From the NCBI RefSeq assembly GCF_002845275.2, contig NZ_CP088149.1:4646501-4710500 (forward strand): a stretch of 64,000 nt of DNA. Reading direction: 5' to 3'. The translations under genes and the position numbers were made by a program. The notes under the pieces are model-generated. The model saw nothing but the letters and a program-made list of their open reading frames with translations. It was not told where the DNA came from and searched no databases. Below are positions 1-64,000 of this stretch, piece by piece (the first letter of the stretch is position 1; each line of letters begins with the position of its first letter). This DNA is from Pseudomonas sp. S06B 330 (GTDB lineage Bacteria; Pseudomonadota; Gammaproteobacteria; Pseudomonadales; Pseudomonadaceae).

Positions 1-6
1 TGGACC

Positions 7-33
7 GTGACTCGCTAGCTATACTCGAGTCAC
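7..33. repeat. 8-bp inverted repeat at window start
   Basis: Arms GTGACTCG (7-14) and CGAGTCAC (26-33) are perfectly complementary around an 11-nt spacer. There is no T-run on either side, so an operator or a weak terminator of a gene outside the window are both possible. The rest of 1-284 shows no convincing gene or promoter. Confidence 0.4.
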
Positions 34-284
34 GCTTACCCAGCCCAGCCGTCACGCCCGCTACCCGCACTCAGCGTTTCACGGCCAGTCCGCATCACTG
101 AATACTGCGCGCACAACCTGCACTGTTTCACACCCCGAACATTGCCCGCGCCGCCCCTATCCCCAACGGGCGTATGCTCAGTCACGCGATCAACAACAAT
201 ACGCTTCGGCGCCTGCTTGCTGATGCCTGCCTGTGCAGGACGGTAGCAACGCCCATGGAGCACTCGACTGTCAGGGATAATCGC

Positions 285-1589
285 ATGACAACCAGCAGCA
301 CTTACGCCGAAACTGAACAGGCCAGCCCCGGCAATTCGCCAGCACGGGTGGCCACCGCCAGCTTTATCGGCACCGCCATTGAGTTCTACGACTTCTACGT
401 CTACGCCACCGCCGCCGCACTGGTGATCGGCCCGGTGTTCTTCCCGCAGACCTCCGGTACTGCGCAGATGCTCTCGGCCTTTCTCACCTTCGGTATCGCC
501 TTCCTCGCCCGGCCTCTGGGTTCGGCACTGTTCGGCCACTTCGGTGACCGGATCGGGCGCAAATCGACCCTGGTCGCCTCATTGTTGCTAATGGGGGTGT
601 GTACCACACTGATCGGCGTGCTACCGGGCTATGACAGTATCGGCGCCTGGGCACCAATCCTGCTCTGCGTGCTCCGTTTCGGCCAAGGCCTTGGCCTTGG
701 CGGTGAATGGGGCGGCGCGGCGTTGCTGGCCACCGAAAACGCCCCCAAGGGCAAACGCGCCTGGTTCGGCATGTTCCCGCAATTGGGCCCTTCGATCGGT
801 TTTCTCGCTGCCAATGGCCTGTTCCTGACCCTGGCCATGTTGCTCAGCGATGAGCAGTTCCGCGACTGGGGCTGGCGCATACCGTTCCTGCTCAGCGCTG
901 CACTGGTGATTGTCGGCCTGTATGTACGCCTCAAGCTTGAAGAGACCCCAGTCTTCGCCAAAGCTATGGCCCGCCACGAGCGGGTAAAAATGCCAGTGGT
1001 CGAACTCTTCTCGCAGTACTGGATGCCGGTATTGCTGGGCGCCGCCGCGATGGTGGTGTGCTACGCGCTGTTCTACATCTCCACGGTGTTTTCGCTCAGC
1101 TATGGTGTATCGACCCTGGGTTACAGCCGTGAAACCTTCCTCGGCCTGCTGTGCTTCGCAGTACTATTCATGGCGTTGGCCACGCCACTCTCGGCCTGGC
1201 TCAGCGACCGCTACGGGCGCAAACCGGTGCTGATTGTGGGCGCGGTATTGGCGATTCTCTCGGGGTTCACCATGCAGCCCCTGCTGACCTCAGGCTCGAC
1301 GATAGGCGTGGCGCTGTTTCTGGCCATTGAGCTGTTTTTGATGGGCGTGACCTTTGCCCCGATGGGCGCGCTGTTGCCAGAGCTGTTTCCGACCCACGTA
1401 CGTTACACCGGCGCGTCCGCGGCCTATAACCTGGGCGGCATTGTCGGGGCTTCGGCGGCGCCGTTCTTTGCCCAGAAACTGGTGGCGATGGGAGGCTTGA
1501 GCTGGGTGGGCGGCTATGTCTCGGCGGCGGCTTTGCTAAGCCTGATTGCCGTGCTTTGCCTGAAAGAGACCCGTCATTCGGAGCTTTGA
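285..1589 (+). CDS. MFS transporter, metabolite:H+ symporter (MHS) type
   Basis: A 434-residue inner-membrane carrier expected to import a small organic solute (carboxylate, betaine or proline-like) with protons. It has about 12 hydrophobic segments. The MFS loop signature occurs twice, as GHFGDRIGRKS after TM2 and LSDRYGRKP in the matching loop of the second half, and GLGLGGEWGGAALL in TM4/5 is characteristic of the MHS subgroup (ProP, ShiA, KgtP relatives). The start at 285 was chosen because AGGGA lies about 7 nt upstream and homologues begin near here; in-frame ATGs at 174 and 255 would add a non-conserved tail. The substrate cannot be told from sequence. It stands alone, followed by a REP pair. 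Confidence 0.9.
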   Translation: MTTSSTYAETEQASPGNSPARVATASFIGTAIEFYDFYVYATAAALVIGPVFFPQTSGTAQMLSAFLTFGIAFLARPLGSALFGHFGDRIGRKSTLVASLLLMGVCTTLIGVLPGYDSIGAWAPILLCVLRFGQGLGLGGEWGGAALLATENAPKGKRAWFGMFPQLGPSIGFLAANGLFLTLAMLLSDEQFRDWGWRIPFLLSAALVIVGLYVRLKLEETPVFAKAMARHERVKMPVVELFSQYWMPVLLGAAAMVVCYALFYISTVFSLSYGVSTLGYSRETFLGLLCFAVLFMALATPLSAWLSDRYGRKPVLIVGAVLAILSGFTMQPLLTSGSTIGVALFLAIELFLMGVTFAPMGALLPELFPTHVRYTGASAAYNLGGIVGASAAPFFAQKLVAMGGLSWVGGYVSAAALLSLIAVLCLKETRHSEL

Positions 1590-1616
1590 AAAAACGGGGC
1601 TGCCCTGCAGCCCTTT

Positions 1617-1684
1617 CGCTGGCAGGGCCAGCTCCCATAGGGGCTCTGACACCCTGCCACTGTGGGAGCCGGCCTTGCCGGCGA
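1617..1684. repeat. REP-type inverted pair (family 1)
   Basis: Two head-to-head copies of the Pseudomonas REP-like core: tcgctggcagggccagctcc (from 1617) and its near reverse complement gggagccggccttgccggcg (to about 1683). Each arm is itself a small hairpin. The pair lies between the convergent MFS and purT genes, a typical position for such elements. Confidence 0.8.
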
Positions 1685-1700
1685 TGGCAATACAACCGCG

Positions 1701-2882
1701 TTAGAACTCTACCTTGACCGCCTGCGAGGCACGTGTCGCCTTGGCCCGCGCGGCCTCGATCGACTCATCACGCGCCAGGCATACCCCCATGCGCCGCTGA
1801 CCATTGACCTCCGGCTTGCCGAACAGGCGAATCGCGGTATCCGGCTCGCTCAAGGCGGCGCCCAGATTGGCGAAGGCGGTTTGCTGCGACTGGCCTTCGA
1901 CCAGGATCACCGCCGAAGCGGACGGACCGAACTGGCGGATCAGCGGGATCGGTAGGCCAAGAATGGCCCGCGCATGCAGAGCGAACTGCGACAGGTCCTG
2001 CGAAATCAGGGTAACCAGACCGGTATCATGTGGACGCGGCGAGACTTCACTGAACCACACCTGATCACCCTTGACGAACAACTCCACGCCAAACAGGCCA
2101 CGCCCACCCAAGGCTTCAGTGACCGCCTTGGCTACGCGCTCAGACTCCGCCAGGGCTACCGGGCTCATGGCCTGCGGCTGCCAGGACTCCTGGTAATCAC
2201 CCTTCTCCTGACGATGCCCGACTGGCGCGCAGAAAGTAGTGCCGCCGACATGACGAACGGTCAACAGGGTGATTTCGTAGTCGAAATCAATGAAACCCTC
2301 GATGATCACCCGACCTTTGCCTGCACGCCCGCCTTCTTGTGCATAGTCCCAGGCTTGCTGTACATCGTCAGCACTGCGCAGCAGGCTCTGGCCCTTGCCC
2401 GAGGAACTCATCACCGGCTTGACTACACAGGGGAAGCCGAGGTCGTCGACCGCGTTGCTGTACTCCTCGAAAGTGTCGGCAAAGTGATACGGCGACGTTG
2501 GCAGGTCCAGCTCTTCGGCAGCCAGACGCCGAATGCCTTCACGGTTCATGGTCAACTGCGCGGCACGCGCCGTTGGCACCACGGTGAAGCCTTCGTTTTC
2601 CAGCTCGACCAGGGTCGCAGTGGCGATGGCCTCGATCTCCGGCACGATGTAGTGCGGTTTCTCAGCTTCGATCACTGCCCGCAAGGCAGCGCCGTCGAGC
2701 ATGTTGATCACATGACTGCGATGGGCAACTTGCATGGCCGGGGCATTGGCGTAACGGTCCACGGCAATCACTTCAACGCCCAGGCGCTGCAGCTCGATCA
2801 CCACTTCCTTGCCCAACTCGCCACAGCCACAGAGCAGTACGCGGGTCGCTGTTGGCGACAATGGGGTTCCGATACGGGTCAT
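1701..2882 (-). CDS. purT: Formate-dependent phosphoribosylglycinamide formyltransferase 2 (PurT)
   Basis: Makes formyl-GAR from GAR, formate and ATP, the folate-independent third step of purine synthesis, in the cytoplasm. The 393 residues match the family length of about 392. The N-terminal preATP-grasp domain starts with [20 protein letters not shown]; the ATP-grasp core contains [18 protein letters not shown] (about residue 150) and [14 protein letters not shown] (about 280-293), the Mg/ATP-binding glutamate and arginine region. It is a single-gene unit with its own upstream region (2883-2978). purL lies about 10 kb away, so the purine genes are scattered as usual in Pseudomonas. Confidence 0.97.
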
Positions 2883-2978
2883 TTCAGGTCCTCAGAGGGA
2901 AGGAATCCAGGGCCGCCCCGTGCACGGTGCAACCCGGTGAAAAGGAGCGCCATTTTACATGAACCGAGCCTTTGGGCC

Positions 2979-3446
2979 TCAGCCGGTGATGGCACGCTTA
3001 CGCAGACGCCAGGCCATGATCAACCAGACGGCCGTCACCCCGGCGAACTTGGAGGCCAGGGCCGTGCCCACCACGGCGGGGGTCAAGGCACCGATCATGC
3101 CAAAGAATATGAAGGTATCAATAGGGATGCTCAGCGCCGAGCTCAACCACAGACGGTCGTGAAGTGGCCGCTTGGTGATACTGAACACCAGCCAGTCAAT
3201 CAGCTCCGAGACCGCGAATGCTGTGGCACTTGCCAGGGCTATGGCTGGCTCGGAGGTGATATATGAAAGCGCCAGCGCCGCCAGCATGGCGACCAGTGCC
3301 CCATGGCCATAGCGGGTCTGCACCATGTCACGGAGGATGAACACCAGGCCACCCCAGGCAGACCAGATAACGTCCAGGTGGGGGGCACTGGAGAAGGCGT
3401 AGTTGATCAGCACAACGCTGCTGATGTAGGCAATCAGAAAAGGCAT
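2979..3446 (-). CDS. VUT-family (queuosine-precursor transporter-like) membrane protein
   Basis: A 155-residue, strongly hydrophobic protein with about five membrane segments. The arrangement ASATAFAVSELIDWLVFS followed by a short charged loop and SSALSIPIDTFIFFGMIG is typical of VUT/YhhQ-family proteins, whose best-known members take up the queuosine precursors preQ0 or preQ1. It is shorter than E. coli YhhQ (about 220 residues), so the substrate is uncertain. It is the last gene of a minus-strand row (Nudix, carbonic anhydrase, DUF1289, this gene), separated by 63 nt from DUF1289. Confidence 0.75.
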   Translation of the reverse strand: MPFLIAYISSVVLINYAFSSAPHLDVIWSAWGGLVFILRDMVQTRYGHGALVAMLAALALSYITSEPAIALASATAFAVSELIDWLVFSITKRPLHDRLWLSSALSIPIDTFIFFGMIGALTPAVVGTALASKFAGVTAVWLIMAWRLRKRAITG

Positions 3447-3509
3447 GGAATTGACCGCTGGGCAAGCCTTACAGGGTACTTCAGCGACCGCCTGTGGCCA
3501 AGCGCCAGA

Positions 3510-3710
3510 TCAACCGACGCTGAAGATCAGACCTGCCGCCACGGCCCGCTCGTGACACAGTTTCAGCACCTGGCGGCGCTCGCTGTTGTCCATCCGGCCC
3601 CAGCGGGTGATTTCTGCGGCACTGCGCTGACAGCCGGTGCAAATGTCAGCCTCATCCAACGCGCAGATATGCACGCAGGGCGAAGCGACCGGACGCTCAT
3701 TGCTGCTCAT
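3510..3710 (-). CDS. DUF1289 small cysteine-rich protein
   Basis: A 66-residue protein with the DUF1289 layout: SPCVHICALDEADICTGC carries four cysteines in a C-x3-C ... C-x2-C arrangement suited to Zn or Fe-S binding, followed by a helical WGRMDNSERRQVL segment. Its function is unknown. Its ATG overlaps the stop of the carbonic-anhydrase gene upstream (TGATG), so the two are very likely translationally coupled. Confidence 0.85.
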   Translation of the reverse strand: MSSNERPVASPCVHICALDEADICTGCQRSAAEITRWGRMDNSERRQVLKLCHERAVAAGLIFSVG

Positions 3711-4234
3711 CAGTCCTCCTGCGGGGCAAGATCGCGGGCATAGCGCTCGGCGTTATGCACGTAATGCGCGGCACTGGCCTCGAGCATTTTCTTCTGCGCC
3801 TCGGTCAGTTCACGCACGACCTTGCCTGGCGAGCCCATCACCAGAGAACCGTCAGGGATCTCCTTGCCCTCGGGAATCAGCGCGTTGGCGCCGATGATGC
3901 AGTACTTACCGATACGCGCACCGTTGAGGATCACCGCATTGATACCGACGAGGCTGTAGTCATCGATGCTGCAGCCATGAAGCATGGCGTTATGACCGAT
4001 CGTCACGCCCTTGCCCAAGGTCAGCGGCGAGCCCATATCGGTGTGCATCACGGTACCGTCCTGGACGTTGCTGTTCTCGCCGATGTCGATCAGTTCGTTG
4101 TCACCACGCAACACCGCGCCGAACCAGACACTGGCCCCTGCCTGCAGGCGGACCTTGCCGATCAGTGTGGCAGTGGGCGCCGCCCAGCTGCGTGGATGGG
4201 TTTCGACCCGCAGGTCGCCCAGACGGTATTTCAT
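3710..4234 (-). CDS. Gamma-class carbonic anhydrase family protein
   Basis: A 174-residue left-handed beta-helix (hexapeptide repeat) protein. Three metal-ligand histidines are in place: VMHTD, then TIGHN and MLHGC five residues apart, as in Cam and in the YrdA/PaaY-like proteins. Cytosolic hydratase activity is proven only for some members, so the enzymatic role is inferred. The start at 4234 ([14 protein letters not shown]) is preceded by GAGGAA at a good distance; an upstream in-frame start at 4327 would add 31 residues that look like non-coding translation and would overlap the Nudix gene. It is coupled to DUF1289 downstream. Confidence 0.9.
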
Positions 4235-4277
4235 GCGTGGTTCCTCACGGTACGACAAGGGTGGCGGGTGTGCCCGC

Positions 4278-4877
4278 TCAAATTGGAATGAAGCGCTCAG
4301 GCGGTTTATGCAGATTGATATCGGCATCGTAAAGCAAGTTGACCAGCTCGACGATCATGATCGCCGACAGCCCCCAGATCTTGTACTCGCCAAAGCGGTA
4401 GCTGGGCACATACCAACTGCGCCCCTGGTAATCGATGCGGTGGGTGTGATCGCGCGGGTCCTGACGGAAGAACTCCAATGGCACAGTGAACACCGCAGCA
4501 ATTTCAGCATCATTGGCCTGGTACTCGACATAGTCGGGAATCAAGCCGACGAATGGCGTCACCTTCAACCCATGCAACGAGATCAGCGGGCTTAGTGGGC
4601 CAATGACTTCCACCAGTCCCGGCGGCAGGCCGATCTCCTCTTCAGCTTCGCGCAGGGCGGTGAACACCAGGTCCGGGTCTTCCGGATCGCGTCGCCCACC
4701 CGGGAAGGCGACTTCACCGCCATGGGTGGACAAGCCTTTGGCGCGCAAGGTCAATACCAGCTCAGGTGCTTCGCTACGGGTAATGGGCAATAACACGGCG
4801 GCCTCAGGAAAACGACGATCGGTTTCCAGGGTACCCGGCGTATGACTGCTCACGCGGCGAAGTAGCTCGTCCAGCAT
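4278..4877 (-). CDS. Nudix CoA pyrophosphatase (NudL/UPF0035 type)
   Basis: A 199-residue Nudix hydrolase expected to split CoA or its derivatives into 3',5'-ADP and phosphopantetheine. The UPF0035 signature [19 protein letters not shown] runs directly into the Nudix helix [15 protein letters not shown], whose catalytic glutamates are all present. The start at 4877 follows GAGAGAG; a longer reading frame to 5108 overlaps the divergent Nudix gene and is not believable. It heads the minus-strand row gamma-CA, DUF1289, VUT. Confidence 0.9.
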
Positions 4878-5009
4878 TGCTCTCTCTCGATTCAAGGACC
4901 GACCTGCATGATGCACCAAAGCCGCGAGCCGCCCAAGCCCTGAGGTGAACCGGCTTGCAGGCGTACTGAAAGTCGCGCCAAGATAGATGCAACCTATAGG
5001 AATAAAAGC

Positions 5010-5564
5010 ATGAAATTCTGCAGCGCGTGCGGTAATCCGGTAAATCAGCGCATCCCTGAGGGCGACACGCGTCTGCGCTATGTCTGCGACCACTGCCAGA
5101 CCATTCATTACCAGAACCCCAATATTGTCGCCGGCGTGTTGCCAACCTGGGGTAGCCAGGTCTTGTTGTGCCGCCGCGCCATCGAACCACGCCGGGGTTA
5201 CTGGACCCTACCCGCCGGTTTCATGGAGAACGGCGAAACCCTGGAACAAGCCGCCCGTCGCGAAACGGTCGAAGAAGCCTGTGCTCGGGTCGGACAGCTA
5301 AGCCTGTACCAAATGTTCGATCTGCCGCACATCAGCCAGGTACATGTGTTCTTTCGCGCCGAACTTGTCGACCTGGAGTTCGCCGTCGGGGTCGAGAGCC
5401 TGGAAGTGAAACTTTTCGATGAAAATGAAATCCCGTGGGACGAGCTGGCTTTCCGGACCGTCAGTCGTACCCTAGAATGCTATTATCGTGACCGCATTGA
5501 GCAACGCTACCCGATTGGCAACGAGTGTTTGCCACCCTTGCTCATCTCGTCACCCAACACCTAG
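5010..5564 (+). CDS. Nudix hydrolase with N-terminal zinc ribbon
   Basis: A 184-residue protein. A four-cysteine zinc ribbon (FCSACGNPV, then YVCDHCQ) at residues 3-30 is followed by a Nudix box GFMENGETLEQAARRETVEE (about residues 71-90) that keeps G-x5-E-x7-RE-x2-EE; the usual following glycine is replaced. Zinc ribbon plus Nudix recalls NudC-like NADH pyrophosphatases, but the large NudC N-domain is absent, so the substrate is open. It is divergent from the CoA-type Nudix gene, and the L,D-transpeptidase gene starts only about 20 nt downstream. Confidence 0.88.
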   Translation: MKFCSACGNPVNQRIPEGDTRLRYVCDHCQTIHYQNPNIVAGVLPTWGSQVLLCRRAIEPRRGYWTLPAGFMENGETLEQAARRETVEEACARVGQLSLYQMFDLPHISQVHVFFRAELVDLEFAVGVESLEVKLFDENEIPWDELAFRTVSRTLECYYRDRIEQRYPIGNECLPPLLISSPNT

Positions 5565-5583
5565 TTTTCAGGGATATCGTTTC

Positions 5584-6141
5584 ATGCGCTGGTTGTTTGC
5601 CCTTTTCTGCCTCGGTGTGACTTCGGTGTCCCAGGCAGCGTTTACCGAAACGATCGTGACCAGGCCTATCGAGAAGGTGGCGCCCTCGCCCCTGCAGCTC
5701 AAGCCACAACAGACTTCGGCGATCGAGAAGATCCTGGTGATCAAGTCTGAACGACGCCTGCAACTGATCAGTGGCGGCACGCCACTGAAAACCTACCGCA
5801 TTTCCTTGGGCAAACAGCCCAAGGGCCCCAAGCTGCGTGAAGGTGACAAACGTACCCCCGAAGGTTTGTACTGGATCGACTGGCGCAAGCAGAGTGATCG
5901 CTACAACCTGGCCATGCATGTGTCCTATCCCAACATCAGCGACTCGGCACGCGCCCGACGCGAAGGCGTCCCCCCCGGTGGCATGATCATGATTCACGGC
6001 ACACCGCTGGATGAAGAGTACCCTGAAGAGGTCTTCCATACCCTTGACTGGACCGAAGGCTGCATCGCCATGACCAACAGCGACATGCGCGAAGTCTGGA
6101 ACCTGGTGCCCGACGGCACGATGATCGAAATTCGTCCCTGA
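5584..6141 (+). CDS. L,D-transpeptidase (YkuD) family periplasmic protein
   Basis: A 185-residue protein. A signal peptide (MRWLFALFCLGVTSVSQA, residues 1-18) exports it to the periplasm. The YkuD catalytic region reads MIMIHGTPLD, then DWTEGCIAMTNSDM, with the active cysteine in the TxGCIA form rather than the classical SHGC. That variant is shared with DpaA/YafK-type enzymes, which remove or remodel peptidoglycan cross-links to lipoprotein, so cross-link formation should not be assumed. The start at 5584 matches the signal peptide; the frame open from 5488 only overlaps the Nudix gene. Probably co-transcribed with that gene. Confidence 0.88.
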   Translation: MRWLFALFCLGVTSVSQAAFTETIVTRPIEKVAPSPLQLKPQQTSAIEKILVIKSERRLQLISGGTPLKTYRISLGKQPKGPKLREGDKRTPEGLYWIDWRKQSDRYNLAMHVSYPNISDSARARREGVPPGGMIMIHGTPLDEEYPEEVFHTLDWTEGCIAMTNSDMREVWNLVPDGTMIEIRP

Positions 6142-6160
6142 TCCCCTTCTGCATCCCTCC

Positions 6161-6181
6161 TTCCGGCGCGCCGCGCCGGAA
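6161..6181 (+). terminator. GC-rich hairpin after the L,D-transpeptidase gene
   Basis: TTCCGGCGC (6161-6169) and GCGCCGGAA (6173-6181) form a perfect 9-bp stem with a 3-nt loop, 20 nt after the stop codon. There is no T-tract, so it may be a Rho-assisted terminator or an RNA 3' stabiliser. Confidence 0.55.
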
Positions 6182-6192
6182 ATCCCCTACAT

Positions 6193-6207
6193 GCTTAAGG
6201 CTTAAGC
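6193..6207. promoter_or_regulatory. Palindrome upstream of tpsBA
   Basis: GCTTAAGGCTTAAGC is a 15-nt perfect odd-centred palindrome made of two CTTAAG units. It is the most regular element in the 179-nt gap before the secretion genes and is a candidate operator; no known regulator can be named. Confidence 0.35.
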
Positions 6208-6320
6208 CCTACGGACCTACAGGCTCCGTATCGCATCCAAACGAATAGCAGCGTCCCTAGAATCCGCTCAATCGGATAACCGGGTGTGTTCCCAACACCC
6301 CACACCCTGGACGCAATGCT

Positions 6321-8036
6321 ATGCCTCACGCCTTCAGCAGCGCTGCCGCACACCGTTGTCTGCGGCCATTAACCAATCTCGTGCTGGGCATCGTGGGCGC
6401 TTGCTTGTGGAGCGCGCAATCCGCTGCGGCTGATAGCAATCCAGCGCTACAGCAGCTTCAGGATCAGCGCCTGCAACGCGAACACCTCGAGCAACACCAA
6501 CGCTTGCGCACGCTGCAACGAACCGATCAACCACCGCCTGCAGCCGACGAGCAATCTGCCCCTGCCGACACCGGCGCCTGCTGGCCTTTGCGCGGGCTAC
6601 GCCTAGCCGGTAACCGGCAACTGTCGTCCGCAGAATTGGCGCACGTCGTACAACCGCTGATCAAGCCCTGCATGAGCCCGGCGCAAATCAACCGACTGCT
6701 CAAAGCCCTTACTCAGCACTATATCCAGGCCGGCTACCTGGCCAGCCGCCCCTATCTCGCAAGCCGGCCGGTGGCCGGTGGCACCTTGGACGTCGTGATC
6801 GTCGAGGGCTTTGTCGAGTCGATCGAACTGTCTGACCCCGACTTGCCACTGTCACTGCACAGCGCCTTTCCCACGCTGCTGGGTCAACCGTTACGCCTGA
6901 CCGAGCTGGAACAAGGCATGGACCAGTTGAACCGGTTGAAGGCCTTCGACCTCGGCGCCGACCTGTTACCCGGCAGTAGCGAAGGGGCAACCCGGATCAT
7001 CGTCGTACCCAGGCAGACCCGCAGCCGCTGGCACCTGGGCAGCACCTTCGACAACCGTGGCAGCGACCAGACCGGGCGCGAGCGTCTGGGCCTGAGCTTG
7101 AGCCTCGACAGCCCCCTGCAACGCAACGACTTCATACAGGTGTCCAGCAACGCCACACGCCAACACGGCGCAAACTACAGCCGTGGCTATGGCCTGTACT
7201 ACAGCATCCCCTATGGCGCCTGGACCTACGCCCTGAGCCTCAATCAACTGCGCTACCGGGCGCAGCTCCCCGGTCGACGCTTATACTCCAGCGGCAAAAG
7301 CGACTTCTACAGCCTGGGTTTTGAACACAACCTGTGGCGCAATCAGCAGGGCCTGCTCAGCACCAGCTTGCGCCTGGAACAAAAGCGTCTGGACAACCGC
7401 CTGGGTGATCTCCAGCTAACGGTGCAAAGCCCGAAGCTCACCACCCTTGAAGCAGGCCTCAACATGCTATGGCTCGACGGTGGCCTGTGGAGTGCCTACC
7501 TGGGCGTAAGCCAGGGCCTGGACTGGTTCGGTGCCGACCACGAACCGTTAGTCAGCAATGCGCCACACCCTCGCTTTCGCAAGTACCGGGCCAATCTTCT
7601 GCGCCTGAGCCACGGCCGCAACCCGGCCTGGCCGTGGCGCTGGCAGAGTGAGCTGAACCTGCAGTACAGCCCCGATAGCCTGCCTGCGGTCGAACAGCAA
7701 CTGCTGAGCGACAACTCAGCCGTACGCGGTTTCCGCCAATTATCGGTCGCCGGGGCCAGCGGCGCGGTGTGGCGTAACACCGTGAGCCAGCCGCTACCAC
7801 TGGACTTGCCCCGCGGCCTGATCTTGCGTCCGCAATTGGGTATGGACGTCGGCTGGAGCAAATTTGACCACGGCAGTGCCGCACAACGACTGGTCGGTGC
7901 CCACGCTGGCCTGGAACTGAGCCTGTCCGACAGTCGCCTCACCCTCGACTACCAACGTGCCCTGCATGCCAACACCGTCCATCGACACCACCTGGAAGCG
8001 GGTTACTGGCTGCTGGAGTGGGTCCTGAACATCTGA
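6321..8036 (+). CDS. TpsB outer-membrane transporter (ShlB/FhaC/HecB family)
   Basis: A 571-residue two-partner-secretion transporter that exports the TpsA adhesin encoded next to it. A signal peptide covers about the first 38 residues, followed by a Gln/Leu/Arg-rich helical linker (the lumen helix region of FhaC). One or two POTRA domains (about 85-220; CWPLRGLRLAGNRQLSS, then ALTQHYIQAGYLASRPYL) precede a 16-strand barrel, beginning near GSTFDNRGSDQTGRERLGLS and ending with an aromatic-rich strand at LEAGYWLLEWVLNI. Only 28 nt separate it from tpsA, so the two form an operon. Confidence 0.92.
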   Translation: MPHAFSSAAAHRCLRPLTNLVLGIVGACLWSAQSAAADSNPALQQLQDQRLQREHLEQHQRLRTLQRTDQPPPAADEQSAPADTGACWPLRGLRLAGNRQLSSAELAHVVQPLIKPCMSPAQINRLLKALTQHYIQAGYLASRPYLASRPVAGGTLDVVIVEGFVESIELSDPDLPLSLHSAFPTLLGQPLRLTELEQGMDQLNRLKAFDLGADLLPGSSEGATRIIVVPRQTRSRWHLGSTFDNRGSDQTGRERLGLSLSLDSPLQRNDFIQVSSNATRQHGANYSRGYGLYYSIPYGAWTYALSLNQLRYRAQLPGRRLYSSGKSDFYSLGFEHNLWRNQQGLLSTSLRLEQKRLDNRLGDLQLTVQSPKLTTLEAGLNMLWLDGGLWSAYLGVSQGLDWFGADHEPLVSNAPHPRFRKYRANLLRLSHGRNPAWPWRWQSELNLQYSPDSLPAVEQQLLSDNSAVRGFRQLSVAGASGAVWRNTVSQPLPLDLPRGLILRPQLGMDVGWSKFDHGSAAQRLVGAHAGLELSLSDSRLTLDYQRALHANTVHRHHLEAGYWLLEWVLNI

Positions 8037-8064
8037 AGTCACCACAACAAAGAGAGAGAAGACA

Positions 8065-11000
8065 ATGATGTCCACCAACCCCCAACGGTCCACCCCACCC
8101 GTTCAACGACTCACCCCCAACCACCTGCGTTGGATAATTGCCCTTAGCCTGCTCACGCCTTACCTCAGCCTGGCTGACAATGGCCTGCAAGCGACTACCG
8201 GCGTCGGCGGTACGCCATTGATCAGCAATCAACATGGTGTGCCGGTCATCAACATCGTTGCCCCCAATGCCAGCGGTTTGTCGCACAACCAATTCCTCGA
8301 CTACAACGTCAACAAACCTGGGGTGGTTCTGAACAACGCGCTGCAATCCGGACAGTCGCAACTGGCCGGCGCGCTGGCAGCCAACCCGCAATTTCAAGGC
8401 CAGGCTGCGTCTACCATCCTCAATGAAGTCATCAGCCGTAATGCCTCACGCATTGAGGGCACCCAAGAAATTTTCGGGCGACCCGCTGACTACATTCTGG
8501 CCAACCCCAACGGCATCACCCTCAACGGCGGCGGATTCATCAATACCACGCGCGCAGGCTTTCTGGTCGGGACACCCGAGTTCGAAGCGCAGCGCCTCAC
8601 ACACCTCGACACACGCAATGCCTCAGGTGCCCTGCAGATCCTCGATGGTGGCCAGAGCAACCTCGACGGCGCCCTAGAGCTGATTGCCCCACGCATTGAC
8701 AGCCGGGGCTCGCTCACTGCCCGGGACGACCTCAACCTGACTGTAGGTCGCAATCTTGTGCGCAGTACTGACCGCCAGGTGATCGATCACCTCGCAGTCC
8801 CCGCCGGCAGTGTCGATGCCAGTCTCTTCGGGGCGATGCAGGCCGGACGTATAAGAATTCTCAGCACCGCAGAAGGCGCTGGTGTGCGCATGGAGGGGAA
8901 TCAGGTGCACGCCCGCGAAGGGATTGCCATTGACTCACGGGGCGCCATTGAAATCAGTGGTACGACGCAACAGCGTGGCCTGCTGCACACCGAGCAAGGC
9001 GCCATAACCTTGAATGCCGCTGACAACCTCAGCCTCAACGCCGTCGGAGTCAAGGGGCAGCAAATCCAAGCGAAGGCCGGAAAAAACCTGACCCTCGATA
9101 CCCAGATGCGCGAATCATTGAACCGCGAGCGTGAAAGTCGTACAGACAAATGGTTATTTGTCACCACCGAAACATTTGACCGCGAACGTACGCGGACCGA
9201 TCGCGAACATCTCGGTAGTCAGTTGCAGGCAAGTCAAAACATCAGCCTGCAAGCAGACAAGGATATCAATCTGGTTGCCACCTCACTCCAGGCCGGTGGA
9301 CATCTGGCCATGCAAGCGGGCGATACGCTCAATATCAGTGCCGCAATCGATAGTCACCAGGTGGATGAACAGATACGCCATCGCAAACACCTCTGGCGCG
9401 GTGACCAGGACAGCAGCCACTACCAGGAAAGCGCCAAGGCCAGTGCCCTGTCCGGCCAGCAGATTTCCCTGACATCCGGGGGAAAAACGCGCGTGGCGGG
9501 CAGCACCCTGACCAGTACCGGTGATATCGCACTCAGGGCCGGCACGCTGGAGGTCGCCGAAGTGTCCCTGCAAGACTCAAAAACCACCAAAGGCTACCGA
9601 GGCGACCTGACTTCGGGCGCCTTTTTTGGCAAAAACGCACGATCCGACAGCGAAGGTCAAACCGCCAGGGGCAGCCTGATCCAGGCCGGTGGCGCCCTAA
9701 CCGTAACGGCTGAGGAAGTTCGCATAAAAGGCTCCAAGGTCAACAGCCAAGGCGATGCTCTATTACTCAGTGAAAAAGGATTACTGAGCGTCGAAGCGGC
9801 GCAGAGCCAGTCCACCCTCAACCATCACGAAAATGACAGCAAGCTGTTCGGCCTGATATCAACAGATACTGAGCGCCAAGAGCAGCGCCAGGATGTGCTG
9901 ATCAGCGACCTGGCCTCGCAGAGCAATCTGCGTCTGGCAAGTGCCGATGACCTGCGAGTGCTGGGGGCCAAAGTCAGCGCTGGGCACCAACTACAGCTGC
10001 AGGCCAACAAAGACATCACCGTCGGCACCGCTGAACAGTCGCAGAGTGTGACCACCCGCCAGCAGGACAAAGGCTTCACTGCCAGCGCCAGCCAGACCCA
10101 GAATGCCGAGGACGGCAAGCCCGACTCTCATCAGTACAGCGCTTCGGTAGGCTACAACGTCAGCCAGGTCGACAGCACGCAAACCGACAAAACTCAGATC
10201 GCCAGTATCCTCACCGGCGGCCAGGTTCAGCTCAAAAGCCAGCATGACGTCAACATCAGTGGCTCAAGTGTCAGCGCGACGGCTGGCGATCTGGAAATCG
10301 ATGCGCGCAACATCAATCTCACCGCTCAGCATGACGAACAGTCACAACAAACCACTGCCAGCCATAGCGGTGGCGGCCTGAGGGTCAGTGGTGGCATTGA
10401 TAACCTGGCCAGTGCCCTCGAGGGTTACCACCAACAAAAAAACCTTGCAGAACGTTCAAGCCAGTCGCAACGCAGCAGCCTCTCCGCCACGGGCGATGTA
10501 CGCGTCAGCACCAACACATTGATCAACGAAGCCGCCAGCCTGACCGCCGGCCAGGTGTTGACAGTGAACACTGACAAACTGGAGAACCGCTCGGTAGAGG
10601 ATACGCATACCTCCAAGCAGACAGAACAGAACTGGCAGGCCAGACTGGGCGCCAGCCTTGCCTACCAGGGGCTGACCCGGCCCATTGAAAACCTGATCAA
10701 CCGCATCGACGGCAATCGATTTCAACAGGCCTCCCTTGAAGACAGCCTGGCGCCTCCGACGGTGGGCGCTGAACTTGAATTCAAGCACCAGAACCGCGAG
10801 GCAACCCATCAGTCGAGCACTGCCCAGGTCGCCAAACTACAAGCGGCCAGCATCAGCATCAACGCCAAGACCCTTGACGATACAGGTACCCAGTACCGCG
10901 CCGAAAAGGGGCCGCTGACGATCCAGGCCGACTCACACCACTTCGCCGCCGCCCAGGACAGCGACACCAGCGAAGTCCGCCGCCTGGATGTCGATAGCGG

Positions 11001-12627
11001 CATACGCCTCGATACCAGCACCGGCAGCGATATCAATCTGCGTCTTTCAGGCAAGGGTGGCTCGCTGCAAAAGAATGAACTCAAACTGACAGCCCACCCC
11101 GGCAGCCTCTACGGGCAAACCGGTATACAGATCCAACTGGGCAGCGACGGCGTCTATGAAGGCACTCGCTTCGATGCCGCTGACGGCTCGTTGAAACTGC
11201 TGGCTGACGGTAACCTGAGCCTGGCTCAGGCCAACGACAAACAGCAGAGTAATCTGGAACAGTTGGACGGCAATGCCTGGATCAAGGGCGGCAACAACCC
11301 ATTGGACAGTGCTCTGGAACTGCGCGGCTATCTGGACCATACCACCCTCAACACAGTCGACAGCCAGGCACGGGTTGCCACTATCGACGCCAAAGGGGAC
11401 GTGCAAATGCAAGCAGGCGGGGCGCTCGAACTGGTCGGCACGCGGATAGGCAGCAGCACCGCCAAGGTCACGAACATTAGCCTGAACAGTAGCGGAATGC
11501 TTCACGCCAACACCGCCACGGGCACCCATACCGCTCAAGGTAAAACGCTCGGTGGTGGCCTGGAGTTGCAGGCAAAAAGCACAGCCCATGGCAAGGGAGG
11601 TGGGCTGGGAGGCCATCTCAATAGCGGCCGCACCGACGAAAACAGCAGCTCTGCCAGCGCAGCGCAATGGTTCGCCAAAGACACACTGACAATCAGCAGT
11701 GCCGACGCCCAGACAAATGCCGTGCATCTGCAAGGCCTGAATGGCTCAGCAGCACAGGTCGATATCAGCGCCAATCATGGCGGAATTCTGATTGAGGCCG
11801 CTAGCAGCACAGACCTGCGCAACAACATGCAGGTGACGGCAGGCGCAGGCGTCAACACCGCCCCCGGCGCAACAACTGAGCAGGCTACGCGAGGGTTGCA
11901 CGCGCGAGCAAAGGTCAACATCGATCAACGCGACAACCTCACCTATGAAAACAGCCAGTGGCGTGCTGGGCAGGTTACGCTGAACAGTCTGACAGACACT
12001 CGCCTGGACGGCGTACGCATAGAAGCCGAACGAGTGGAGGGTCAAATAGGTGGCGACTTGCGCGTCGCTAGCATGCAAGACCGCATCAACAGCCTGACGG
12101 TGGACGTCGATGTGCGGCTGAGCCAGGAAAAAAACCCGCAGGGCCTTCTCAACGCTACCAATGCCCTGGCAGGCCCACTGGCCAGCAAGGTTGGAGAACA
12201 GCTCGGTTCAACGGTGCAAAAAGTTGAACCAGGCCTGTCGCCAACCTTGAACCTCAACGTCGAGCGTACTCAACGCGACAGCGTCACCCGTCAAAGTCTG
12301 CTCAATGGTCGTGACGGCATTGCCCTGGCGGTTGGTGGCGCCACCGAACTCAGCGCTGCACGCCTGCAATCAGCCAATGGCAACGTCGAACTGGGTAATG
12401 GACCCGTAACCCAGGAAACCCTGAACGGTCGTGACTACCGCCGAGAGGTGGGCATCACTGTTTCCAATGCTCCCGTTGACCTGATCGGTGGCCTGATCGA
12501 TGCCTACAGTGCAGCCAAGTCTGGCAAGGAAGAAAACCCTGTCGATCTCGGCCTGATTCGAACCAGTGGCCATGATCGTTCGACCACGTTGGCATCCACT
12601 ATCACGCAAGGTGGCCTACGCCAGTAA
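8065..12627 (+). CDS. TpsA filamentous-hemagglutinin-like adhesin, no CDI toxin tail
   Basis: A 1520-residue secreted beta-helix exoprotein. The signal peptide ends near residue 38 (LSLLTPYLSLADNG). The TPS secretion domain (about 40-290) has HNQFLDYNVNKPGVVLNN and the hallmark NPNGI at 147-151. The rest is made of hemagglutinin-type repeats, with recurring SxxQLQAxxxISLQADKDINL-like strands. The C-terminus (about 1390-1520: SLLNGRDGIALAVGG ... STITQGGLRQ) has no VENN or other pretoxin motif and no nuclease-like tail, and no immunity-sized gene follows. It is therefore best called an adhesin, not a contact-inhibition toxin. Start after AGAGAGAA; ATGATG allows 8065 or 8068. Confidence 0.9.
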   Translation: MMSTNPQRSTPPVQRLTPNHLRWIIALSLLTPYLSLADNGLQATTGVGGTPLISNQHGVPVINIVAPNASGLSHNQFLDYNVNKPGVVLNNALQSGQSQLAGALAANPQFQGQAASTILNEVISRNASRIEGTQEIFGRPADYILANPNGITLNGGGFINTTRAGFLVGTPEFEAQRLTHLDTRNASGALQILDGGQSNLDGALELIAPRIDSRGSLTARDDLNLTVGRNLVRSTDRQVIDHLAVPAGSVDASLFGAMQAGRIRILSTAEGAGVRMEGNQVHAREGIAIDSRGAIEISGTTQQRGLLHTEQGAITLNAADNLSLNAVGVKGQQIQAKAGKNLTLDTQMRESLNRERESRTDKWLFVTTETFDRERTRTDREHLGSQLQASQNISLQADKDINLVATSLQAGGHLAMQAGDTLNISAAIDSHQVDEQIRHRKHLWRGDQDSSHYQESAKASALSGQQISLTSGGKTRVAGSTLTSTGDIALRAGTLEVAEVSLQDSKTTKGYRGDLTSGAFFGKNARSDSEGQTARGSLIQAGGALTVTAEEVRIKGSKVNSQGDALLLSEKGLLSVEAAQSQSTLNHHENDSKLFGLISTDTERQEQRQDVLISDLASQSNLRLASADDLRVLGAKVSAGHQLQLQANKDITVGTAEQSQSVTTRQQDKGFTASASQTQNAEDGKPDSHQYSASVGYNVSQVDSTQTDKTQIASILTGGQVQLKSQHDVNISGSSVSATAGDLEIDARNINLTAQHDEQSQQTTASHSGGGLRVSGGIDNLASALEGYHQQKNLAERSSQSQRSSLSATGDVRVSTNTLINEAASLTAGQVLTVNTDKLENRSVEDTHTSKQTEQNWQARLGASLAYQGLTRPIENLINRIDGNRFQQASLEDSLAPPTVGAELEFKHQNREATHQSSTAQVAKLQAASISINAKTLDDTGTQYRAEKGPLTIQADSHHFAAAQDSDTSEVRRLDVDSGIRLDTSTGSDINLRLSGKGGSLQKNELKLTAHPGSLYGQTGIQIQLGSDGVYEGTRFDAADGSLKLLADGNLSLAQANDKQQSNLEQLDGNAWIKGGNNPLDSALELRGYLDHTTLNTVDSQARVATIDAKGDVQMQAGGALELVGTRIGSSTAKVTNISLNSSGMLHANTATGTHTAQGKTLGGGLELQAKSTAHGKGGGLGGHLNSGRTDENSSSASAAQWFAKDTLTISSADAQTNAVHLQGLNGSAAQVDISANHGGILIEAASSTDLRNNMQVTAGAGVNTAPGATTEQATRGLHARAKVNIDQRDNLTYENSQWRAGQVTLNSLTDTRLDGVRIEAERVEGQIGGDLRVASMQDRINSLTVDVDVRLSQEKNPQGLLNATNALAGPLASKVGEQLGSTVQKVEPGLSPTLNLNVERTQRDSVTRQSLLNGRDGIALAVGGATELSAARLQSANGNVELGNGPVTQETLNGRDYRREVGITVSNAPVDLIGGLIDAYSAAKSGKEENPVDLGLIRTSGHDRSTTLASTITQGGLRQ

Positions 12628-12649
12628 AAGCAACTGCCTTGTTTGCTTT

Positions 12650-12737
12650 TGTGGACGCTGGCGTTGCCAGCGATGCGGACACCGCGCAGCAACTGAAAGC
12701 GTGCTGACCCCATCGCCGACAAGACCGGCTCCCACAG
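12650..12737. repeat. REP-type inverted pair (family 1) after tpsA
   Basis: gacgctggcgttgccagcga (from about 12654) and its inverted partner tcgccgacaagaccggctcc (to about 12732) flank about 35 nt. This is the same family as the pair at 1617-1684, with some divergence. Confidence 0.7.
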
Positions 12738-12752
12738 AATTCGACGTGAAAG

Positions 12753-12792
12753 CAAAAAAAAGCCGCGATCTGCAAGCAGTCGCGGCTTTTTT
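12753..12792. terminator. Bidirectional Rho-independent terminator
   Basis: AGCCGCGA (12761-12768) pairs with TCGCGGCT (12780-12787) around an 11-nt loop. An A-run precedes it and a T-run follows it, so it can stop both tpsBA on the plus strand and the purL/NIF3-like unit on the minus strand. Confidence 0.85.
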
Positions 12793-12800
12793 ATCAGGCC

Positions 12801-13112
12801 TCAGAAGTCTGCTAACTGCCAGACCTCATAAGCCGGTGTCTCGTAAGGATGACTGTGCTTGAGCGCAGCGACCACCGACTGAACCAGCGCGTCGGCCACC
12901 ACCAATTCCACTCGCCACTCTTGGACCTGTTCGACCACCCCGCTCTGTCCGATGAACGGCTGACTGCCGTCCAGCGGGCGGAACTGGCCTTGGCCCAACA
13001 CCTGCCAGGCACAACAGTCGTAGTCGCCGATGCGCCCGCCGCCAGCGGCGAACACAGCGGCCTTGACCACGTCCACATGGCTCGGCGGGACGAAGAAGGC
13101 GAGCTTGTACAC
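12801..13112 (-). CDS. NIF3-like/YqfO-type small protein
   Basis: A 103-residue protein beginning YKLAFFVPPSHVDVVKAA with AAGGGRIGDYDCCAW, and ending LKHSHPYETPAYEVWQL. This is the pattern of the stand-alone YqfO/NIF3-insert (CutA-like) domain proteins of proteobacteria; the HPYETPAY motif is diagnostic. Function is unknown, possibly small-ligand or metal binding. The GTG at 13112 is chosen because it lies 3 nt after the purL stop and homologues start at this tyrosine-lysine; the longer frame to 13157 overlaps purL. Very likely co-transcribed with, and translationally coupled to, purL. Confidence 0.85.
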   Translation of the reverse strand: MYKLAFFVPPSHVDVVKAAVFAAGGGRIGDYDCCAWQVLGQGQFRPLDGSQPFIGQSGVVEQVQEWRVELVVADALVQSVVAALKHSHPYETPAYEVWQLADF

Positions 13113-13114
13113 CC

Positions 13115-16100
13115 TTAGTTCACCCAGACCCGCGCATTGCGGAACATACGCATCCACGCTGCGTCTTCGTTCCAGTCATCCGGACGCCAGGAGTTCTGTA
13201 CGGCACGGAAGACCCGCTCAGGGTGCGGCATCATGATGGTGACGCGACCGTCGCGGCTTGTCAGGCCGGTGATCCCGCGCGGCGAGCCGTTCGGGTTAGC
13301 CGGATAGTTTTCAGTGACCTTGCCGTGGTTGTCGACAAAGCGCAGGGCAACGCAACCGGACAGGTCAGCTTCAAGCAGCGCTTCTTCACTTTCGAACTCG
13401 GCATGACCTTCACCGTGAGCGATGGCGATCGGCATGCGCGAACCGGCCATGCCCTGCAGGAAGATCGAGTTCGATTCCTGAACCTGAACCATCGCCACGC
13501 GGGCTTCGAACTGTTCGGAACGGTTACGCACAAAGTGCGGCCAGAACTCGGTGCCTGGGATCAGCTCGTGCAGGTTGGACATCATCTGGCAACCGTTGCA
13601 CACACCCAGGGTGAAGCTGTCGGTACGCTCGAAGAAGCCCTGGAAGGCGTCACGGGCACGGCTGTTGAACAGCGCCGACTTGGCCCAGCCTTCACCGGCA
13701 CCCAGTACGTCACCGTAGGAGAAACCACCGCAGGCAACCAGACCTTTGAACGCATTCAGATCAACACGACCGGCGAGGATATCGCTCATGTGCACGTCGA
13801 TGGCATTGAAGCCTGCGCGGTCGAAGGCGGCTGCCATCTCGACCTGACCGTTAACGCCCTGCTCGCGCAGTACCGCCACCTGAGGACGGATGCCCTTCTT
13901 GATGTACGGCGCGGCGATGTCCTGGTTGACGTCGAAGCCGAGCTTGACACTCAGGCCCGGGTTGTCTTCTTCGAGCAGGCCATCAAACTCCTGATCGGCG
14001 CAGTCGGCGTTATCACGCAGACGCTGGATCTGGTAGCTGGTTTGCGCCCACTGACGCTGCAGCAAACGACGGTCGCCGCGGAACAGCTCTTCGCCCATGT
14101 GATGGATCACCACTTCGCCGTTGTTGACCGGCTGACCGATCACGGCGACGCAGTCTTCACCCAGACCGGCAGCACTGAACTGTGCCAATACATCCGGGGT
14201 AGCGTCCTGGTGCACCTGAATCACGGCACCCAGCTCTTCGTTGAAGAGGATGGCGGCGATCTTTTCACGCTTGCTGGTGAGGGTGTCCAGCTCCAGGCTC
14301 ACACCGCAATGACCGGCAAAGGCCATTTCCAGCACGGTGGTCATCAGACCGCCATCGGAACGGTCGTGGTAGGCCAGCAGGTGACCGTCGGCGTTCAGGC
14401 CCTGGATCACTGCGAAGAAGGCTTTGAGGTCTTCAGCGTCGTCGACGTCCGGGGCCTGGCTGCCGAGCTTGCCATGGGTCTGGGCGAGAATCGAAGCGCC
14501 CATGCGGTTCTGACCACGGCCGAGGTCGATCAGGATCAGATCCGTCTCGCCTTTGTTCATACGCAGCTCAGGCGTCAGGGTCTTGCGAATGTCAGTGACC
14601 GGTGCAAAACCGGTGACAATCAGCGACAGCGGCGAGGTCACGGTCTTCTCTTGACCTTCGTCTTCCCAACGGGTCTTCATGGACATGGAGTCCTTGCCCA
14701 CCGGAATGGTCAGACCCAGCTCAGGGCACAGTTCCATGCCGACGGCCTTGACGGTGTCGTACAGACGCGCGTCTTCACCTGGGTGACCGGCTGCGGACAT
14801 CCAGTTGGCCGACAGTTTGATGTCGGACAGCTTCTCGATGCGCGAGGCAGCCATGTTGGTCAGCGTCTCGCCGATCGCCATGCGCCCGGAAGCCGGAGCG
14901 TCGAGCAGGGCCAGCGGCGTACGCTCACCCATGGCCATGGCTTCACCGGTGTAGACGTCGAAGCTGGTGGCAGTGACGGCCACGTCAGCCACAGGTACTT
15001 GCCAAGGGCCAACCATCTGGTCACGGGCAACCAGGCCGGTGATGGTGCGGTCGCCGATGGTGATCAGGAAGCTCTTGCTGGCCACGGCCGGGTGGTGCAG
15101 AACACGTTCGACCGAGTCCTTGAGCTCCAGGGTGCTTGGGTCGAAATCATCGCCCAGCTCGGCTTCACGGGTCACCGAACGGTGCATGCGCGGCGGCTTG
15201 CCAAGCAGCACGTCCAATGGCATGTCCACAGGGCTATTGCCGAAATGGCTGTCGGTGACGGTCAGGTGCGGCTCGGCAGTCGCTTCACCAACCACCGCGA
15301 ACGGGCAACGCTCACGCTCGCAGATGGCCTTGAAACGTTCGAAGTCGGCCGCGTCGACCGCCAGTACGTAGCGTTCCTGGGATTCGTTGCTCCAGATCTC
15401 GTGCGGGGCCATGCCTGGCTCGTCGTTAGGCACGTTGCGCAGCTCGAAGCGGCCACCGCGGCCACCGTCGTTGACCAGCTCAGGGAAGGCATTGGAGATA
15501 CCGCCCGCACCCACGTCGTGGATGAAGGCGATCGGGTTGTTGTCGCCCAGCTGCCAGCAACGGTCGATGACCTCCTGGCAGCGGCGCTCCATTTCCGGGT
15601 TTTCACGCTGCACCGAGGCGAAATCAAGGTCGGCAGAGCTGGAACCGGTGTCAACCGAGGACGCCGCACCGCCGCCCAGGCCGATCAGCATGGCCGGGCC
15701 ACCGAGGACGATCAGCTTGGCACCAACCGTGATCTCGGCCTTCTGCACGTGATCTTCGCGAATGTTACCCATACCGCCAGCCAGCATGATCGGCTTGTGG
15801 TAACCGCGCACTTCTTCACCGTGCGGGGTGTTGATGGATTGCTCGAAGGTCCGGAAATAGCCGGTCAGCGCCGGGCGCCCGAACTCGTTGTTGAAAGCCG
15901 CGCCACCGAGCGGGCCTTCAATCATGATGTCCAGGGCGTTGACGATGCGCTCAGGCTTGCCGTATGCCTTCTCCCAAGGTTGTTCGAAGCCTGGGATCTG
16001 CAGGTTGGACACGGTGAAACCCGTGAGACCAGCCTTTGGCTTGGCACCGCGGCCGGTTGCGCCTTCGTCGCGAATCTCGCCACCGGAACCGGTGGACGCG

Positions 16101-17014
16101 CCGGAGAACGGCGAGATGGCGGTTGGGTGGTTATGGGTCTCGACCTTCATCAGGATGTGCACCGGCTCCTGCACCGCACCGTACTGGCGGGTTTCAGGGT
16201 TCGGGAAGAAGCGGCCGGCGACGTTACCGACGATCACCGAGGCGTTGTCCTTGTAAGCGGACAGCACACCTTCGCTGTGCATCTGATAGGTGTTCTTGAT
16301 CATGCCAAACAGGCTTTTTTCCTGGCTTTGGCCGTCGATATCCCAACTGGCGTTGAAAATCTTGTGGCGGCAATGCTCGGAGTTGGCCTGGGCGAACATC
16401 ATCAGTTCAATGTCGTTCGGGTTGCGCTTGAGGCCCTGGAAGGCGTCGACCAGGTAGTCGATCTCGTCTTCGGCCAGGGCCAGGCCCAGGTCGGCGTTGG
16501 CTTGCACCAGCGCGGCGCGGCCACCGCCGAGGATGTCCACGGACGTCATCGGCTTGGGCTGGGCGTGGCTGAACAGGCCGGCGGCCTCTTCCAGCTTGCT
16601 CAGGACCATTTGAGTCATGCGGTCGTGCAGCACCTCGGCGACGACAGCGGCATCGGCTTCGTTCAGCTCACCGCTGACGTAGTAGGCGATACCGCGCTCC
16701 AGGCGCTTAACGCTTTCCAGGCCGCAATTGTGGGCGATGTCGCTGGCCTTGCTCGACCAGGGCGAGATGGTGCCGAATCGTGGCATGACCAGGAACAGGC
16801 GACCGTTTGGCTCCTGTACCGGTACGCTCGGGCCGTACTTGAGCAGACGCGCGAGCACCTGCTGTTGGTCGGCGGTCAGATCGCCGTCAACCTCGGCGAA
16901 ATGAGCAAATTCAGCGTACAAACCACTAACAGCGGGGACTTTCTGGCTCAATTGCTCGAGTAATTTACCGTGGCGAAAGGCAGAAAGGGCAGGAGCGCCG
17001 CGCAGGATCAACAT
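13115..17014 (-). CDS. purL: Phosphoribosylformylglycinamidine synthase (PurL, large single-chain form)
   Basis: Converts FGAR, glutamine and ATP to FGAM, the fourth step of purine synthesis. At 1299 residues it is the full-length proteobacterial enzyme fusing all three parts. The N-terminal domain and linker cover about 1-210. Two AIRS-like ATP-binding halves follow, with [20 protein letters not shown] and [17 protein letters not shown] in the first. A C-terminal class I glutaminase carries the nucleophile in [13 protein letters not shown] and the His-Glu pair in [11 protein letters not shown] long open frame on the opposite strand is a codon-bias shadow. Confidence 0.98.
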
Positions 17015-17186
17015 CGTCGGGACAGCCTCAGGAAGGGGGTGTGCTTAGAGGCCGTGCATTCTAGCCTAAATCCGTCGCTTTCGGCACCCGCAACCGCGCA
17101 TTATGTCGGCGGCGCAAACCGGACTCAGAGGTCAAAAAACCGATCGATTTGAGGCCGCATTCCTCGCCTGGCGCCAAGCGTGCTAG

Positions 17187-18707
<1,521 letters not shown>

Positions 18708-18712
18708 TCCTT

Positions 18713-18834
18713 GTAGCCGCTGCCGCCAGGCTGCGATCGGGCGTGAAGCGTCCGCCATTCAGGCACACAACGACACAATGGTGACGGGGTGGCGACTGCT
18801 TCGCAGCCGATCGCAGCCTGACGGCAGCGGCTAC
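18713..18834. repeat. REP-type inverted pair (family 2)
   Basis: Arms 18713-18740 (core gtagccgctgccgccaggct) and 18807-18834 (core agcctgacggcagcggctac) are near-perfect inverted copies around about 66 nt. The right arm covers the stop codon of tadA. A second copy lies at 55459-55570 after gap. The sequence differs from the family 1 REP. Confidence 0.8.
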
Positions 18835-19313
18835 GCCTTGGCCCGACGCGCCTTAAAGAATTCAGACAGAATTGTCCCGCACTCTTCGGCCAACACCCCC
18901 CCCTCAAACACCACCCGGTGATTGAGAAAAGCCTGGGTAAAAAACTGCCCCTGACTCTGCACGACGCCCGCCTTGGGCTCCAGCGCGCCGTACACCACGC
19001 GCGCGATGCGTGAGTGCACGATCAGCCCGGCACACATGCTGCAGGGCTCCAGTGTCACGTACAGGGTGCTACCTGGCAGCCGATAGTTGCTCGCAGCCTG
19101 AGCGGCAGCACGAATGGCGACCATTTCGGCATGGGCGCTGGGATCACTGCCACTGATCGGGCAATTGAAGCCACGACCAATGACCTGGCCATGCTGCACC
19201 AAAATGGCGCCGACCGGCACTTCGCCCATGGCAGCACCCTGTGCCGCCAGCGCCAAGGCCTGGCGCATGAACTCCTGATCGCGGCTACGATCGATGATCT
19301 GCGGCTGACGCAT
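18831..19313 (-). CDS. tadA: tRNA-specific adenosine deaminase (TadA)
   Basis: A 160-residue zinc deaminase that converts A34 of tRNA-Arg(ACG) to inosine. The catalytic HAE motif is in DPSAHAEMVAIRAAA (about residues 58-72), with the zinc cysteines in EPCSMCAGLIVHSRI (about 88-102). Its ATG overlaps the stop of the upstream multicopper oxidase gene (TGATG), so translation is likely coupled. Its last codons lie in a family 2 REP arm. Confidence 0.96.
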   Translation of the reverse strand: MRQPQIIDRSRDQEFMRQALALAAQGAAMGEVPVGAILVQHGQVIGRGFNCPISGSDPSAHAEMVAIRAAAQAASNYRLPGSTLYVTLEPCSMCAGLIVHSRIARVVYGALEPKAGVVQSQGQFFTQAFLNHRVVFEGGVLAEECGTILSEFFKARRAKA

Positions 19314-20692
19314 CAGGCGACCTCGATCGCGGCCATCAGACCGGTTTCCATATGGTCAATGACATGGCAATGGAACATCCAGGTGCCCGGGTTATCGGCC
19401 ACCAATGCCACTTGTGCTCGCTCGTTCTTGCCCAGCAGGTAGGTATCGGTGAAGTACTGTTCCTGAATCTTGTGACGGTTCGAGCTGAGCACTTTGAAAC
19501 TCATGCCATGCAAATGAATCGGGTGCTGGTACTGAGTCATGTTCTTGAGTTCGAAAATATAGCTTCTGCCCTTCTGCAGCGTGGCAATCGGGCGGTCGGC
19601 GCAGGTCTTGTCGGTGATATCCCAAGCCTTGCCGTTGATCTGCCAAAGGCTCGGCGGTCGGCCGTTGTCGGTATCTACCGAGACCGAACCGACCCATTCG
19701 AAATTGAAGTTGAGCTTCTCGGCATTAGCCAGGTCCGGCTCGGCAATCGGGTTGGCCGGCAACGCCGCTGGCCAATCACCCGGCGTGTCACTGCTGGCCA
19801 CCGAACGCAAGGTTCCCAGACGCACCGGACCATCTCGCAACGACAGCTCCTCACCGGCAGGCGGCATCTTGATTGCCAGGCAGATACGCATACCCGGCCC
19901 AAGCCAGTAATCCTTGCCCAATGGCCGTGGGGTGATCGGATTGCCATCGAGCGCATAAATCTTCGCCTCGAAGTTGCCTTTGAGGTTGATGCGATAGGTC
20001 AGGGTGTTGTCCAGGTTGAGCAGGCGTACCCGGACAATCTGCCCTGCCGGCATCTCCACTATGGCATTGGGCTGGCCATTGATGGTGATCAAGCGCCCAG
20101 CAGTGCCGCCGCGGGCAGCCTCACGGGGGATGCTGAACGGCAGGTAAGCGCCCTCCTCGTCAACATGCCAGTTCTTCAGGCTCAGGGTGCGCTCATGCTT
20201 GAAGCCAGTGGGCTCGCGCTCCTCGACGATCAGCGGGCCGACCAAGCCTTTGCCAAGCTCTTCGGAACTGTTCACATGAGGGTGATACCAATAGCTGCCG
20301 GCATCCGGCACGCGGAACTTGTAATCGAAATACTCACCCGGCAATACCGGCAGCTGCGAGACGTACGGCACGCCGTCCATTTCCAGCGGCAGGCGAATGC
20401 CGTGCCAGTGAATGGTGGTGGCCACCGGCAAGTGGTTGATGAAGCGTACGCGCAGCCAGTCGCCCTGACGCGCGCGCAACTCGGTACCTGGCGCCGAGGG
20501 ACCAAAGGCCCAGGCCTCGGTCGTGTGACCGGACACCAGCTCAACATCTAGCGGCGCGGCAATCAGCTCGTAGTCATGCCCGGCATTTGGGTCGCTGCGC
20601 CCCAACCAATAACGGGATGCGCCACCGGCCCCCAGACCGATTGCCACCAGGCCGGTCAGGCCACCGAGTATTTGTCGCCGGGTAAAAGCCAT
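19313..20692 (-). CDS. Tat-exported multicopper oxidase
   Basis: A 459-residue laccase-type oxidase with three cupredoxin domains. The N-terminus MAFTRRQILGGLTGLVA is a twin-arginine signal. All copper-site motifs are present: TIHWHGIRLP (about residue 98), SYWYHPHVNS (about 138), HPIHLHG near the C-terminus, and HCHVIDHMETGLM at the end, which carries the type 1 Cys-His-Met ligands. A role in copper tolerance or metal/phenol oxidation is likely; no Met-rich insert like that of CueO was seen. The start at 20692 is preceded by GAGGTA; the frame open to 20752 adds residues before the Tat signal. The coupling to tadA looks positional rather than functional. Confidence 0.93.
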   Translation of the reverse strand: MAFTRRQILGGLTGLVAIGLGAGGASRYWLGRSDPNAGHDYELIAAPLDVELVSGHTTEAWAFGPSAPGTELRARQGDWLRVRFINHLPVATTIHWHGIRLPLEMDGVPYVSQLPVLPGEYFDYKFRVPDAGSYWYHPHVNSSEELGKGLVGPLIVEEREPTGFKHERTLSLKNWHVDEEGAYLPFSIPREAARGGTAGRLITINGQPNAIVEMPAGQIVRVRLLNLDNTLTYRINLKGNFEAKIYALDGNPITPRPLGKDYWLGPGMRICLAIKMPPAGEELSLRDGPVRLGTLRSVASSDTPGDWPAALPANPIAEPDLANAEKLNFNFEWVGSVSVDTDNGRPPSLWQINGKAWDITDKTCADRPIATLQKGRSYIFELKNMTQYQHPIHLHGMSFKVLSSNRHKIQEQYFTDTYLLGKNERAQVALVADNPGTWMFHCHVIDHMETGLMAAIEVA

Positions 20693-20941
20693 GCCGCAGG
20701 TACCTCGTATTGCCAAGAACACCATGCCGGCAGCTTGCCCAAAAAGAGCCAAAGCCGCGGCGATGAAGGGCGAATACGATACACCTGCATTTGCGAAAGA
20801 TTAAGTGAAGTCTTGTTTTAGCTCCTGCGCATGATGTCGCACCTGCCAGCGCAGATAGCGAACGAGCGCAGTATTAGTTACCACCTTTACGCCAACCGCC
20901 TGCCTCATCCTGCCCGCTCGCCCATCATTGCGAGACACCTC

Positions 20942-23635
20942 ATGCCCCTTAACGCCCAGCAAAGCAGCGACCTTCAAAGCTTGAGACAGTTAGCCACTCA
21001 GGTGAGCACACATTGCCCGGACATCCGGCAGATGGCCCGCAGTATCGCCAAACAACTGCTCGCCCGGCACAACCTGTCTAGCCATGACCCTGACCAGGTC
21101 TACTTTCACCGCTTCCACTCAGCCTCAAGCAGCCCGCGCACCTTCAGCGGCTGGCAGCATTACAGCCCGCCTTACCAATCATTGACCTTGCCGCAGCTGG
21201 TCATGCACCGCTTCTCTGTCGACGACCAGAACTACAGCGACGAGCTTGCCAACTACACTGGTTTCTATAGTGCTGGGCCGGGTAAGGATGGCTACGACGA
21301 GAGCAATGAGATCCCTCTTGCGCCTAAAGAGGCGCTTGAATTTTTCTGGGAAGTCGATTTCAGCGCGGACTTCCATCAGCACCTTGAGCAATTCTGGTCA
21401 GAAGACTCAGACGCCTATCGCACCTTGGCCAAGTCCACATTCCTCAGCAAAGTCCTGGAGGTCAGCGCACAGAAAGGCAGCAGCGCCCTGGCCAAACGCG
21501 CCCGCCAGGTGGCTGAGGCCTTAACCGGTGAACGGACCTGGCCGCCGACCCTACAACAGCTACAGCAAGAGATCAGCCCAGCACAAGGGTTTCGCCTGTG
21601 CACCTTCGACGTAGGTGGCCACATCGCCAGCTCGATCTTCAGAGTGGTGATGGAGGATGGCTACCAGTTGCTCTACCTTCCTGGCGAAGTGGATGCGCTG
21701 CAACTGTTCAGCGATGCTAGAGCGCTGAATACGTGGGTATTGGCACAAACCGGCACAGCAGAAGATCGGGCACGATTCATGAGTCACTTCGCGCTCAACA
21801 GCCAAGCAGAGAATGACACCAGCGTGGGGCTCGGCCACCTACTCGACGTCCTGAAGACGCAATGGGACTGCGCGCACCCTGTAGGCCTCAATACACTGGA
21901 CAGAACCCTGCAGGTAGACGCCTTCAGCTACCTTCGCGATGCAACACGCCAGCGCATGCTCGACGACGCCCACTTTGCCCTGCGCTCCAATGCAGACCTG
22001 CGCAAACAGCTGTGGATCGGCTACCTCGCAGCCTTCGCCAAAGTGTTTGGCCCCATGGCCGCTGTCGATTGGCCAGTGGCCTTGGCGGTGGTGGGAGCGG
22101 GCCTGGCCGAGACCGGCCTGAACATCGACCAGGCCATCAATGGTCATACTACCGCCGAGCGCCAGGCAGGTGTCACGGGGGCCATACTGGCCGGGGTCAA
22201 CACCCTGTTCAACGTGGCCCTGTTGTACGCGAGTGGCGTGAATGCCGCCGGAGAAATCGCTGAGGCCACTGAAATCGGTGAAGCCACTACCGGTGGCGAG
22301 AACCCGTTCGAACCAAGCGAAGAAAGCCAACCGACAGGCGAGGAGCTAGAACCGGCCACCTCGGTCGAAATAGAGGCCTGGGTCCCAAAACCGTTCCAGC
22401 CAAGCGAGCTGGCGCCGTTGCTAGAGTCATTGGAAAGCAACGATATTCTCAGGAACGTTCCTGACAGCGGTCGCTTCACCGGCATTCTTTTTCAAGACGG
22501 GAAGCAATACGCAATGGTCGGCGAGGACACCTATCAGGTGCGCTACGTGAGGGAGTTAAAGACATGGGTCATTATTGACCCGGATAACCCCTACTCGTTT
22601 GCCCGCAATGTTCCCATCGTTGCGGACGGCGACGGTAACTGGCAGTTCACCGAACGTCTGGGGCTCAGGGGCGGGACCCCCCGATTTCTGCTCAAGGCCT
22701 GGGGCAGGCTGGCCCCAAGGCCAGCCATACCCGCATTAGAGCCTAGCCCCTATGAAGTCCCGCAAGCCGAGCGCGAGCCCTTGCAGAGCGCAGCGGACGG
22801 CAAAGAAGACAGGGCACTGAGCGACCCCTATAACGGTTCCCCCTACTCACTGTATCGGCAGTTACGCGACCAACTGGCCACTGACGCACAGCAGTTTTAC
22901 GCTGCTGTCGTGCCACCTGCTCGCCCAGTGATCCCGGAAATTTCCAGCACCGCCAGCCCCAAAGAAATTCTGCGCAGCCTCTATGAACAAAGCGCAGGCC
23001 TGGTGATCGGCGAATCACACACCCAAAAAAGCGCCAAGCAGTTCTTGATAAGCACGATGCGCCAGCTCAAAAAACAGGGCGTTGATGTGCTCTACATGGA
23101 ACATTTCATGACGGACTTCCATCAAGCCGATCTGGATCTGTTCAATCGAACCGGGACCCTACCCGATGGGCTCAAAGCCTATGTCGAAAATTATGATTAC
23201 ATCGCCACGCTTGGCGAACAGACACCCTACACCATGAAGAAAGTGCTGCATGAGGCATACAAGCAAAACGTACGCATACAAGCTATCGATTGCCTGGCCT
23301 CATACCGCCAGGCCTGGTACGAAAAGCCCTCACCCACCATCCGCCAGGAAATGATGAACTTCTTTGCTCAGCGGATTATTGAGGCCGATAAAGTGCGACG
23401 CGGCGCAGGGCGATGGGTTGCGTTGGTCGGCAACTCTCACGTCAATACCTTTAACCGCGTACCAGGTTTGAGTGAGTTGCAAGGCGCCATCGGCCTGCGG
23501 ATTGAAGATATCGAAATTGGCCAAGCTGGCAGCATTGGCGCCGACTCCGGCTTCTGGGACGAAGTGGACGGTGAGCACTTCTTCGTCAGGAACGACCTGC
23601 TCCTGCAAGTGGCGATCTCCCGCCCTTGGATGTAG
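20942..23635 (+). CDS. Membrane-targeted-effector-domain toxin (dermonecrotic/PMT-like, Tiki-fold C-terminus)
   Basis: An 897-residue predicted toxin. The N-terminal part (about 1-330) resembles the dermonecrotic-toxin N-terminal region common in Pseudomonas. A hydrophobic, Ala/Gly-rich stretch at about 357-434 (LWIGYLAAFAKVFGP ... NVALLYASGVNA) could insert in membranes. An acidic Glu/Pro linker follows, and the C-terminal domain (about 660-897) has GESH (His 693), YMEHF (Glu 720) and GNSH (His 833). This His-Glu-His pattern is that of the Tiki/EreA/ChaN superfamily, which includes the C2 region of Pasteurella multocida toxin. No signal peptide and no neighbouring immunity or secretion gene. 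An in-frame ATG at 20831 would add 37 residues but has no ribosome site. Confidence 0.8.
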   Translation: MPLNAQQSSDLQSLRQLATQVSTHCPDIRQMARSIAKQLLARHNLSSHDPDQVYFHRFHSASSSPRTFSGWQHYSPPYQSLTLPQLVMHRFSVDDQNYSDELANYTGFYSAGPGKDGYDESNEIPLAPKEALEFFWEVDFSADFHQHLEQFWSEDSDAYRTLAKSTFLSKVLEVSAQKGSSALAKRARQVAEALTGERTWPPTLQQLQQEISPAQGFRLCTFDVGGHIASSIFRVVMEDGYQLLYLPGEVDALQLFSDARALNTWVLAQTGTAEDRARFMSHFALNSQAENDTSVGLGHLLDVLKTQWDCAHPVGLNTLDRTLQVDAFSYLRDATRQRMLDDAHFALRSNADLRKQLWIGYLAAFAKVFGPMAAVDWPVALAVVGAGLAETGLNIDQAINGHTTAERQAGVTGAILAGVNTLFNVALLYASGVNAAGEIAEATEIGEATTGGENPFEPSEESQPTGEELEPATSVEIEAWVPKPFQPSELAPLLESLESNDILRNVPDSGRFTGILFQDGKQYAMVGEDTYQVRYVRELKTWVIIDPDNPYSFARNVPIVADGDGNWQFTERLGLRGGTPRFLLKAWGRLAPRPAIPALEPSPYEVPQAEREPLQSAADGKEDRALSDPYNGSPYSLYRQLRDQLATDAQQFYAAVVPPARPVIPEISSTASPKEILRSLYEQSAGLVIGESHTQKSAKQFLISTMRQLKKQGVDVLYMEHFMTDFHQADLDLFNRTGTLPDGLKAYVENYDYIATLGEQTPYTMKKVLHEAYKQNVRIQAIDCLASYRQAWYEKPSPTIRQEMMNFFAQRIIEADKVRRGAGRWVALVGNSHVNTFNRVPGLSELQGAIGLRIEDIEIGQAGSIGADSGFWDEVDGEHFFVRNDLLLQVAISRPWM

Positions 23636-23663
23636 AGAGGTGCCCCTGAGCACAACGCAGATA

Positions 23664-23693
23664 CAACCAGGGCGCCCGTAGGCGCCCTGGTTG
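23664..23693. terminator. Hairpin between the convergent toxin and guaA genes
   Basis: CAACCAGGGCGCC (23664-23676) pairs perfectly with GGCGCCCTGGTTG (23681-23693) around the loop CGTA, a 13-bp stem. The T-run is weak on both sides (TTGTTC on the plus strand). It is placed to end both converging transcripts. Confidence 0.75.
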
Positions 23694-23699
23694 TTCAAC

Positions 23700-25277
23700 T
23701 CACTCCCACTCGATAGTGGCAGGCGGCTTGCTCGACACGTCGTAGGTGACGCGAGAGATGCCCTCGATCTCATTGATGATACGGCCGCTGACCGTCTCCA
23801 GCAGCTCGTAAGGCAGGTGTGCCCAACGTGCAGTCATGAAGTCGATGGTTTCTACCGCACGCAGGGCCACGACCCAAGCGTAACGACGGCCGTCACCGAC
23901 CACACCGACCGATTTCACTGGCTGGAATACTACGAACGCCTGGCTGACCTTGTGGTACCAGTCGGCCTTGCGCAGCTCTTCGATGAAGATGTGGTCAGCG
24001 CGACGCAGCAGGTCGGCGTACTCTTTCTTCACTTCACCCAGGATGCGCACACCCAGGCCCGGGCCCGGGAACGGGTGACGGTAGACCATGTCGTACGGCA
24101 GGCCCAGTTCCAGACCGAGGCGACGAACTTCGTCCTTGAACAGCTCGCGCAGCGGTTCGACCAGCTTGAGATTCATCTCTTCCGGCAGGCCACCGACGTT
24201 ATGGTGCGACTTGATCACGTGAGCTTTGCCGCTCTTGGCGCCAGCCGACTCGATCACGTCAGGGTAGATGGTGCCCTGAGCCAGGTACTTGATGTTGTGC
24301 AGCTTGTTCGACTCGGCATCGAACACGTCGATGAAAGTACGACCGATGATCTTGCGCTTCTTCTCAGGATCCGACTCACCCGCCAGGTTGTTCAGGAACT
24401 GCTCTTCGGCGTTGGCGCGGATCACTTTGACGCCCATGTTCTCGGCGAACATGGCCATCACTTGCTCGCCTTCGTGCAGGCGCAGCAGGCCGTTGTCGAC
24501 GAAGACGCAGGTCAGTTGGTCGCCGATGGCCTTGTGCAGCAGGGCTGCAACCACCGAGGAGTCAACACCGCCGGACAGGCCGAGCAGGACGTTATCGCTA
24601 CCGACCTGGGCGCGGATCTGGGCGATGGCGTCTTCAGCGATGTGCGACGGGGTCCACAGCGCTTCGCAGCCGCAGATGTCGAGGATGAAGCGCGAGAGGA
24701 TGCGACCGCCCTGCTTGGTGTGGGTCACTTCCGGGTGGAACTGCACGCCGTAGTAGCCACGGGTGTCGTCGGCCATGCCGGCGATCGGGCAGCTCGGGGT
24801 ACTGGCCAGGATATGGAAGTCTTGTGGAATGCGGGTGACCTTGTCACCGTGGCTCATCCACACATCCAGACCCAGTACGCCGTCAGCATCGACGTGGTCT
24901 TCGATGCCATCGAGCAGACGGCTCTTGCCGACTACGTCAACGCGGGCGTAACCGAACTCGCGCAGCTCGGAGCCTTCAACCTTGCCGCCCAGTTGCTCGG
25001 CCATGGTCTGCATGCCGTAGCAGATACCGAATACCGGTACGCCCAGGTCCCAGACGGCCTGTGGTGCACGCGGGCTATCGGCTTCGTGAACGGACTCAGG
25101 GCCGCCGGCCAGGATGATGCCGCGCGGCGCGAATTCGCGAATCGCTTCGTCGTCCATGTCGAACGGGTGCAGTTCGCAGTACACGCCGATTTCGCGTACG
25201 CGGCGGGCGATCAGCTGGGTGTACTGGGAACCGAAGTCGAGGATCAGGATTCGGTGAGCGTGAATGTCGAGGGCCAT
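23700..25277 (-). CDS. guaA: GMP synthase, glutamine-hydrolysing (GuaA)
   Basis: Amidates XMP to GMP with glutamine and ATP. The 525 residues equal the family norm. The class I glutaminase domain has its nucleophile in [17 protein letters not shown] (about residue 86) and the His-Glu pair in [11 protein letters not shown]. The ATP-pyrophosphatase P-loop is [17 protein letters not shown] (about 235), and the C-terminal dimerisation domain ends [17 protein letters not shown]. It follows guaB by 79 nt with a hairpin between them, the usual guaBA operon. Confidence 0.98.
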
Positions 25278-25310
25278 GACTCAATCTCGTCAGTGGAAAT
25301 CGGAAACGAC

Positions 25311-25335
25311 GCGGGGCTGTCGATAACAGCCCCGC
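25311..25335. promoter_or_regulatory. Perfect 10-bp hairpin between guaB and guaA
   Basis: GCGGGGCTGT (25311-25320) and ACAGCCCCGC (25326-25335) pair around CGATA. No T-run follows in the direction of transcription, so it is more likely an mRNA processing or stabilising structure, or partial attenuation, than a full terminator. Confidence 0.6.
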
Positions 25336-25356
25336 TAGCAAGTGTTGCCAGAAGCA

Positions 25357-27469
<2,113 letters not shown>

Positions 27470-27487
27470 GACGGCAGCCAAACATGC

Positions 27488-28270
27488 TCAAAACTGCCAG
27501 TTTACCTCACTCAGGTAGCGGCCGATCAGGGCAATGCCACTGGCCAGGACCAGCCAGGTAACCAGACGTACAAACGCCTCTCTGGACATGTTCAGGGTCA
27601 GGCGCCGCCCCAGGTACAAGCCCACTACCATCATTGGCAACAGACACAGCGCCAGTAACAACAACGGTAAGTCGGCATAGACACCGGCCAGCAGGAACAA
27701 GCTCAGGCGTACGACGGTACTGCAACTGATCAATGCACTCTGGGTGGCCCGTGCCTGCTCCTTGGAGGGCAGGCGGGCGCTGAGGTAAATCGCATAAAGA
27801 AAGCCACCACTGCCGAACAACGCGCCAAACAGCCCGCCCACCGTGCCCATCGGTACCGACCAGCCAGCGCCCAAGCGGGCGGGTTTGTCCTTCACCACCA
27901 AGCTGTACAGGGCATAGGCACTAATAAAAAGGCCCATCAACAGCAGGAGCAGATCAGACTTGAGGTTGAGCAGGAACACCACGCCCAGGGTGCATCCCAG
28001 CGCCATGCACGGTAACAGCCGCAGCAGTTCTGCGCGCGCCACGGCCTTGCGTGCTGGCAGCCAGTTGCCGAAGGCAGCGACAAAATCCAGCAACACCAGC
28101 AAGGGGATGATCCGAGACAGGGGCATGAAGTTGATCAGCACCGGCCCGGCCACCAACGCGGTGCCGAAGCCCGCGATGCCGAAGACGATATAAGCCACAC
28201 CAACCCCAAGCAGAATCGGCAACCAGTCGAGGGCGGAAAAGGGCAATTCGGCAAACAAGGTCGAGAGCAT
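27488..28270 (-). CDS. TSUP (TauE/SafE) family membrane transporter
   Basis: A 260-residue protein with about eight membrane segments in two homologous halves, each with the TSUP glycine-rich motif: GIAGFGTALVAGPVL (about residues 32-46) and GTVGGLFGALFGSGGFLYAIY (about 142-162). The family exports or imports sulfur-containing organics, sulfite or other small anions; the substrate here is unknown. It is divergent from a LysR regulator that starts 108 nt away, so that regulator may control it. Confidence 0.88.
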   Translation of the reverse strand: MLSTLFAELPFSALDWLPILLGVGVAYIVFGIAGFGTALVAGPVLINFMPLSRIIPLLVLLDFVAAFGNWLPARKAVARAELLRLLPCMALGCTLGVVFLLNLKSDLLLLLMGLFISAYALYSLVVKDKPARLGAGWSVPMGTVGGLFGALFGSGGFLYAIYLSARLPSKEQARATQSALISCSTVVRLSLFLLAGVYADLPLLLLALCLLPMMVVGLYLGRRLTLNMSREAFVRLVTWLVLASGIALIGRYLSEVNWQF

Positions 28271-28378
28271 GGCGAATGAAGACCGTCAGCGGGAGGATGT
28301 AGAAACTTTAACCAGTCACCAGCCATGCCGACTAATATGCAATTTCGCTAACAGTCATCTCAAAACGGCATAGCACCG

Positions 28379-29299
28379 ATGACCTCTATCCGACAGTTGC
28401 GCTACTTCGTGGAAATCGCCGAAAGCGGCAGCTTCAGCGCTGCCGCCGAACAGTTACATATCGCTCAGTCCGCCTTGAGTCGACAGATCAAGGAGCTGGA
28501 ACAGCACCTCGATACCCTGTTGTTCGAACGGACTGCTCGCCAGCCGCGCCTGAGCGCTGCGGGCCAGGCCTTTCTGCCACGGGCGCGAACCTTGCTGGTC
28601 GACCTGGAAAAAGCCGAATCCCTGGCCCGGGAAGTCGGCCAGGGGGTACGCGGCAATCTGCGCCTCAATCATTCCAGCACCGTGCCATTGACCGGCCAAC
28701 TGCTGATGCGACTCAGTGGATACCTGCACGAGCATCCGGGCGTTTCCATGGAGATCGCTCAGCAGTCGTCCGAGGCGCAGCTTGAAGCACTGGCACACGG
28801 GCGCCTGGAAGTCGGCCTGTTGCGCTTGCCGGTGCTGCGTCAACATGAGGGGCTTTGTGTTCTGCCGCTGTTCGAAGAGCCCTTGTTGCTGGCGGTCGCC
28901 GAAGATCATCCATTGGCCAGAGAATCCAGCGTTTGTTTGGCCCAGTTGCGTGACGAACCTTTTATTTCCATTCCCCATCGCCAGCGTGGCGGTTTGAGTT
29001 ACCTGTCCGCCGAGCTGTGCATGAGGGCTGGGTTCTTTCCCAAGGCGGCGCGGGTGATGTCACGCAAAACCACGCAGTTGCAGCTGATTCAGGCTGGCTT
29101 TGGGGTCGCATTGTTGCCGCAGTGCATGCAGGACATTGCCCCCGCGTCGCTTAAGTTCATCGCTTTGGCTGATGAGGGCTGTAGCAGTACCGTCGCTTTG
29201 GCCTATCGCCGGGATGCCGGGCCTTTGGTGGAGACGTTCATCACTGACATGAGGGCTGCTGCGCAGCTCATCGCCGGCCTGGCCGGCTCCCACCGGTAA
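28379..29299 (+). CDS. LysR-family transcriptional regulator
   Basis: A 306-residue protein. The winged helix at 1-60 reads MTSIRQLRYFVEIAESGSFS, then LHIAQSALSRQIKELEQHL. The effector-binding periplasmic-protein-like domain covers about 90-300. It is divergent from the TSUP transporter gene, its likely target. Its last codons (LIAGLAGSHR) are encoded by a family 1 REP half-site, so the natural C-terminus has probably been replaced by repeat sequence. Confidence 0.9.
   Translation: MTSIRQLRYFVEIAESGSFSAAAEQLHIAQSALSRQIKELEQHLDTLLFERTARQPRLSAAGQAFLPRARTLLVDLEKAESLAREVGQGVRGNLRLNHSSTVPLTGQLLMRLSGYLHEHPGVSMEIAQQSSEAQLEALAHGRLEVGLLRLPVLRQHEGLCVLPLFEEPLLLAVAEDHPLARESSVCLAQLRDEPFISIPHRQRGGLSYLSAELCMRAGFFPKAARVMSRKTTQLQLIQAGFGVALLPQCMQDIAPASLKFIALADEGCSSTVALAYRRDAGPLVETFITDMRAAAQLIAGLAGSHR
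29269..29294. repeat. Single REP half-site (family 1) inside the LysR 3' end
   Basis: tcgccggcctggccggctcc and flanks match the family 1 REP core and encode the last residues of the LysR gene. Confidence 0.65.
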
Positions 29300-29365
29300 T
29301 GCATGTGCCGCATGCTTGTGGTGAGCCTTGCCACCCCGGCACCACAATCCTTTATGATGCAGCCC

Positions 29366-30745
29366 ATGATCAAAGACCCCTTCGAAAGACTCGGTCTGGA
29401 CCGCGAAGTCCTCACCGTCAGCCAGCTCAACGGCCGCGCCCGGGTGCTGCTCGAAGACGTGTTCCGCAATGTCTGGGTCGAAGGCGAGATCTCCAACCTC
29501 GCCCGCCCAGCCTCCGGCCATGTCTATTTCACCCTCAAGGACAGCGGCGCCCAAGTGCGTTGTGCGCTGTTTCGCCAGAACGCCGTACGCGTGCGTCAGG
29601 CCCTGCGTGATGGCCTGGCAGTCAAAGTGCGTGGCAAGGTCTCGCTGTTCGAAGGTCGCGGCGATTATCAACTGATCCTCGACACCGTCGAACCGGCTGG
29701 CGACGGTGCCCTGCGCCTGGCGTTCGAAGCGCTCAAGGAAAAGCTCGGCGCCGAAGGCCTGTTCAGCGCCGAAGGCAAGATCGCCCTACCCGCCCACCCG
29801 CAACGCATCGGTATTATCAGCTCGCCCACTGGTGCGGTGATCCGCGACATCATCAGTGTGTTCCGCCGCCGCGCGCCGCAGGTCGAACTGACGCTGATCC
29901 CTACTGCCGTTCAGGGTCGCGAAGCGATCAATCAGATCGTCCGCGCCCTGCAACTGGCCGACAGCCGCGGATTTGACGCACTGATCCTGGCCCGTGGCGG
30001 TGGCTCACTGGAAGACCTCTGGTGCTTTAACGAAGAAGCCGTAGCCCGCGCCATCGCCGCGTGCGTCACCCCGATCGTCAGCGCCGTCGGCCATGAAACC
30101 GACGTTTCGATCAGTGACTTTGTCGCTGACGTGCGCGCGCCAACGCCGTCTGCCGCTGCCGAACTGCTGGCCCCGGACAGCAGCGACTTGCAGCGACGCA
30201 TTGACAGTCTCAAGCGCCGCCTGCTGCTGCGCATCCAGAGCCGCCTGAGCCATGACCGCCTGCGCCTGGACAGCCTGACCCGACGTCTGCGTCACCCTGG
30301 CGAACGTCTGCGCCAACAGGCCCAGCGCCTCGACGACCTCGACATGCGCCTGCGCCGGGCGTTCGAACAACGCCTGAATCAGCGCCGTGAGCGCCTCGCC
30401 CGTCTCGACACGCGCCTGGCCGCGCAACATCCGGGACGTACCCTGACTCTGCTCAAGCAGCGCCTGGACAGCCTGGCCGAACGTTTGCCACGGGCCATGC
30501 GCGAAACCCTCAAAGACCGTCGCCAACGCCTGCTGGCGCAAGTGCAGACCCTGCACGTAGTCAGCCCGCTAGCGACCTTGGGACGCGGCTACAGCATCCT
30601 CCTCGACGAGCGCGGCCACGCTATCCGCAGTGCCGCCCAGACGCAGAACGGCCAGCGCCTGACCGCCCGCCTGGGCGAAGGCGAGCTGCAAGTACGCGTC
30701 GAAGACAACCACCTGACTCCGGTCACGCTTTCATTACTGGACTGA
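29366..30745 (+). CDS. xseA: Exodeoxyribonuclease VII large subunit (XseA)
   Basis: A 459-residue subunit of the bidirectional single-strand exonuclease. The N-terminal OB-fold (about 20-115) contains VWVEGEISNLARPASGHVYF and LFEGRGDYQL. The catalytic core follows, with GIISSPTGAVIRDI and LARGGGSLEDLWCFNEE, then GHETDVSISDFVADVRAPTPS. A long Arg/Leu coiled coil (about 280-400) and a C-terminal GYSILLDERG segment end it. The start at 29366 (MIKDPFERLG) matches homologues; ATGs at 29354 and 29303 are less likely. The M23 peptidase gene begins 3 nt after its stop. Confidence 0.96.
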   Translation: MIKDPFERLGLDREVLTVSQLNGRARVLLEDVFRNVWVEGEISNLARPASGHVYFTLKDSGAQVRCALFRQNAVRVRQALRDGLAVKVRGKVSLFEGRGDYQLILDTVEPAGDGALRLAFEALKEKLGAEGLFSAEGKIALPAHPQRIGIISSPTGAVIRDIISVFRRRAPQVELTLIPTAVQGREAINQIVRALQLADSRGFDALILARGGGSLEDLWCFNEEAVARAIAACVTPIVSAVGHETDVSISDFVADVRAPTPSAAAELLAPDSSDLQRRIDSLKRRLLLRIQSRLSHDRLRLDSLTRRLRHPGERLRQQAQRLDDLDMRLRRAFEQRLNQRRERLARLDTRLAAQHPGRTLTLLKQRLDSLAERLPRAMRETLKDRRQRLLAQVQTLHVVSPLATLGRGYSILLDERGHAIRSAAQTQNGQRLTARLGEGELQVRVEDNHLTPVTLSLLD

Positions 30746-30748
30746 ACC

Positions 30749-31573
30749 ATGCCCCGTCTGTTTGCCCCGTTGTTGCTGCTGTGCCTGATGTTTGCCAGCA
30801 GCGCCCAGGCCAGCTACATCACCCGCCAACTGAACAAGCCAGTCCCTGGCGGTGTCGCCGTCATCGATCTCGGCCCCGCTGCCCAGGCACCGAGCGCGCG
30901 CTTTGACGGCAAGCCGGTGCTGGTGGTCAAGGAACAGGACAACTGGTTGGCCATCGTTGGCCTGCCGTTGACGCAGAAGCCTGGCCAGGCGCAACTCACT
31001 CAAGGCACGCGCACGTTGACCTTCAACGTCGGCAGCAAGAAATACCCAGAGCAGCGCATCACCTTGAAGAACAAGCGCCAGGTCAACCCCAACCCGGCGG
31101 ATCTCAAGCGTATCGATGCCGAGCTTGCCGAGCAGATTAGCGCTTACCGCAGCTTCAGCCCCAACCTGCCGAGCAACCTGATCCTCGACAAACCGGTCAG
31201 CGGCCCGCTGTCGAGCAAGTTCGGCGTGCGCCGCTTCTTCAATGGCGAAGAGCGCAACCCCCATGCTGGCCTGGATTTCGCCGTACCTGCCGGCACCCCG
31301 ATCAAGACGCCGGCCAATGGCAAAGTGATTCTGGTGGGCAACTACTTCTTCAATGGCAACACCGTGTTCGTCGACCATGGCCAGGGCTTTATCAGCATGT
31401 TCTGCCACATGTCGAAAATCGACGTCAAACCAGGCCAGCAACTCAGCCGTGGCGCTGTGGTTGGCCGGGTCGGTGCCACCGGCCGCGCAACCGGGCCGCA
31501 CATGCACTGGAACGTCAGCCTTAACGATGCGCGGGTCGATCCGGCGATTTTCATCGGTGCTTTCCAGCCCTAA
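30749..31573 (+). CDS. M23-family (LytM) peptidoglycan metallopeptidase
   Basis: A 274-residue periplasmic protein with a signal peptide (MPRLFAPLLLLCLMFASSAQA) and an N-terminal beta-rich module. The C-terminal LytM domain has zinc ligands in NPHAGLDFAVPAGTPI and GPHMHWNVSL, so all catalytic residues are present and it should be an active endopeptidase, unlike EnvC-type regulators. It sits 3 nt downstream of xseA and is very likely co-transcribed with it. Confidence 0.92.
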   Translation: MPRLFAPLLLLCLMFASSAQASYITRQLNKPVPGGVAVIDLGPAAQAPSARFDGKPVLVVKEQDNWLAIVGLPLTQKPGQAQLTQGTRTLTFNVGSKKYPEQRITLKNKRQVNPNPADLKRIDAELAEQISAYRSFSPNLPSNLILDKPVSGPLSSKFGVRRFFNGEERNPHAGLDFAVPAGTPIKTPANGKVILVGNYFFNGNTVFVDHGQGFISMFCHMSKIDVKPGQQLSRGAVVGRVGATGRATGPHMHWNVSLNDARVDPAIFIGAFQP

Positions 31574-31717
31574 AAGACCTCAGAGGGCAACTGCCGGAGT
31601 CAATACCTGAGACTTACTGGCCGCAGTGGCAGTTGCGGCCCACGGGTTCAGGCTCATTCGGCAGTTTTCTGCCCCGCCCCATGGCCTGCAAACATTGCCA
31701 ACCTGATGATCCCTACC
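31574..31717. other. Remnant sequence between the M23 and VasX-fragment genes
   Basis: No full gene. On the minus strand, just past the fragment's stop, there are two overlapping short frames, of about 13 and 25 codons. They lack recognisable domains and may be debris of the gene whose N-terminus is preserved at 31718-32053. Confidence 0.3.
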
Positions 31718-32053
31718 TTATCGCTGTCGGGTGAAGTACTCAGCGTTTACCTGGTACTCGTGGAAGGTCTGGTCGACGCTGTTCCACACATACAGCCAGC
31801 CATCACGCAGCTGACGCAGGGTGTAGCTGCGGGTCTGCAGCGGGGGCTGTTTGCTCGACCAGCCGGCGGGAAGCGGATTCGGTCCTTGGCTACTGCCTTT
31901 GCTTAGCGGTGATTCGTCCAGCGCATAACGCACCGGGAAAATCGCCACCTCGGCCTGTCTGAAGGCGCATTGGCCCCTGCCCATCGGGGCGTTGGTGAAT
32001 TCCTGGTAGAGCCGGGCCTGGTTCAGTTCGGCTTCTGTCGCGGGCTTGTTCAT
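31718..32053 (-). pseudogene. VasX N-terminal-domain fragment (type VI effector remnant)
   Basis: 111 residues resembling only the N-terminal domain of VasX-like type VI secretion effectors: FRQAEVAIFPVRYALDE, then SYTLRQLRDGWLYVWNSVDQTFHEYQV. Full-length relatives run to 800-1100 residues with C-terminal membrane segments; here the frame ends right after this domain. No type VI core, VgrG, adaptor or immunity gene is nearby. It could be a stand-alone domain, but truncation is the simpler reading. The start at 32053 (MNKPATEAELNQ) follows ACGTGTGATGAAC context; the frame open to 32125 adds a non-conserved tail. Confidence 0.65.
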
Positions 32054-32445
32054 CACACGTCCTTGTTCACGTCGAGGTGCAGGCAAGCGTTGTCCATGTG
32101 CTGGATACGCAGCGCTGGTGCCCAAAGCGTGCTTGAGCCAAGGACAACACCCGGAAACGCTACCAAGCGCGACAAATAATTGATGTCAGACGCTTCCGAA
32201 AATACATCCGTATTTGCAGACTGTTGGTTGATGAGTCACAAAAAGTTCGTAAGGCGCGCCCGCTCCCACCACGAAGCTGGTGTTGCAAATGCACCGAATT
32301 TCCCAAGCGACGTGCATTACGCAAATATATCGGGACCACCGGCAAATTAGCGCTATAAAATTTCGAACAATTCCTATTTTTAAGCATTTCTATCAATTTT
32401 TCCGCAAGGCTTGCCATCTTTAACCCCACTGGTTAAGTTGAAGCC
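32054..32445. other. Gene-free, AT-richer stretch before leuA
   Basis: Composition drops well below the surrounding GC level, especially 32160-32440. No believable gene. It contains the dyad TTAACC-N5-GGTTAA (32420-32436) just before the leader ORF, and presumably the leuA promoter, although no clear -35/-10 pair was found. Confidence 0.5.
32420..32436. promoter_or_regulatory. Inverted repeat upstream of the leuA leader
   Basis: TTAACC and GGTTAA, six perfect bases each side of a 5-nt spacer, centred 18 nt before the ATG of the leader ORF. It is an operator candidate for leuA; the protein that would bind is unknown. Confidence 0.35.
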
Positions 32446-32523
32446 ATGAAAACCTTTCAGACCCTCATCCTGCTTCGTCAACATCGCAGCCTCTGCCTGG
32501 TCAGTGCACGACTACCAAGCTGA
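32446..32523 (+). CDS. Leucine-rich leader peptide upstream of leuA
   Basis: A 25-codon ORF, MKTFQTLILLRQHRSLCLVS followed by ARLPS, ending 78 nt before leuA. Six of 25 codons are leucine (ctc, ctg, ctt, ctc, ctg, cta) plus one isoleucine and one valine, which fits a leader peptide that senses leucyl-tRNA. No strong terminator hairpin with a T-run was found between it and leuA, so if control exists it may work through ribosome stalling, Rho, or a structure I cannot fold by eye. Confidence 0.5.
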   Translation: MKTFQTLILLRQHRSLCLVSARLPS

Positions 32524-32601
32524 ATCGCGACGCCTCGCCTTTTCATCTCGTTTTCGTTCGGCAGGCCACCTTTCCAGGCCGCACATTCAAGGATTGCTTT
32601 C

Positions 32602-34275
32602 ATGACCATGCTCAAAGACCCTTCGAAAAAATACAGTGCCTTCGCTACCGTCAACTTGCCTGACCGTACCTGGCCATCGAAGACCATCACCCAGGCGCCA
32701 ATCTGGTGCAGTTCTGACCTGCGTGATGGCAACCAGTCGTTGATCGAGCCAATGGATGCAGGGAAAAAGCTGCGTTTCTGGAAGACCCTGGTCAGCGTTG
32801 GTGTGAAAGAAATCGAAGCCTCCTTCCCCTCGGCTTCGCAAACCGATTTCGATTTCGTCCGCACCCTGATCGAAGACGGCCACATTCCTGACGACACCAC
32901 CATCCAGGTGCTGACCCAGGCCCGTGAAGACTTGATCGCCCGTACTTTCGAGTCCCTGCGCGGCGCGAAAAAGGCCATCGTCCACCTGTACAACGCCACC
33001 AGCCCGTCGTTTCGCCGCATTGTCTTCAACCAGGACAAGCAAGGCGTAAAAGACATCGCGGTGAACGCCGCCAAGCTGTTCGTCAAATACGCCGCTCAGC
33101 AGCCAGAAACCCAGTGGACGTTCCAGTACTCACCTGAAACCTTCAGCGCCACTGAACTGGAGTTCGCCAAAGAAGTCTGTGACGCGGTGATCGAGGTGTG
33201 GAACCCGACCCCGGACAACAAAATCATCCTCAACCTGCCGGCCACCGTCGAGGTGTCGACGCCGAACATCTACGCCGACCAGATTGAATGGTTCGGGCGC
33301 AATATTTCGCGCCGTGACAGCGTGATTATCAGCCTGCACACCCACAACGATCGTGGCACTGGCGTGGCCGCCACCGAGCTGGGCCTGATGGCCGGCGCCG
33401 ACCGCGTCGAAGGCTGCCTGTTCGGCAACGGCGAGCGTACCGGTAACGTCGACTTGGTCACCCTGGCGCTGAACCTCTACACCCAGGGCGTTAACCCTGA
33501 GTTGGACTTCTCCGACATCGATGGCGTGCGCAAGGTAGTTGAGGAGTGCAACCAGATTCCGGTACACCCACGTCACCCGTACGTTGGCGACCTGGTTCAC
33601 ACTGCCTTCTCCGGCTCGCACCAGGACGCTATCCGCAAGGGCTTCACCCAGCAGAAAGAAGATGCCAAGTGGGAAGTGCCATACCTGCCGATCGACCCGG
33701 CCGACATTGGCCGCAGCTACGAGGCGGTGATCCGCGTCAACAGCCAGTCGGGCAAAGGCGGTATCACCTACCTGCTCGAACAGGAATACGGCATCAGCTT
33801 GCCGCGCCGCATGCAGATCGAGTTCAGCCAGGTGGTACAAGGTGAAACCGACCGTTTGGGCCTGGAGATGACTGCCCAGCAGATCTACAACCTGTTGCAC
33901 CGCGAGTACTTGCAGGCCAACGCCCCGTACGCGCTGGTCAGCCATCGCCTGCAGGAAGAGAACGGCAACAGCAAGGTTGAAGTGGAAGTCTCCAGCGAAG
34001 GCGAGACCACCCTGCACTGGCGGGGCAAGGGCAATGGCGCCCTCGAAGCCCTGGTGGCCGGCCTGCCGGTTGCCGTGGAGATCATGGACTACAACGAGCA
34101 CGCCATCGGCGCTGGCACCAACGCCAAAGCGGCGGCCTACATCGAGCTGCGTGTTGCCGGTGGTCGTCCGGTGCATGGTGTGGGTATCGATGAAAACATC
34201 ACCACCGCCAGCTTCAAGGCGCTGTTCAGTGCGCTGAACCGCTCCTTGAGCCAGCAGGCAGCCAAAGCGGCCTGA
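32602..34275 (+). CDS. leuA: 2-isopropylmalate synthase (LeuA, type II)
   Basis: Condenses acetyl-CoA with 2-ketoisovalerate, the first committed step to leucine. The 557 residues match the type II (about 556-residue) enzyme. The TIM-barrel domain begins with [20 protein letters not shown], and the metal and substrate residues lie in [19 protein letters not shown] and [13 protein letters not shown]-terminal LeuA dimer/regulatory domain (about 430-557), the site of leucine feedback, ends [23 protein letters not shown] precedes the start; ATG 32608 is an alternative two codons in. Confidence 0.97.
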
Positions 34276-34301
34276 AACGTAGGTTGATCACGCTGTAACT
34301 G

Positions 34302-34340
34302 AAATGCCCGCCTCCCAACGGAGGCGGGCATTTTCGTTTG
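34302..34340 (+). terminator. Rho-independent terminator of leuA
   Basis: AAATGCCCGCCTCC (34302-34315) and GGAGGCGGGCATTT (34320-34333) form a perfect 14-bp stem with the loop CAAC, followed by TTCGTTTG. Confidence 0.9.
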
Positions 34341-34503
34341 TCCGCAGAAACTGCCATCAATTCGCTTGGCATGGCCGGTATACTGCCCCCATGCGTCACC
34401 GTTACTCGCATCGTCCCATGGAAGAAGACCGATGTGGCTGCGCTCCCTTGGCTTCTGATCTGCACACACTGTACTCAAGTCATACACCTAGAATGGACAC
34501 TCG

Positions 34504-35643
34504 ATGAGCCACTACCTTGAACGCGCACTGAGCAGCCTGCGCACCATCGGCATCAACCTGCTTCGCCCCGTCCAGGACGCTCCGGTCCTGGTGTTGCTGG
34601 ATCGCGTAGCGCAGTACGACAGCGGCAAGGTCACCTCCATCGCCGCCGTGTTGCAGCAATCCACTGCCTTCAACAGCATGGTTCGCGAGCAAATTGAAGG
34701 CATGGACATCTCCACCCGCTTTATGGACATCACCCTGCGCTTTACCTCAATCCGTGAAGACGCTGCGGCCATGGCCGGCTGGATGGACGACGGGCGCCTG
34801 GATAGCATGGAAAAGCTCAAGCAGGCCTGGATGAACGTTCGCCGCGGATCGATCCCCAGTCGCTTCAACGACATTCGCGAAAACTACCTGCAGGTATGCA
34901 AGGCGGCCAACGACCAGATCAGCCGCGAGACGGTGATCTTGGAGTCTTATATGGACTTTCGCATGGCCATCAAAGCTGCCGAGATCGAGGCCCAGCAGGT
35001 ACTGGTCATTGCTGGCCAGGCCCTGGAACAGCGCACTGCAGAGCTGAGCAAAGCAAACCAGCAAGTCACCGCTGCCGAGTCGGCGGAACCGGTCCAGCGC
35101 GCTGCCCTTGAGTTGCGCCGCGACGAAGCCGTGCGAGCCCTGCAGGACGAAGACAAGCGCTACCAGATCGTCAAGGACATCGCCGATGACTTGAAGGTGG
35201 GCTACAACACCGCCGAAATGGTCTTCGCCCGGATCAATCAGGTGCACGTGGTCAAGGAGCGCCAATACCAGCGCATGGTGTCGTTCTTCTCCACCAATGA
35301 AGTGGTGCTGACCGGGCTTGCCGTATCCTTCACCAGCAACAGTGGCCTGGCCGAAGCCACCCATACCCTCAATGCAACCACCGACGGCATCAGCAAGGGC
35401 CTGGAAGCGCTGGGAAGCACCGGCAATCAGCAACTCGAAGCGGCCGTAAAAGCCAGCTACGGTTCGACCATCAACGTTGATTCGGTACGCGCGCTGGCCG
35501 AGGCCACACTGTCGTTCCAGACCGACATGAACAGCCTGACCGAAACGTACCGGACAGAATCGAGCAATGCCTCCCGCGCCATCGCCGAGGCCGTCGAGGA
35601 CGCCAAGCGCACGTTTGCTGCATTACTTAGCAAAGCCGCTTGA
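34504..35643 (+). CDS. Unrecognised helical protein, first gene of a three-gene operon
   Basis: 379 residues, no signal peptide and no membrane segment. Almost entirely helical: an N-terminal part (about 1-120; LERALSSLRTIGINLLRPVQ), a long coiled coil at about 150-235 (EIEAQQVLVIAGQALEQRTA and following), then a Ser/Thr-rich region and a final amphipathic helix ending AKRTFAALLSKAA. It faintly recalls TelA-like or PspA-like cytosolic coiled-coil proteins, but no diagnostic motif was recognised and I do not assign it. Its stop overlaps the start of the next gene (TGATG). It is bounded by the leuA terminator upstream and inserted between genes normally adjacent in related genomes. Confidence 0.85.
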   Translation: MSHYLERALSSLRTIGINLLRPVQDAPVLVLLDRVAQYDSGKVTSIAAVLQQSTAFNSMVREQIEGMDISTRFMDITLRFTSIREDAAAMAGWMDDGRLDSMEKLKQAWMNVRRGSIPSRFNDIRENYLQVCKAANDQISRETVILESYMDFRMAIKAAEIEAQQVLVIAGQALEQRTAELSKANQQVTAAESAEPVQRAALELRRDEAVRALQDEDKRYQIVKDIADDLKVGYNTAEMVFARINQVHVVKERQYQRMVSFFSTNEVVLTGLAVSFTSNSGLAEATHTLNATTDGISKGLEALGSTGNQQLEAAVKASYGSTINVDSVRALAEATLSFQTDMNSLTETYRTESSNASRAIAEAVEDAKRTFAALLSKAA

Positions 35644-37082
35644 TGAGCGCTATTACACTCTCCGAACAGCTCGGAGCGATGGCGCTCGTCGATGAACTGC
35701 GCCACCAGCAAATGCAGGTCCAGGAACACCTGAACCTGCCAAAGCGCCGCGGGGAAGTAGCGGCGCGTATTCGTGACTATTACCAGCGCCACAACATCGC
35801 TTTCGATGAGGCGTTGATCGAGCAAGGCGTGCGCGAGTTCTTCGCCCGCCGCCTGGTCTTCGAGGCGCCTGTGCTGAACTGGCGCCAACGGCTGCTGAGC
35901 AAAACGTCAATGGCGCGCAGCCAGCTGTACAAACTGACCCTTGCGATCATCGCGGCGGCGCTGGTCACCCAGTGCACCCGTATCGTGCATGACAGCAGCA
36001 TCACCGTCGATATAGAGAATAGCGCCCATGACCTGCGACGCCACGACGATCGCCTGCGTAGCGAAATCCAGCGCCAGCACAACAAGCTCAAGCAGTGGCA
36101 GGACCAACTACTGGCGCAACCCGATGTCGCCGTCAGCCGTATTCTCGAGCGAGTCGAGCAGACATTGCCGCCACTGGATCAAACCGTTGCCAGTGATCTG
36201 CCGCAGTTCGTTCACAAAGCCAACAGGGATAACGTCAAGGCCCTGATCGAAAAGCGCGAGGCACAACTCAAGCAGGTCAGCGCTGCACTGCGCTCAAACA
36301 CTGACGGCTTCGCAACCGTCGCGGGCATCTACGAGCAGCGCGACGAGCTCGCACGGCTATTGGCCATGCCGACCTATCAGGACGGCATCAAGCCGTTCGC
36401 CAAACTCAAGGAATTGGCCACCGCTGCCGACCAGCACCTGCTGCACGTCAAAGATAAGGACACACTCAAAGCGGCCAGCCGCCAGGTCAGCGAACTGGAT
36501 TATCAAATCCAGCAGAGCGCCTACTGGCTTGAGCAGATGACCTTGCGCGATCAGTTGTTGCAGCGCCTCAACGCAATGCCCTTGGCCGCTGGCGAGCATG
36601 CGCAATTGCAAGCATTGCTAGCACATGCCAATAAGAGCCTGGACACCCAGAACCTCAGCCAGACCCGCACTCAACTCCAGCACCTGAAGCGGTTACTCGA
36701 CTTTGCCGCCGTAGCGCTGACCCTTCAGGTCGTAGACCGCAGTGGGATCAAGTCCGGTGTCGAGCGTTGCTACGATGCAGCAGGCTGTAACCGCGGCGAA
36801 GTCAGCGACAAGGGCAAAAGTTGGTTCCTGGTGGTCGAGGCCACCGATCCGGGTGGCATCAGGGCAGAAGTGCCGGTCACCAGCGTCGAAACCGGCGAGC
36901 AACGCTGGACCCGCCTTTTCGCTGTGCGCGTCAGCCAGGCCGAGTACCTCAAGGTCAAGCAGGACAAGCTCGACGACGGCCATGTTGATGAACGGATGAT
37001 GGCCAGCAAGGCTGCCAATTCGCTGAGCCTGCGTTTCAACCAGCGAGCCGCGAGTACTCCCGACATGATCATGGACTGGTGA
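35643..37082 (+). CDS. Membrane-anchored coiled-coil protein (possibly DUF6384-like), second operon gene
   Basis: 479 residues. The N-terminal cytosolic part (1-95; MALVDELRHQQMQVQEHLNL) is followed by one membrane span at about 101-115 (KLTLAIIAAALVTQC) and then a long helical, coiled-coil region to about 365. A small C-terminal domain (about 370-479) includes a close cysteine pair (VERCYDAAGCNRG) and a beta-rich SWFLVVEATDPGGIRAEVPV stretch. From memory this resembles proteins labelled DUF6384; unverified. The ATG at 35643 is coupled to the stop of the first gene; a TTG one codon earlier is also possible. Confidence 0.85.
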   Translation: MSAITLSEQLGAMALVDELRHQQMQVQEHLNLPKRRGEVAARIRDYYQRHNIAFDEALIEQGVREFFARRLVFEAPVLNWRQRLLSKTSMARSQLYKLTLAIIAAALVTQCTRIVHDSSITVDIENSAHDLRRHDDRLRSEIQRQHNKLKQWQDQLLAQPDVAVSRILERVEQTLPPLDQTVASDLPQFVHKANRDNVKALIEKREAQLKQVSAALRSNTDGFATVAGIYEQRDELARLLAMPTYQDGIKPFAKLKELATAADQHLLHVKDKDTLKAASRQVSELDYQIQQSAYWLEQMTLRDQLLQRLNAMPLAAGEHAQLQALLAHANKSLDTQNLSQTRTQLQHLKRLLDFAAVALTLQVVDRSGIKSGVERCYDAAGCNRGEVSDKGKSWFLVVEATDPGGIRAEVPVTSVETGEQRWTRLFAVRVSQAEYLKVKQDKLDDGHVDERMMASKAANSLSLRFNQRAASTPDMIMDW

Positions 37083-37086
37083 ACAC

Positions 37087-38430
37087 ATGACCCCCACTAC
37101 CCTCACCAGTACCGTGGCGCAGAATGCCCGTAACAGCGAGGCATTGCTACGTAGCGCCGAGCAACGGCTGACTGCCCTGAGCGATCAGGAGGCGCGCCTG
37201 GAACAGGATATCCTCACGCGCCTGAGCAACATTGCCACTCTCAAGCTCGAGCATCGACCGGCCCTCGACCAGGATACCCTGCTGCAACTACAGGCACGCC
37301 GGGATGCTGAAGCCCAACTGCGCGCGGAACTGGCCCGGATCGAAACGGACATCGCCAGCTCGCTGGCCAACCAGCAATCGTTGCGCACGCGTATCGCAAG
37401 CGTCGACCGCCAGGTCAACGATCAACTTGCACGCCAACCCGCCTGGTGCGAACTGGGCGAGCAATTGCTGGCCGCACAACAGGCCAATGGCGAAGAGATC
37501 ACCGGCTACAACGAGATCCGCCAGGAGTGTTTAGACAAGCTGCCGACATACCGTGCCAACCCGATCTACGACTACTTGCTCAAGCGCGACTACGGCACCG
37601 CCCAGTATCGCTACAACCGCTTGCACCGCTGGCTGGACAACACGCTAGCCAAGCGCGTGAACTTTCAGGGCAATCGCAGCACCGAACAGATGCTGCGAAC
37701 CATGCAGGCCCGCAATGAAGAGCTGCAAGGCGAACGCCTGGCCCTAATTGCCGCATTACAGGCCGATAGCGACCAACGCCTGGCCCAGGCCCGAACGGCT
37801 GCAGGCATGGACCCTCTGACAAGCGAAGACGCAGCGCTGAACGATCACATCGTCGCCGCCAAAGTTCGGGCCAACGAGCAGCACCAGCAACTGGCCGATT
37901 TTGCCAGCAAACAGGATCCGTACTACCTGCGCATCCGCCAGAACATCACCGAACGCCTGCAGGCGCAGACCCTTGAACAGTTGATGCTCGAGGTGCAGAA
38001 GACCCCAGACAGCAACGACGACCGGATCGCCGCCCAGCTCAAGAACTTGCACCCACGCCTGCATGACGTGCAGGCCCAACTACCAGGCCTGCGCGACCAA
38101 CATGAACACGCCTTGGGTGACTACGAACGGGCCAAGGAACTGGAACGGGCGCTGCGCACCGACTACTACCGCGACAGCGATTACAGCTACCACACCCAAC
38201 TGAGTTTCGAGCGTCTGCTGGCCGACTATATGGCCCGTGACCTCAGCCTGCACTCACTGGAAACCCTGCTACAAAGTGGCCGACGTCTAGTGCCACGCAG
38301 TTCGTCCTCCAGCGACTCATCGTCGAGCAGTTGGTCGAGTTCCGGTTCCAGCAGCTCAAGCTCCAGCACCGGCTTCTCTACTTCCGGCAGCAGCGGCGGT
38401 GGTAGCTTCAGCACCAGCGACAGTTTCTGA
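37087..38430 (+). CDS. Coiled-coil protein with Ser/Gly-rich tail, third operon gene
   Basis: 447 residues, four nucleotides after the previous stop. Residues 1-110 and 205-360 are predicted coiled coil, rich in Gln, Glu, Arg and Leu; the middle (about 120-200) is aromatic and more globular (YDYLLKRDYGTAQYRYNRLH). The last about 50 residues are almost pure Ser and Gly (WSSSGSSSSSSSTGFSTSGS) ending in phenylalanine. Such low-complexity tails also end TPM-domain and LemA-associated proteins, but the rest is unlike them. No signal peptide or membrane span. Function is not known; the operon suggests one complex with the membrane-anchored partner. Confidence 0.85.
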   Translation: MTPTTLTSTVAQNARNSEALLRSAEQRLTALSDQEARLEQDILTRLSNIATLKLEHRPALDQDTLLQLQARRDAEAQLRAELARIETDIASSLANQQSLRTRIASVDRQVNDQLARQPAWCELGEQLLAAQQANGEEITGYNEIRQECLDKLPTYRANPIYDYLLKRDYGTAQYRYNRLHRWLDNTLAKRVNFQGNRSTEQMLRTMQARNEELQGERLALIAALQADSDQRLAQARTAAGMDPLTSEDAALNDHIVAAKVRANEQHQQLADFASKQDPYYLRIRQNITERLQAQTLEQLMLEVQKTPDSNDDRIAAQLKNLHPRLHDVQAQLPGLRDQHEHALGDYERAKELERALRTDYYRDSDYSYHTQLSFERLLADYMARDLSLHSLETLLQSGRRLVPRSSSSSDSSSSSWSSSGSSSSSSSTGFSTSGSSGGGSFSTSDSF

Positions 38431-38435
38431 GTGGC

Positions 38436-38467
38436 GAAAAAAAACGGTGCGCCGACCAAGCGCACCG
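38436..38467 (-). terminator. Rho-independent terminator of zwf-pgl-eda
   Basis: On the minus strand CGGTGCGC and GCGCACCG (38445-38452 and 38460-38467) form an 8-bp stem followed by a run of eight T. It lies just past the eda stop and immediately after the end of the converging three-gene operon. Confidence 0.88.
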
Positions 38468-38501
38468 TAAAGCCGTGTAGCACACAACGATTCAGTTAAA
38501 T

Positions 38502-39176
38502 TCAGTCCAGCAGTGCCAATGCCTCAGCGCTGCAATCACTGATCCGCGACCACTCGCGATGCTTGATCCAGCCACTGTCGAGCATCCAGGTGCCGCCTAC
38601 GCACATGACATTAGGCAGTGCCATGTAGCTACGCACGTTGCTCGGGTTGACTCCACCTGTTGGGCAGAAACGCACATCGCCAAATGGCCCGCCGAAGGCC
38701 TTGATGGCTGCCACACCGCCACTGATTTCCGCGGGGAACAGCTTGAAGCGACGGTAGCCAAGGGCGTAGCCCATCATCAGTTCCGAGGGTGTGCTGATTC
38801 CCGGCAGCAACGGCAACTCGCTTTGCACGCCCGCCTCAAGAATGTCCGGGGTGATGCCTGGAGTCACCACAAACTGTGCACCGGCTGCTTCCACGGCGGC
38901 GAACATCTTGCGATCCAGTACGGTGCCAGCACCGACGCACAGCTCGGGCCGCTGCTCACGTAGCACCTGGATGGCCTTCAAGCCATGCTGTGAGCGCAGG
39001 GTCACTTCCAGGGTTTTGATACCACCGGCAGCCAAGGCGTCGGCCAGGGGCAGGATGTCTTCTTCGCGGGCGATGGTGATCACCGGCAGAATACGCGCCT
39101 GGGTGCAGATCTGATCGATCCGGGCAACTTTGTCGGCCATGGAAACTCCCGGCTGTTTCAGTTCATGCGTGGTCAT
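38502..39176 (-). CDS. eda: KDPG aldolase (Eda)
   Basis: Splits 2-keto-3-deoxy-6-phosphogluconate into pyruvate and glyceraldehyde-3-phosphate, the last Entner-Doudoroff step. 224 residues in a TIM barrel. The Schiff-base lysine is in RRFKLFPAEISGG; the catalytic glutamate region ITIAREEDILPLADAL, GAGTVLD and PGISTPSELMMGY are also in place. The start at 39176 has AAGGAT upstream and matches the P. putida protein; 39203 would overlap pgl. Last gene of the zwf-pgl-eda operon. Confidence 0.96.
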   Translation of the reverse strand: MTTHELKQPGVSMADKVARIDQICTQARILPVITIAREEDILPLADALAAGGIKTLEVTLRSQHGLKAIQVLREQRPELCVGAGTVLDRKMFAAVEAAGAQFVVTPGITPDILEAGVQSELPLLPGISTPSELMMGYALGYRRFKLFPAEISGGVAAIKAFGGPFGDVRFCPTGGVNPSNVRSYMALPNVMCVGGTWMLDSGWIKHREWSRISDCSAEALALLD

Positions 39177-39193
39177 AGCGGCGGATCCTTGGC

Positions 39194-39907
39194 TCATGGG
39201 CACCAGTAAATATCCAGGGGGTCTTGTAAAAAGGCACGAATCGGCATTTGGGCCAGATCGGCACCCGCCAGCGCGGCGCGCAGGGTAGCGAGTTTGCCCG
39301 GGCCTTGCACAGACAAGGCGGTGAACGCGGCGCGGGTAAGCAAGGCACGGGTCATGCTCAGGCGCTGATGAGGCACCGCTGGCGCCAGCATCGGCAAGCA
39401 GCGGCGCGGGCTCTGTGGATCAAGGCCTTCGCTGAGGTTCGGGCTATTGGGGAACAGCGAGGCCGTGTGCCCGTCATCGCCCATGCCCAAGACCAGTACA
39501 TCGATGCCCGGCAGCTCGGCCAGGGCTTGATCGGCTTCAAGTGCAGCGGCTTCAAGGCTGGCGGCAGCGCGGTACAGGCCAAGGAACCTCGCCTTGGCGG
39601 CATTGCCGGTCAACAGATGACGCTTGAGCAAACCGGCATTACTGTCAGCATGCTCGACCGGCACCCAGCGCTCGTCGGCCAAGGTCACCAGTACTCTCGA
39701 CCAGTCCAGCGGCTGCTGGATCAGCGCCTGAAAAAACGCCACCGGGCTGCGCCCGCCAGAGACCACCAAGACGGCCTGGCCTTTCTGCGCTATGGCTGCA
39801 TTCAAACGCCCCGCTACATCGTTGGCCAAGCCTTCGGCGAGCGTTTGGGCAGTGTTGAAGTCGTGTGCCGTCACGTTAGCCGGCAGTTGCAATTCAGATA
39901 TCGCCAT
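39194..39907 (-). CDS. pgl: 6-phosphogluconolactonase (Pgl)
   Basis: Hydrolyses 6-phosphogluconolactone to 6-phosphogluconate. The 237 residues fit the DevB/SOL family, with [15 protein letters not shown] and [20 protein letters not shown] forming the phosphate and active-site loops and [16 protein letters not shown] as the family signature. GGGAGGT precedes the start at 39907. It overlaps the end of zwf by 14 nt and is followed by eda after 17 nt, so the three genes form one tight operon. Confidence 0.95.
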
Positions 39908-41363
39908 ACCAAGACCTCCCATCACGGGTAATCAATGCAATCGAGCTCATCGGGCCCCACGACCCCGCGGCATAGGGTTTGGGCGCATCACCGCTGTTCT
40001 TCCAGCCGGCGATCAGTTGATCGCACCACTTCCATGCATATTCGATTTCGTCTTTACGCACAAACAGGTTCTGATTGCCGCGCATCACTTCCAGCAGCAA
40101 GCGCTCATAGGCATCGGGAATTCGCGCGCTGCGCCAGGTGTCGGAGAAATTCAGTTGCAACGGCCCGCTGCGCAGCTGCATGCCCTTGTCCAGGCCCTGC
40201 TCTTTGGTCATCACCCGCAAGGAGATACCTTCGTCCGGTTGCAAGCGGATGATCAGTTTGTTGCCGATCTGCAAACGCTGTTCCGGGGCGAAGATGTAGT
40301 GCGGGGTTTCCTTGAAGTGGATGACGATCTGCGACAGCTTCTGCGGCATGCGCTTGCCGGTACGCAGGTAGAACGGCACACCTGCCCAGCGCCAGTTGCG
40401 GATATCGGCACGCAGAGCGACAAAGGTTTCGGTGTCGCTCTGCGCGTTGGCGTTGTCTTCTTCCAAGTAACCCGGCACCGGCTTGCCTTCGCTATACCCG
40501 GCGATGTACTGGCCACGCACCACGCAGGTGCTCAGGCCTTCGCCGGTGATCGGTGCCAGGGCCTTGAGCACCTTGACCTTTTCGTCGCGGATGCTATCGG
40601 CGGAGAGGTCACTGGGCGGGTCCATGGCGATCAGACAGAGCAACTGCAACAGGTGGTTCTGGATCATGTCGCGCAACTGCCCGGCCTTGTCGAAATAACC
40701 CCACCGGCCTTCGATGCCGACCTTCTCGGCCACGGTGATTTCCACGTGGGAAATGGAGTTCTGGTTCCACTGGGTTTCGAACAGGCTGTTGGCAAAGCGC
40801 AGGGCAATCAGGTTCTGTACGGTTTCCTTGCCCAAGTAATGGTCGATGCGATAGACACGGTTTTCCGGAAAGTACTGCGCTACGGCATCGTTGACCCGAC
40901 GCGAAGAGTCCAGGTCATGGCCGATGGGCTTTTCCAGGACTACGCGGGTACGCGCGCTGAGCCCGACTTTGTCGAGGTTTTCGCAAATACCGCCATAGAC
41001 CGCCGCTGGGGTTGCGAAGTACGCGATCAGCTGACTGTCGTCGCCAACCTGCTGGGCCAGGGCTTGGTAGTCCTCTACCTTGAGGAAGTCGACATGGATA
41101 TAGCTCAGGCGCGCCAGAAAGCGCTGCAACACCAACGGTTCAATCTGCCCGGCTGGGACAAATTCCTGCAGGTGCGCCTCGATTGATGCCAGGTGGTCAT
41201 CCGCACTGCCAGGCTCACGCGCCAGCGCCAGCACCCGCGTCTCGGCGTGCAGCAAGTCGGCGCGGTCGAGCTGGTAAAGCGCCGGGAACAGCTTGCGCAA
41301 GGCCAGGTCGCCGAGGGCGCCAAACAGGGCAAAGTTGCAAGGTTCAACGCTGATCGATGCCAT
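39894..41363 (-). CDS. zwf: Glucose-6-phosphate dehydrogenase (Zwf)
   Basis: Oxidises glucose-6-phosphate to the lactone with NAD(P). 489 residues. The Rossmann motif [20 protein letters not shown] is at about 10-30, with the active-site signature [16 protein letters not shown] at about residue 175. The start at 41363 lies at the Rossmann strand; the frame open to 41408 would intrude on the control region. It is divergent from hexR with a HexR-like site between them, and heads zwf-pgl-eda. Confidence 0.97.
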
Positions 41364-41428
41364 GATGTTGGTTCTTTTATCAAGTTGACGTAGAAATACC
41401 GGTTTCAATCGCAGTTTTCAAGGAATAA

Positions 41429-41445
41429 TGTAGTAAAAACCACAA
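41429..41445. promoter_or_regulatory. HexR-like operator between zwf and hexR
   Basis: TGTAGTAAAAACCACAA has TGTA and ACAA half-sites around a 9-nt spacer, close to the published HexR recognition pattern TTGT-N7/8-ACAA. It lies 66 nt upstream of the zwf start and 124 nt upstream of hexR, suited to control of zwf and autoregulation. Confidence 0.6.
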
Positions 41446-41568
41446 CATTCTACTCAGTGGACAGATTCAAGTGGTGTGCCATCCATGCCATCAGTACGAT
41501 AGGCCACCGTGTCAAAAGCCCATTGCTATCGGCAACGGGCTGCCTCAACGACCCAAGGACATATACCC

Positions 41569-42438
41569 ATGGACCGCGTGCGAAACCTCCTGGAACAGAT
41601 CCAGGGCCGCCTCGAAGAGCTGAACAAGGCAGAGCGCAAAGTCGCCGAAGTCATCCTGCTCAACCCTCAGCAAGCCACCCGTTTCAGCATTGCCGCCCTG
41701 GCCCAGGCCGCCAAGGTCAGCGAGCCAACGGTGAACCGCTTCTGCCGCTCGTTCGGCGTCAGTGGTTACCCCGAGCTCAAGCTGCAACTGGCGCAGAGCC
41801 TGGCCAGCGGCGCCGCCTACGTCAGCCGGGCGGTGGAAGCCGATGATGATCCGGCGTCCTACACCCAGAAGATCTTCGGCAGTGCCATCGCCTCGTTGGA
41901 CAGTGCTTGCCAGCAACTCGATCCGCAGTTGATCAGCCGCGCTGTCGACATGCTGATCCAGGCCCGACAAATCCACTTCTTCGGCCTCGGTGCTTCGGCA
42001 CCGGTGGCGCTGGACGCCCAACACAAGTTCTTCCGCTTCAACCTCGCCGTATCCGCCCACGCCGATGTACTGATGCAACGCATGCTGGCTTCGGTGGCCC
42101 ATACCGGCGAACTGTTCGTGATCATCTCCTACACCGGGCGCACCCGCGAGCTGGTCGAAGTTGCACGTCTGGCCCGGGAGAATGGTGCCTCGGTACTCGG
42201 CCTGACTGCCGCCGATTCGCCCCTGGCCAAGGCCAGTAGCCTGAGCCTGAACATTCCCTTGCCCGAAGACACCGACATCTATATGCCGATGACTTCACGG
42301 ATTATCCAGCTGACCGTACTCGACGTGCTGGCCACTGGGATGACGCTACGCCGTGGCGTGGACTTCCAGCCGCACCTGCGCAAGATCAAGGAAAGCCTCA
42401 ACGCCAGCCGCTACCCGATCGACGACGAACTCAACTGA
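41569..42438 (+). CDS. hexR: HexR, RpiR-family regulator of glucose metabolism
   Basis: A 289-residue repressor. An N-terminal RpiR helix-turn-helix (about 1-77; [20 protein letters not shown]) precedes a C-terminal SIS phosphosugar-binding domain (about 125-255; [20 protein letters not shown] and [20 protein letters not shown]). In P. putida HexR is released from zwf, edd and gap promoters by KDPG; its place next to zwf and the sites seen here agree. The ATG at 41569 has AAGGA 9 nt upstream. It ends convergent with the mutarotase gene, overlapping by 8 nt. Confidence 0.96.
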
Positions 42439-43285
42439 ACAACTGTGCCTGCAAACGCAGGTGAGCCTGTTCACCCGGCGCCAGACTCAGGCTGTCACTG
42501 CTGCCACTGGCCGCCTCGACACAGACGAACCCCAGGGTTTCACTGCTGCTGACGCCCATCAACGGCCGACTGCCCGGGTGCCAGACGATGGTGTCCTCAC
42601 TGTCACCGGTATCGATGCTCAGTTGTCGCTGCCAAGCCGGATCGTGCAACTGCACATTGGCGGCGTTGGGGAACACCCGCTGACAGCCGCCATGGACCTT
42701 CAAGGCGCCCTTCTGGCGACAGGCCTGACGGTTCAAACGGTCGTAGCCCTCAATGTTTTCTAGCCCAGACAGCGCTATCTCAGAAACGTCACTAATACGC
42801 CAGTAAGCCAGCAGAGCATGACTCAGCTGACAAGGTTGGCTGTCCTGATGTTCGGTACTGAGCTGCAATTCCATGCGCTCGCCCAGTCGCGCCTGCAAAT
42901 CAACCTGCCAGTCGCACAGCTGCAAACGCCATTTGAGTGTCACGCCCTGCTCATCTTCGCTGCTGTCGATCAGCTTCCAGTCGAGCAAGCGCGCCCAACC
43001 GTGGGCTGGCCACATATCTTCACTGGGATGACGACCGTACCAGGGCCAACACACGGGCACACCCCCACGAATGGCGCCGACCTGTGGCCATTGCGCAGCG
43101 CACCACAACCATGGGCGTTCGCCCTTGGGCTGGAAGTGCAACAGTTGAGCCCCCTGGCGGCTGAATGCAGCCTGGCACTGGGGGTGATCAATGATCAGCA
43201 CATCGCGCTGCTGATAACGCTCCCACTCAAAGGTCGGTCTCGGCCTCTGCGAGGTGAAGAAGCGCTGTAGCGGGTGCTCGGGCAT
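42431..43285 (-). CDS. D-hexose-6-phosphate mutarotase (YeaD family)
   Basis: A 284-residue protein of the aldose-1-epimerase superfamily that interconverts alpha and beta anomers of glucose-6-phosphate. The phosphate-binding arginine region is in [18 protein letters not shown] and [15 protein letters not shown]; the catalytic histidine is in [14 protein letters not shown] and the glutamate lies near the C-terminus ([18 protein letters not shown]). It sits in the glucose block, between hexR and oprB, supporting a role in supplying Zwf with the right anomer. Confidence 0.9.
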
Positions 43286-43318
43286 AACCTGGGACTCTTG
43301 TTGTTAGTTAGGGTCTCA

Positions 43319-43337
43319 TCGCGGGCCAAGCCCGCGA
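43319..43337. terminator. Short hairpin between oprB and the mutarotase gene
   Basis: TCGCGGGC-CAA-GCCCGCGA, a perfect 8-bp stem with a 3-nt loop in the 80-nt gap. There is no T-run; it could be a REP relative or an RNA stop/stabiliser that sets oprB above the downstream gene. Confidence 0.45.
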
Positions 43338-43365
43338 CAAGCTCGTAAATTTACAACATATTGCC

Positions 43366-44712
43366 TCAGAACGACGACTGAATCTTCAAGCCAGCGACCA
43401 GCGCGTTGTCCACTTCGTCCACCCCACCCGGGTGGGTGATGTACTGCAGGTTAGGACGAACAGTCAGCCAGTTGGTCACGTGGAAACCGTAGTTGAGTTC
43501 GTAGTTGTATTCGGTGGTGCGCAGCGGCGAGAACAACGGATCTTCGTAATTGCCCACAGCGTTGGCGGCATTGAGCAACTCGGCGTTTTTCTTCACGTCG
43601 TCGTTGACATGGATACGGGCAAAACCAATGCCGATGTCATCCTTCGGACGCGCATCGAACGGGCCTTTGTAGACAAACATCAACGACTGGTAGTTGTCGA
43701 TGAAGTTGGTGTCCTTGTCATGGAAGGTGGCGTTCGCCGCGATGTTCAGGCCGCGGCTGGCATCGCCGTTATGGCGGGTGAGTTGCTGTTGCGCGACAAA
43801 CCAGTAGCCATGCTTGCTGTCATGCACGCGATAACTGTTACCCGTGGTCGCCGCATCCTGACCGTTGTCATCCTCACGCACATCATCGGCGTTGGCCGTA
43901 CTCTTGTAGTAACCCACACGGTATTCGCCCGGCAGGCTGTTGATTTTCGGTGACCAGACCAGCTCGACCGGCAAAACCGTACCGGCGGTACCACTGCCGC
44001 TGAGCTTGAAGCCGTTGCCGTGCTCCAGCTGAGAGGGGTTCTGGTTGTACGCCCCGACTTGCGCAAAGAGCTCATCGTTGATGTTGTACTTGAAGCGGAT
44101 CGCTGCCTGGCTGACCGGCCAGTTGTACCAGATGTTAGTGGCCCAGTTACCCACCTGGGAGCCACAGAACGCCAGGTTCTGGAAATCGCACGGGAAGGTG
44201 TTGAAGTCTTCGCCTTCGCCGAAGTAACCGGCCTTGATGTCGAGTTTGTTGTCGAAGAACTGATGCTGAATCCACAGCTGGGTCAGACGCACCATATGCC
44301 CCCGGCCGTAGACTTCCTGCGATGAGCTCAGGGTGCCGGCACGCGGGTCGCCAATGCGGTCGTTGGAAATGTTCTCGCCGTTACGGTTGGTCAGCTGAAT
44401 CTTGGCCTGGGTGTTGGCCCAGCCCAGCAGCTTTTGCAGATCCAGCGCGGCCCCCAGGCCGAACTGGTCGCTGTAGCGTGCAGTCTTGTCATCGTTGAAG
44501 CCGCCATCGAGGTTTGCGCCAACTTCACCAACGTAGTCGATTTTGATGTCGACGCCCTTCTCCAGCAGTTCGGTACGGGTACCGCCCCAGTCGCCGGTCA
44601 TCCATTGCGACTCCGGGGCAAAGGCATCGGCAGCCTGCGCCCCGCAGTTGACCCCGAGGGCCGCCAGCAGACCCAGCGGAAGCAGTGGCTTGATGCGTTT
44701 TAAGTGATCCAT
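43366..44712 (-). CDS. oprB: Carbohydrate-selective porin (OprB family)
   Basis: A 448-residue outer-membrane porin for glucose and related sugars. A signal peptide (LLPLGLLAALGVNCGAQA) is followed by a barrel with the usual OprB landmarks: SQWMTGDWGGTRTELLEKG at the mature start, and a final strand ending in phenylalanine (ALVAGLKIQSSF). It lies directly downstream of gtsD (54 nt), completing an outer- plus inner-membrane uptake route. Confidence 0.95.
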   Translation of the reverse strand: MDHLKRIKPLLPLGLLAALGVNCGAQAADAFAPESQWMTGDWGGTRTELLEKGVDIKIDYVGEVGANLDGGFNDDKTARYSDQFGLGAALDLQKLLGWANTQAKIQLTNRNGENISNDRIGDPRAGTLSSSQEVYGRGHMVRLTQLWIQHQFFDNKLDIKAGYFGEGEDFNTFPCDFQNLAFCGSQVGNWATNIWYNWPVSQAAIRFKYNINDELFAQVGAYNQNPSQLEHGNGFKLSGSGTAGTVLPVELVWSPKINSLPGEYRVGYYKSTANADDVREDDNGQDAATTGNSYRVHDSKHGYWFVAQQQLTRHNGDASRGLNIAANATFHDKDTNFIDNYQSLMFVYKGPFDARPKDDIGIGFARIHVNDDVKKNAELLNAANAVGNYEDPLFSPLRTTEYNYELNYGFHVTNWLTVRPNLQYITHPGGVDEVDNALVAGLKIQSSF

Positions 44713-44766
44713 CCCTTGTGTCCTCGTTTTATTGTTCTTGATGGGCGTGTACGACTTACAACGAAT

Positions 44767-45924
44767 TCAGCGACCCTTGAATTGCGCGACATTGTCCTTG
44801 CCGGCCTGCTGCGGCGTGGCATTCACCCCCAGGCGCTCGCCGCTGGCAGCATCGAACAGCAGCACCCGAGCCGGATCGAACTGCAAGGTCAGGGTGTCAC
44901 CGACCCGGGTCGACACATCCGGTGCCAAGCGGCAGCAGACCTTGGTCTGGTTGAGCGTGACGAACACCAGCAGGTCAGGACCGGTGGGCTCGATGATCTG
45001 CACCTCGGCGCGAATGCTCGGCAGGCCGTTGGCCTGCGCCGGGGCCAGGGCAATCTGTTCTGGGCGAATGCCAAGGATCACTTCACGCTCCTCCAGCCCG
45101 GCATCACTCATGCCCAAGGGTAGTTCGCAACGAGCCTGACCACTGTCGAGCAGCGCCTGCAGGCGCCCATCCTTGCGCTGCAGGCGCAGCGGAATGAAGT
45201 TCATCGGTGGCGAGCCAATGAAGCTGGCAACAAACAGGTTGGCCGGGTCGTTGTAGATCTGCTGCGGCGTACCGAACTGCTGGATCAGGCCGTCCTTCAT
45301 CACCGCCACCTTATCGCCCAAGGTCATGGCCTCGATCTGGTCATGGGTGACGTACACGGTGGTGGTCTTAAGGCGCTGGTGCATCAGCTTGATCTCAGTG
45401 CGCATCTCCACCCGCAGCTTGGCATCGAGGTTGGACAGCGGCTCATCGAACAGGTAGATCTTCGGTCGCCGCGCCAGCGCCCGGCCCATGGCCACACGCT
45501 GCTGCTGGCCACCGGACAACTGGCCCGGCTTGCGCGTCAGCAGGTGTTCGATCTGCAGTAGCTTGGCGACCCGGGCCACTTCTTCGTCAATCGCCGCCGC
45601 CGGCATCTTGCGCATCTTCAGGCCGAAGGCGATGTTGTCGCGCACGTTCATGGTCGGGTACAGCGCGTAGGACTGAAAGACCATGGCGATGTCGCGATCC
45701 TTGGGACTCATGCCACTGATGTCGGCATCGTCCACCAGAATCGCCCCGCCGCTGATCTGTTCGAGGCCGGCGATGCAGTTCATCAAGGTCGATTTACCGC
45801 AGCCGGAAGGCCCCACCAGAATCAGGAACTCCCCCGAATCGATCGACAGATCAATGTGCTTCAAGGTATCTGGCAAACCGCTGCCGTAGGTCTTGTTGAC
45901 GTTGCGCAATTCAAGCGTTGCCAT
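44767..45924 (-). CDS. gtsD: Glucose/mannose ABC transporter ATPase (GtsD, MalK type)
   Basis: A 385-residue ATPase of the CUT1 class. Walker [14 protein letters not shown] (about 38-50), signature [19 protein letters not shown], Walker [18 protein letters not shown] and the switch histidine in [11 protein letters not shown] are intact. C-terminal TOBE domains from about 240 may carry regulation. The gene begins 6 nt after gtsC ends and is followed by oprB. Confidence 0.95.
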
Positions 45925-45930
45925 GTTGTT

Positions 45931-46776
45931 TCACCCCTTGACCGCGCCGGCGGTGAGCCCACGCAGGAAGTACTTGCCAGCCAGCACATAGACCAACAGG
46001 GTCGGTAAGCCGGCGATCATCGCCGCCGCCATGTCGACGTTGTATTCCTTGACCCCGGTGCTGGTGTTGACCAGGTTGTTCAGGGCCACGGTGATCGGTT
46101 GTGCGTCGCCGCTGGCGAACACCACACCGAAGAGAAAGTCGTTCCAGATCTGAGTGAATTGCCAGATCAGGCAGACCATGATGATCGGCACCGACATCGG
46201 CAGCAGGATGCGCCCGAAGATGGTGAAGAACCCCGCCCCGTCCAGTCGCGCCGCCCTTACCAAGGCATCCGGCACGCTGCAGTAGTAGTTGCGGAAAAAC
46301 AGCGTGGTAAAAGCCAGGCCATAGACGATGTGCATCAGCACCAGGCCGGTGGTGGTACTGGCCAGGCCCAACTTGCCCAAAGTGAAGGAGGCTGGCAGCA
46401 GCACGGTCTGGAACGGCAGAAAGCAACCGAACAGCAGCAAGCCGAAGAACAATTGCGAACCACGAAAGCGCCACATCGACAGCACGTAGCCGTTCAAGGC
46501 GCCGAGCAGGGTCGAGATCACCACCGCAGGCAGGGTGATCTTCACCGAGTTCCAGAAGTAGCCACCGACCGTGTCCCAGGCTTTGAGCCAGCCAATGCCG
46601 GTGATCACTTCAGGCCAGCTCAACAGGTTGCCGGTACGGATGTCATCCGGCGATTTGAAGCTGGTCAGCAGCATCACGATCAGCGGAATAAGGTACAGCG
46701 CGCAGGCCAGCAGCAGCGTGGCGTAGATGGCAATGCGGCTGAAGTTGAACCGACGCGAAACCAGGGAACTAGTCAT
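45931..46776 (-). CDS. gtsC: Glucose ABC transporter permease (GtsC)
   Basis: A 281-residue permease of the MalG class with six membrane segments. The EAA-like cytoplasmic loop is RAARLDGAGFFTIFGRILLP, which contacts the ATPase. Its start overlaps the gtsB stop by 8 nt, so translation is coupled. Confidence 0.94.
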   Translation of the reverse strand: MTSSLVSRRFNFSRIAIYATLLLACALYLIPLIVMLLTSFKSPDDIRTGNLLSWPEVITGIGWLKAWDTVGGYFWNSVKITLPAVVISTLLGALNGYVLSMWRFRGSQLFFGLLLFGCFLPFQTVLLPASFTLGKLGLASTTTGLVLMHIVYGLAFTTLFFRNYYCSVPDALVRAARLDGAGFFTIFGRILLPMSVPIIMVCLIWQFTQIWNDFLFGVVFASGDAQPITVALNNLVNTSTGVKEYNVDMAAAMIAGLPTLLVYVLAGKYFLRGLTAGAVKG

Positions 46777-47677
46777 GGCGTTTGTTCCTCAGTTCCGAAT
46801 ACAGGTAAGGCACCAGGATCGAAAGGATCGCACCGAGCATCAGGATCGCACTGGCCGAACCCATGCCCATCTGCCCACGGCTGAAGGTAAATGAGTACAT
46901 GAACATTGCTGGCAGGTCCGAGGCATAGCCCGGGCCACCTGCGGTCATCGCCGCGACCAGATCGAAGCTCTTGATCGCGATATGGGCGAGGATCATCAGC
47001 GCGCTGAAGAACACCGGGCGCAGGCTCGGTAGCACGATACGCAGATAAATGCTCGGCAAACTGGCACCGTCCACTTGCGCGGCGCGAATGATCGACTGAT
47101 CGACGCTGCGCAAACCTGCCAGGAACAGTGCCATGACAAAGCCCGACGCCTGCCACACAGCGGCGATCACCAGGCAATAGACCACTCGATTCGGGTCGAC
47201 CAGCCAGTCCAGGCGAAAGCCTTCCCAGCCCCAGTCGCGGAGCATCTTGTCCAGACCCAGGCCGGGATTAAGCAGCCATTTCCAGGCCGTGCCGGTGACG
47301 ATCATCGACAGGGCCATGGGGTACAGGTAGACCGTGCGAATAAAGCCTTCGCGGCGGATACGCTGGTCGAGCAGCACGGCCAGCAGCACGCCGATCAGCA
47401 AACTGATGGCGATGAACAGGCCACCGAACAGCAGCAGGTTCTTGCTCGCCACCCACCAGCGGTCGTTTTCCATTAGCCGTGCATATTGCGCCAGGCCCAC
47501 CCATTTGTAGCTGGGCATGAAGCTTGAGTTGGTGAAGGACAGGATGAAGGTCCAGAGGATGTAGCCATAAAAGCCCACCAGGACAATCAGCATGCTGGGT
47601 GCCAGTACCAGCTTGGGCAGCCAGCGTTGCAAGGCATCGACGGGCGTGGCCTTGTTCAGAGTGGCAATCGTGTTCAT
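46769..47677 (-). CDS. gtsB: Glucose ABC transporter permease (GtsB)
   Basis: A 302-residue permease of the MalF class with six segments and an EAA loop at RAAQVDGASLPSIYLRIVLP. It pairs with GtsC. The gap of 88 nt to gtsA contains a single REP half-site, which may lower expression of the permeases relative to the binding protein. Confidence 0.94.
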   Translation of the reverse strand: MNTIATLNKATPVDALQRWLPKLVLAPSMLIVLVGFYGYILWTFILSFTNSSFMPSYKWVGLAQYARLMENDRWWVASKNLLLFGGLFIAISLLIGVLLAVLLDQRIRREGFIRTVYLYPMALSMIVTGTAWKWLLNPGLGLDKMLRDWGWEGFRLDWLVDPNRVVYCLVIAAVWQASGFVMALFLAGLRSVDQSIIRAAQVDGASLPSIYLRIVLPSLRPVFFSALMILAHIAIKSFDLVAAMTAGGPGYASDLPAMFMYSFTFSRGQMGMGSASAILMLGAILSILVPYLYSELRNKRHD

Positions 47678-47716
47678 CAGGGATATCTCGTGTGATGGGC
47701 GGCGCCATGCACCGCG

Positions 47717-47740
47717 TCGCTGGCAAGGCCAGCTCCCACA
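47717..47740. repeat. Single REP half-site (family 1) between gtsA and gtsB
   Basis: tcgctggcaaggccagctcc with flanking cacag; a single unit, not a pair, inside the gts operon gap. Confidence 0.65.
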
Positions 47741-47765
47741 GTGGACCGAGTTGCGGCCTAGTCCA

Positions 47766-49022
47766 TCACTTGGCCGACTTGATCGCCGAATTCAGCTGTT
47801 TGACCGCCGTCGCGGGATCCGCTTTCGGGTCGTTGAAGAAGTTGGTTACCACGTCGAAGATCGCCCCTTGTACCGCCAGGCTCGTGGCCATGTTGTGGGC
47901 CATGCTCGGTTGCAAGCCGTCACCTTTTTCGGCTTCTTTGAAATCCACCGAGGACTTCTGCGTGCAGGCGTCGAACTGACTCATGTCCATGTCCTGACGG
48001 ACCGGCAGCGAGCCTTTGTTCTGGTTGAACACAGTCTGAAACTCAGGTTCCAGAGCAACCTTGGCGAGGTCATTCTGGGCTTTGATGTCGTCTCCGTTCT
48101 TGAGCTTGAACATCGCCAGCGAGTCAATGTTGTAGGCAAAACTGCCCTGGGTGCCGGGGAAGGCCACGCACTGATAGTCCTTGCCCGCGACCTTGCCAGC
48201 GGCGGTCCATTCGCTCTTGGCCCAGTCGCCCATGATCTGCATGCCAGCCTTGCCATTGATGACTTCGGCAGCCGCAATGTTCCAATCACGCCCGGCGCGA
48301 TTAGGGTCCATATAGGTACCCAGGCGTTGCAGGGTCTTGAATACCTCGACCATCTGCTCACCGGTCAGGGTCGCGTCATCCAGTTCGACGAAAGCTTTGT
48401 GATAGCCATCAGGCCCGAGGATGCTCAGCACCAGGTCTTCGAACACCGTGCTGTCCTGCCAGGGTTGGCCGCCGTGGGCAAGCGCAGTGAAGCCGGCAGC
48501 CTTGAGTTTGTCGGCGGCGACGAACAGCTCATCAAGGGTGGTCGGCACCTTGGCCCCAGCCTTTTCAAACACCTGCGGGTTGATCCACAGCCAATTGACC
48601 CGGTGGATGTTCACCGGCACCGCTACGTAATGGCCGTCGTACTTCATGATCTCGGCCACTTTCTTTGGCAGCAGCGCATCCCAGTTGTTGGCCGTGGCGA
48701 CCTCGTCGAGCTCGGTGAGCAGCCCCATGGCGCCCCAATCCTGAATATCTGGCCCCTTGATCTGCGCAGCGCCTGGCGGGTTGCCAGCAACCGCGCGGCT
48801 TTTGAGTACGGTCATCGCAGCCGCGCCACCGCCACCGGCGACGGCATTGTCTTTCCAGGTAAAGCCGTCTTTCTCAACCTGCTCCTTGAGGGTCTTCACC
48901 GCAGCGGCTTCGCCACCGGAGGTCCACCAATGGGTCACTTCAACCGTACCGGCAGCCACTGCGCTGAGGGGCAACAGACAGGTGAGAGAAATAACAGCGG
49001 CGAGGCGACTGATCGCATTCAT
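47766..49022 (-). CDS. gtsA: Glucose-binding periplasmic protein (GtsA)
   Basis: A 418-residue extracellular solute-binding protein of family 1. Signal peptide [20 protein letters not shown] plus AVAA is cleaved before [20 protein letters not shown], the typical first strand of sugar-binding proteins. The aromatic-rich sugar pocket segments include [20 protein letters not shown]. The start at 49022 is at the signal peptide; 49058 would add 12 residues. First gene of gtsABCD-oprB. Confidence 0.95.
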
Positions 49023-49130
49023 GGGGCGGAACCTTTTCTTGTTGTTATGCAGGTGCAAGTCATGGTGCTTGCGCGTGCATCGGAGTCTAACCAGACGCTT
49101 GGGGGGCTGAGGTAACGAAGGGATGCGCGA

Positions 49131-49150
49131 ATGTCACCAACCTGTGACAT
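49131..49150. promoter_or_regulatory. Perfect 7-bp dyad upstream of gtsA
   Basis: ATGTCAC-N6-GTGACAT in the 144-nt gap between gtrS and gtsA, about 110 nt upstream of the gtsA ATG. Its length and symmetry suit a dimeric regulator. Given the adjacent response regulator, GltR is the first candidate; Vfr/CRP-type (TGTGA/TCACA-like) or simple hairpin roles cannot be excluded. Confidence 0.45.
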
Positions 49151-49166
49151 TCCTCTGTACAGCACG

Positions 49167-50645
49167 TCAGTCGCTACTACGCGGCAAGCTCAAGGTCACG
49201 CGCAACCCGCCATCACGCAGATTGCGCAAGCTCAGTTCACCGCCATGGCTATGGGCAATGTTGCGCGCGATCCCCAGGCCCAGGCCGTAGCCCTGTTGCT
49301 GCCCGGCCAAGCGAAAATGCGGCTCGAATACCTGTTCCAGACGCTGCGCGGGCACCCCCGGCCCTTCATCGTCAACCTGCAGGACGAACCCGGTTTCGCT
49401 ATCCAGCACCCGCAGGTGAGCGCGCTCGCCATACTTCAAGGCATTGTCGATCACGTTGCCCATACACCGGCGCAGCGCCAGCGGTTTACCCGGATAAGGC
49501 GCCAGCGCCCTACCCTGAAGCGTTACTCGGCCGCTGGCCAGATACGGCTCGATCAGGCAATCGAGAGCGTGGTTGAGGTCAACAGGCTCGATGTTTTCGT
49601 GAATGTCGGTGTCTTTCACGCACTGCAATGCGCCTTTTACCAGCATCTCCAACTCGTCCAGGTCGCGACTGAACTTGGCCTGTTGCTGCTCGTCCTCAAG
49701 CAATTCGACGCGCAGGCGCAGGCGCGTAATCGGTGTGCGCAGGTCATGGGAAATGGCACTGAACAACTGGCTACGCTCGGTCAGGTAGCGGCTGATGCGC
49801 TCGCGCATGGCATTGAATGCCCGACCCACTTCGACCACCTCGCTGCCCCCACCCTCCACCACCGGCTCGACATCTGCACCCAGCGACATCTCCCGTGCCG
49901 CTCGCGCCAGACGCTTGAGCGGGCGGCTCTGCCAATGCACCAGCAAACCGATGAACAGCAGCAGAAAGAAGCTGGTCAGGCCGATGAACCACACCTGTTG
50001 ACGTGGCAGGCCTTCGTCTTCGAGGCTGGTGTAGGGTTCTGGCATCAGCGAGGCGATGTACAACCATTCGCCTTCGCCCAAACGAATCTGGGTGACCAGT
50101 ACCGGGGGATTGACCGGTTCCAGGGTCAGTGCGTAGTGCGCCCAGGAACGCGGCAGCTCATCGAGCTTCAAGCCACTGTTGAAGATCCGCAGGTCCTGCG
50201 GGCTGACAAACTCAACGGAAACATCTATCTGTGCGCCCAGACGCTGGCGCAGCACTTGGTCAACAGCACTGATCACCGCACGCTTGCGCGGCGTTACCGT
50301 CATCACCTGCATGTCCAGTGGCTTGTCGTTCAGCGAAACGACAAAACGGGTGCCGCCCATGCTGCGCAACTGGTCGAGCACCATCGGCCGGTAGGCCAGC
50401 GGCAAGGAGCGGAAGTAACTGACGCTGGCACTCATCGAATGGGCCAGACTACGCGCACTGGCGACCAGCCCTTCCATCTGGCTGGCGCGCAGCTGCGACA
50501 GCCAGATCAGGCTCGACAGGCCCTGGGCCAGCAGCACCACCAGCAGGGTCAACAGCAGCATGCGCCCCAACAGCGAACGCGGCAGCGGCAGGCGCCAGCG
50601 CCGGTCAGTGCGCGGGCGCAACGCTGGCCGCCAACAGGTAACCAC
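49167..50645 (-). CDS. gtrS: Sensor histidine kinase of the glucose system (GtrS/GltS type)
   Basis: A 492-residue inner-membrane kinase. TM1 at about 27-48 (GRMLLLTLLVVLLAQGLSSL), a periplasmic sensor of about 130 residues, TM2 at about 183-200 (FFLLLFIGLLVHW), HAMP, then the H-box AISHDLRTPITRLRLRVELL and an HATPase with NVIDNALKYGERAH and DDEGPGVPAQRLEQVFEPHF. In P. aeruginosa GtrS senses 2-ketogluconate/6-phosphogluconate and signals GltR. The GTG start at 50645 overlaps gltR by 41 nt; a TTG at 50621 is possible, so the exact start is uncertain. Confidence 0.9.
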   Translation of the reverse strand: MVTCWRPALRPRTDRRWRLPLPRSLLGRMLLLTLLVVLLAQGLSSLIWLSQLRASQMEGLVASARSLAHSMSASVSYFRSLPLAYRPMVLDQLRSMGGTRFVVSLNDKPLDMQVMTVTPRKRAVISAVDQVLRQRLGAQIDVSVEFVSPQDLRIFNSGLKLDELPRSWAHYALTLEPVNPPVLVTQIRLGEGEWLYIASLMPEPYTSLEDEGLPRQQVWFIGLTSFFLLLFIGLLVHWQSRPLKRLARAAREMSLGADVEPVVEGGGSEVVEVGRAFNAMRERISRYLTERSQLFSAISHDLRTPITRLRLRVELLEDEQQQAKFSRDLDELEMLVKGALQCVKDTDIHENIEPVDLNHALDCLIEPYLASGRVTLQGRALAPYPGKPLALRRCMGNVIDNALKYGERAHLRVLDSETGFVLQVDDEGPGVPAQRLEQVFEPHFRLAGQQQGYGLGLGIARNIAHSHGGELSLRNLRDGGLRVTLSLPRSSD

Positions 50646-51321
50646 TGCCGCGCACGGTACGGATCAGGCGCGGCGGCTTTTGCGTGTCGCGCAGGCGCTG
50701 GCGCAGGCGACTGACCGCCATGTCCACGATGCGGTCCAGGGGCATCGGTTCCCGGCCGCGGGTAGCGTTGCCGATCGTGTCGCGGTCGAGAATCTGCTGC
50801 GGATGATCAAGAAACAACTTGAGCAAGGCAAAGTCGGCGCCCGACAGAATCACTTCTTCACCATCGCGGTGAAACAAGCGGTGGCTGACCGTATCCAGGC
50901 GCCAGTCATCGAACGTCAGTACATCGCCACCGTTACGCTCCTGACCAAAACCGGCGCGGCGCAGCAGAGCCTTGATCCGCGCCTGCAACTCGCGTGGGCT
51001 GAATGGCTTGCCCAGGTAATCATCGGCGCCCAGCTCCAGGCCGATGACCCGGTCGGCCTCATCGGAGCTGGCGGTGAGCATGATGATCGGCACTTGGGCC
51101 AGGCGTGGATGCTGGCGCACCCAACGGCACAGGCTGAAGCCGTCTTCATCGGGCAGCATGACGTCGAGAATCACCAGGTCACAGTCGCTGCCATCCAGGG
51201 CCTGGCGAAAGCGTTGGCCGTCGGCAACCGCTTGCACACTGAAGCCGGCGCGGCTCAGGTAGGTTTGCAACAGTTCACGAATGTCCTGGTCATCGTCGAC
51301 CAGCAGTATCGACTTGCTCAC
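50605..51321 (-). CDS. gltR: OmpR-type response regulator (GltR)
   Basis: 238 residues. The receiver domain has acidic DDD at 9-11, the phosphorylated aspartate in LVILDVMLPDEDGF (about residue 54) and the lysine in DDYLGKPFSPREL. The C-terminal winged helix (about 140-232) ends RLIRTVRGSGYLL. It controls glucose uptake genes in related species. GTG start with AAGGAAG upstream. It follows glk after 66 nt that hold a REP half-site. Confidence 0.94.
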   Translation of the reverse strand: MSKSILLVDDDQDIRELLQTYLSRAGFSVQAVADGQRFRQALDGSDCDLVILDVMLPDEDGFSLCRWVRQHPRLAQVPIIMLTASSDEADRVIGLELGADDYLGKPFSPRELQARIKALLRRAGFGQERNGGDVLTFDDWRLDTVSHRLFHRDGEEVILSGADFALLKLFLDHPQQILDRDTIGNATRGREPMPLDRIVDMAVSRLRQRLRDTQKPPRLIRTVRGSGYLLAASVAPAH

Positions 51322-51346
51322 AACGTGCTTCCTTGTAGGCGTGGAC

Positions 51347-51371
51347 TGTGGGAGTCGGCGTTGCCGGTGAG
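51347..51371. repeat. Single REP half-site (family 1) between glk and gltR
   Basis: gggagtcggcgttgccggtg and flanks, a diverged single copy in the 66-nt glk-gltR gap. Confidence 0.55.
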
Positions 51372-51387
51372 CGGCCAGTTAGCCCGC

Positions 51388-52341
51388 TCAACCGGCCTGT
51401 TGCAAGGCCACCCCGGCTCCCAGCAAACCGGAAAATTCAGCCGTCACCAACCACACTGGAATGCCCTTGAAGTAGCCGCTCATGCAACCTTTCTCGGCAA
51501 AGCTCTGGGCAAAACCGCTGCGCAAGAACAACTCGGCGAAACGTGGAATGATGCCGCCGACGATATAGACGCCACCACGCCCGCCAAGGGTCAGCACATT
51601 GTTGCCGGCCACACGACCAAGGAAACGACAGAACTGCTCGACCACTGCCAGCGCCAGCCGCTCACCGGCCAGCGCAGCATCAGTGATGGCCGCAGGACTC
51701 TGTAGCGTTGCCGGCTGCCCCTCCAACGCACAGACAGCCTGATACAAACGCAACAGGCCGCCGCCGCTGAGCACGGTTTCGGCGCTGACATGACCGATCT
51801 CGCTTTCGATCTGCTGACGGATCTGTGCTTCCCGAGCATTGCCCACCGGCAGGTCGACGTGCCCACCTTCACCGGGCAAGGCCATCCAGCGACCGTCCTC
51901 CAGGCCCAGTAAAGTCCCCACCCCCAGGCCAGTGCCTGGGCCGATCACCACCGCCGGCCGCCCGGTTTCGGCTTCGCCCTGGCACACCGTTCGGTATTCG
52001 TCAGGCTGCAGCCGGGTCATCCCCAAGGCCATCGCGGTAAAGTCATTGATCAGCAACAGTTGCTCGATCTGCAAGGTCTTGCAGAAGGCCTGGCGGCTGA
52101 GCCGCCAATGGTTGTTGGTGAAGCGGAACTCATCACCGCTGACCGGTCCAGCCACCGCCAGGCAAACCGCCGCCAACTCGCCCCTGGCTACGCCTTGGGC
52201 CTGCAAATAAGCACCAATGGCCTGCTCAGGGCTGGTGTAATCGGCGGTGGCAAATACCTGCACCGCATGCATCTGGTTGTTTTCCCAGAGGGCAAAGCGG
52301 GCGTTGGTGCCGCCGATATCACCGACCAGGGCGCGCTTCAT
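51388..52341 (-). CDS. glk: Glucokinase (Glk)
   Basis: A 317-residue ATP-dependent glucokinase of the proteobacterial (non-ROK) group. The ATP site is [16 protein letters not shown], the sugar-binding region [13 protein letters not shown], and [13 protein letters not shown] and [13 protein letters not shown] complete the active site. Its ATG overlaps the edd stop by 4 nt, so edd and glk are coupled. Confidence 0.96.
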
Positions 52342-54164
52342 TTCAATTGCTCCAGCGCCGAGGTGAAGGCGCTGGCGCCCTGCTCTGCCGGGCTCAGGGC
52401 CATGCGCATGAAACCAAACAGTTCACGACCGCAGCCAAGATCATTGCCACTGGGAGCCGGTGGGATCTCCCGGTTGGTCAACTCCGCAGCATCGAGTTTG
52501 ACGCTGAGGGTGCCGGCAACGCCGTCGACGCGGACGATATCGCCATCGCGCACGCGCGCCAGTGGCCCACCATCAAAGGCTTCCGGGCAGACATGAATGG
52601 CCGCCGGGATTTTCCCCGAAGCTCCCGACATGCGCCCGTCAGTGACCAAGGCCACCTTGAAACCACGGTCCTGCAACACACCGAGGAACGGGGTCATTTT
52701 GTGCAGTTCGGGCATACCGTTGCAGCGCGGCCCCTGGAAGCGCATCACCGCGACAAAATCACATTCCAGTTCACCGGCCTGGAAGGCATCGGCCAGCGCC
52801 TGCTGATCGTGGAACACCCGCGCCGGGGCTTCGACCACCTGATGCTCAGGGGCAACAGCGGAAACCTTCATGACCCCGCGCCCTAGGTTGCCTTCCATCA
52901 CCCGCAAACCACCTTCCGGAGAAAACGGCCGCGCTACCGGGCGTAGGATTGCTTCATCCAGGCTCGCTTGCGGCCCTTCACGCCAGACCAGCTTGCCGTC
53001 CTGCAGGAACGGCTCCTGGGTGTAACGACGCAGGCCATGGCCGGCGACAGTGTTGACGTCCTCATGCAGCAGCCCGGCATCGAGCAGTTCGCGAATCAGC
53101 AAGGCCATGCCGCCCGCCGCCTGGAAATGGTTGATGTCGGCTTTACCATTCGGGTAGACGTGAGACAGGGTCGGTACCACCTCGGACAGTTCAGCCATGT
53201 CCTGCCAGGTCAACTGGATACCCGCAGCCTGGGCAATCGCCGGCATGTGCAGGGTGTGGTTGGTCGAACCGCCTGTGGCATGCAGGGCGACGATGGAGTT
53301 AACCAGGGATTTTTCGTCGACAATCTCGCCCAGCGGCATGAAATCGCCGCTGGCCTTGGTCATGCGCGTGACCTGTTGTGCAGCTTCGACGGTGAGTGCA
53401 TCGCGTAGCGGTGTATAGGGATTGACGAAGGAGGCGCCGGGCAAGTGCAAGCCCATGACTTCCATCAGCAACTGGTTGGTGTTGGCCGTCCCGTAGAACG
53501 TGCAAGTACCGGGGCTGTGGTAGGACTTCATCTCCGACTCCAACAGCTCTTCGCGGCTGGCCTTGCCCTCAGCGTAACGCTGACGCACATCGGCCTTTTC
53601 CTTGTTGGAGATACCCGAAGGCATCGGCCCGCCCGGCACGAAAATGGTCGGCAGGTGACCAAACCGCAATGCGCCCATCAACAGGCCCGGGACGATCTTG
53701 TCACAGATGCCCAGCATCAGCGCCGCATCGAACATGTTGTGCGACAGGGCAATGGCCGTGGACATGGCAATCACTTCGCGGCTGGCAATCCCCAACTCCA
53801 TTCCCGGTTCACCCTGGGTGACGCCATCGCACATGGCCGGCACACCGCCGGCAAACTGGCCAACCGAGCCGATATCGCGCAAAGCCTGTTTGATCTGTTC
53901 GGGATAGTGCTGGTAAGGCTGATGCGCCGAGAGCATGTCGTTGTAGGCCGAGACGATGGCGACGTTGGCCGCATTCATCATGCGCAGGCTGTTCTTGTCC
54001 TGGGAGCCACAGCCGGCCACACCGTGGGCGAAGTTGGCGCATTGCAGTTTGGCCCGCATCGGCCCATCGCTGGCCGCACCGCGAATCAACTGCAGGTAGC
54101 GCTCACGGGTGGGACGGCTACGGGCGATCAGCCGTTGGGTGACCTCAAGAATGCGCGGATGCAT
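52338..54164 (-). CDS. edd: 6-phosphogluconate dehydratase (Edd)
   Basis: A 608-residue Fe-S dehydratase of the IlvD/Edd family that makes KDPG. Cluster-ligand cysteines are seen in [34 protein letters not shown] and [15 protein letters not shown]. First gene of edd-glk-gltR-gtrS, divergent from gap with a HexR-type site in between. Confidence 0.97.
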
Positions 54165-54348
54165 GTACTGGACTCCAGGCTAACGGTGGTTGCGACCTCT
54201 GCGGCAGTTTCCCTAATCAACAATCGCCACCTAGGCTCAAAGGCAGGCGTGGCTGTTGCGGGAGGAACGGCTTGGCCGATCGCTCGTTGTAGATTGAACA
54301 AAATACTGCCAGCAAAAAGGCTTGTTTTCTATTTTTTTACGAATAATC

Positions 54349-54363
54349 TTGTAATTCCAACAA
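54349..54363. promoter_or_regulatory. HexR operator between edd and gap
   Basis: TTGTAATTCCAACAA matches TTGT-N7-ACAA exactly. It lies 70 nt before the gap ATG and 185 nt before edd, placed to control both divergent units. The remaining intergenic sequence (54165-54432) shows nothing else clear. Confidence 0.75.
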
Positions 54364-54432
54364 CAAAAACAGATTCAGTGAAGCAGTTCCTCGTTTACCA
54401 CGGGCTTCACCCGGTCTGCCAGAGGTAGCTCC

Positions 54433-55434
54433 ATGACCCTTCGTATCGCAATCAATGGCTTTGGCCGCATTGGCCGCAACGTCCTTCGCGCACTCTATAC
54501 CCAAGGCTACCGTCAAGACCTGCAGGTCGTCGCGATCAACGACCTGGGCGACAGCGCGATCAACGCGCACCTGCTCAAATACGACAGCGTGCATGGCGTC
54601 TTTGCTGCCAGTGTTGAATCCGATCACGAAAGCCTGACCGTCAATGGCGACCGTATCGCCGTCAGCGCCATACGCAACCCGGCGGAGCTGCCATGGAAAG
54701 CCGAAGCCATCGATGTCGTGTTTGAATGCACCGGGCTGTTCACCGACCGGGTCAAGGCAGCCGCCCATCTTACTGCCGGGGCGCGCAAAGTCATTATCTC
54801 GGCGCCGGCCAAAGGCGCCGACGCGACAATTGTCTATGGAGTCAACCACGACATCCTGCGCCCCTCGCACCAGATCATCTCCAGTGCATCATGCACCACC
54901 AACTGCCTGGCGCCGCTGGCGCAGGTGCTGCACCGCGAGCTGGGCATCGAACAGGGTTTAATGACCACCATCCACGCCTACACCAATGACCAGAGCCTGA
55001 CTGACGTCTACCACAGCGACCCGTTCCGCGCCCGCGCGGCCACCCAATCGATGATTCCGAGCAAGACAGGCGCGGCCGAAGCTGTCGGCCTGGTGCTGCC
55101 GGAGCTGGCTGGAAAACTCACCGGCATGGCGGTACGGGTACCGGTGATCAACGTGTCGCTGATCGACCTGACCGTCAACCTCGAGCGCGATACCAGCGTC
55201 GAAGAGGTCAACAGCCTGTTCAAGGACGCCAGCCGTCACTCCAAGGTCCTGGGTTACAACAGCCTGCCGCTGGTGTCCTGTGACTTCAACCACAATCCGC
55301 TGTCGTCGATCTTCGACGCCAACCATACGCGGGTCAGTGGCCGCATGCTCAAAGTGCTGGCCTGGTATGACAACGAGTGGGGGTTTTCCAACCGTATGCT
55401 GGATAACTGCCTGGCGCTGTGTAACGCGCAATAA
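54433..55434 (+). CDS. gap: Glyceraldehyde-3-phosphate dehydrogenase, type I
   Basis: 333 residues. NAD-binding start [16 protein letters not shown], catalytic cysteine in [17 protein letters not shown] (about residue 154), [10 protein letters not shown], and a C-terminal [14 protein letters not shown]. It takes up the triose phosphate made by Eda. Expression is expected to follow KDPG through HexR. Confidence 0.96.
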
Positions 55435-55458
55435 CCTGCCCTTGTGGCTGGCCAGCGT

Positions 55459-55570
55459 GTAGCCGCTGCCGACAGGCTGCGATTGGCCGCAAAGCGGCCA
55501 TAAACCCTGAACATCCGGGTGCCTCAGGTGCGACTGCTTTGCTGCCGATCGCAACCTCGTGCCTCGGCAG
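55459..55570. repeat. REP-type inverted pair (family 2) after gap
   Basis: Left arm 55459-55486 (core gtagccgctgccgacaggct) and a diverged right arm 55545-55570 (gatcgcaacctcgtgcctcg). Same family and same overall layout as 18713-18834, including a 'gcgactgcttt/cg' stretch before the right arm. Confidence 0.75.
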
Positions 55571-55596
55571 TCGTTGCGGTGCCGAGGAGCAAACAC

Positions 55597-55628
55597 TTGA
55601 CCTTATTATTTATGATAAGCATTATCAT
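55597..55628 (+). promoter_or_regulatory. Promoter of the ECF sigma gene overlapped by a Fur box
   Basis: TTGACC (55597-55602), a 17-nt spacer and CATTAT (55620-55625) form a sigma-70-like promoter. ATGATAAGCATTATCAT (55612-55628) is a perfect 7-bp dyad matching the Fur box pattern and covers the -10, so iron-Fur should repress the sigma gene. Confidence 0.8.
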
Positions 55629-55654
55629 TCGCTTCGCATTGTTCGAGTATCGCT

Positions 55655-56173
55655 GTGAGTCAGTCCCACTTCAACACTGTATTCCTCGCCCAGCGGGTCA
55701 GCCTGCTGCGCACGTTGCAGCGTATGGTCGACAATCCCAGCACCGCCGAAGACCTGCTGCAAGAAACCTACCTGCGTGTCATCCGGGCGCTGCGTGAACG
55801 CCCGATCGAGCACCTCGAACCGTTCGTGTTCCAGACCGCGCGCAACCTCGCCCTTGATCACCTGCGTGCGCGTCGGGCACAAGCACGCAACCTGGTTGAT
55901 GATGTTCCCGAACAAATCCTGCACAACGTCGCCGCCCCCAGCAGCAGCGCCGAAGACGCGGCCCATGCCGAACAACTGCTCACACGCCTGAGCATCAGCA
56001 TCGGCCAATTGACCGCACGCCAGCAACGGATTTTCATCCTCAGCCGCCTACACGGTGCCAGCTATCTGGAAATTGCCGAGCAGTTGAATGTCTCGGCCAG
56101 CACGGTTCAGAAGGAACTGAAACTGATCATGGCCATCTGTGTCGGTGTTGCCAATCGTCTGAACCGCGATTAA
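55655..56173 (+). CDS. ECF sigma factor, FecI-like (heme signalling)
   Basis: 172 residues, usual for the iron-starvation sigma group. Region 2 includes NPSTAEDLLQETYLRVIRAL and FVFQTARNLALDHLRAR; region 4 reads RQQRIFILSRLHGASYLEIA, then LNVSASTVQKELKLIM. GTG start at 55655, about 27 nt after the Fur box. It is followed by its FecR-type partner after 68 nt. Targets are inferred to be the receptor and heme oxygenase genes downstream. Confidence 0.93.
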   Translation: MSQSHFNTVFLAQRVSLLRTLQRMVDNPSTAEDLLQETYLRVIRALRERPIEHLEPFVFQTARNLALDHLRARRAQARNLVDDVPEQILHNVAAPSSSAEDAAHAEQLLTRLSISIGQLTARQQRIFILSRLHGASYLEIAEQLNVSASTVQKELKLIMAICVGVANRLNRD

Positions 56174-56241
56174 CCCTGGCTTGCCAGCCACGCGGTTACG
56201 CTTGATCATAAATAGAACGACAAGACCTTCCAGGATGTACC

Positions 56242-57204
56242 GTGACCGATAGCGCCCCTGATCGCCCTTCGCCGCCAGACCCGGCTGCCTGCGATAGTGC
56301 CATGGACCAGGCGCTGGACTGGCTGATTCGACTGCAATGCGCCAGCGCTGAGGACACTCATGCCTTCGAGGCCTGGCTGGAAGCCGACCCGGCCAATGCC
56401 CAAGCCTACGTCGAGGCCGAAGCACTGTGGCAAGGCGATATCCTACGCCAGGCCGCCAGCCAGATTGCCCTGACCCAACGCCCTTCGCGCTTGGCGCGCT
56501 TGCGCCCACACTGGAAACCTCTGGCCGCTGCCGCGGTATTGCTGATCAGCGTTTTCACCGTTGGCAATCTACCGGTGCGTCTGCAAGCCGATCACCTGAC
56601 CGTGGTCGGCGAGCGCCAGCGCCTTCAGCTTGAAGATGGCTCCAAGGTGCTGCTCAACACCAATTCGGCATTCTCCAGCGACATCGATGCCCGCCAGCGC
56701 GTCGCTCATCTTTACCAGGGCGAGGCCTTCTTCGAGGTCCCGGCAGGTCGCAGCCAGCCACTGGAATTACAAGCCGGCCCACTGCGCGCCAGCGTCCGCG
56801 ACAGCGATTTCGCCGTGCGCTATCTCGACGGCGAAGCGCAGGTGCGTGTGCAACGCGGGGATGTCGACCTGCAAGGCAACAGTGACCAGCGCATTCGCCT
56901 GTCCAGTGGCGATAGCATTCGTGTCGGCCCCAATGGCTTTGGCCAGCGCGAACGGGTCGACGCGCAAAAGGACCTGGCCTGGGTCCAGGGCCGTCTGATC
57001 TTCGAGAACTGCCCGCTGAATCAGGTAGTCGCCGAACTGCGTCGTTACTATCCGGGCCTGATCATCTCGCGCAACGAGCGCCTGGAGCAGGTCGCGGTCA
57101 CCGGCAACTACCGTCTGGACCAACCACTGGAAACCCTACGCGCCCTGGCACACATCACTTCGTCACAGCTGTATGAGCTTCCTGCCATGGTCATTCTTAA
57201 CTGA
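56242..57204 (+). CDS. FecR-family anti-sigma/sigma regulator
   Basis: A 320-residue single-span inner-membrane protein. The cytosolic N-terminal DUF4880 part (about 10-60; DWLIRLQCASAEDTHAFEAW) is followed by TM at about 93-108 (PLAAAAVLLISVFTVG), the periplasmic FecR domain (about 120-215; DGSKVLLNTNSAFSSDIDAR), and a C-terminal STN-like module (LRRYYPGLIISRNERLEQVA). It relays the signal from the receptor to the sigma factor. GTG start with AGGA upstream. Confidence 0.93.
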   Translation: MTDSAPDRPSPPDPAACDSAMDQALDWLIRLQCASAEDTHAFEAWLEADPANAQAYVEAEALWQGDILRQAASQIALTQRPSRLARLRPHWKPLAAAAVLLISVFTVGNLPVRLQADHLTVVGERQRLQLEDGSKVLLNTNSAFSSDIDARQRVAHLYQGEAFFEVPAGRSQPLELQAGPLRASVRDSDFAVRYLDGEAQVRVQRGDVDLQGNSDQRIRLSSGDSIRVGPNGFGQRERVDAQKDLAWVQGRLIFENCPLNQVVAELRRYYPGLIISRNERLEQVAVTGNYRLDQPLETLRALAHITSSQLYELPAMVILN

Positions 57205-57206
57205 TC

Positions 57207-57245
57207 GGAAAGTTTTTTTACGCGATCCCCTGAGGCGTTACGTCT
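57207..57245 (+). promoter_or_regulatory. Candidate ECF promoter of the heme receptor gene
   Basis: The motif T7-AC followed 19 nt later by CGTCT (57214-57222 and 57241-57245) is repeated with exactly the same spacing before the heme oxygenase gene. It is preceded by GGAAAG, as in FecI-type -35 regions. Confidence 0.6.
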
Positions 57246-57323
57246 CGTTATAGCCAATGCAATTGATTCTTATTTTTGGATCAACCTGCACCTATAACAT
57301 TCGCGCGACAGGGAGCGCTTTCG

Positions 57324-59918
57324 ATGCACACTGGTTTTACTCGTCGGTCTTCAGACACTTCACGTACGCCTGGGCTGCAACGTTGCACGCTCTCCCTGTT
57401 GACCCTGGCCATGCTCGCCAGCGGTGCCTGCAGCCTGCCAGCACTGGCCGCTGAACCCGCCCAAGCCAGTGCCCCTCGCATGGGAGACTACCGCTTTGCC
57501 ATCAACCAGCAGCCTTTGGTATCGGCGCTCAATGCCTTCACCGCAGTGACCGGCTGGCAGGTGGGGCTGTCGGCTGAGCTGGCTGAAGGCGTGGCCTCGC
57601 CGGGCGTACAGGGTTCGCTGAAGCCGGAAGCGGCCTTACAGCGCCTGCTTGCTGGCACCGGCCTGAAATACCGCACCCTCAGTGCAGGTAACGTGGTGCT
57701 GGAGCGCAACAACTCCAGCACCATCGCCCTGCAGCAGATCACCATCAGCGCTACCCGTAGTGCCCAAGACATCAGCCAGGTGCCGAGTACCGTATCGGTA
57801 CAGACCCGAGAGCAGCTCGACCGCCAGAACGTCAACAACATCAAGGAATTGGTGCGTTACGAGCCCGGTGTTTCGGTCGGCGGCACCGGTCAGCGCAGTG
57901 GCCTTAACGGCTACAACATTCGTGGGATCGACGGTGAGCGTGTGCTGACCCAGATCGACGGTGTGTCGATCCCCGACAGCTTCTTCTTCGGCCCTTATGC
58001 TCAGACCCAGCGCAACTACGTCGATCCCGAGATCATCAAGCGCGTCGAAATTCTGCGTGGCCCAGCGTCGGTGCTGTACGGCAGCAACGCCATCGGCGGC
58101 GCAGTCAGCTACTTCACCCTCGACCCGGATGACATCATCAAGCCCGGTAAAGACGTTGGTGCGCGCCTGAAGACCGGCTACAGCTCGGCAGACGAAAGCT
58201 GGCTGAATTCGGCCACCGTTGCCGGGCGCCATGGCGACTTCGACGGCCTGCTGCACTTGAGCCAACGCAACGGCCATGAGACTGAGTCCTATGGCGGCCA
58301 CGGTGGCACCGGCCTTGAGCGTACCGAAGCCAACCCTGAAGACGTTCGCACCACCAACATTCTGGCCAAGGCTGGCTGGAACTATGCCGACGACTCGCGC
58401 CTGGCCTTCACCTACGAGCATTACAAGGACGACCGCGACCTGGATCAACTGAGCTCGGTGGGCGGCCCGTTCATTCCTGGCTTTGGTGCCATGAACTCGT
58501 ACCGTGACCGGACCGGCAATGACACCATCACCCGCGAACGCTTCGGTATCAACCACGAATTCGCCCTCGGCAGCCTGCTTGCCGACAACGTCAAGTGGAG
58601 CCTGAACTACCAGATCGGCAAGACCGACCAGCGCACCGAAGAGCTCTATGTTGCCGGGGGCCGCGAGGTGTTCCGTGATCGCCAGACCACCTACAAGGAT
58701 CGTCAGTGGCTGTTTGATGCCCAGCTGGACAAAGCCTTCAGCATTGGCGAGACCGAGCACCTGCTGACCTATGGCACCACCCTCAAGCATCAGAAAGTCA
58801 CCGGTTCGCGCAGTGGTAGCGGCACCTGCTTGAATGTCGGCGGCACCTGCACCGCTATCGGCGCTGACAGCCCGCGTGATGGCCAGGAACTGGTCAGCGA
58901 TTTCCCGGACCCGACCGTCAACACCTACAGCCTGTTTGCCCAGGATGAGATCCGCTGGAACCAGTGGACCTTCCTGCCAGGTGTGCGCTACGACTACACC
59001 AAGATGACCCCGGACATGACCGACGAATTCCTCCTTGGCGTCGATGCAAAGCCTGGCGAGCCAATCGACGACGACGCCAAGAAATGGCACCGGGTATCGC
59101 CCAAGTTCGGCATCACCTATGCCTTCAACAACAATTACACCTGGTACGGTCAGTACGCCGAAGGCTTCCGTACGCCGACGGCCAAAGCGCTCTATGGTCG
59201 CTTTGAAAACCCGGGCCTGGACTACAGCGTACGTGGCAACCCCAACCTGGAGCCGGAAAAGAGCAAAAGCTACGAAACCGGTCTTCGTGGCAACTTCGAC
59301 GCTGGTAACTTCGATGTGGCGGTGTTCTACAACAAGTACCGCGATTTCATCAATGAAGACGCCGTGCAGGGCAACGACCTGGGCCAAACCTTCGAAGCCA
59401 ACAACATCAAGCACGCCACCATCAAGGGTGCCGAGTTCAAGGGTCGCCTGAACCTGGACGCCTTTGGTGCGCCTCAAGGCCTGTATACCCAAGGTTCGCT
59501 GGCTTATGCGCATGGTCGCAATGATGACACCGGTCAGCCGCTCAACAGTGTTAATCCGCTGACCGCGGTGATGGGCCTGGGCTATGAGCAGGAGCAATAC
59601 GGCGCCTTGCTGAGCTGGACCCTGGTCAAGCGCAAGGACCGGGTTGACGACACCACCTTCTTCGCTCCGGATGGCGCCAGCAAACAGTTCCGCACACCAG
59701 GCTACGGCGTGCTCGATCTGGCCGGCTTCTACAAGGTTACCGACGACATCACTGTCAACGCCGGCCTGTACAACCTGACCGACAAAAAGTACTGGCAGTG
59801 GGATGACGTACGCGGCTACGACGGCCTTGGCGAAGCGGCTGTCACCGCGCCGGCCAACCTCGATCGCCTGACTATGCCGGGGCGCAATTTCGCCATCAAC
59901 CTGGTCTGGGACATCTAA
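57324..59918 (+). CDS. TonB-dependent heme receptor with STN signalling domain
   Basis: An 864-residue outer-membrane receptor. The signal peptide ends near residue 50 (SGACSLPALAAEPAQA). An STN signalling domain follows (about 52-130; YRFAINQQPLVSALNAFTAV), then a plug (about 145-260; SQVPSTVSVQTREQLDRQNV) and a 22-strand barrel. The FRTP ... NPNL motif (FRTPTAKALYGR, RGNPNLEPEKSKSYETGLRG) is the FRAP/NPNL signature of heme and hemoglobin receptors. The C-terminal strand ends FAINLVWDI. The STN domain and the FecR/sigma neighbours show signalling. The start at 57324 has GGGAG upstream; the frame from 57276 adds 16 residues before the signal peptide. Confidence 0.93.
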   Translation: MHTGFTRRSSDTSRTPGLQRCTLSLLTLAMLASGACSLPALAAEPAQASAPRMGDYRFAINQQPLVSALNAFTAVTGWQVGLSAELAEGVASPGVQGSLKPEAALQRLLAGTGLKYRTLSAGNVVLERNNSSTIALQQITISATRSAQDISQVPSTVSVQTREQLDRQNVNNIKELVRYEPGVSVGGTGQRSGLNGYNIRGIDGERVLTQIDGVSIPDSFFFGPYAQTQRNYVDPEIIKRVEILRGPASVLYGSNAIGGAVSYFTLDPDDIIKPGKDVGARLKTGYSSADESWLNSATVAGRHGDFDGLLHLSQRNGHETESYGGHGGTGLERTEANPEDVRTTNILAKAGWNYADDSRLAFTYEHYKDDRDLDQLSSVGGPFIPGFGAMNSYRDRTGNDTITRERFGINHEFALGSLLADNVKWSLNYQIGKTDQRTEELYVAGGREVFRDRQTTYKDRQWLFDAQLDKAFSIGETEHLLTYGTTLKHQKVTGSRSGSGTCLNVGGTCTAIGADSPRDGQELVSDFPDPTVNTYSLFAQDEIRWNQWTFLPGVRYDYTKMTPDMTDEFLLGVDAKPGEPIDDDAKKWHRVSPKFGITYAFNNNYTWYGQYAEGFRTPTAKALYGRFENPGLDYSVRGNPNLEPEKSKSYETGLRGNFDAGNFDVAVFYNKYRDFINEDAVQGNDLGQTFEANNIKHATIKGAEFKGRLNLDAFGAPQGLYTQGSLAYAHGRNDDTGQPLNSVNPLTAVMGLGYEQEQYGALLSWTLVKRKDRVDDTTFFAPDGASKQFRTPGYGVLDLAGFYKVTDDITVNAGLYNLTDKKYWQWDDVRGYDGLGEAAVTAPANLDRLTMPGRNFAINLVWDI

Positions 59919-59934
59919 ACCCATCGCGTCTTTT

Positions 59935-60022
59935 TGTGGGAGCCAGCCTTGCTGGCGATGGGGTCGGCGCGGTGTCAGCTATTGCGCGGCGTCTGCATCG
60001 CTGGCAAGGCCAGCTCCCACAA
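59935..60022. repeat. REP-type inverted pair (family 1) between receptor and heme oxygenase genes
   Basis: gggagccagccttgctggcg (from 59938) and tcgctggcaaggccagctcc (to 60018) are near-perfect inverted copies around about 35 nt, the best conserved pair in the window. Confidence 0.85.
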
Positions 60023-60048
60023 ACCAGCAATAACAGAAAAACAGGTGA

Positions 60049-60083
60049 GGTTTTTTTACTGTCACGCGTCCTCTTGTTCGTCT
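60049..60083 (+). promoter_or_regulatory. Candidate ECF promoter of the heme oxygenase gene
   Basis: T7-AC (60051-60059), 19 nt, CGTCT (60079-60083), the same arrangement as at 57214-57245. It lies 36 nt before the heme oxygenase start, directly after the REP pair that separates this gene from the receptor. Confidence 0.6.
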
Positions 60084-60118
60084 AGTCACTAGGCACGCCC
60101 ATTTCGCAAGGAATCACC

Positions 60119-60733
60119 ATGACCGCCGCAACCACCACCGAACGCGCCAGCCTGCGTTCGCAACGCCTGAACCAGCTGACCCATGCCCCGCATAGCGAGC
60201 TGGACGCTCTGGTCAAATCCCACGCGCCGTTCGAAACCCGCGAAAGCTTCGCCCGCTTCGTCGTCGCCCAGTACCTGTTCCAGAACGAACTCAAGGCGCT
60301 GTACACCGACCCGGCACTGATTGCCATCGTCCCTGACCTGGCCGAACGCTGCCGCGCCGAACAGGCTGGCCTGGACCTGGCTGACCTCAACACCGAGATT
60401 CCAGCAGATTTCCCCGGTGCTGTTGAGAACCCGAGCCTGGGCGAAGCCATGGGCTGGATCTTCGTTTCCGAAGGCTCCAAGCTGGGTGCCGCATTCCTGA
60501 TCAAGCGCGCCGTGGTGCTGGGCCTGTCCGACAGCTTCGGAGCCCGTCACCTGGGCGAGCCTGCCGGTGGCCGCGCTGAAGGCTGGAAGCAGTTCACCCG
60601 CATCCTCGACGGTCTGGAGCTGAGCGCCGAAGAAGAAGCCAAAGCCGAAAAAGGTGCCGTAGCGGCGTTCGAACGCTTCACCGAATTGCTCAAACACGCC
60701 TACGCAACTGCGCCTAAAGCCGAACTGGCCTGA
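60119..60733 (+). CDS. hemO: Biliverdin-producing heme oxygenase (HemO/PigA type)
   Basis: A 204-residue cytosolic enzyme that opens heme to biliverdin, CO and iron. The proximal-histidine region is RLNQLTHAPHSELDALVKSH (about 15-34) and the distal-helix glycine motif is GWIFVSEGSKLGAAFL (about 117-132). AAGGAA precedes the ATG. It has its own candidate promoter matching that of the receptor, so uptake and breakdown of heme are co-regulated. Confidence 0.94.
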   Translation: MTAATTTERASLRSQRLNQLTHAPHSELDALVKSHAPFETRESFARFVVAQYLFQNELKALYTDPALIAIVPDLAERCRAEQAGLDLADLNTEIPADFPGAVENPSLGEAMGWIFVSEGSKLGAAFLIKRAVVLGLSDSFGARHLGEPAGGRAEGWKQFTRILDGLELSAEEEAKAEKGAVAAFERFTELLKHAYATAPKAELA

Positions 60734-60742
60734 TGCGCCGTA

Positions 60743-60767
60743 CCCGGTTACCCTCGTGGTAACCGGG
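60743..60767 (+). terminator. Hairpin after the heme oxygenase gene
   Basis: CCCGGTTACC-CTCGT-GGTAACCGGG, a perfect 10-bp stem 9 nt after the stop codon. There is only a short T stretch (CCTTA), so it may be partial and allow read-through into the DUF454 gene. Confidence 0.6.
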
Positions 60768-60792
60768 CCTTACCCGTGCAACCGACGCTGCC

Positions 60793-61218
60793 ATGACCCG
60801 CCCTTCTAGCTCGAAACTCTCCCGCCTGCTGTTCGGCCTACTGGCCTATATCAGCCTGGCCATCGGCCTGGTCGCTATTGTGGTGCCCGGCTTGCCGACC
60901 ACCGAGTTCATTCTGCTCGCCGCCTGGGCCGCCACCCGCAGCTCACCGCGCCTGAGCGCCTGGCTGGAAAATCATCGCTTGTTCGGCCCGATCCTGCACA
61001 ACTGGCGCAATGGCAAGGTCATCCAGCGTCGCGCCAAACTCAGCGCCACCATCAGCATGCTGTTGTGCGCGAGCCTGATGCTGGTGTTCCTTGATCACGG
61101 TTGGCCGGTGTTTCTTGCCATCGGCGGCATGGCCTTGGGCAACCTGTGGATCTGGTCGCGGCCGGAAACTGTAAGAGGGGTGGATGAACTGGGCTCGGTG
61201 AAGTCTTCGCAGGGATAG
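60793..61218 (+). CDS. DUF454 (YbaN-family) inner-membrane protein
   Basis: 141 residues with the YbaN layout: a first hydrophobic helix ending VPGLPTTEFILLAAWAATRS, the conserved RLSAWLENHRLFGPILHNWR amphipathic loop, then two more membrane segments. Function is unknown; the family is often found next to heme oxygenase or heme uptake genes, as here, so a link to heme or iron is an inference from context. Confidence 0.88.
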   Translation: MTRPSSSKLSRLLFGLLAYISLAIGLVAIVVPGLPTTEFILLAAWAATRSSPRLSAWLENHRLFGPILHNWRNGKVIQRRAKLSATISMLLCASLMLVFLDHGWPVFLAIGGMALGNLWIWSRPETVRGVDELGSVKSSQG

Positions 61219-61251
61219 CCGCAGCCTGGTGGCAGCGGCTTCCCCTGTTCG

Positions 61252-62679
61252 TTACAAGGTCAGCAGCCCCGCATACAGGCCATACGCCGCCACTACAGCG
61301 CCCACCAGCACCCCGGCAAAGATCAGCTTTTCCCAATGGGTGAACAGCCCCTGGCCCTGCTCATGCTTGGCCCGGGCAAACAGGATCACCCCTGGCGCAT
61401 ACAGCAACGCCGACAGCAGCAAGTACTTCAAGCCACCGGCATACAGCAGCCAGATCGCGTAGACCAGGGCGATGCCTGCAATCAACAGGTCTTTGCGTCG
61501 CGCACCTGGATGGCCCTCATATGACTCGCCACGCACTGCCAGCAGCACGGCATACGCCGCCGACCACAGATACGGCACCAGAATCATCGACGAGGCCAGG
61601 TAGATCAGGCTGGTATAGGTGCCCGCCGAGAACAGCGTGATCAGCAAAAACAGCTGGATCATGACGTTGGTCAGCCATAGTGCGTTGGATGGCACATGGT
61701 TGGCATTTTCATGGGCTAGAAAACGCGGCATGGTCTGGTCACGGGCAGTGGCAAACAGAATTTCGGCGCACAGCAAGGCCCAGGACAGCAACGCACCCAG
61801 CAACGAAATGGCCAGGCCGATGCTGATCAACAAGGCACCCCAGGGCCCGACGATATGCTCAAGCACCGAGGCCAGCGACGGGTTCTGCAGCGCCGCCAGT
61901 TCCGGCTGGGTCATAACCCCCAACGACAGCACGTTGACCATCACCAGCAAGGCCAGTACGCCAATGAAGCCGATCACGGTGGCCTTGCCCACATCCGAGC
62001 GTTTCTGCGCCCTGCCTGAGTAAACACTGGCGCCTTCAATGCCGATGAACACGAACACCGTCACCAGCATCATGTTGCGCACCTGATCGAGCACGCTGCC
62101 GAATTTCGGATTGCTCAAGCCCCAGATGTCGCGCGTGAAGATGTCGGCACGAAACGCCACCGCGGCGATGATGATGAACATCACCAGCGGCACGATTTTG
62201 GCCACGGTGGTCACCTGGTTGATGAACGCGGCCTCTTTGATGCCGCGCAACACCAGGAAGTGGACAGCCCACAGCAGCAGCGACGCGCAGGCAATGGCAA
62301 TCGGTGTGTTGCCCTCGCCGAATACCGGAAAGTAAAAACCCAGGGTGCTGAACAACAGAACGAAATAGCCGACGTTGCCCAGCCAAGCACTGATCCAGTA
62401 GCCCCAGGCGGACGAAAAGCCCATGTAATCGCCGAAACCGGCCTTGGCATAGGCGTACACCCCCGAGTCGAGCTCCGGCTTGCGGTTGGCCAGGGTCTGG
62501 AACACAAACGCCAGGGCCAGCATGCCCACCGCAGTAATGCCCCAGCCGATCAGTACCGCACCGACGTCGGCGCGCGCCGCCATGTTCTGCGGCAAGGAGA
62601 AAATTCCGCCGCCGATCATCGACCCGACCACCAGCGCGATCAACGCACCCAGGCGCAATTTTTGTCCAGGTTCGGACAT
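61252..62679 (-). CDS. arcD: Basic amino acid antiporter, ArcD-like (arginine/ornithine)
   Basis: A 475-residue APA-family carrier with about 12-13 membrane segments. The first helix reads [20 protein letters not shown], the conserved glycine-rich substrate loop of this group; [20 protein letters not shown] and [20 protein letters not shown] are further landmarks. The start at 62679 is set by AAAGGGG 6 nt upstream; an ATG two codons earlier also exists. It is very similar to the divergent gene at 63120. No arc enzyme genes are within the window. Confidence 0.9.
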   Translation of the reverse strand: MSEPGQKLRLGALIALVVGSMIGGGIFSLPQNMAARADVGAVLIGWGITAVGMLALAFVFQTLANRKPELDSGVYAYAKAGFGDYMGFSSAWGYWISAWLGNVGYFVLLFSTLGFYFPVFGEGNTPIAIACASLLLWAVHFLVLRGIKEAAFINQVTTVAKIVPLVMFIIIAAVAFRADIFTRDIWGLSNPKFGSVLDQVRNMMLVTVFVFIGIEGASVYSGRAQKRSDVGKATVIGFIGVLALLVMVNVLSLGVMTQPELAALQNPSLASVLEHIVGPWGALLISIGLAISLLGALLSWALLCAEILFATARDQTMPRFLAHENANHVPSNALWLTNVMIQLFLLITLFSAGTYTSLIYLASSMILVPYLWSAAYAVLLAVRGESYEGHPGARRKDLLIAGIALVYAIWLLYAGGLKYLLLSALLYAPGVILFARAKHEQGQGLFTHWEKLIFAGVLVGAVVAAYGLYAGLLTL

Positions 62680-63043
62680 GCACATCCCCTTTCTGTCTCG
62701 TCTTTGTAACCTCAGGGGTTCACCCTGAGTTAAATATAGGCGCAGTTTAGGCGTTTATAGGTATTCCGTCTTTAAAACTATAACCCTCATAACTAGTGCG
62801 TCTATACCAAACATACTAATTGGTGAGTTTTGTGCACCACTCGCGACGCTTCAAGTAAATAAGAAAAAATCTTGTCAAAAATTTGCTAAACCTGTGAAAC
62901 GGGCTAGCTTCAAATCTCGCAGGCTGTCAGAGCGAATGCTCTAAATCACCATGGAGGTGCCTGTGTACGAGGCTTGCAGCATTGCCATCGGCATACTCCG
63001 GGGGAGCTCTTTCAGTCATTGACGCAATGGAATGCCCTATTAA
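62680..63043. other. AT-rich divergent region between two arcD-like genes
   Basis: No gene seen. AT-rich at 62730-62900. It holds the hairpin CTCAGGG-GTTCA-CCCTGAG (62711-62729), which would lie in the 5' leader of the minus-strand antiporter. Transcription for that gene probably starts within 62740-62830. Confidence 0.5.
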
Positions 63044-63057
63044 CTGACCTGAATCAG
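63044..63057 (+). promoter_or_regulatory. ANR/FNR-like box upstream of the second arcD
   Basis: CTGAC-CTGA-ATCAG differs by one base from the TTGAC-N4-ATCAG form of the ANR box known for the arc operon of P. aeruginosa. A plausible -10 (TTTACT or TACTCT, 63078-63085) would place the start near 63091, about 40-41 nt from the box centre, the class II activator position. Confidence 0.6.
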
Positions 63058-63119
63058 CTTATGAATACGTCGCTGGATTTACTCTAGCTTCATCTCTTCT
63101 CCTGATACGGAGTTATTCG

Positions 63120-64000
63120 ATGTCAGACGCTCCCGGAAAACTACGACTTGGTGCCCTTGTTGCACTTGTAGTCGGCTCTATGATCGGCGGCGGGATCTTT
63201 TCGCTGCCACAAAACATGGCTGCCAGTGCTGATGTAGGCGCTGTTCTGATCGGCTGGGGCATCACCGCTATCGGTATGTTGACCCTGGCCTTTGTGTTCC
63301 AGACCCTGGCCAACCGCAAGCCGGATCTTGACGGTGGGGTGTATGCCTACGCCAAGGCTGGATTCGGCGATTACATGGGCTTTTCGTCCGCCTGGGGCTA
63401 CTGGATCAGTGCCTGGCTGGGCAACGTCGGCTACTTCGTCCTGCTCTTCAGTACCTTGGGCTACTTCTTCCCGATCTTTGGCGAGGGCAATACCCCGGCC
63501 GCCATCATCGGCGCTTCTGTGCTGCTCTGGGCCGTACACTTTTTGGTCCTGCGCGGGATCAAGGAAGCGGCGTTCATCAACCTGGTCACTACCGTGGCCA
63601 AGGTCGTGCCGCTGGCGCTGTTCATCCTGATCGCCCTGTTCGCATTCAAACTGGACATCTTTACCGCTGACATCTGGGGCACCATGAACCCGGACCTGGG
63701 CAGCGTGATGAACCAGGTGCGTAACATGATGCTGGTCACCGTCTGGGTATTCATCGGCATCGAAGGCGCGAGCATCTTCTCGGCCCGTGCTGAAAAGCGT
63801 TCGGACGTGGGTAAGGCCACCGTCATCGGCTTCATCACCGTGCTGCTGTTCCTGGTTCTGGTCAACGTGCTGTCGCTGGGCATCATGACTCAGCCTGAAC
63901 TGGCCAAACTGCAGAACCCTTCGATGGCTGCCGTGCTGGAGCACGTGGTAGGTCACTGGGGCGCAGTGCTGATCAGCGTCGGTCTGATCATCTCGCTGCT
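63120..64000 (+). CDS. arcD: Second ArcD-like arginine/ornithine antiporter (cut by window end)
   Basis: The first 293 codons are present. [20 protein letters not shown] and most of the visible sequence are close to identical in pattern to the divergent paralogue at 61252-62679, differing mainly in loop positions. The start is supported by GGAG 9 nt before ATG. In related genomes this gene heads arcDABC (arginine deiminase pathway), so arcA would be expected just past the window; that cannot be seen here. Confidence 0.9.

Follow-up and report, generated by a model that had tools for sequence, protein, structure and literature searches.

Three adjacent genes between leuA and eda, here called A, B and C, form a strict module by the evidence of their sequences. 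They are tentatively read as encoding the subunits of one accessory inner-membrane assembly, whose likeliest use would be protection or repair of the envelope or inner membrane under stress. The module itself is solid; its function we infer from the features described below. The genes lie in the window, meaning the whole 64,000-nucleotide stretch of Pseudomonas DNA that was analysed.

Operon structure and flanking genes

A, B and C are real open reading frames on one strand (Table 1). The mechanically called start of B is TTG 35640, and an alternative ATG is present at 35643. The ATG is probably the true start, because it yields the 1-nt overlap with A (TGATG) and aligns with the relatives. 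With this overlap and the 4-nt spacing between B and C, the genes are as tightly packed as the original prediction had described. It had also held that the terminators of leuA and eda bracket a self-contained transcription unit; both hairpins fold well, and a separate operon is supported. A pattern scan detected no sigma-70 promoter and did not report the + strand terminator of leuA. Upstream of A, a TATACT box and the start region GGACACTCGATG are common to the window and three leuA-eda relatives, which is consistent with a promoter belonging to A-B-C itself.

Table 1. Positions in the window of the module, its parts and its flanks.
Feature	Position	Strand	Remarks
leuA	32602-34275	+	Matches its Pfam family; flanks module
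leuA intrinsic terminator hairpin	34306..34329	+	Folds at -24.1 kcal/mol
TATACT, possible -10 box of A-B-C	34379..34384	+	Candidate; common to window and three relatives
Gene A	34504..35643	+	379 aa; soluble, all-helical; no Pfam or NCBIfam family
Gene B	35643..37082	+	479 aa; DUF6384 (PF19911); predicted single-span inner-membrane protein, N-in
B N-domain, residues 1-95	35643..35927	+	Conserved, predicted cytoplasmic; retained in short B forms of 111-154 aa
B predicted transmembrane segment, residues 98-116	35934..35990	+	
B long helical stretch, residues 120-357	36000..36713	+	From conservation alignment and AF2 model
B C-terminal part of DUF6384, residues 359-479	36717..37079	+	Beta-rich, predicted periplasmic; DKxDDG motif, terminal Trp
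Gene C	37087..38430	+	447 aa; coiled-coil protein; no Pfam or NCBIfam family
C Ser/Gly-rich tail, residues 399-447	38281..38427	+	Ends GGGSFSTSDSF
eda terminator hairpin	38444..38468	-	Folds at -17.9 kcal/mol; also listed by pattern scan
eda	38502-39203	-	Matches its Pfam family; flanks module

Distribution, age and selection

The three genes travel together. Each was found in 17 of 199 Pseudomonas genomes (the window's own counted), and the 17 are identical for A, B and C; each was likewise found in 2 of 299 genomes of the phylum, again identical for all three. Carriers include P. donghuensis and P. wadenswilerensis. All three were found by profile in 92 of 96 A-containing loci, fragments counted; these loci were collected via A, 80 of them as the best of 248. 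Most loci have the order A-B-C; five from Enterobacterales have A-C-B instead. The module occurs in Gamma-, Beta- and Alphaproteobacteria and Desulfobulbales, with hosts that include purple sulfur bacteria and bee-gut symbionts. It is also carried on megaplasmids, rhizobial ones included, and by the jumbo phage phiR1-37 (g190-g192). Some loci hold repeated and rearranged B/C copies beside a single A, and two genomes (G069 and G037) hold degraded copies.

In three relatives with an eda 86-88% identical, leuA directly adjoins eda, and in a fourth a different gene lies between them. An empty leuA-eda site is also expected in the laboratory strain P. putida KT2440. Nine of the 16 other Pseudomonas carriers hold the module at leuA-eda and seven hold it elsewhere. 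When the window is compared with three related species, A, B and C show about the synonymous divergence of leuA and eda, and the GC content of the module equals that of its flanks; the insertion is therefore old. The claim of an accessory insertion thus stands as to accessory character, given the 17 of 199 Pseudomonas genomes and the three empty sites among close relatives, and is qualified as to age. Most Pseudomonas are without the block, contrary to an ancestral presence at leuA-eda in nearly all of them.

In the same comparison, purifying selection acts on each of the three genes, with dN/dS of 0.05-0.07 for A (371 aligned codons), 0.21-0.25 for B and 0.14-0.17 for C, the last value excluding the C tail since it covers 404 aligned codons only. 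A is the most conserved of the three proteins, with a constraint that falls between those of leuA and eda; B and C evolve faster.

An unlikely alternative is an anti-phage or inter-element conflict system that detects infection at the membrane and responds via A or C, the phiR1-37 copy serving counter-defence or superinfection exclusion. Its patchy distribution, carriage by megaplasmids and a jumbo phage, multiplied B/C copies beside one A, degraded copies, the other gene or empty site at leuA-eda, and the faster change of B and C would all suit such a system, whereas the leuA/eda-like constraint on A would not. Nor was an effector enzyme or NTPase recognised, and no conserved defence-type genes stand among the recurrent neighbour clusters listed (named by eye). 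PADLOC 2.0 profiles gave no match to A, B or C at E≤1, which goes against the possible defence role raised in the original prediction.

Features of the three proteins

Protein A matched no Pfam or NCBIfam family at E≤1. None of 57 non-redundant A proteins has a membrane span or a Kyte-Doolittle window of at least 1.6, a criterion that leaves amphipathic heads possible. The NCBI name of A, 'merozoite surface protein 3b', carries no information. Its predicted fold bears a weak resemblance to helical bundles of the TelA and ClyA types. When the model of A was searched against BFVD, four TelA or tellurite-resistance phage proteins were in the top 50 (ranks 6, 8, 15 and 37); no match reached E 0.001, and the other named matches were mostly tape-measure, SMC-like and similar long-helix proteins. 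Globally, the profile of A scored 14.5 against TelA; 30 block-shuffled controls reached at most 11.7, and reversed TelA scored 6.6. Local profile comparison with an alignment of 23 TelA proteins was not significant (E 0.19-0.25), and the local score of 17.2 was below the shuffled-control mean of 18.2. PF05816 (TelA) had no match in the window's A at E≤1, and its profile none in genome G000 at E≤0.001.

With VIA-align, most of the top matches to the A model came from the ClyA superfamily (XaxA, AhlB, MakA and ClyA), which also ranked high in Foldseek. A might be an alpha-helical pore-former of the ClyA superfold, with A-B-C as a three-component machine that forms pores or remodels membranes, a reading we consider improbable. 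HBL, HlyE and Xax-type models in Pfam and NCBIfam did not match the window's A at E≤1, and no alpha-PFT family is among the matches listed for 58 A relatives (25 of 38 families listed in one search). Slightly more improbable still is a B-anchored, cytoskeleton-like scaffold for positioning or segregating large replicons and nucleoid-like compartments, since any coiled coil typically draws SMC matches and leuA-eda, the site in nine of the 16 other carriers, is chromosomal.

Protein B matched PF19911 above its gathering score (116 bits, cut-off 25; E 2e-33). The 68 aligned B proteins all match DUF6384, which is the sole convincing family match of the B relatives. The AF2 model of B has a mean pLDDT of 89.7, with lower values (56-82) over residues 1-90. 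Among 83 non-redundant B proteins, the span is above threshold in 66, and its N side is the more positive in 80, which predicts an N-in orientation. Short B forms occur with and without the span; most of them are missing from these counts because of the redundancy and length filter (90% identity plus length limits, keeping 57 of 96 A, 83 of 110 B and 82 of 100 C). The first part of the long helical stretch is the least conserved region of B, gapped in about 30-50% of the 68 aligned relatives.

Protein C had no match to any Pfam or NCBIfam family, and 72 of 82 non-redundant C proteins are without a membrane span. Most end in a Ser/Gly-rich tail and a peptide such as FSTSDSF or FRTGGGF, and most B proteins end in Trp. 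Conservation of the last residues is biased upward in alignments A4 (67 of 83 B plus the window's B) and A5 (56 of 82 C plus the window's C), because nearly all B not ending in Trp and the tailless C were omitted; the unbiased figures are 66 of 83 for the terminal Trp of B and 65 of 82 for C. The protein types originally predicted, one membrane partner and two helical ones with a Ser/Gly tail on C, were recovered; the Cys pair of B is lineage-specific, as 48 of the 83 B proteins contain no Cys.

The B DUF6384 C-domain and the C tail are concordant in 93 of 98 pairs (both present in 81, both absent in 12), and in no pair does the tail occur without the domain; the count includes C fragments of 104-135 aa, defines the tail loosely (motif or >40% Ser+Gly) and is uncorrected for relatedness. 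This matched presence suggests a conserved core (A, B N-domain and C body) with an add-on (DUF6384 domain and C tail). The domain is predicted to be periplasmic and the tail cytoplasmic, so their covariation needs an indirect link or one topology is wrong. New here are the C tail with its terminal peptide, the terminal Trp of B and the matched presence of B domain and C tail.

Proposed assembly and comparison with known systems

In the inner-membrane assembly that we tentatively favour, A, B and C would sit at the cytoplasmic face, with B as the anchor. The B N-domain would bind A and/or the C body in the cytoplasm, and the span and helical stalk of variable length would extend into the periplasm, where the DUF6384 C-domain may sense or contact the envelope. 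C would form coiled-coil oligomers, its disordered tail and short docking peptide being needed only when B has that domain. A, predicted as a bundle of long helices whose amphipathic 'head' is of low confidence, would couple B and C and may bind the membrane. By analogy with TelA-XpaC or Psp systems, the assembly might protect or repair the envelope or inner membrane, as an optional cassette of chromosomes, megaplasmids and one jumbo phage. No conserved recurrent neighbour of the module points to envelope stress.

A more doubtful elaboration is an undescribed two-layer envelope machine, in which the stalk and DUF6384 C-domain of B are a periplasm-facing unit plugged into the core. The C tail and its FSTSDSF/FRTGGGF-type peptide would then be the matching docking or condensate-forming element, versions with short B and tailless C would be the core working without the periplasm-facing module, and the jumbo phage would bring along the complete machine, shielding or remodelling the envelope of its infected host with it.

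The searches made returned no described function or description of the A-B-C set, which is masked by public annotations like 'merozoite surface protein 3b' and 'cell surface protein'. Together with its conservation across the wide range of hosts and replicons listed above, this makes the module well worth considering for a general accessory role in the envelope. The matched B C-domain and C terminal peptide offer a sharp, cheap test of which parts cooperate.

No characterised system matched A, B and C together in the searches run. The window's B is a full member of DUF6384 (PF19911), a family of unknown function whose Pfam entry is silent on partners A and C, and adds to that entry a long extra helical stalk. 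Psp-type membrane-stress systems combine cytoplasmic helical proteins with an inner-membrane anchor and would be comparable in working; they differ in that family searches of the window's A, B and C gave no PspA match and the operon has no regulator. ClyA-superfamily alpha-PFTs may share a long helical bundle with A, to judge from its predicted model, and some are three-component systems, but A has neither a sequence-family match nor a membrane-strength segment, and B has a predicted span and beta domain. TelA/YaaN (PF05816) with XpaC differs from the module in that A lacks a Pfam or significant local profile match and no counterpart of C was seen. The resemblance is that TelA, like A, is a soluble all-helical protein of ~380 aa whose gene adjoins one for a membrane protein (at TelA loci L051-L053, where the membrane partner was assigned by eye). 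A Listeria telA (lmo1967) mutant is reported to have raised sensitivity to nisin and tellurite (PMC12791056).

Layout and age of the leuA-eda insertion

The original prediction of three closely packed genes bracketed by terminators was borne out by the ORF coordinates and by the two terminators, a strong one at leuA (-24.1 kcal/mol) and one at eda on the minus strand (-17.9 kcal/mol). A TATACT box and start region (GGACACTCGATG) 5' of A were common to the window, P. donghuensis, P. rubra and P. wadenswilerensis; no sigma-70 promoter was reported by the automatic scan. GC content of A-B-C equalled that of the flanks. A 135-aa ORF (window 31718-32125, minus strand) adjoins a lower-GC patch before leuA; it may be a remnant, and its product appears similar to the N-terminal part of type VI secretion proteins of the VasX type.

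Coordinates of the A-B-C block and its flanks in the window
Feature	Position	Strand	Description
leuA	32602-34275		flank of A-B-C block
A	34504-35643	+	ORF
B	35643-37082	+	ORF; ATG 35643 preferred over mechanical TTG 35640
C	37087-38430	+	ORF
eda	38502-39203	minus	flank of A-B-C block

Among the 199 Pseudomonas genomes, the module was bordered by the leuA and eda sides in 9 of 16 other carriers and had different neighbours in the remaining 7. Thirty eda loci, the best of 59 genomes, were compared. In three of the closest, leuA stood directly beside eda, roughly 90-225 bp apart, and a fourth locus (genome G015) had a 653-aa gene at the site instead (L196:6915-8876, with the look of a methyl-accepting chemotaxis/sensor protein by eye). 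Because that gene occupies the A-B-C position, leuA-eda is a variable site. The predicted accessory insertion thus gains from the empty sites in three relatives, with the qualification that it is old, its synonymous divergence being near that of the flanks. Comparison of the window with three related species put this divergence at 0.54-0.82 for A/B/C, similar to or slightly higher than that for leuA/eda (0.42-0.66), which argues that the block was probably inherited together with its flanks there. In the same comparisons dN/dS was 0.05-0.07 for A, 0.21-0.25 for B, 0.14-0.17 for C (computed without the tail), 0.03-0.05 for leuA and 0.10-0.12 for eda, ratios that indicate purifying selection on all five genes.

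Co-occurrence, carriers and neighbours

A-B-C is a strict module. Within the 199 Pseudomonas genomes (own included) A was found in 17, and DUF6384 and C in 18 each, with all three together in the same 17; the two extra matches (one DUF6384, one C) were fragments with a stop. Across the phylum-wide sample each was found in the same 2/299 genomes, the window's own among them. An A-profile scan of GTDB species genomes confirmed 248 relatives, and the best 80 were retained (Pseudomonas, Massilia and its relatives, Enterobacterales, Gilliamella, Chromatiales, Desulfobulbales and Alphaproteobacteria). Adding 12 plasmid/phage loci and 4 viral contigs gave 96 loci, 92 of which held A, B and C by profile, fragments included; the remaining four had two. 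Most loci had the order A-B-C. Five from Enterobacterales were A-C-B, and some Pseudomonas and Massilia loci were rearranged, with additional B and C copies. Two Massilia loci (L110, L111) carried complete A-B-C and then a second B/C pair, consisting of a 111-aa B cut down to the N-domain, whose end is rich in W and looks amphipathic, and a C that lacks the tail and has AWGSG close to its terminus. Complete A-B-C was also seen in a MAG titled Candidatus Saccharibacteria (L140, PBTC01000043.1; A 53% identical to the window's), a contig that is probably mis-binned proteobacterial sequence.

Eleven plasmid records of 0.3-1.4 Mb each carried A, followed directly by DUF6384 and a hypothetical protein in the seven with neighbours in gene tables. 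In jumbo phage phiR1-37 the set was g190-g191-g192, with chain ends ...ITNW (B) and ...SSSDSF (C). Searches of phage and viral collections found no carriers beyond phiR1-37 and four IMG/VR contigs; the viral scans relied on a small number of peptide patterns and may miss relatives. The four contigs were read as prophage flank. An ORF resembling a phage integrase by eye adjoins the module in one (L162:4950-5981; L164 similar), which makes it likely that the module there is chromosomal sequence bordering a prophage.

Related megaplasmids L039 (pMRCP2) and L050 (PA83) had the type IV CRISPR gene csf2 ~5 kb from the module. In the related megaplasmids L043 (pMPPla107) and L044 (pBASL58) it was flanked by a StiP-domain cysteine protease, a Ter/stress-associated type, and a dCTP deaminase, which likewise adjoins it in L045. 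A protein with BON and LysM domains (by eye) was seen at L149:13515-14033 and in four other loci, the five hosts being four Chromatiales-type genomes and one Desulfobulbus.

Protein architecture and conserved chain ends

The AF2 model of A, predicted to be soluble, was all-helical (pLDDT 76.8, pTM 0.67), with two very long helices (117-190 and 196-277), followed by residues 277-323 at low confidence and by one more long helix. In B, residues 1-95 form a conserved N-domain; one predicted span and a helical stalk follow, and residues 359-479 make up a beta-rich C-domain. The first part of the stalk was the least conserved region, with gaps in roughly 30-50% of the 68 relatives aligned. Judged by charge bias, 80 of the 83 non-redundant B are N-in. 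The C-domain gave no structural match, a result of little weight as it was searched only within the larger B. C was a coiled coil with a better-conserved central part (~residues 141-200) and a Ser/Gly-rich tail; 10/82 C proteins had one window each that exceeded the span threshold.

A terminal Trp was present in 66/83 non-redundant B. The C terminus fitted [FYI][SRTK][TS][STGN][DGNE][SGRA][FLIV] in 65 of 82 non-redundant C; over the last 50 residues the median Ser+Gly content was 58% (lowest 2%). Of 98 within-locus pairs, 81 had both the DUF6384 C-domain and the C tail, 12 had neither, 5 had the domain without the tail and 0 the tail without the domain (Fisher p 8e-12, relatedness ignored). 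At least three groups supplied the pairs lacking both, namely Massilia with its relatives, a subset of the P. putida group, and the P. baetica type, which has just a fragment of C. Three of the five domain-without-tail pairs had B ending in Phe, not Trp; the other two had a C fragment and a C with a frameshifted-looking end. Short B forms (111-154 aa) retained the N-domain, those of Pseudomonas and L112 also a hydrophobic segment, which was missing from the four of 111-126 aa (L108-L111). The tail of C therefore tracks the B C-domain, not the span. From these sequences we propose that A, the N-domain of B and the body of C make up a core, to which the B stalk and C-domain and the C tail are an add-on. 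That a predicted periplasmic domain of B co-varies with a predicted cytoplasmic tail of C was judged the most interesting point.

Families and known systems

Pfam and NCBIfam gave no family above cut-off for window A and C; B matched DUF6384 in Pfam (E 2e-33). For A, B and C, PADLOC returned nothing and no PHROGs row was better than E 0.018. Family searches based on alignments (58 A, 68 B and 57 C) had the same outcome. DUF6384 was matched by 68/68 aligned B; A and C had scattered weak matches only, chiefly to helical/coiled-coil types. Alignment-based searches found no convincing relatives of known structure for A, B or C, the lists holding coiled-coil proteins for B (best E 1.4e-5) and C (best E 3.7e-6). 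The public (NCBI) names of A, 'merozoite surface protein 3b' and 'cell surface protein', are uninformative and misleading, A being a bacterial protein with a predicted cytoplasmic location. As a set, A-B-C matched no known system by sequence in the libraries searched, and the searches turned up no functional experiment on any of the three proteins; the suggested likeness to TelA and Psp concerns the proposed way of working, not sequence.
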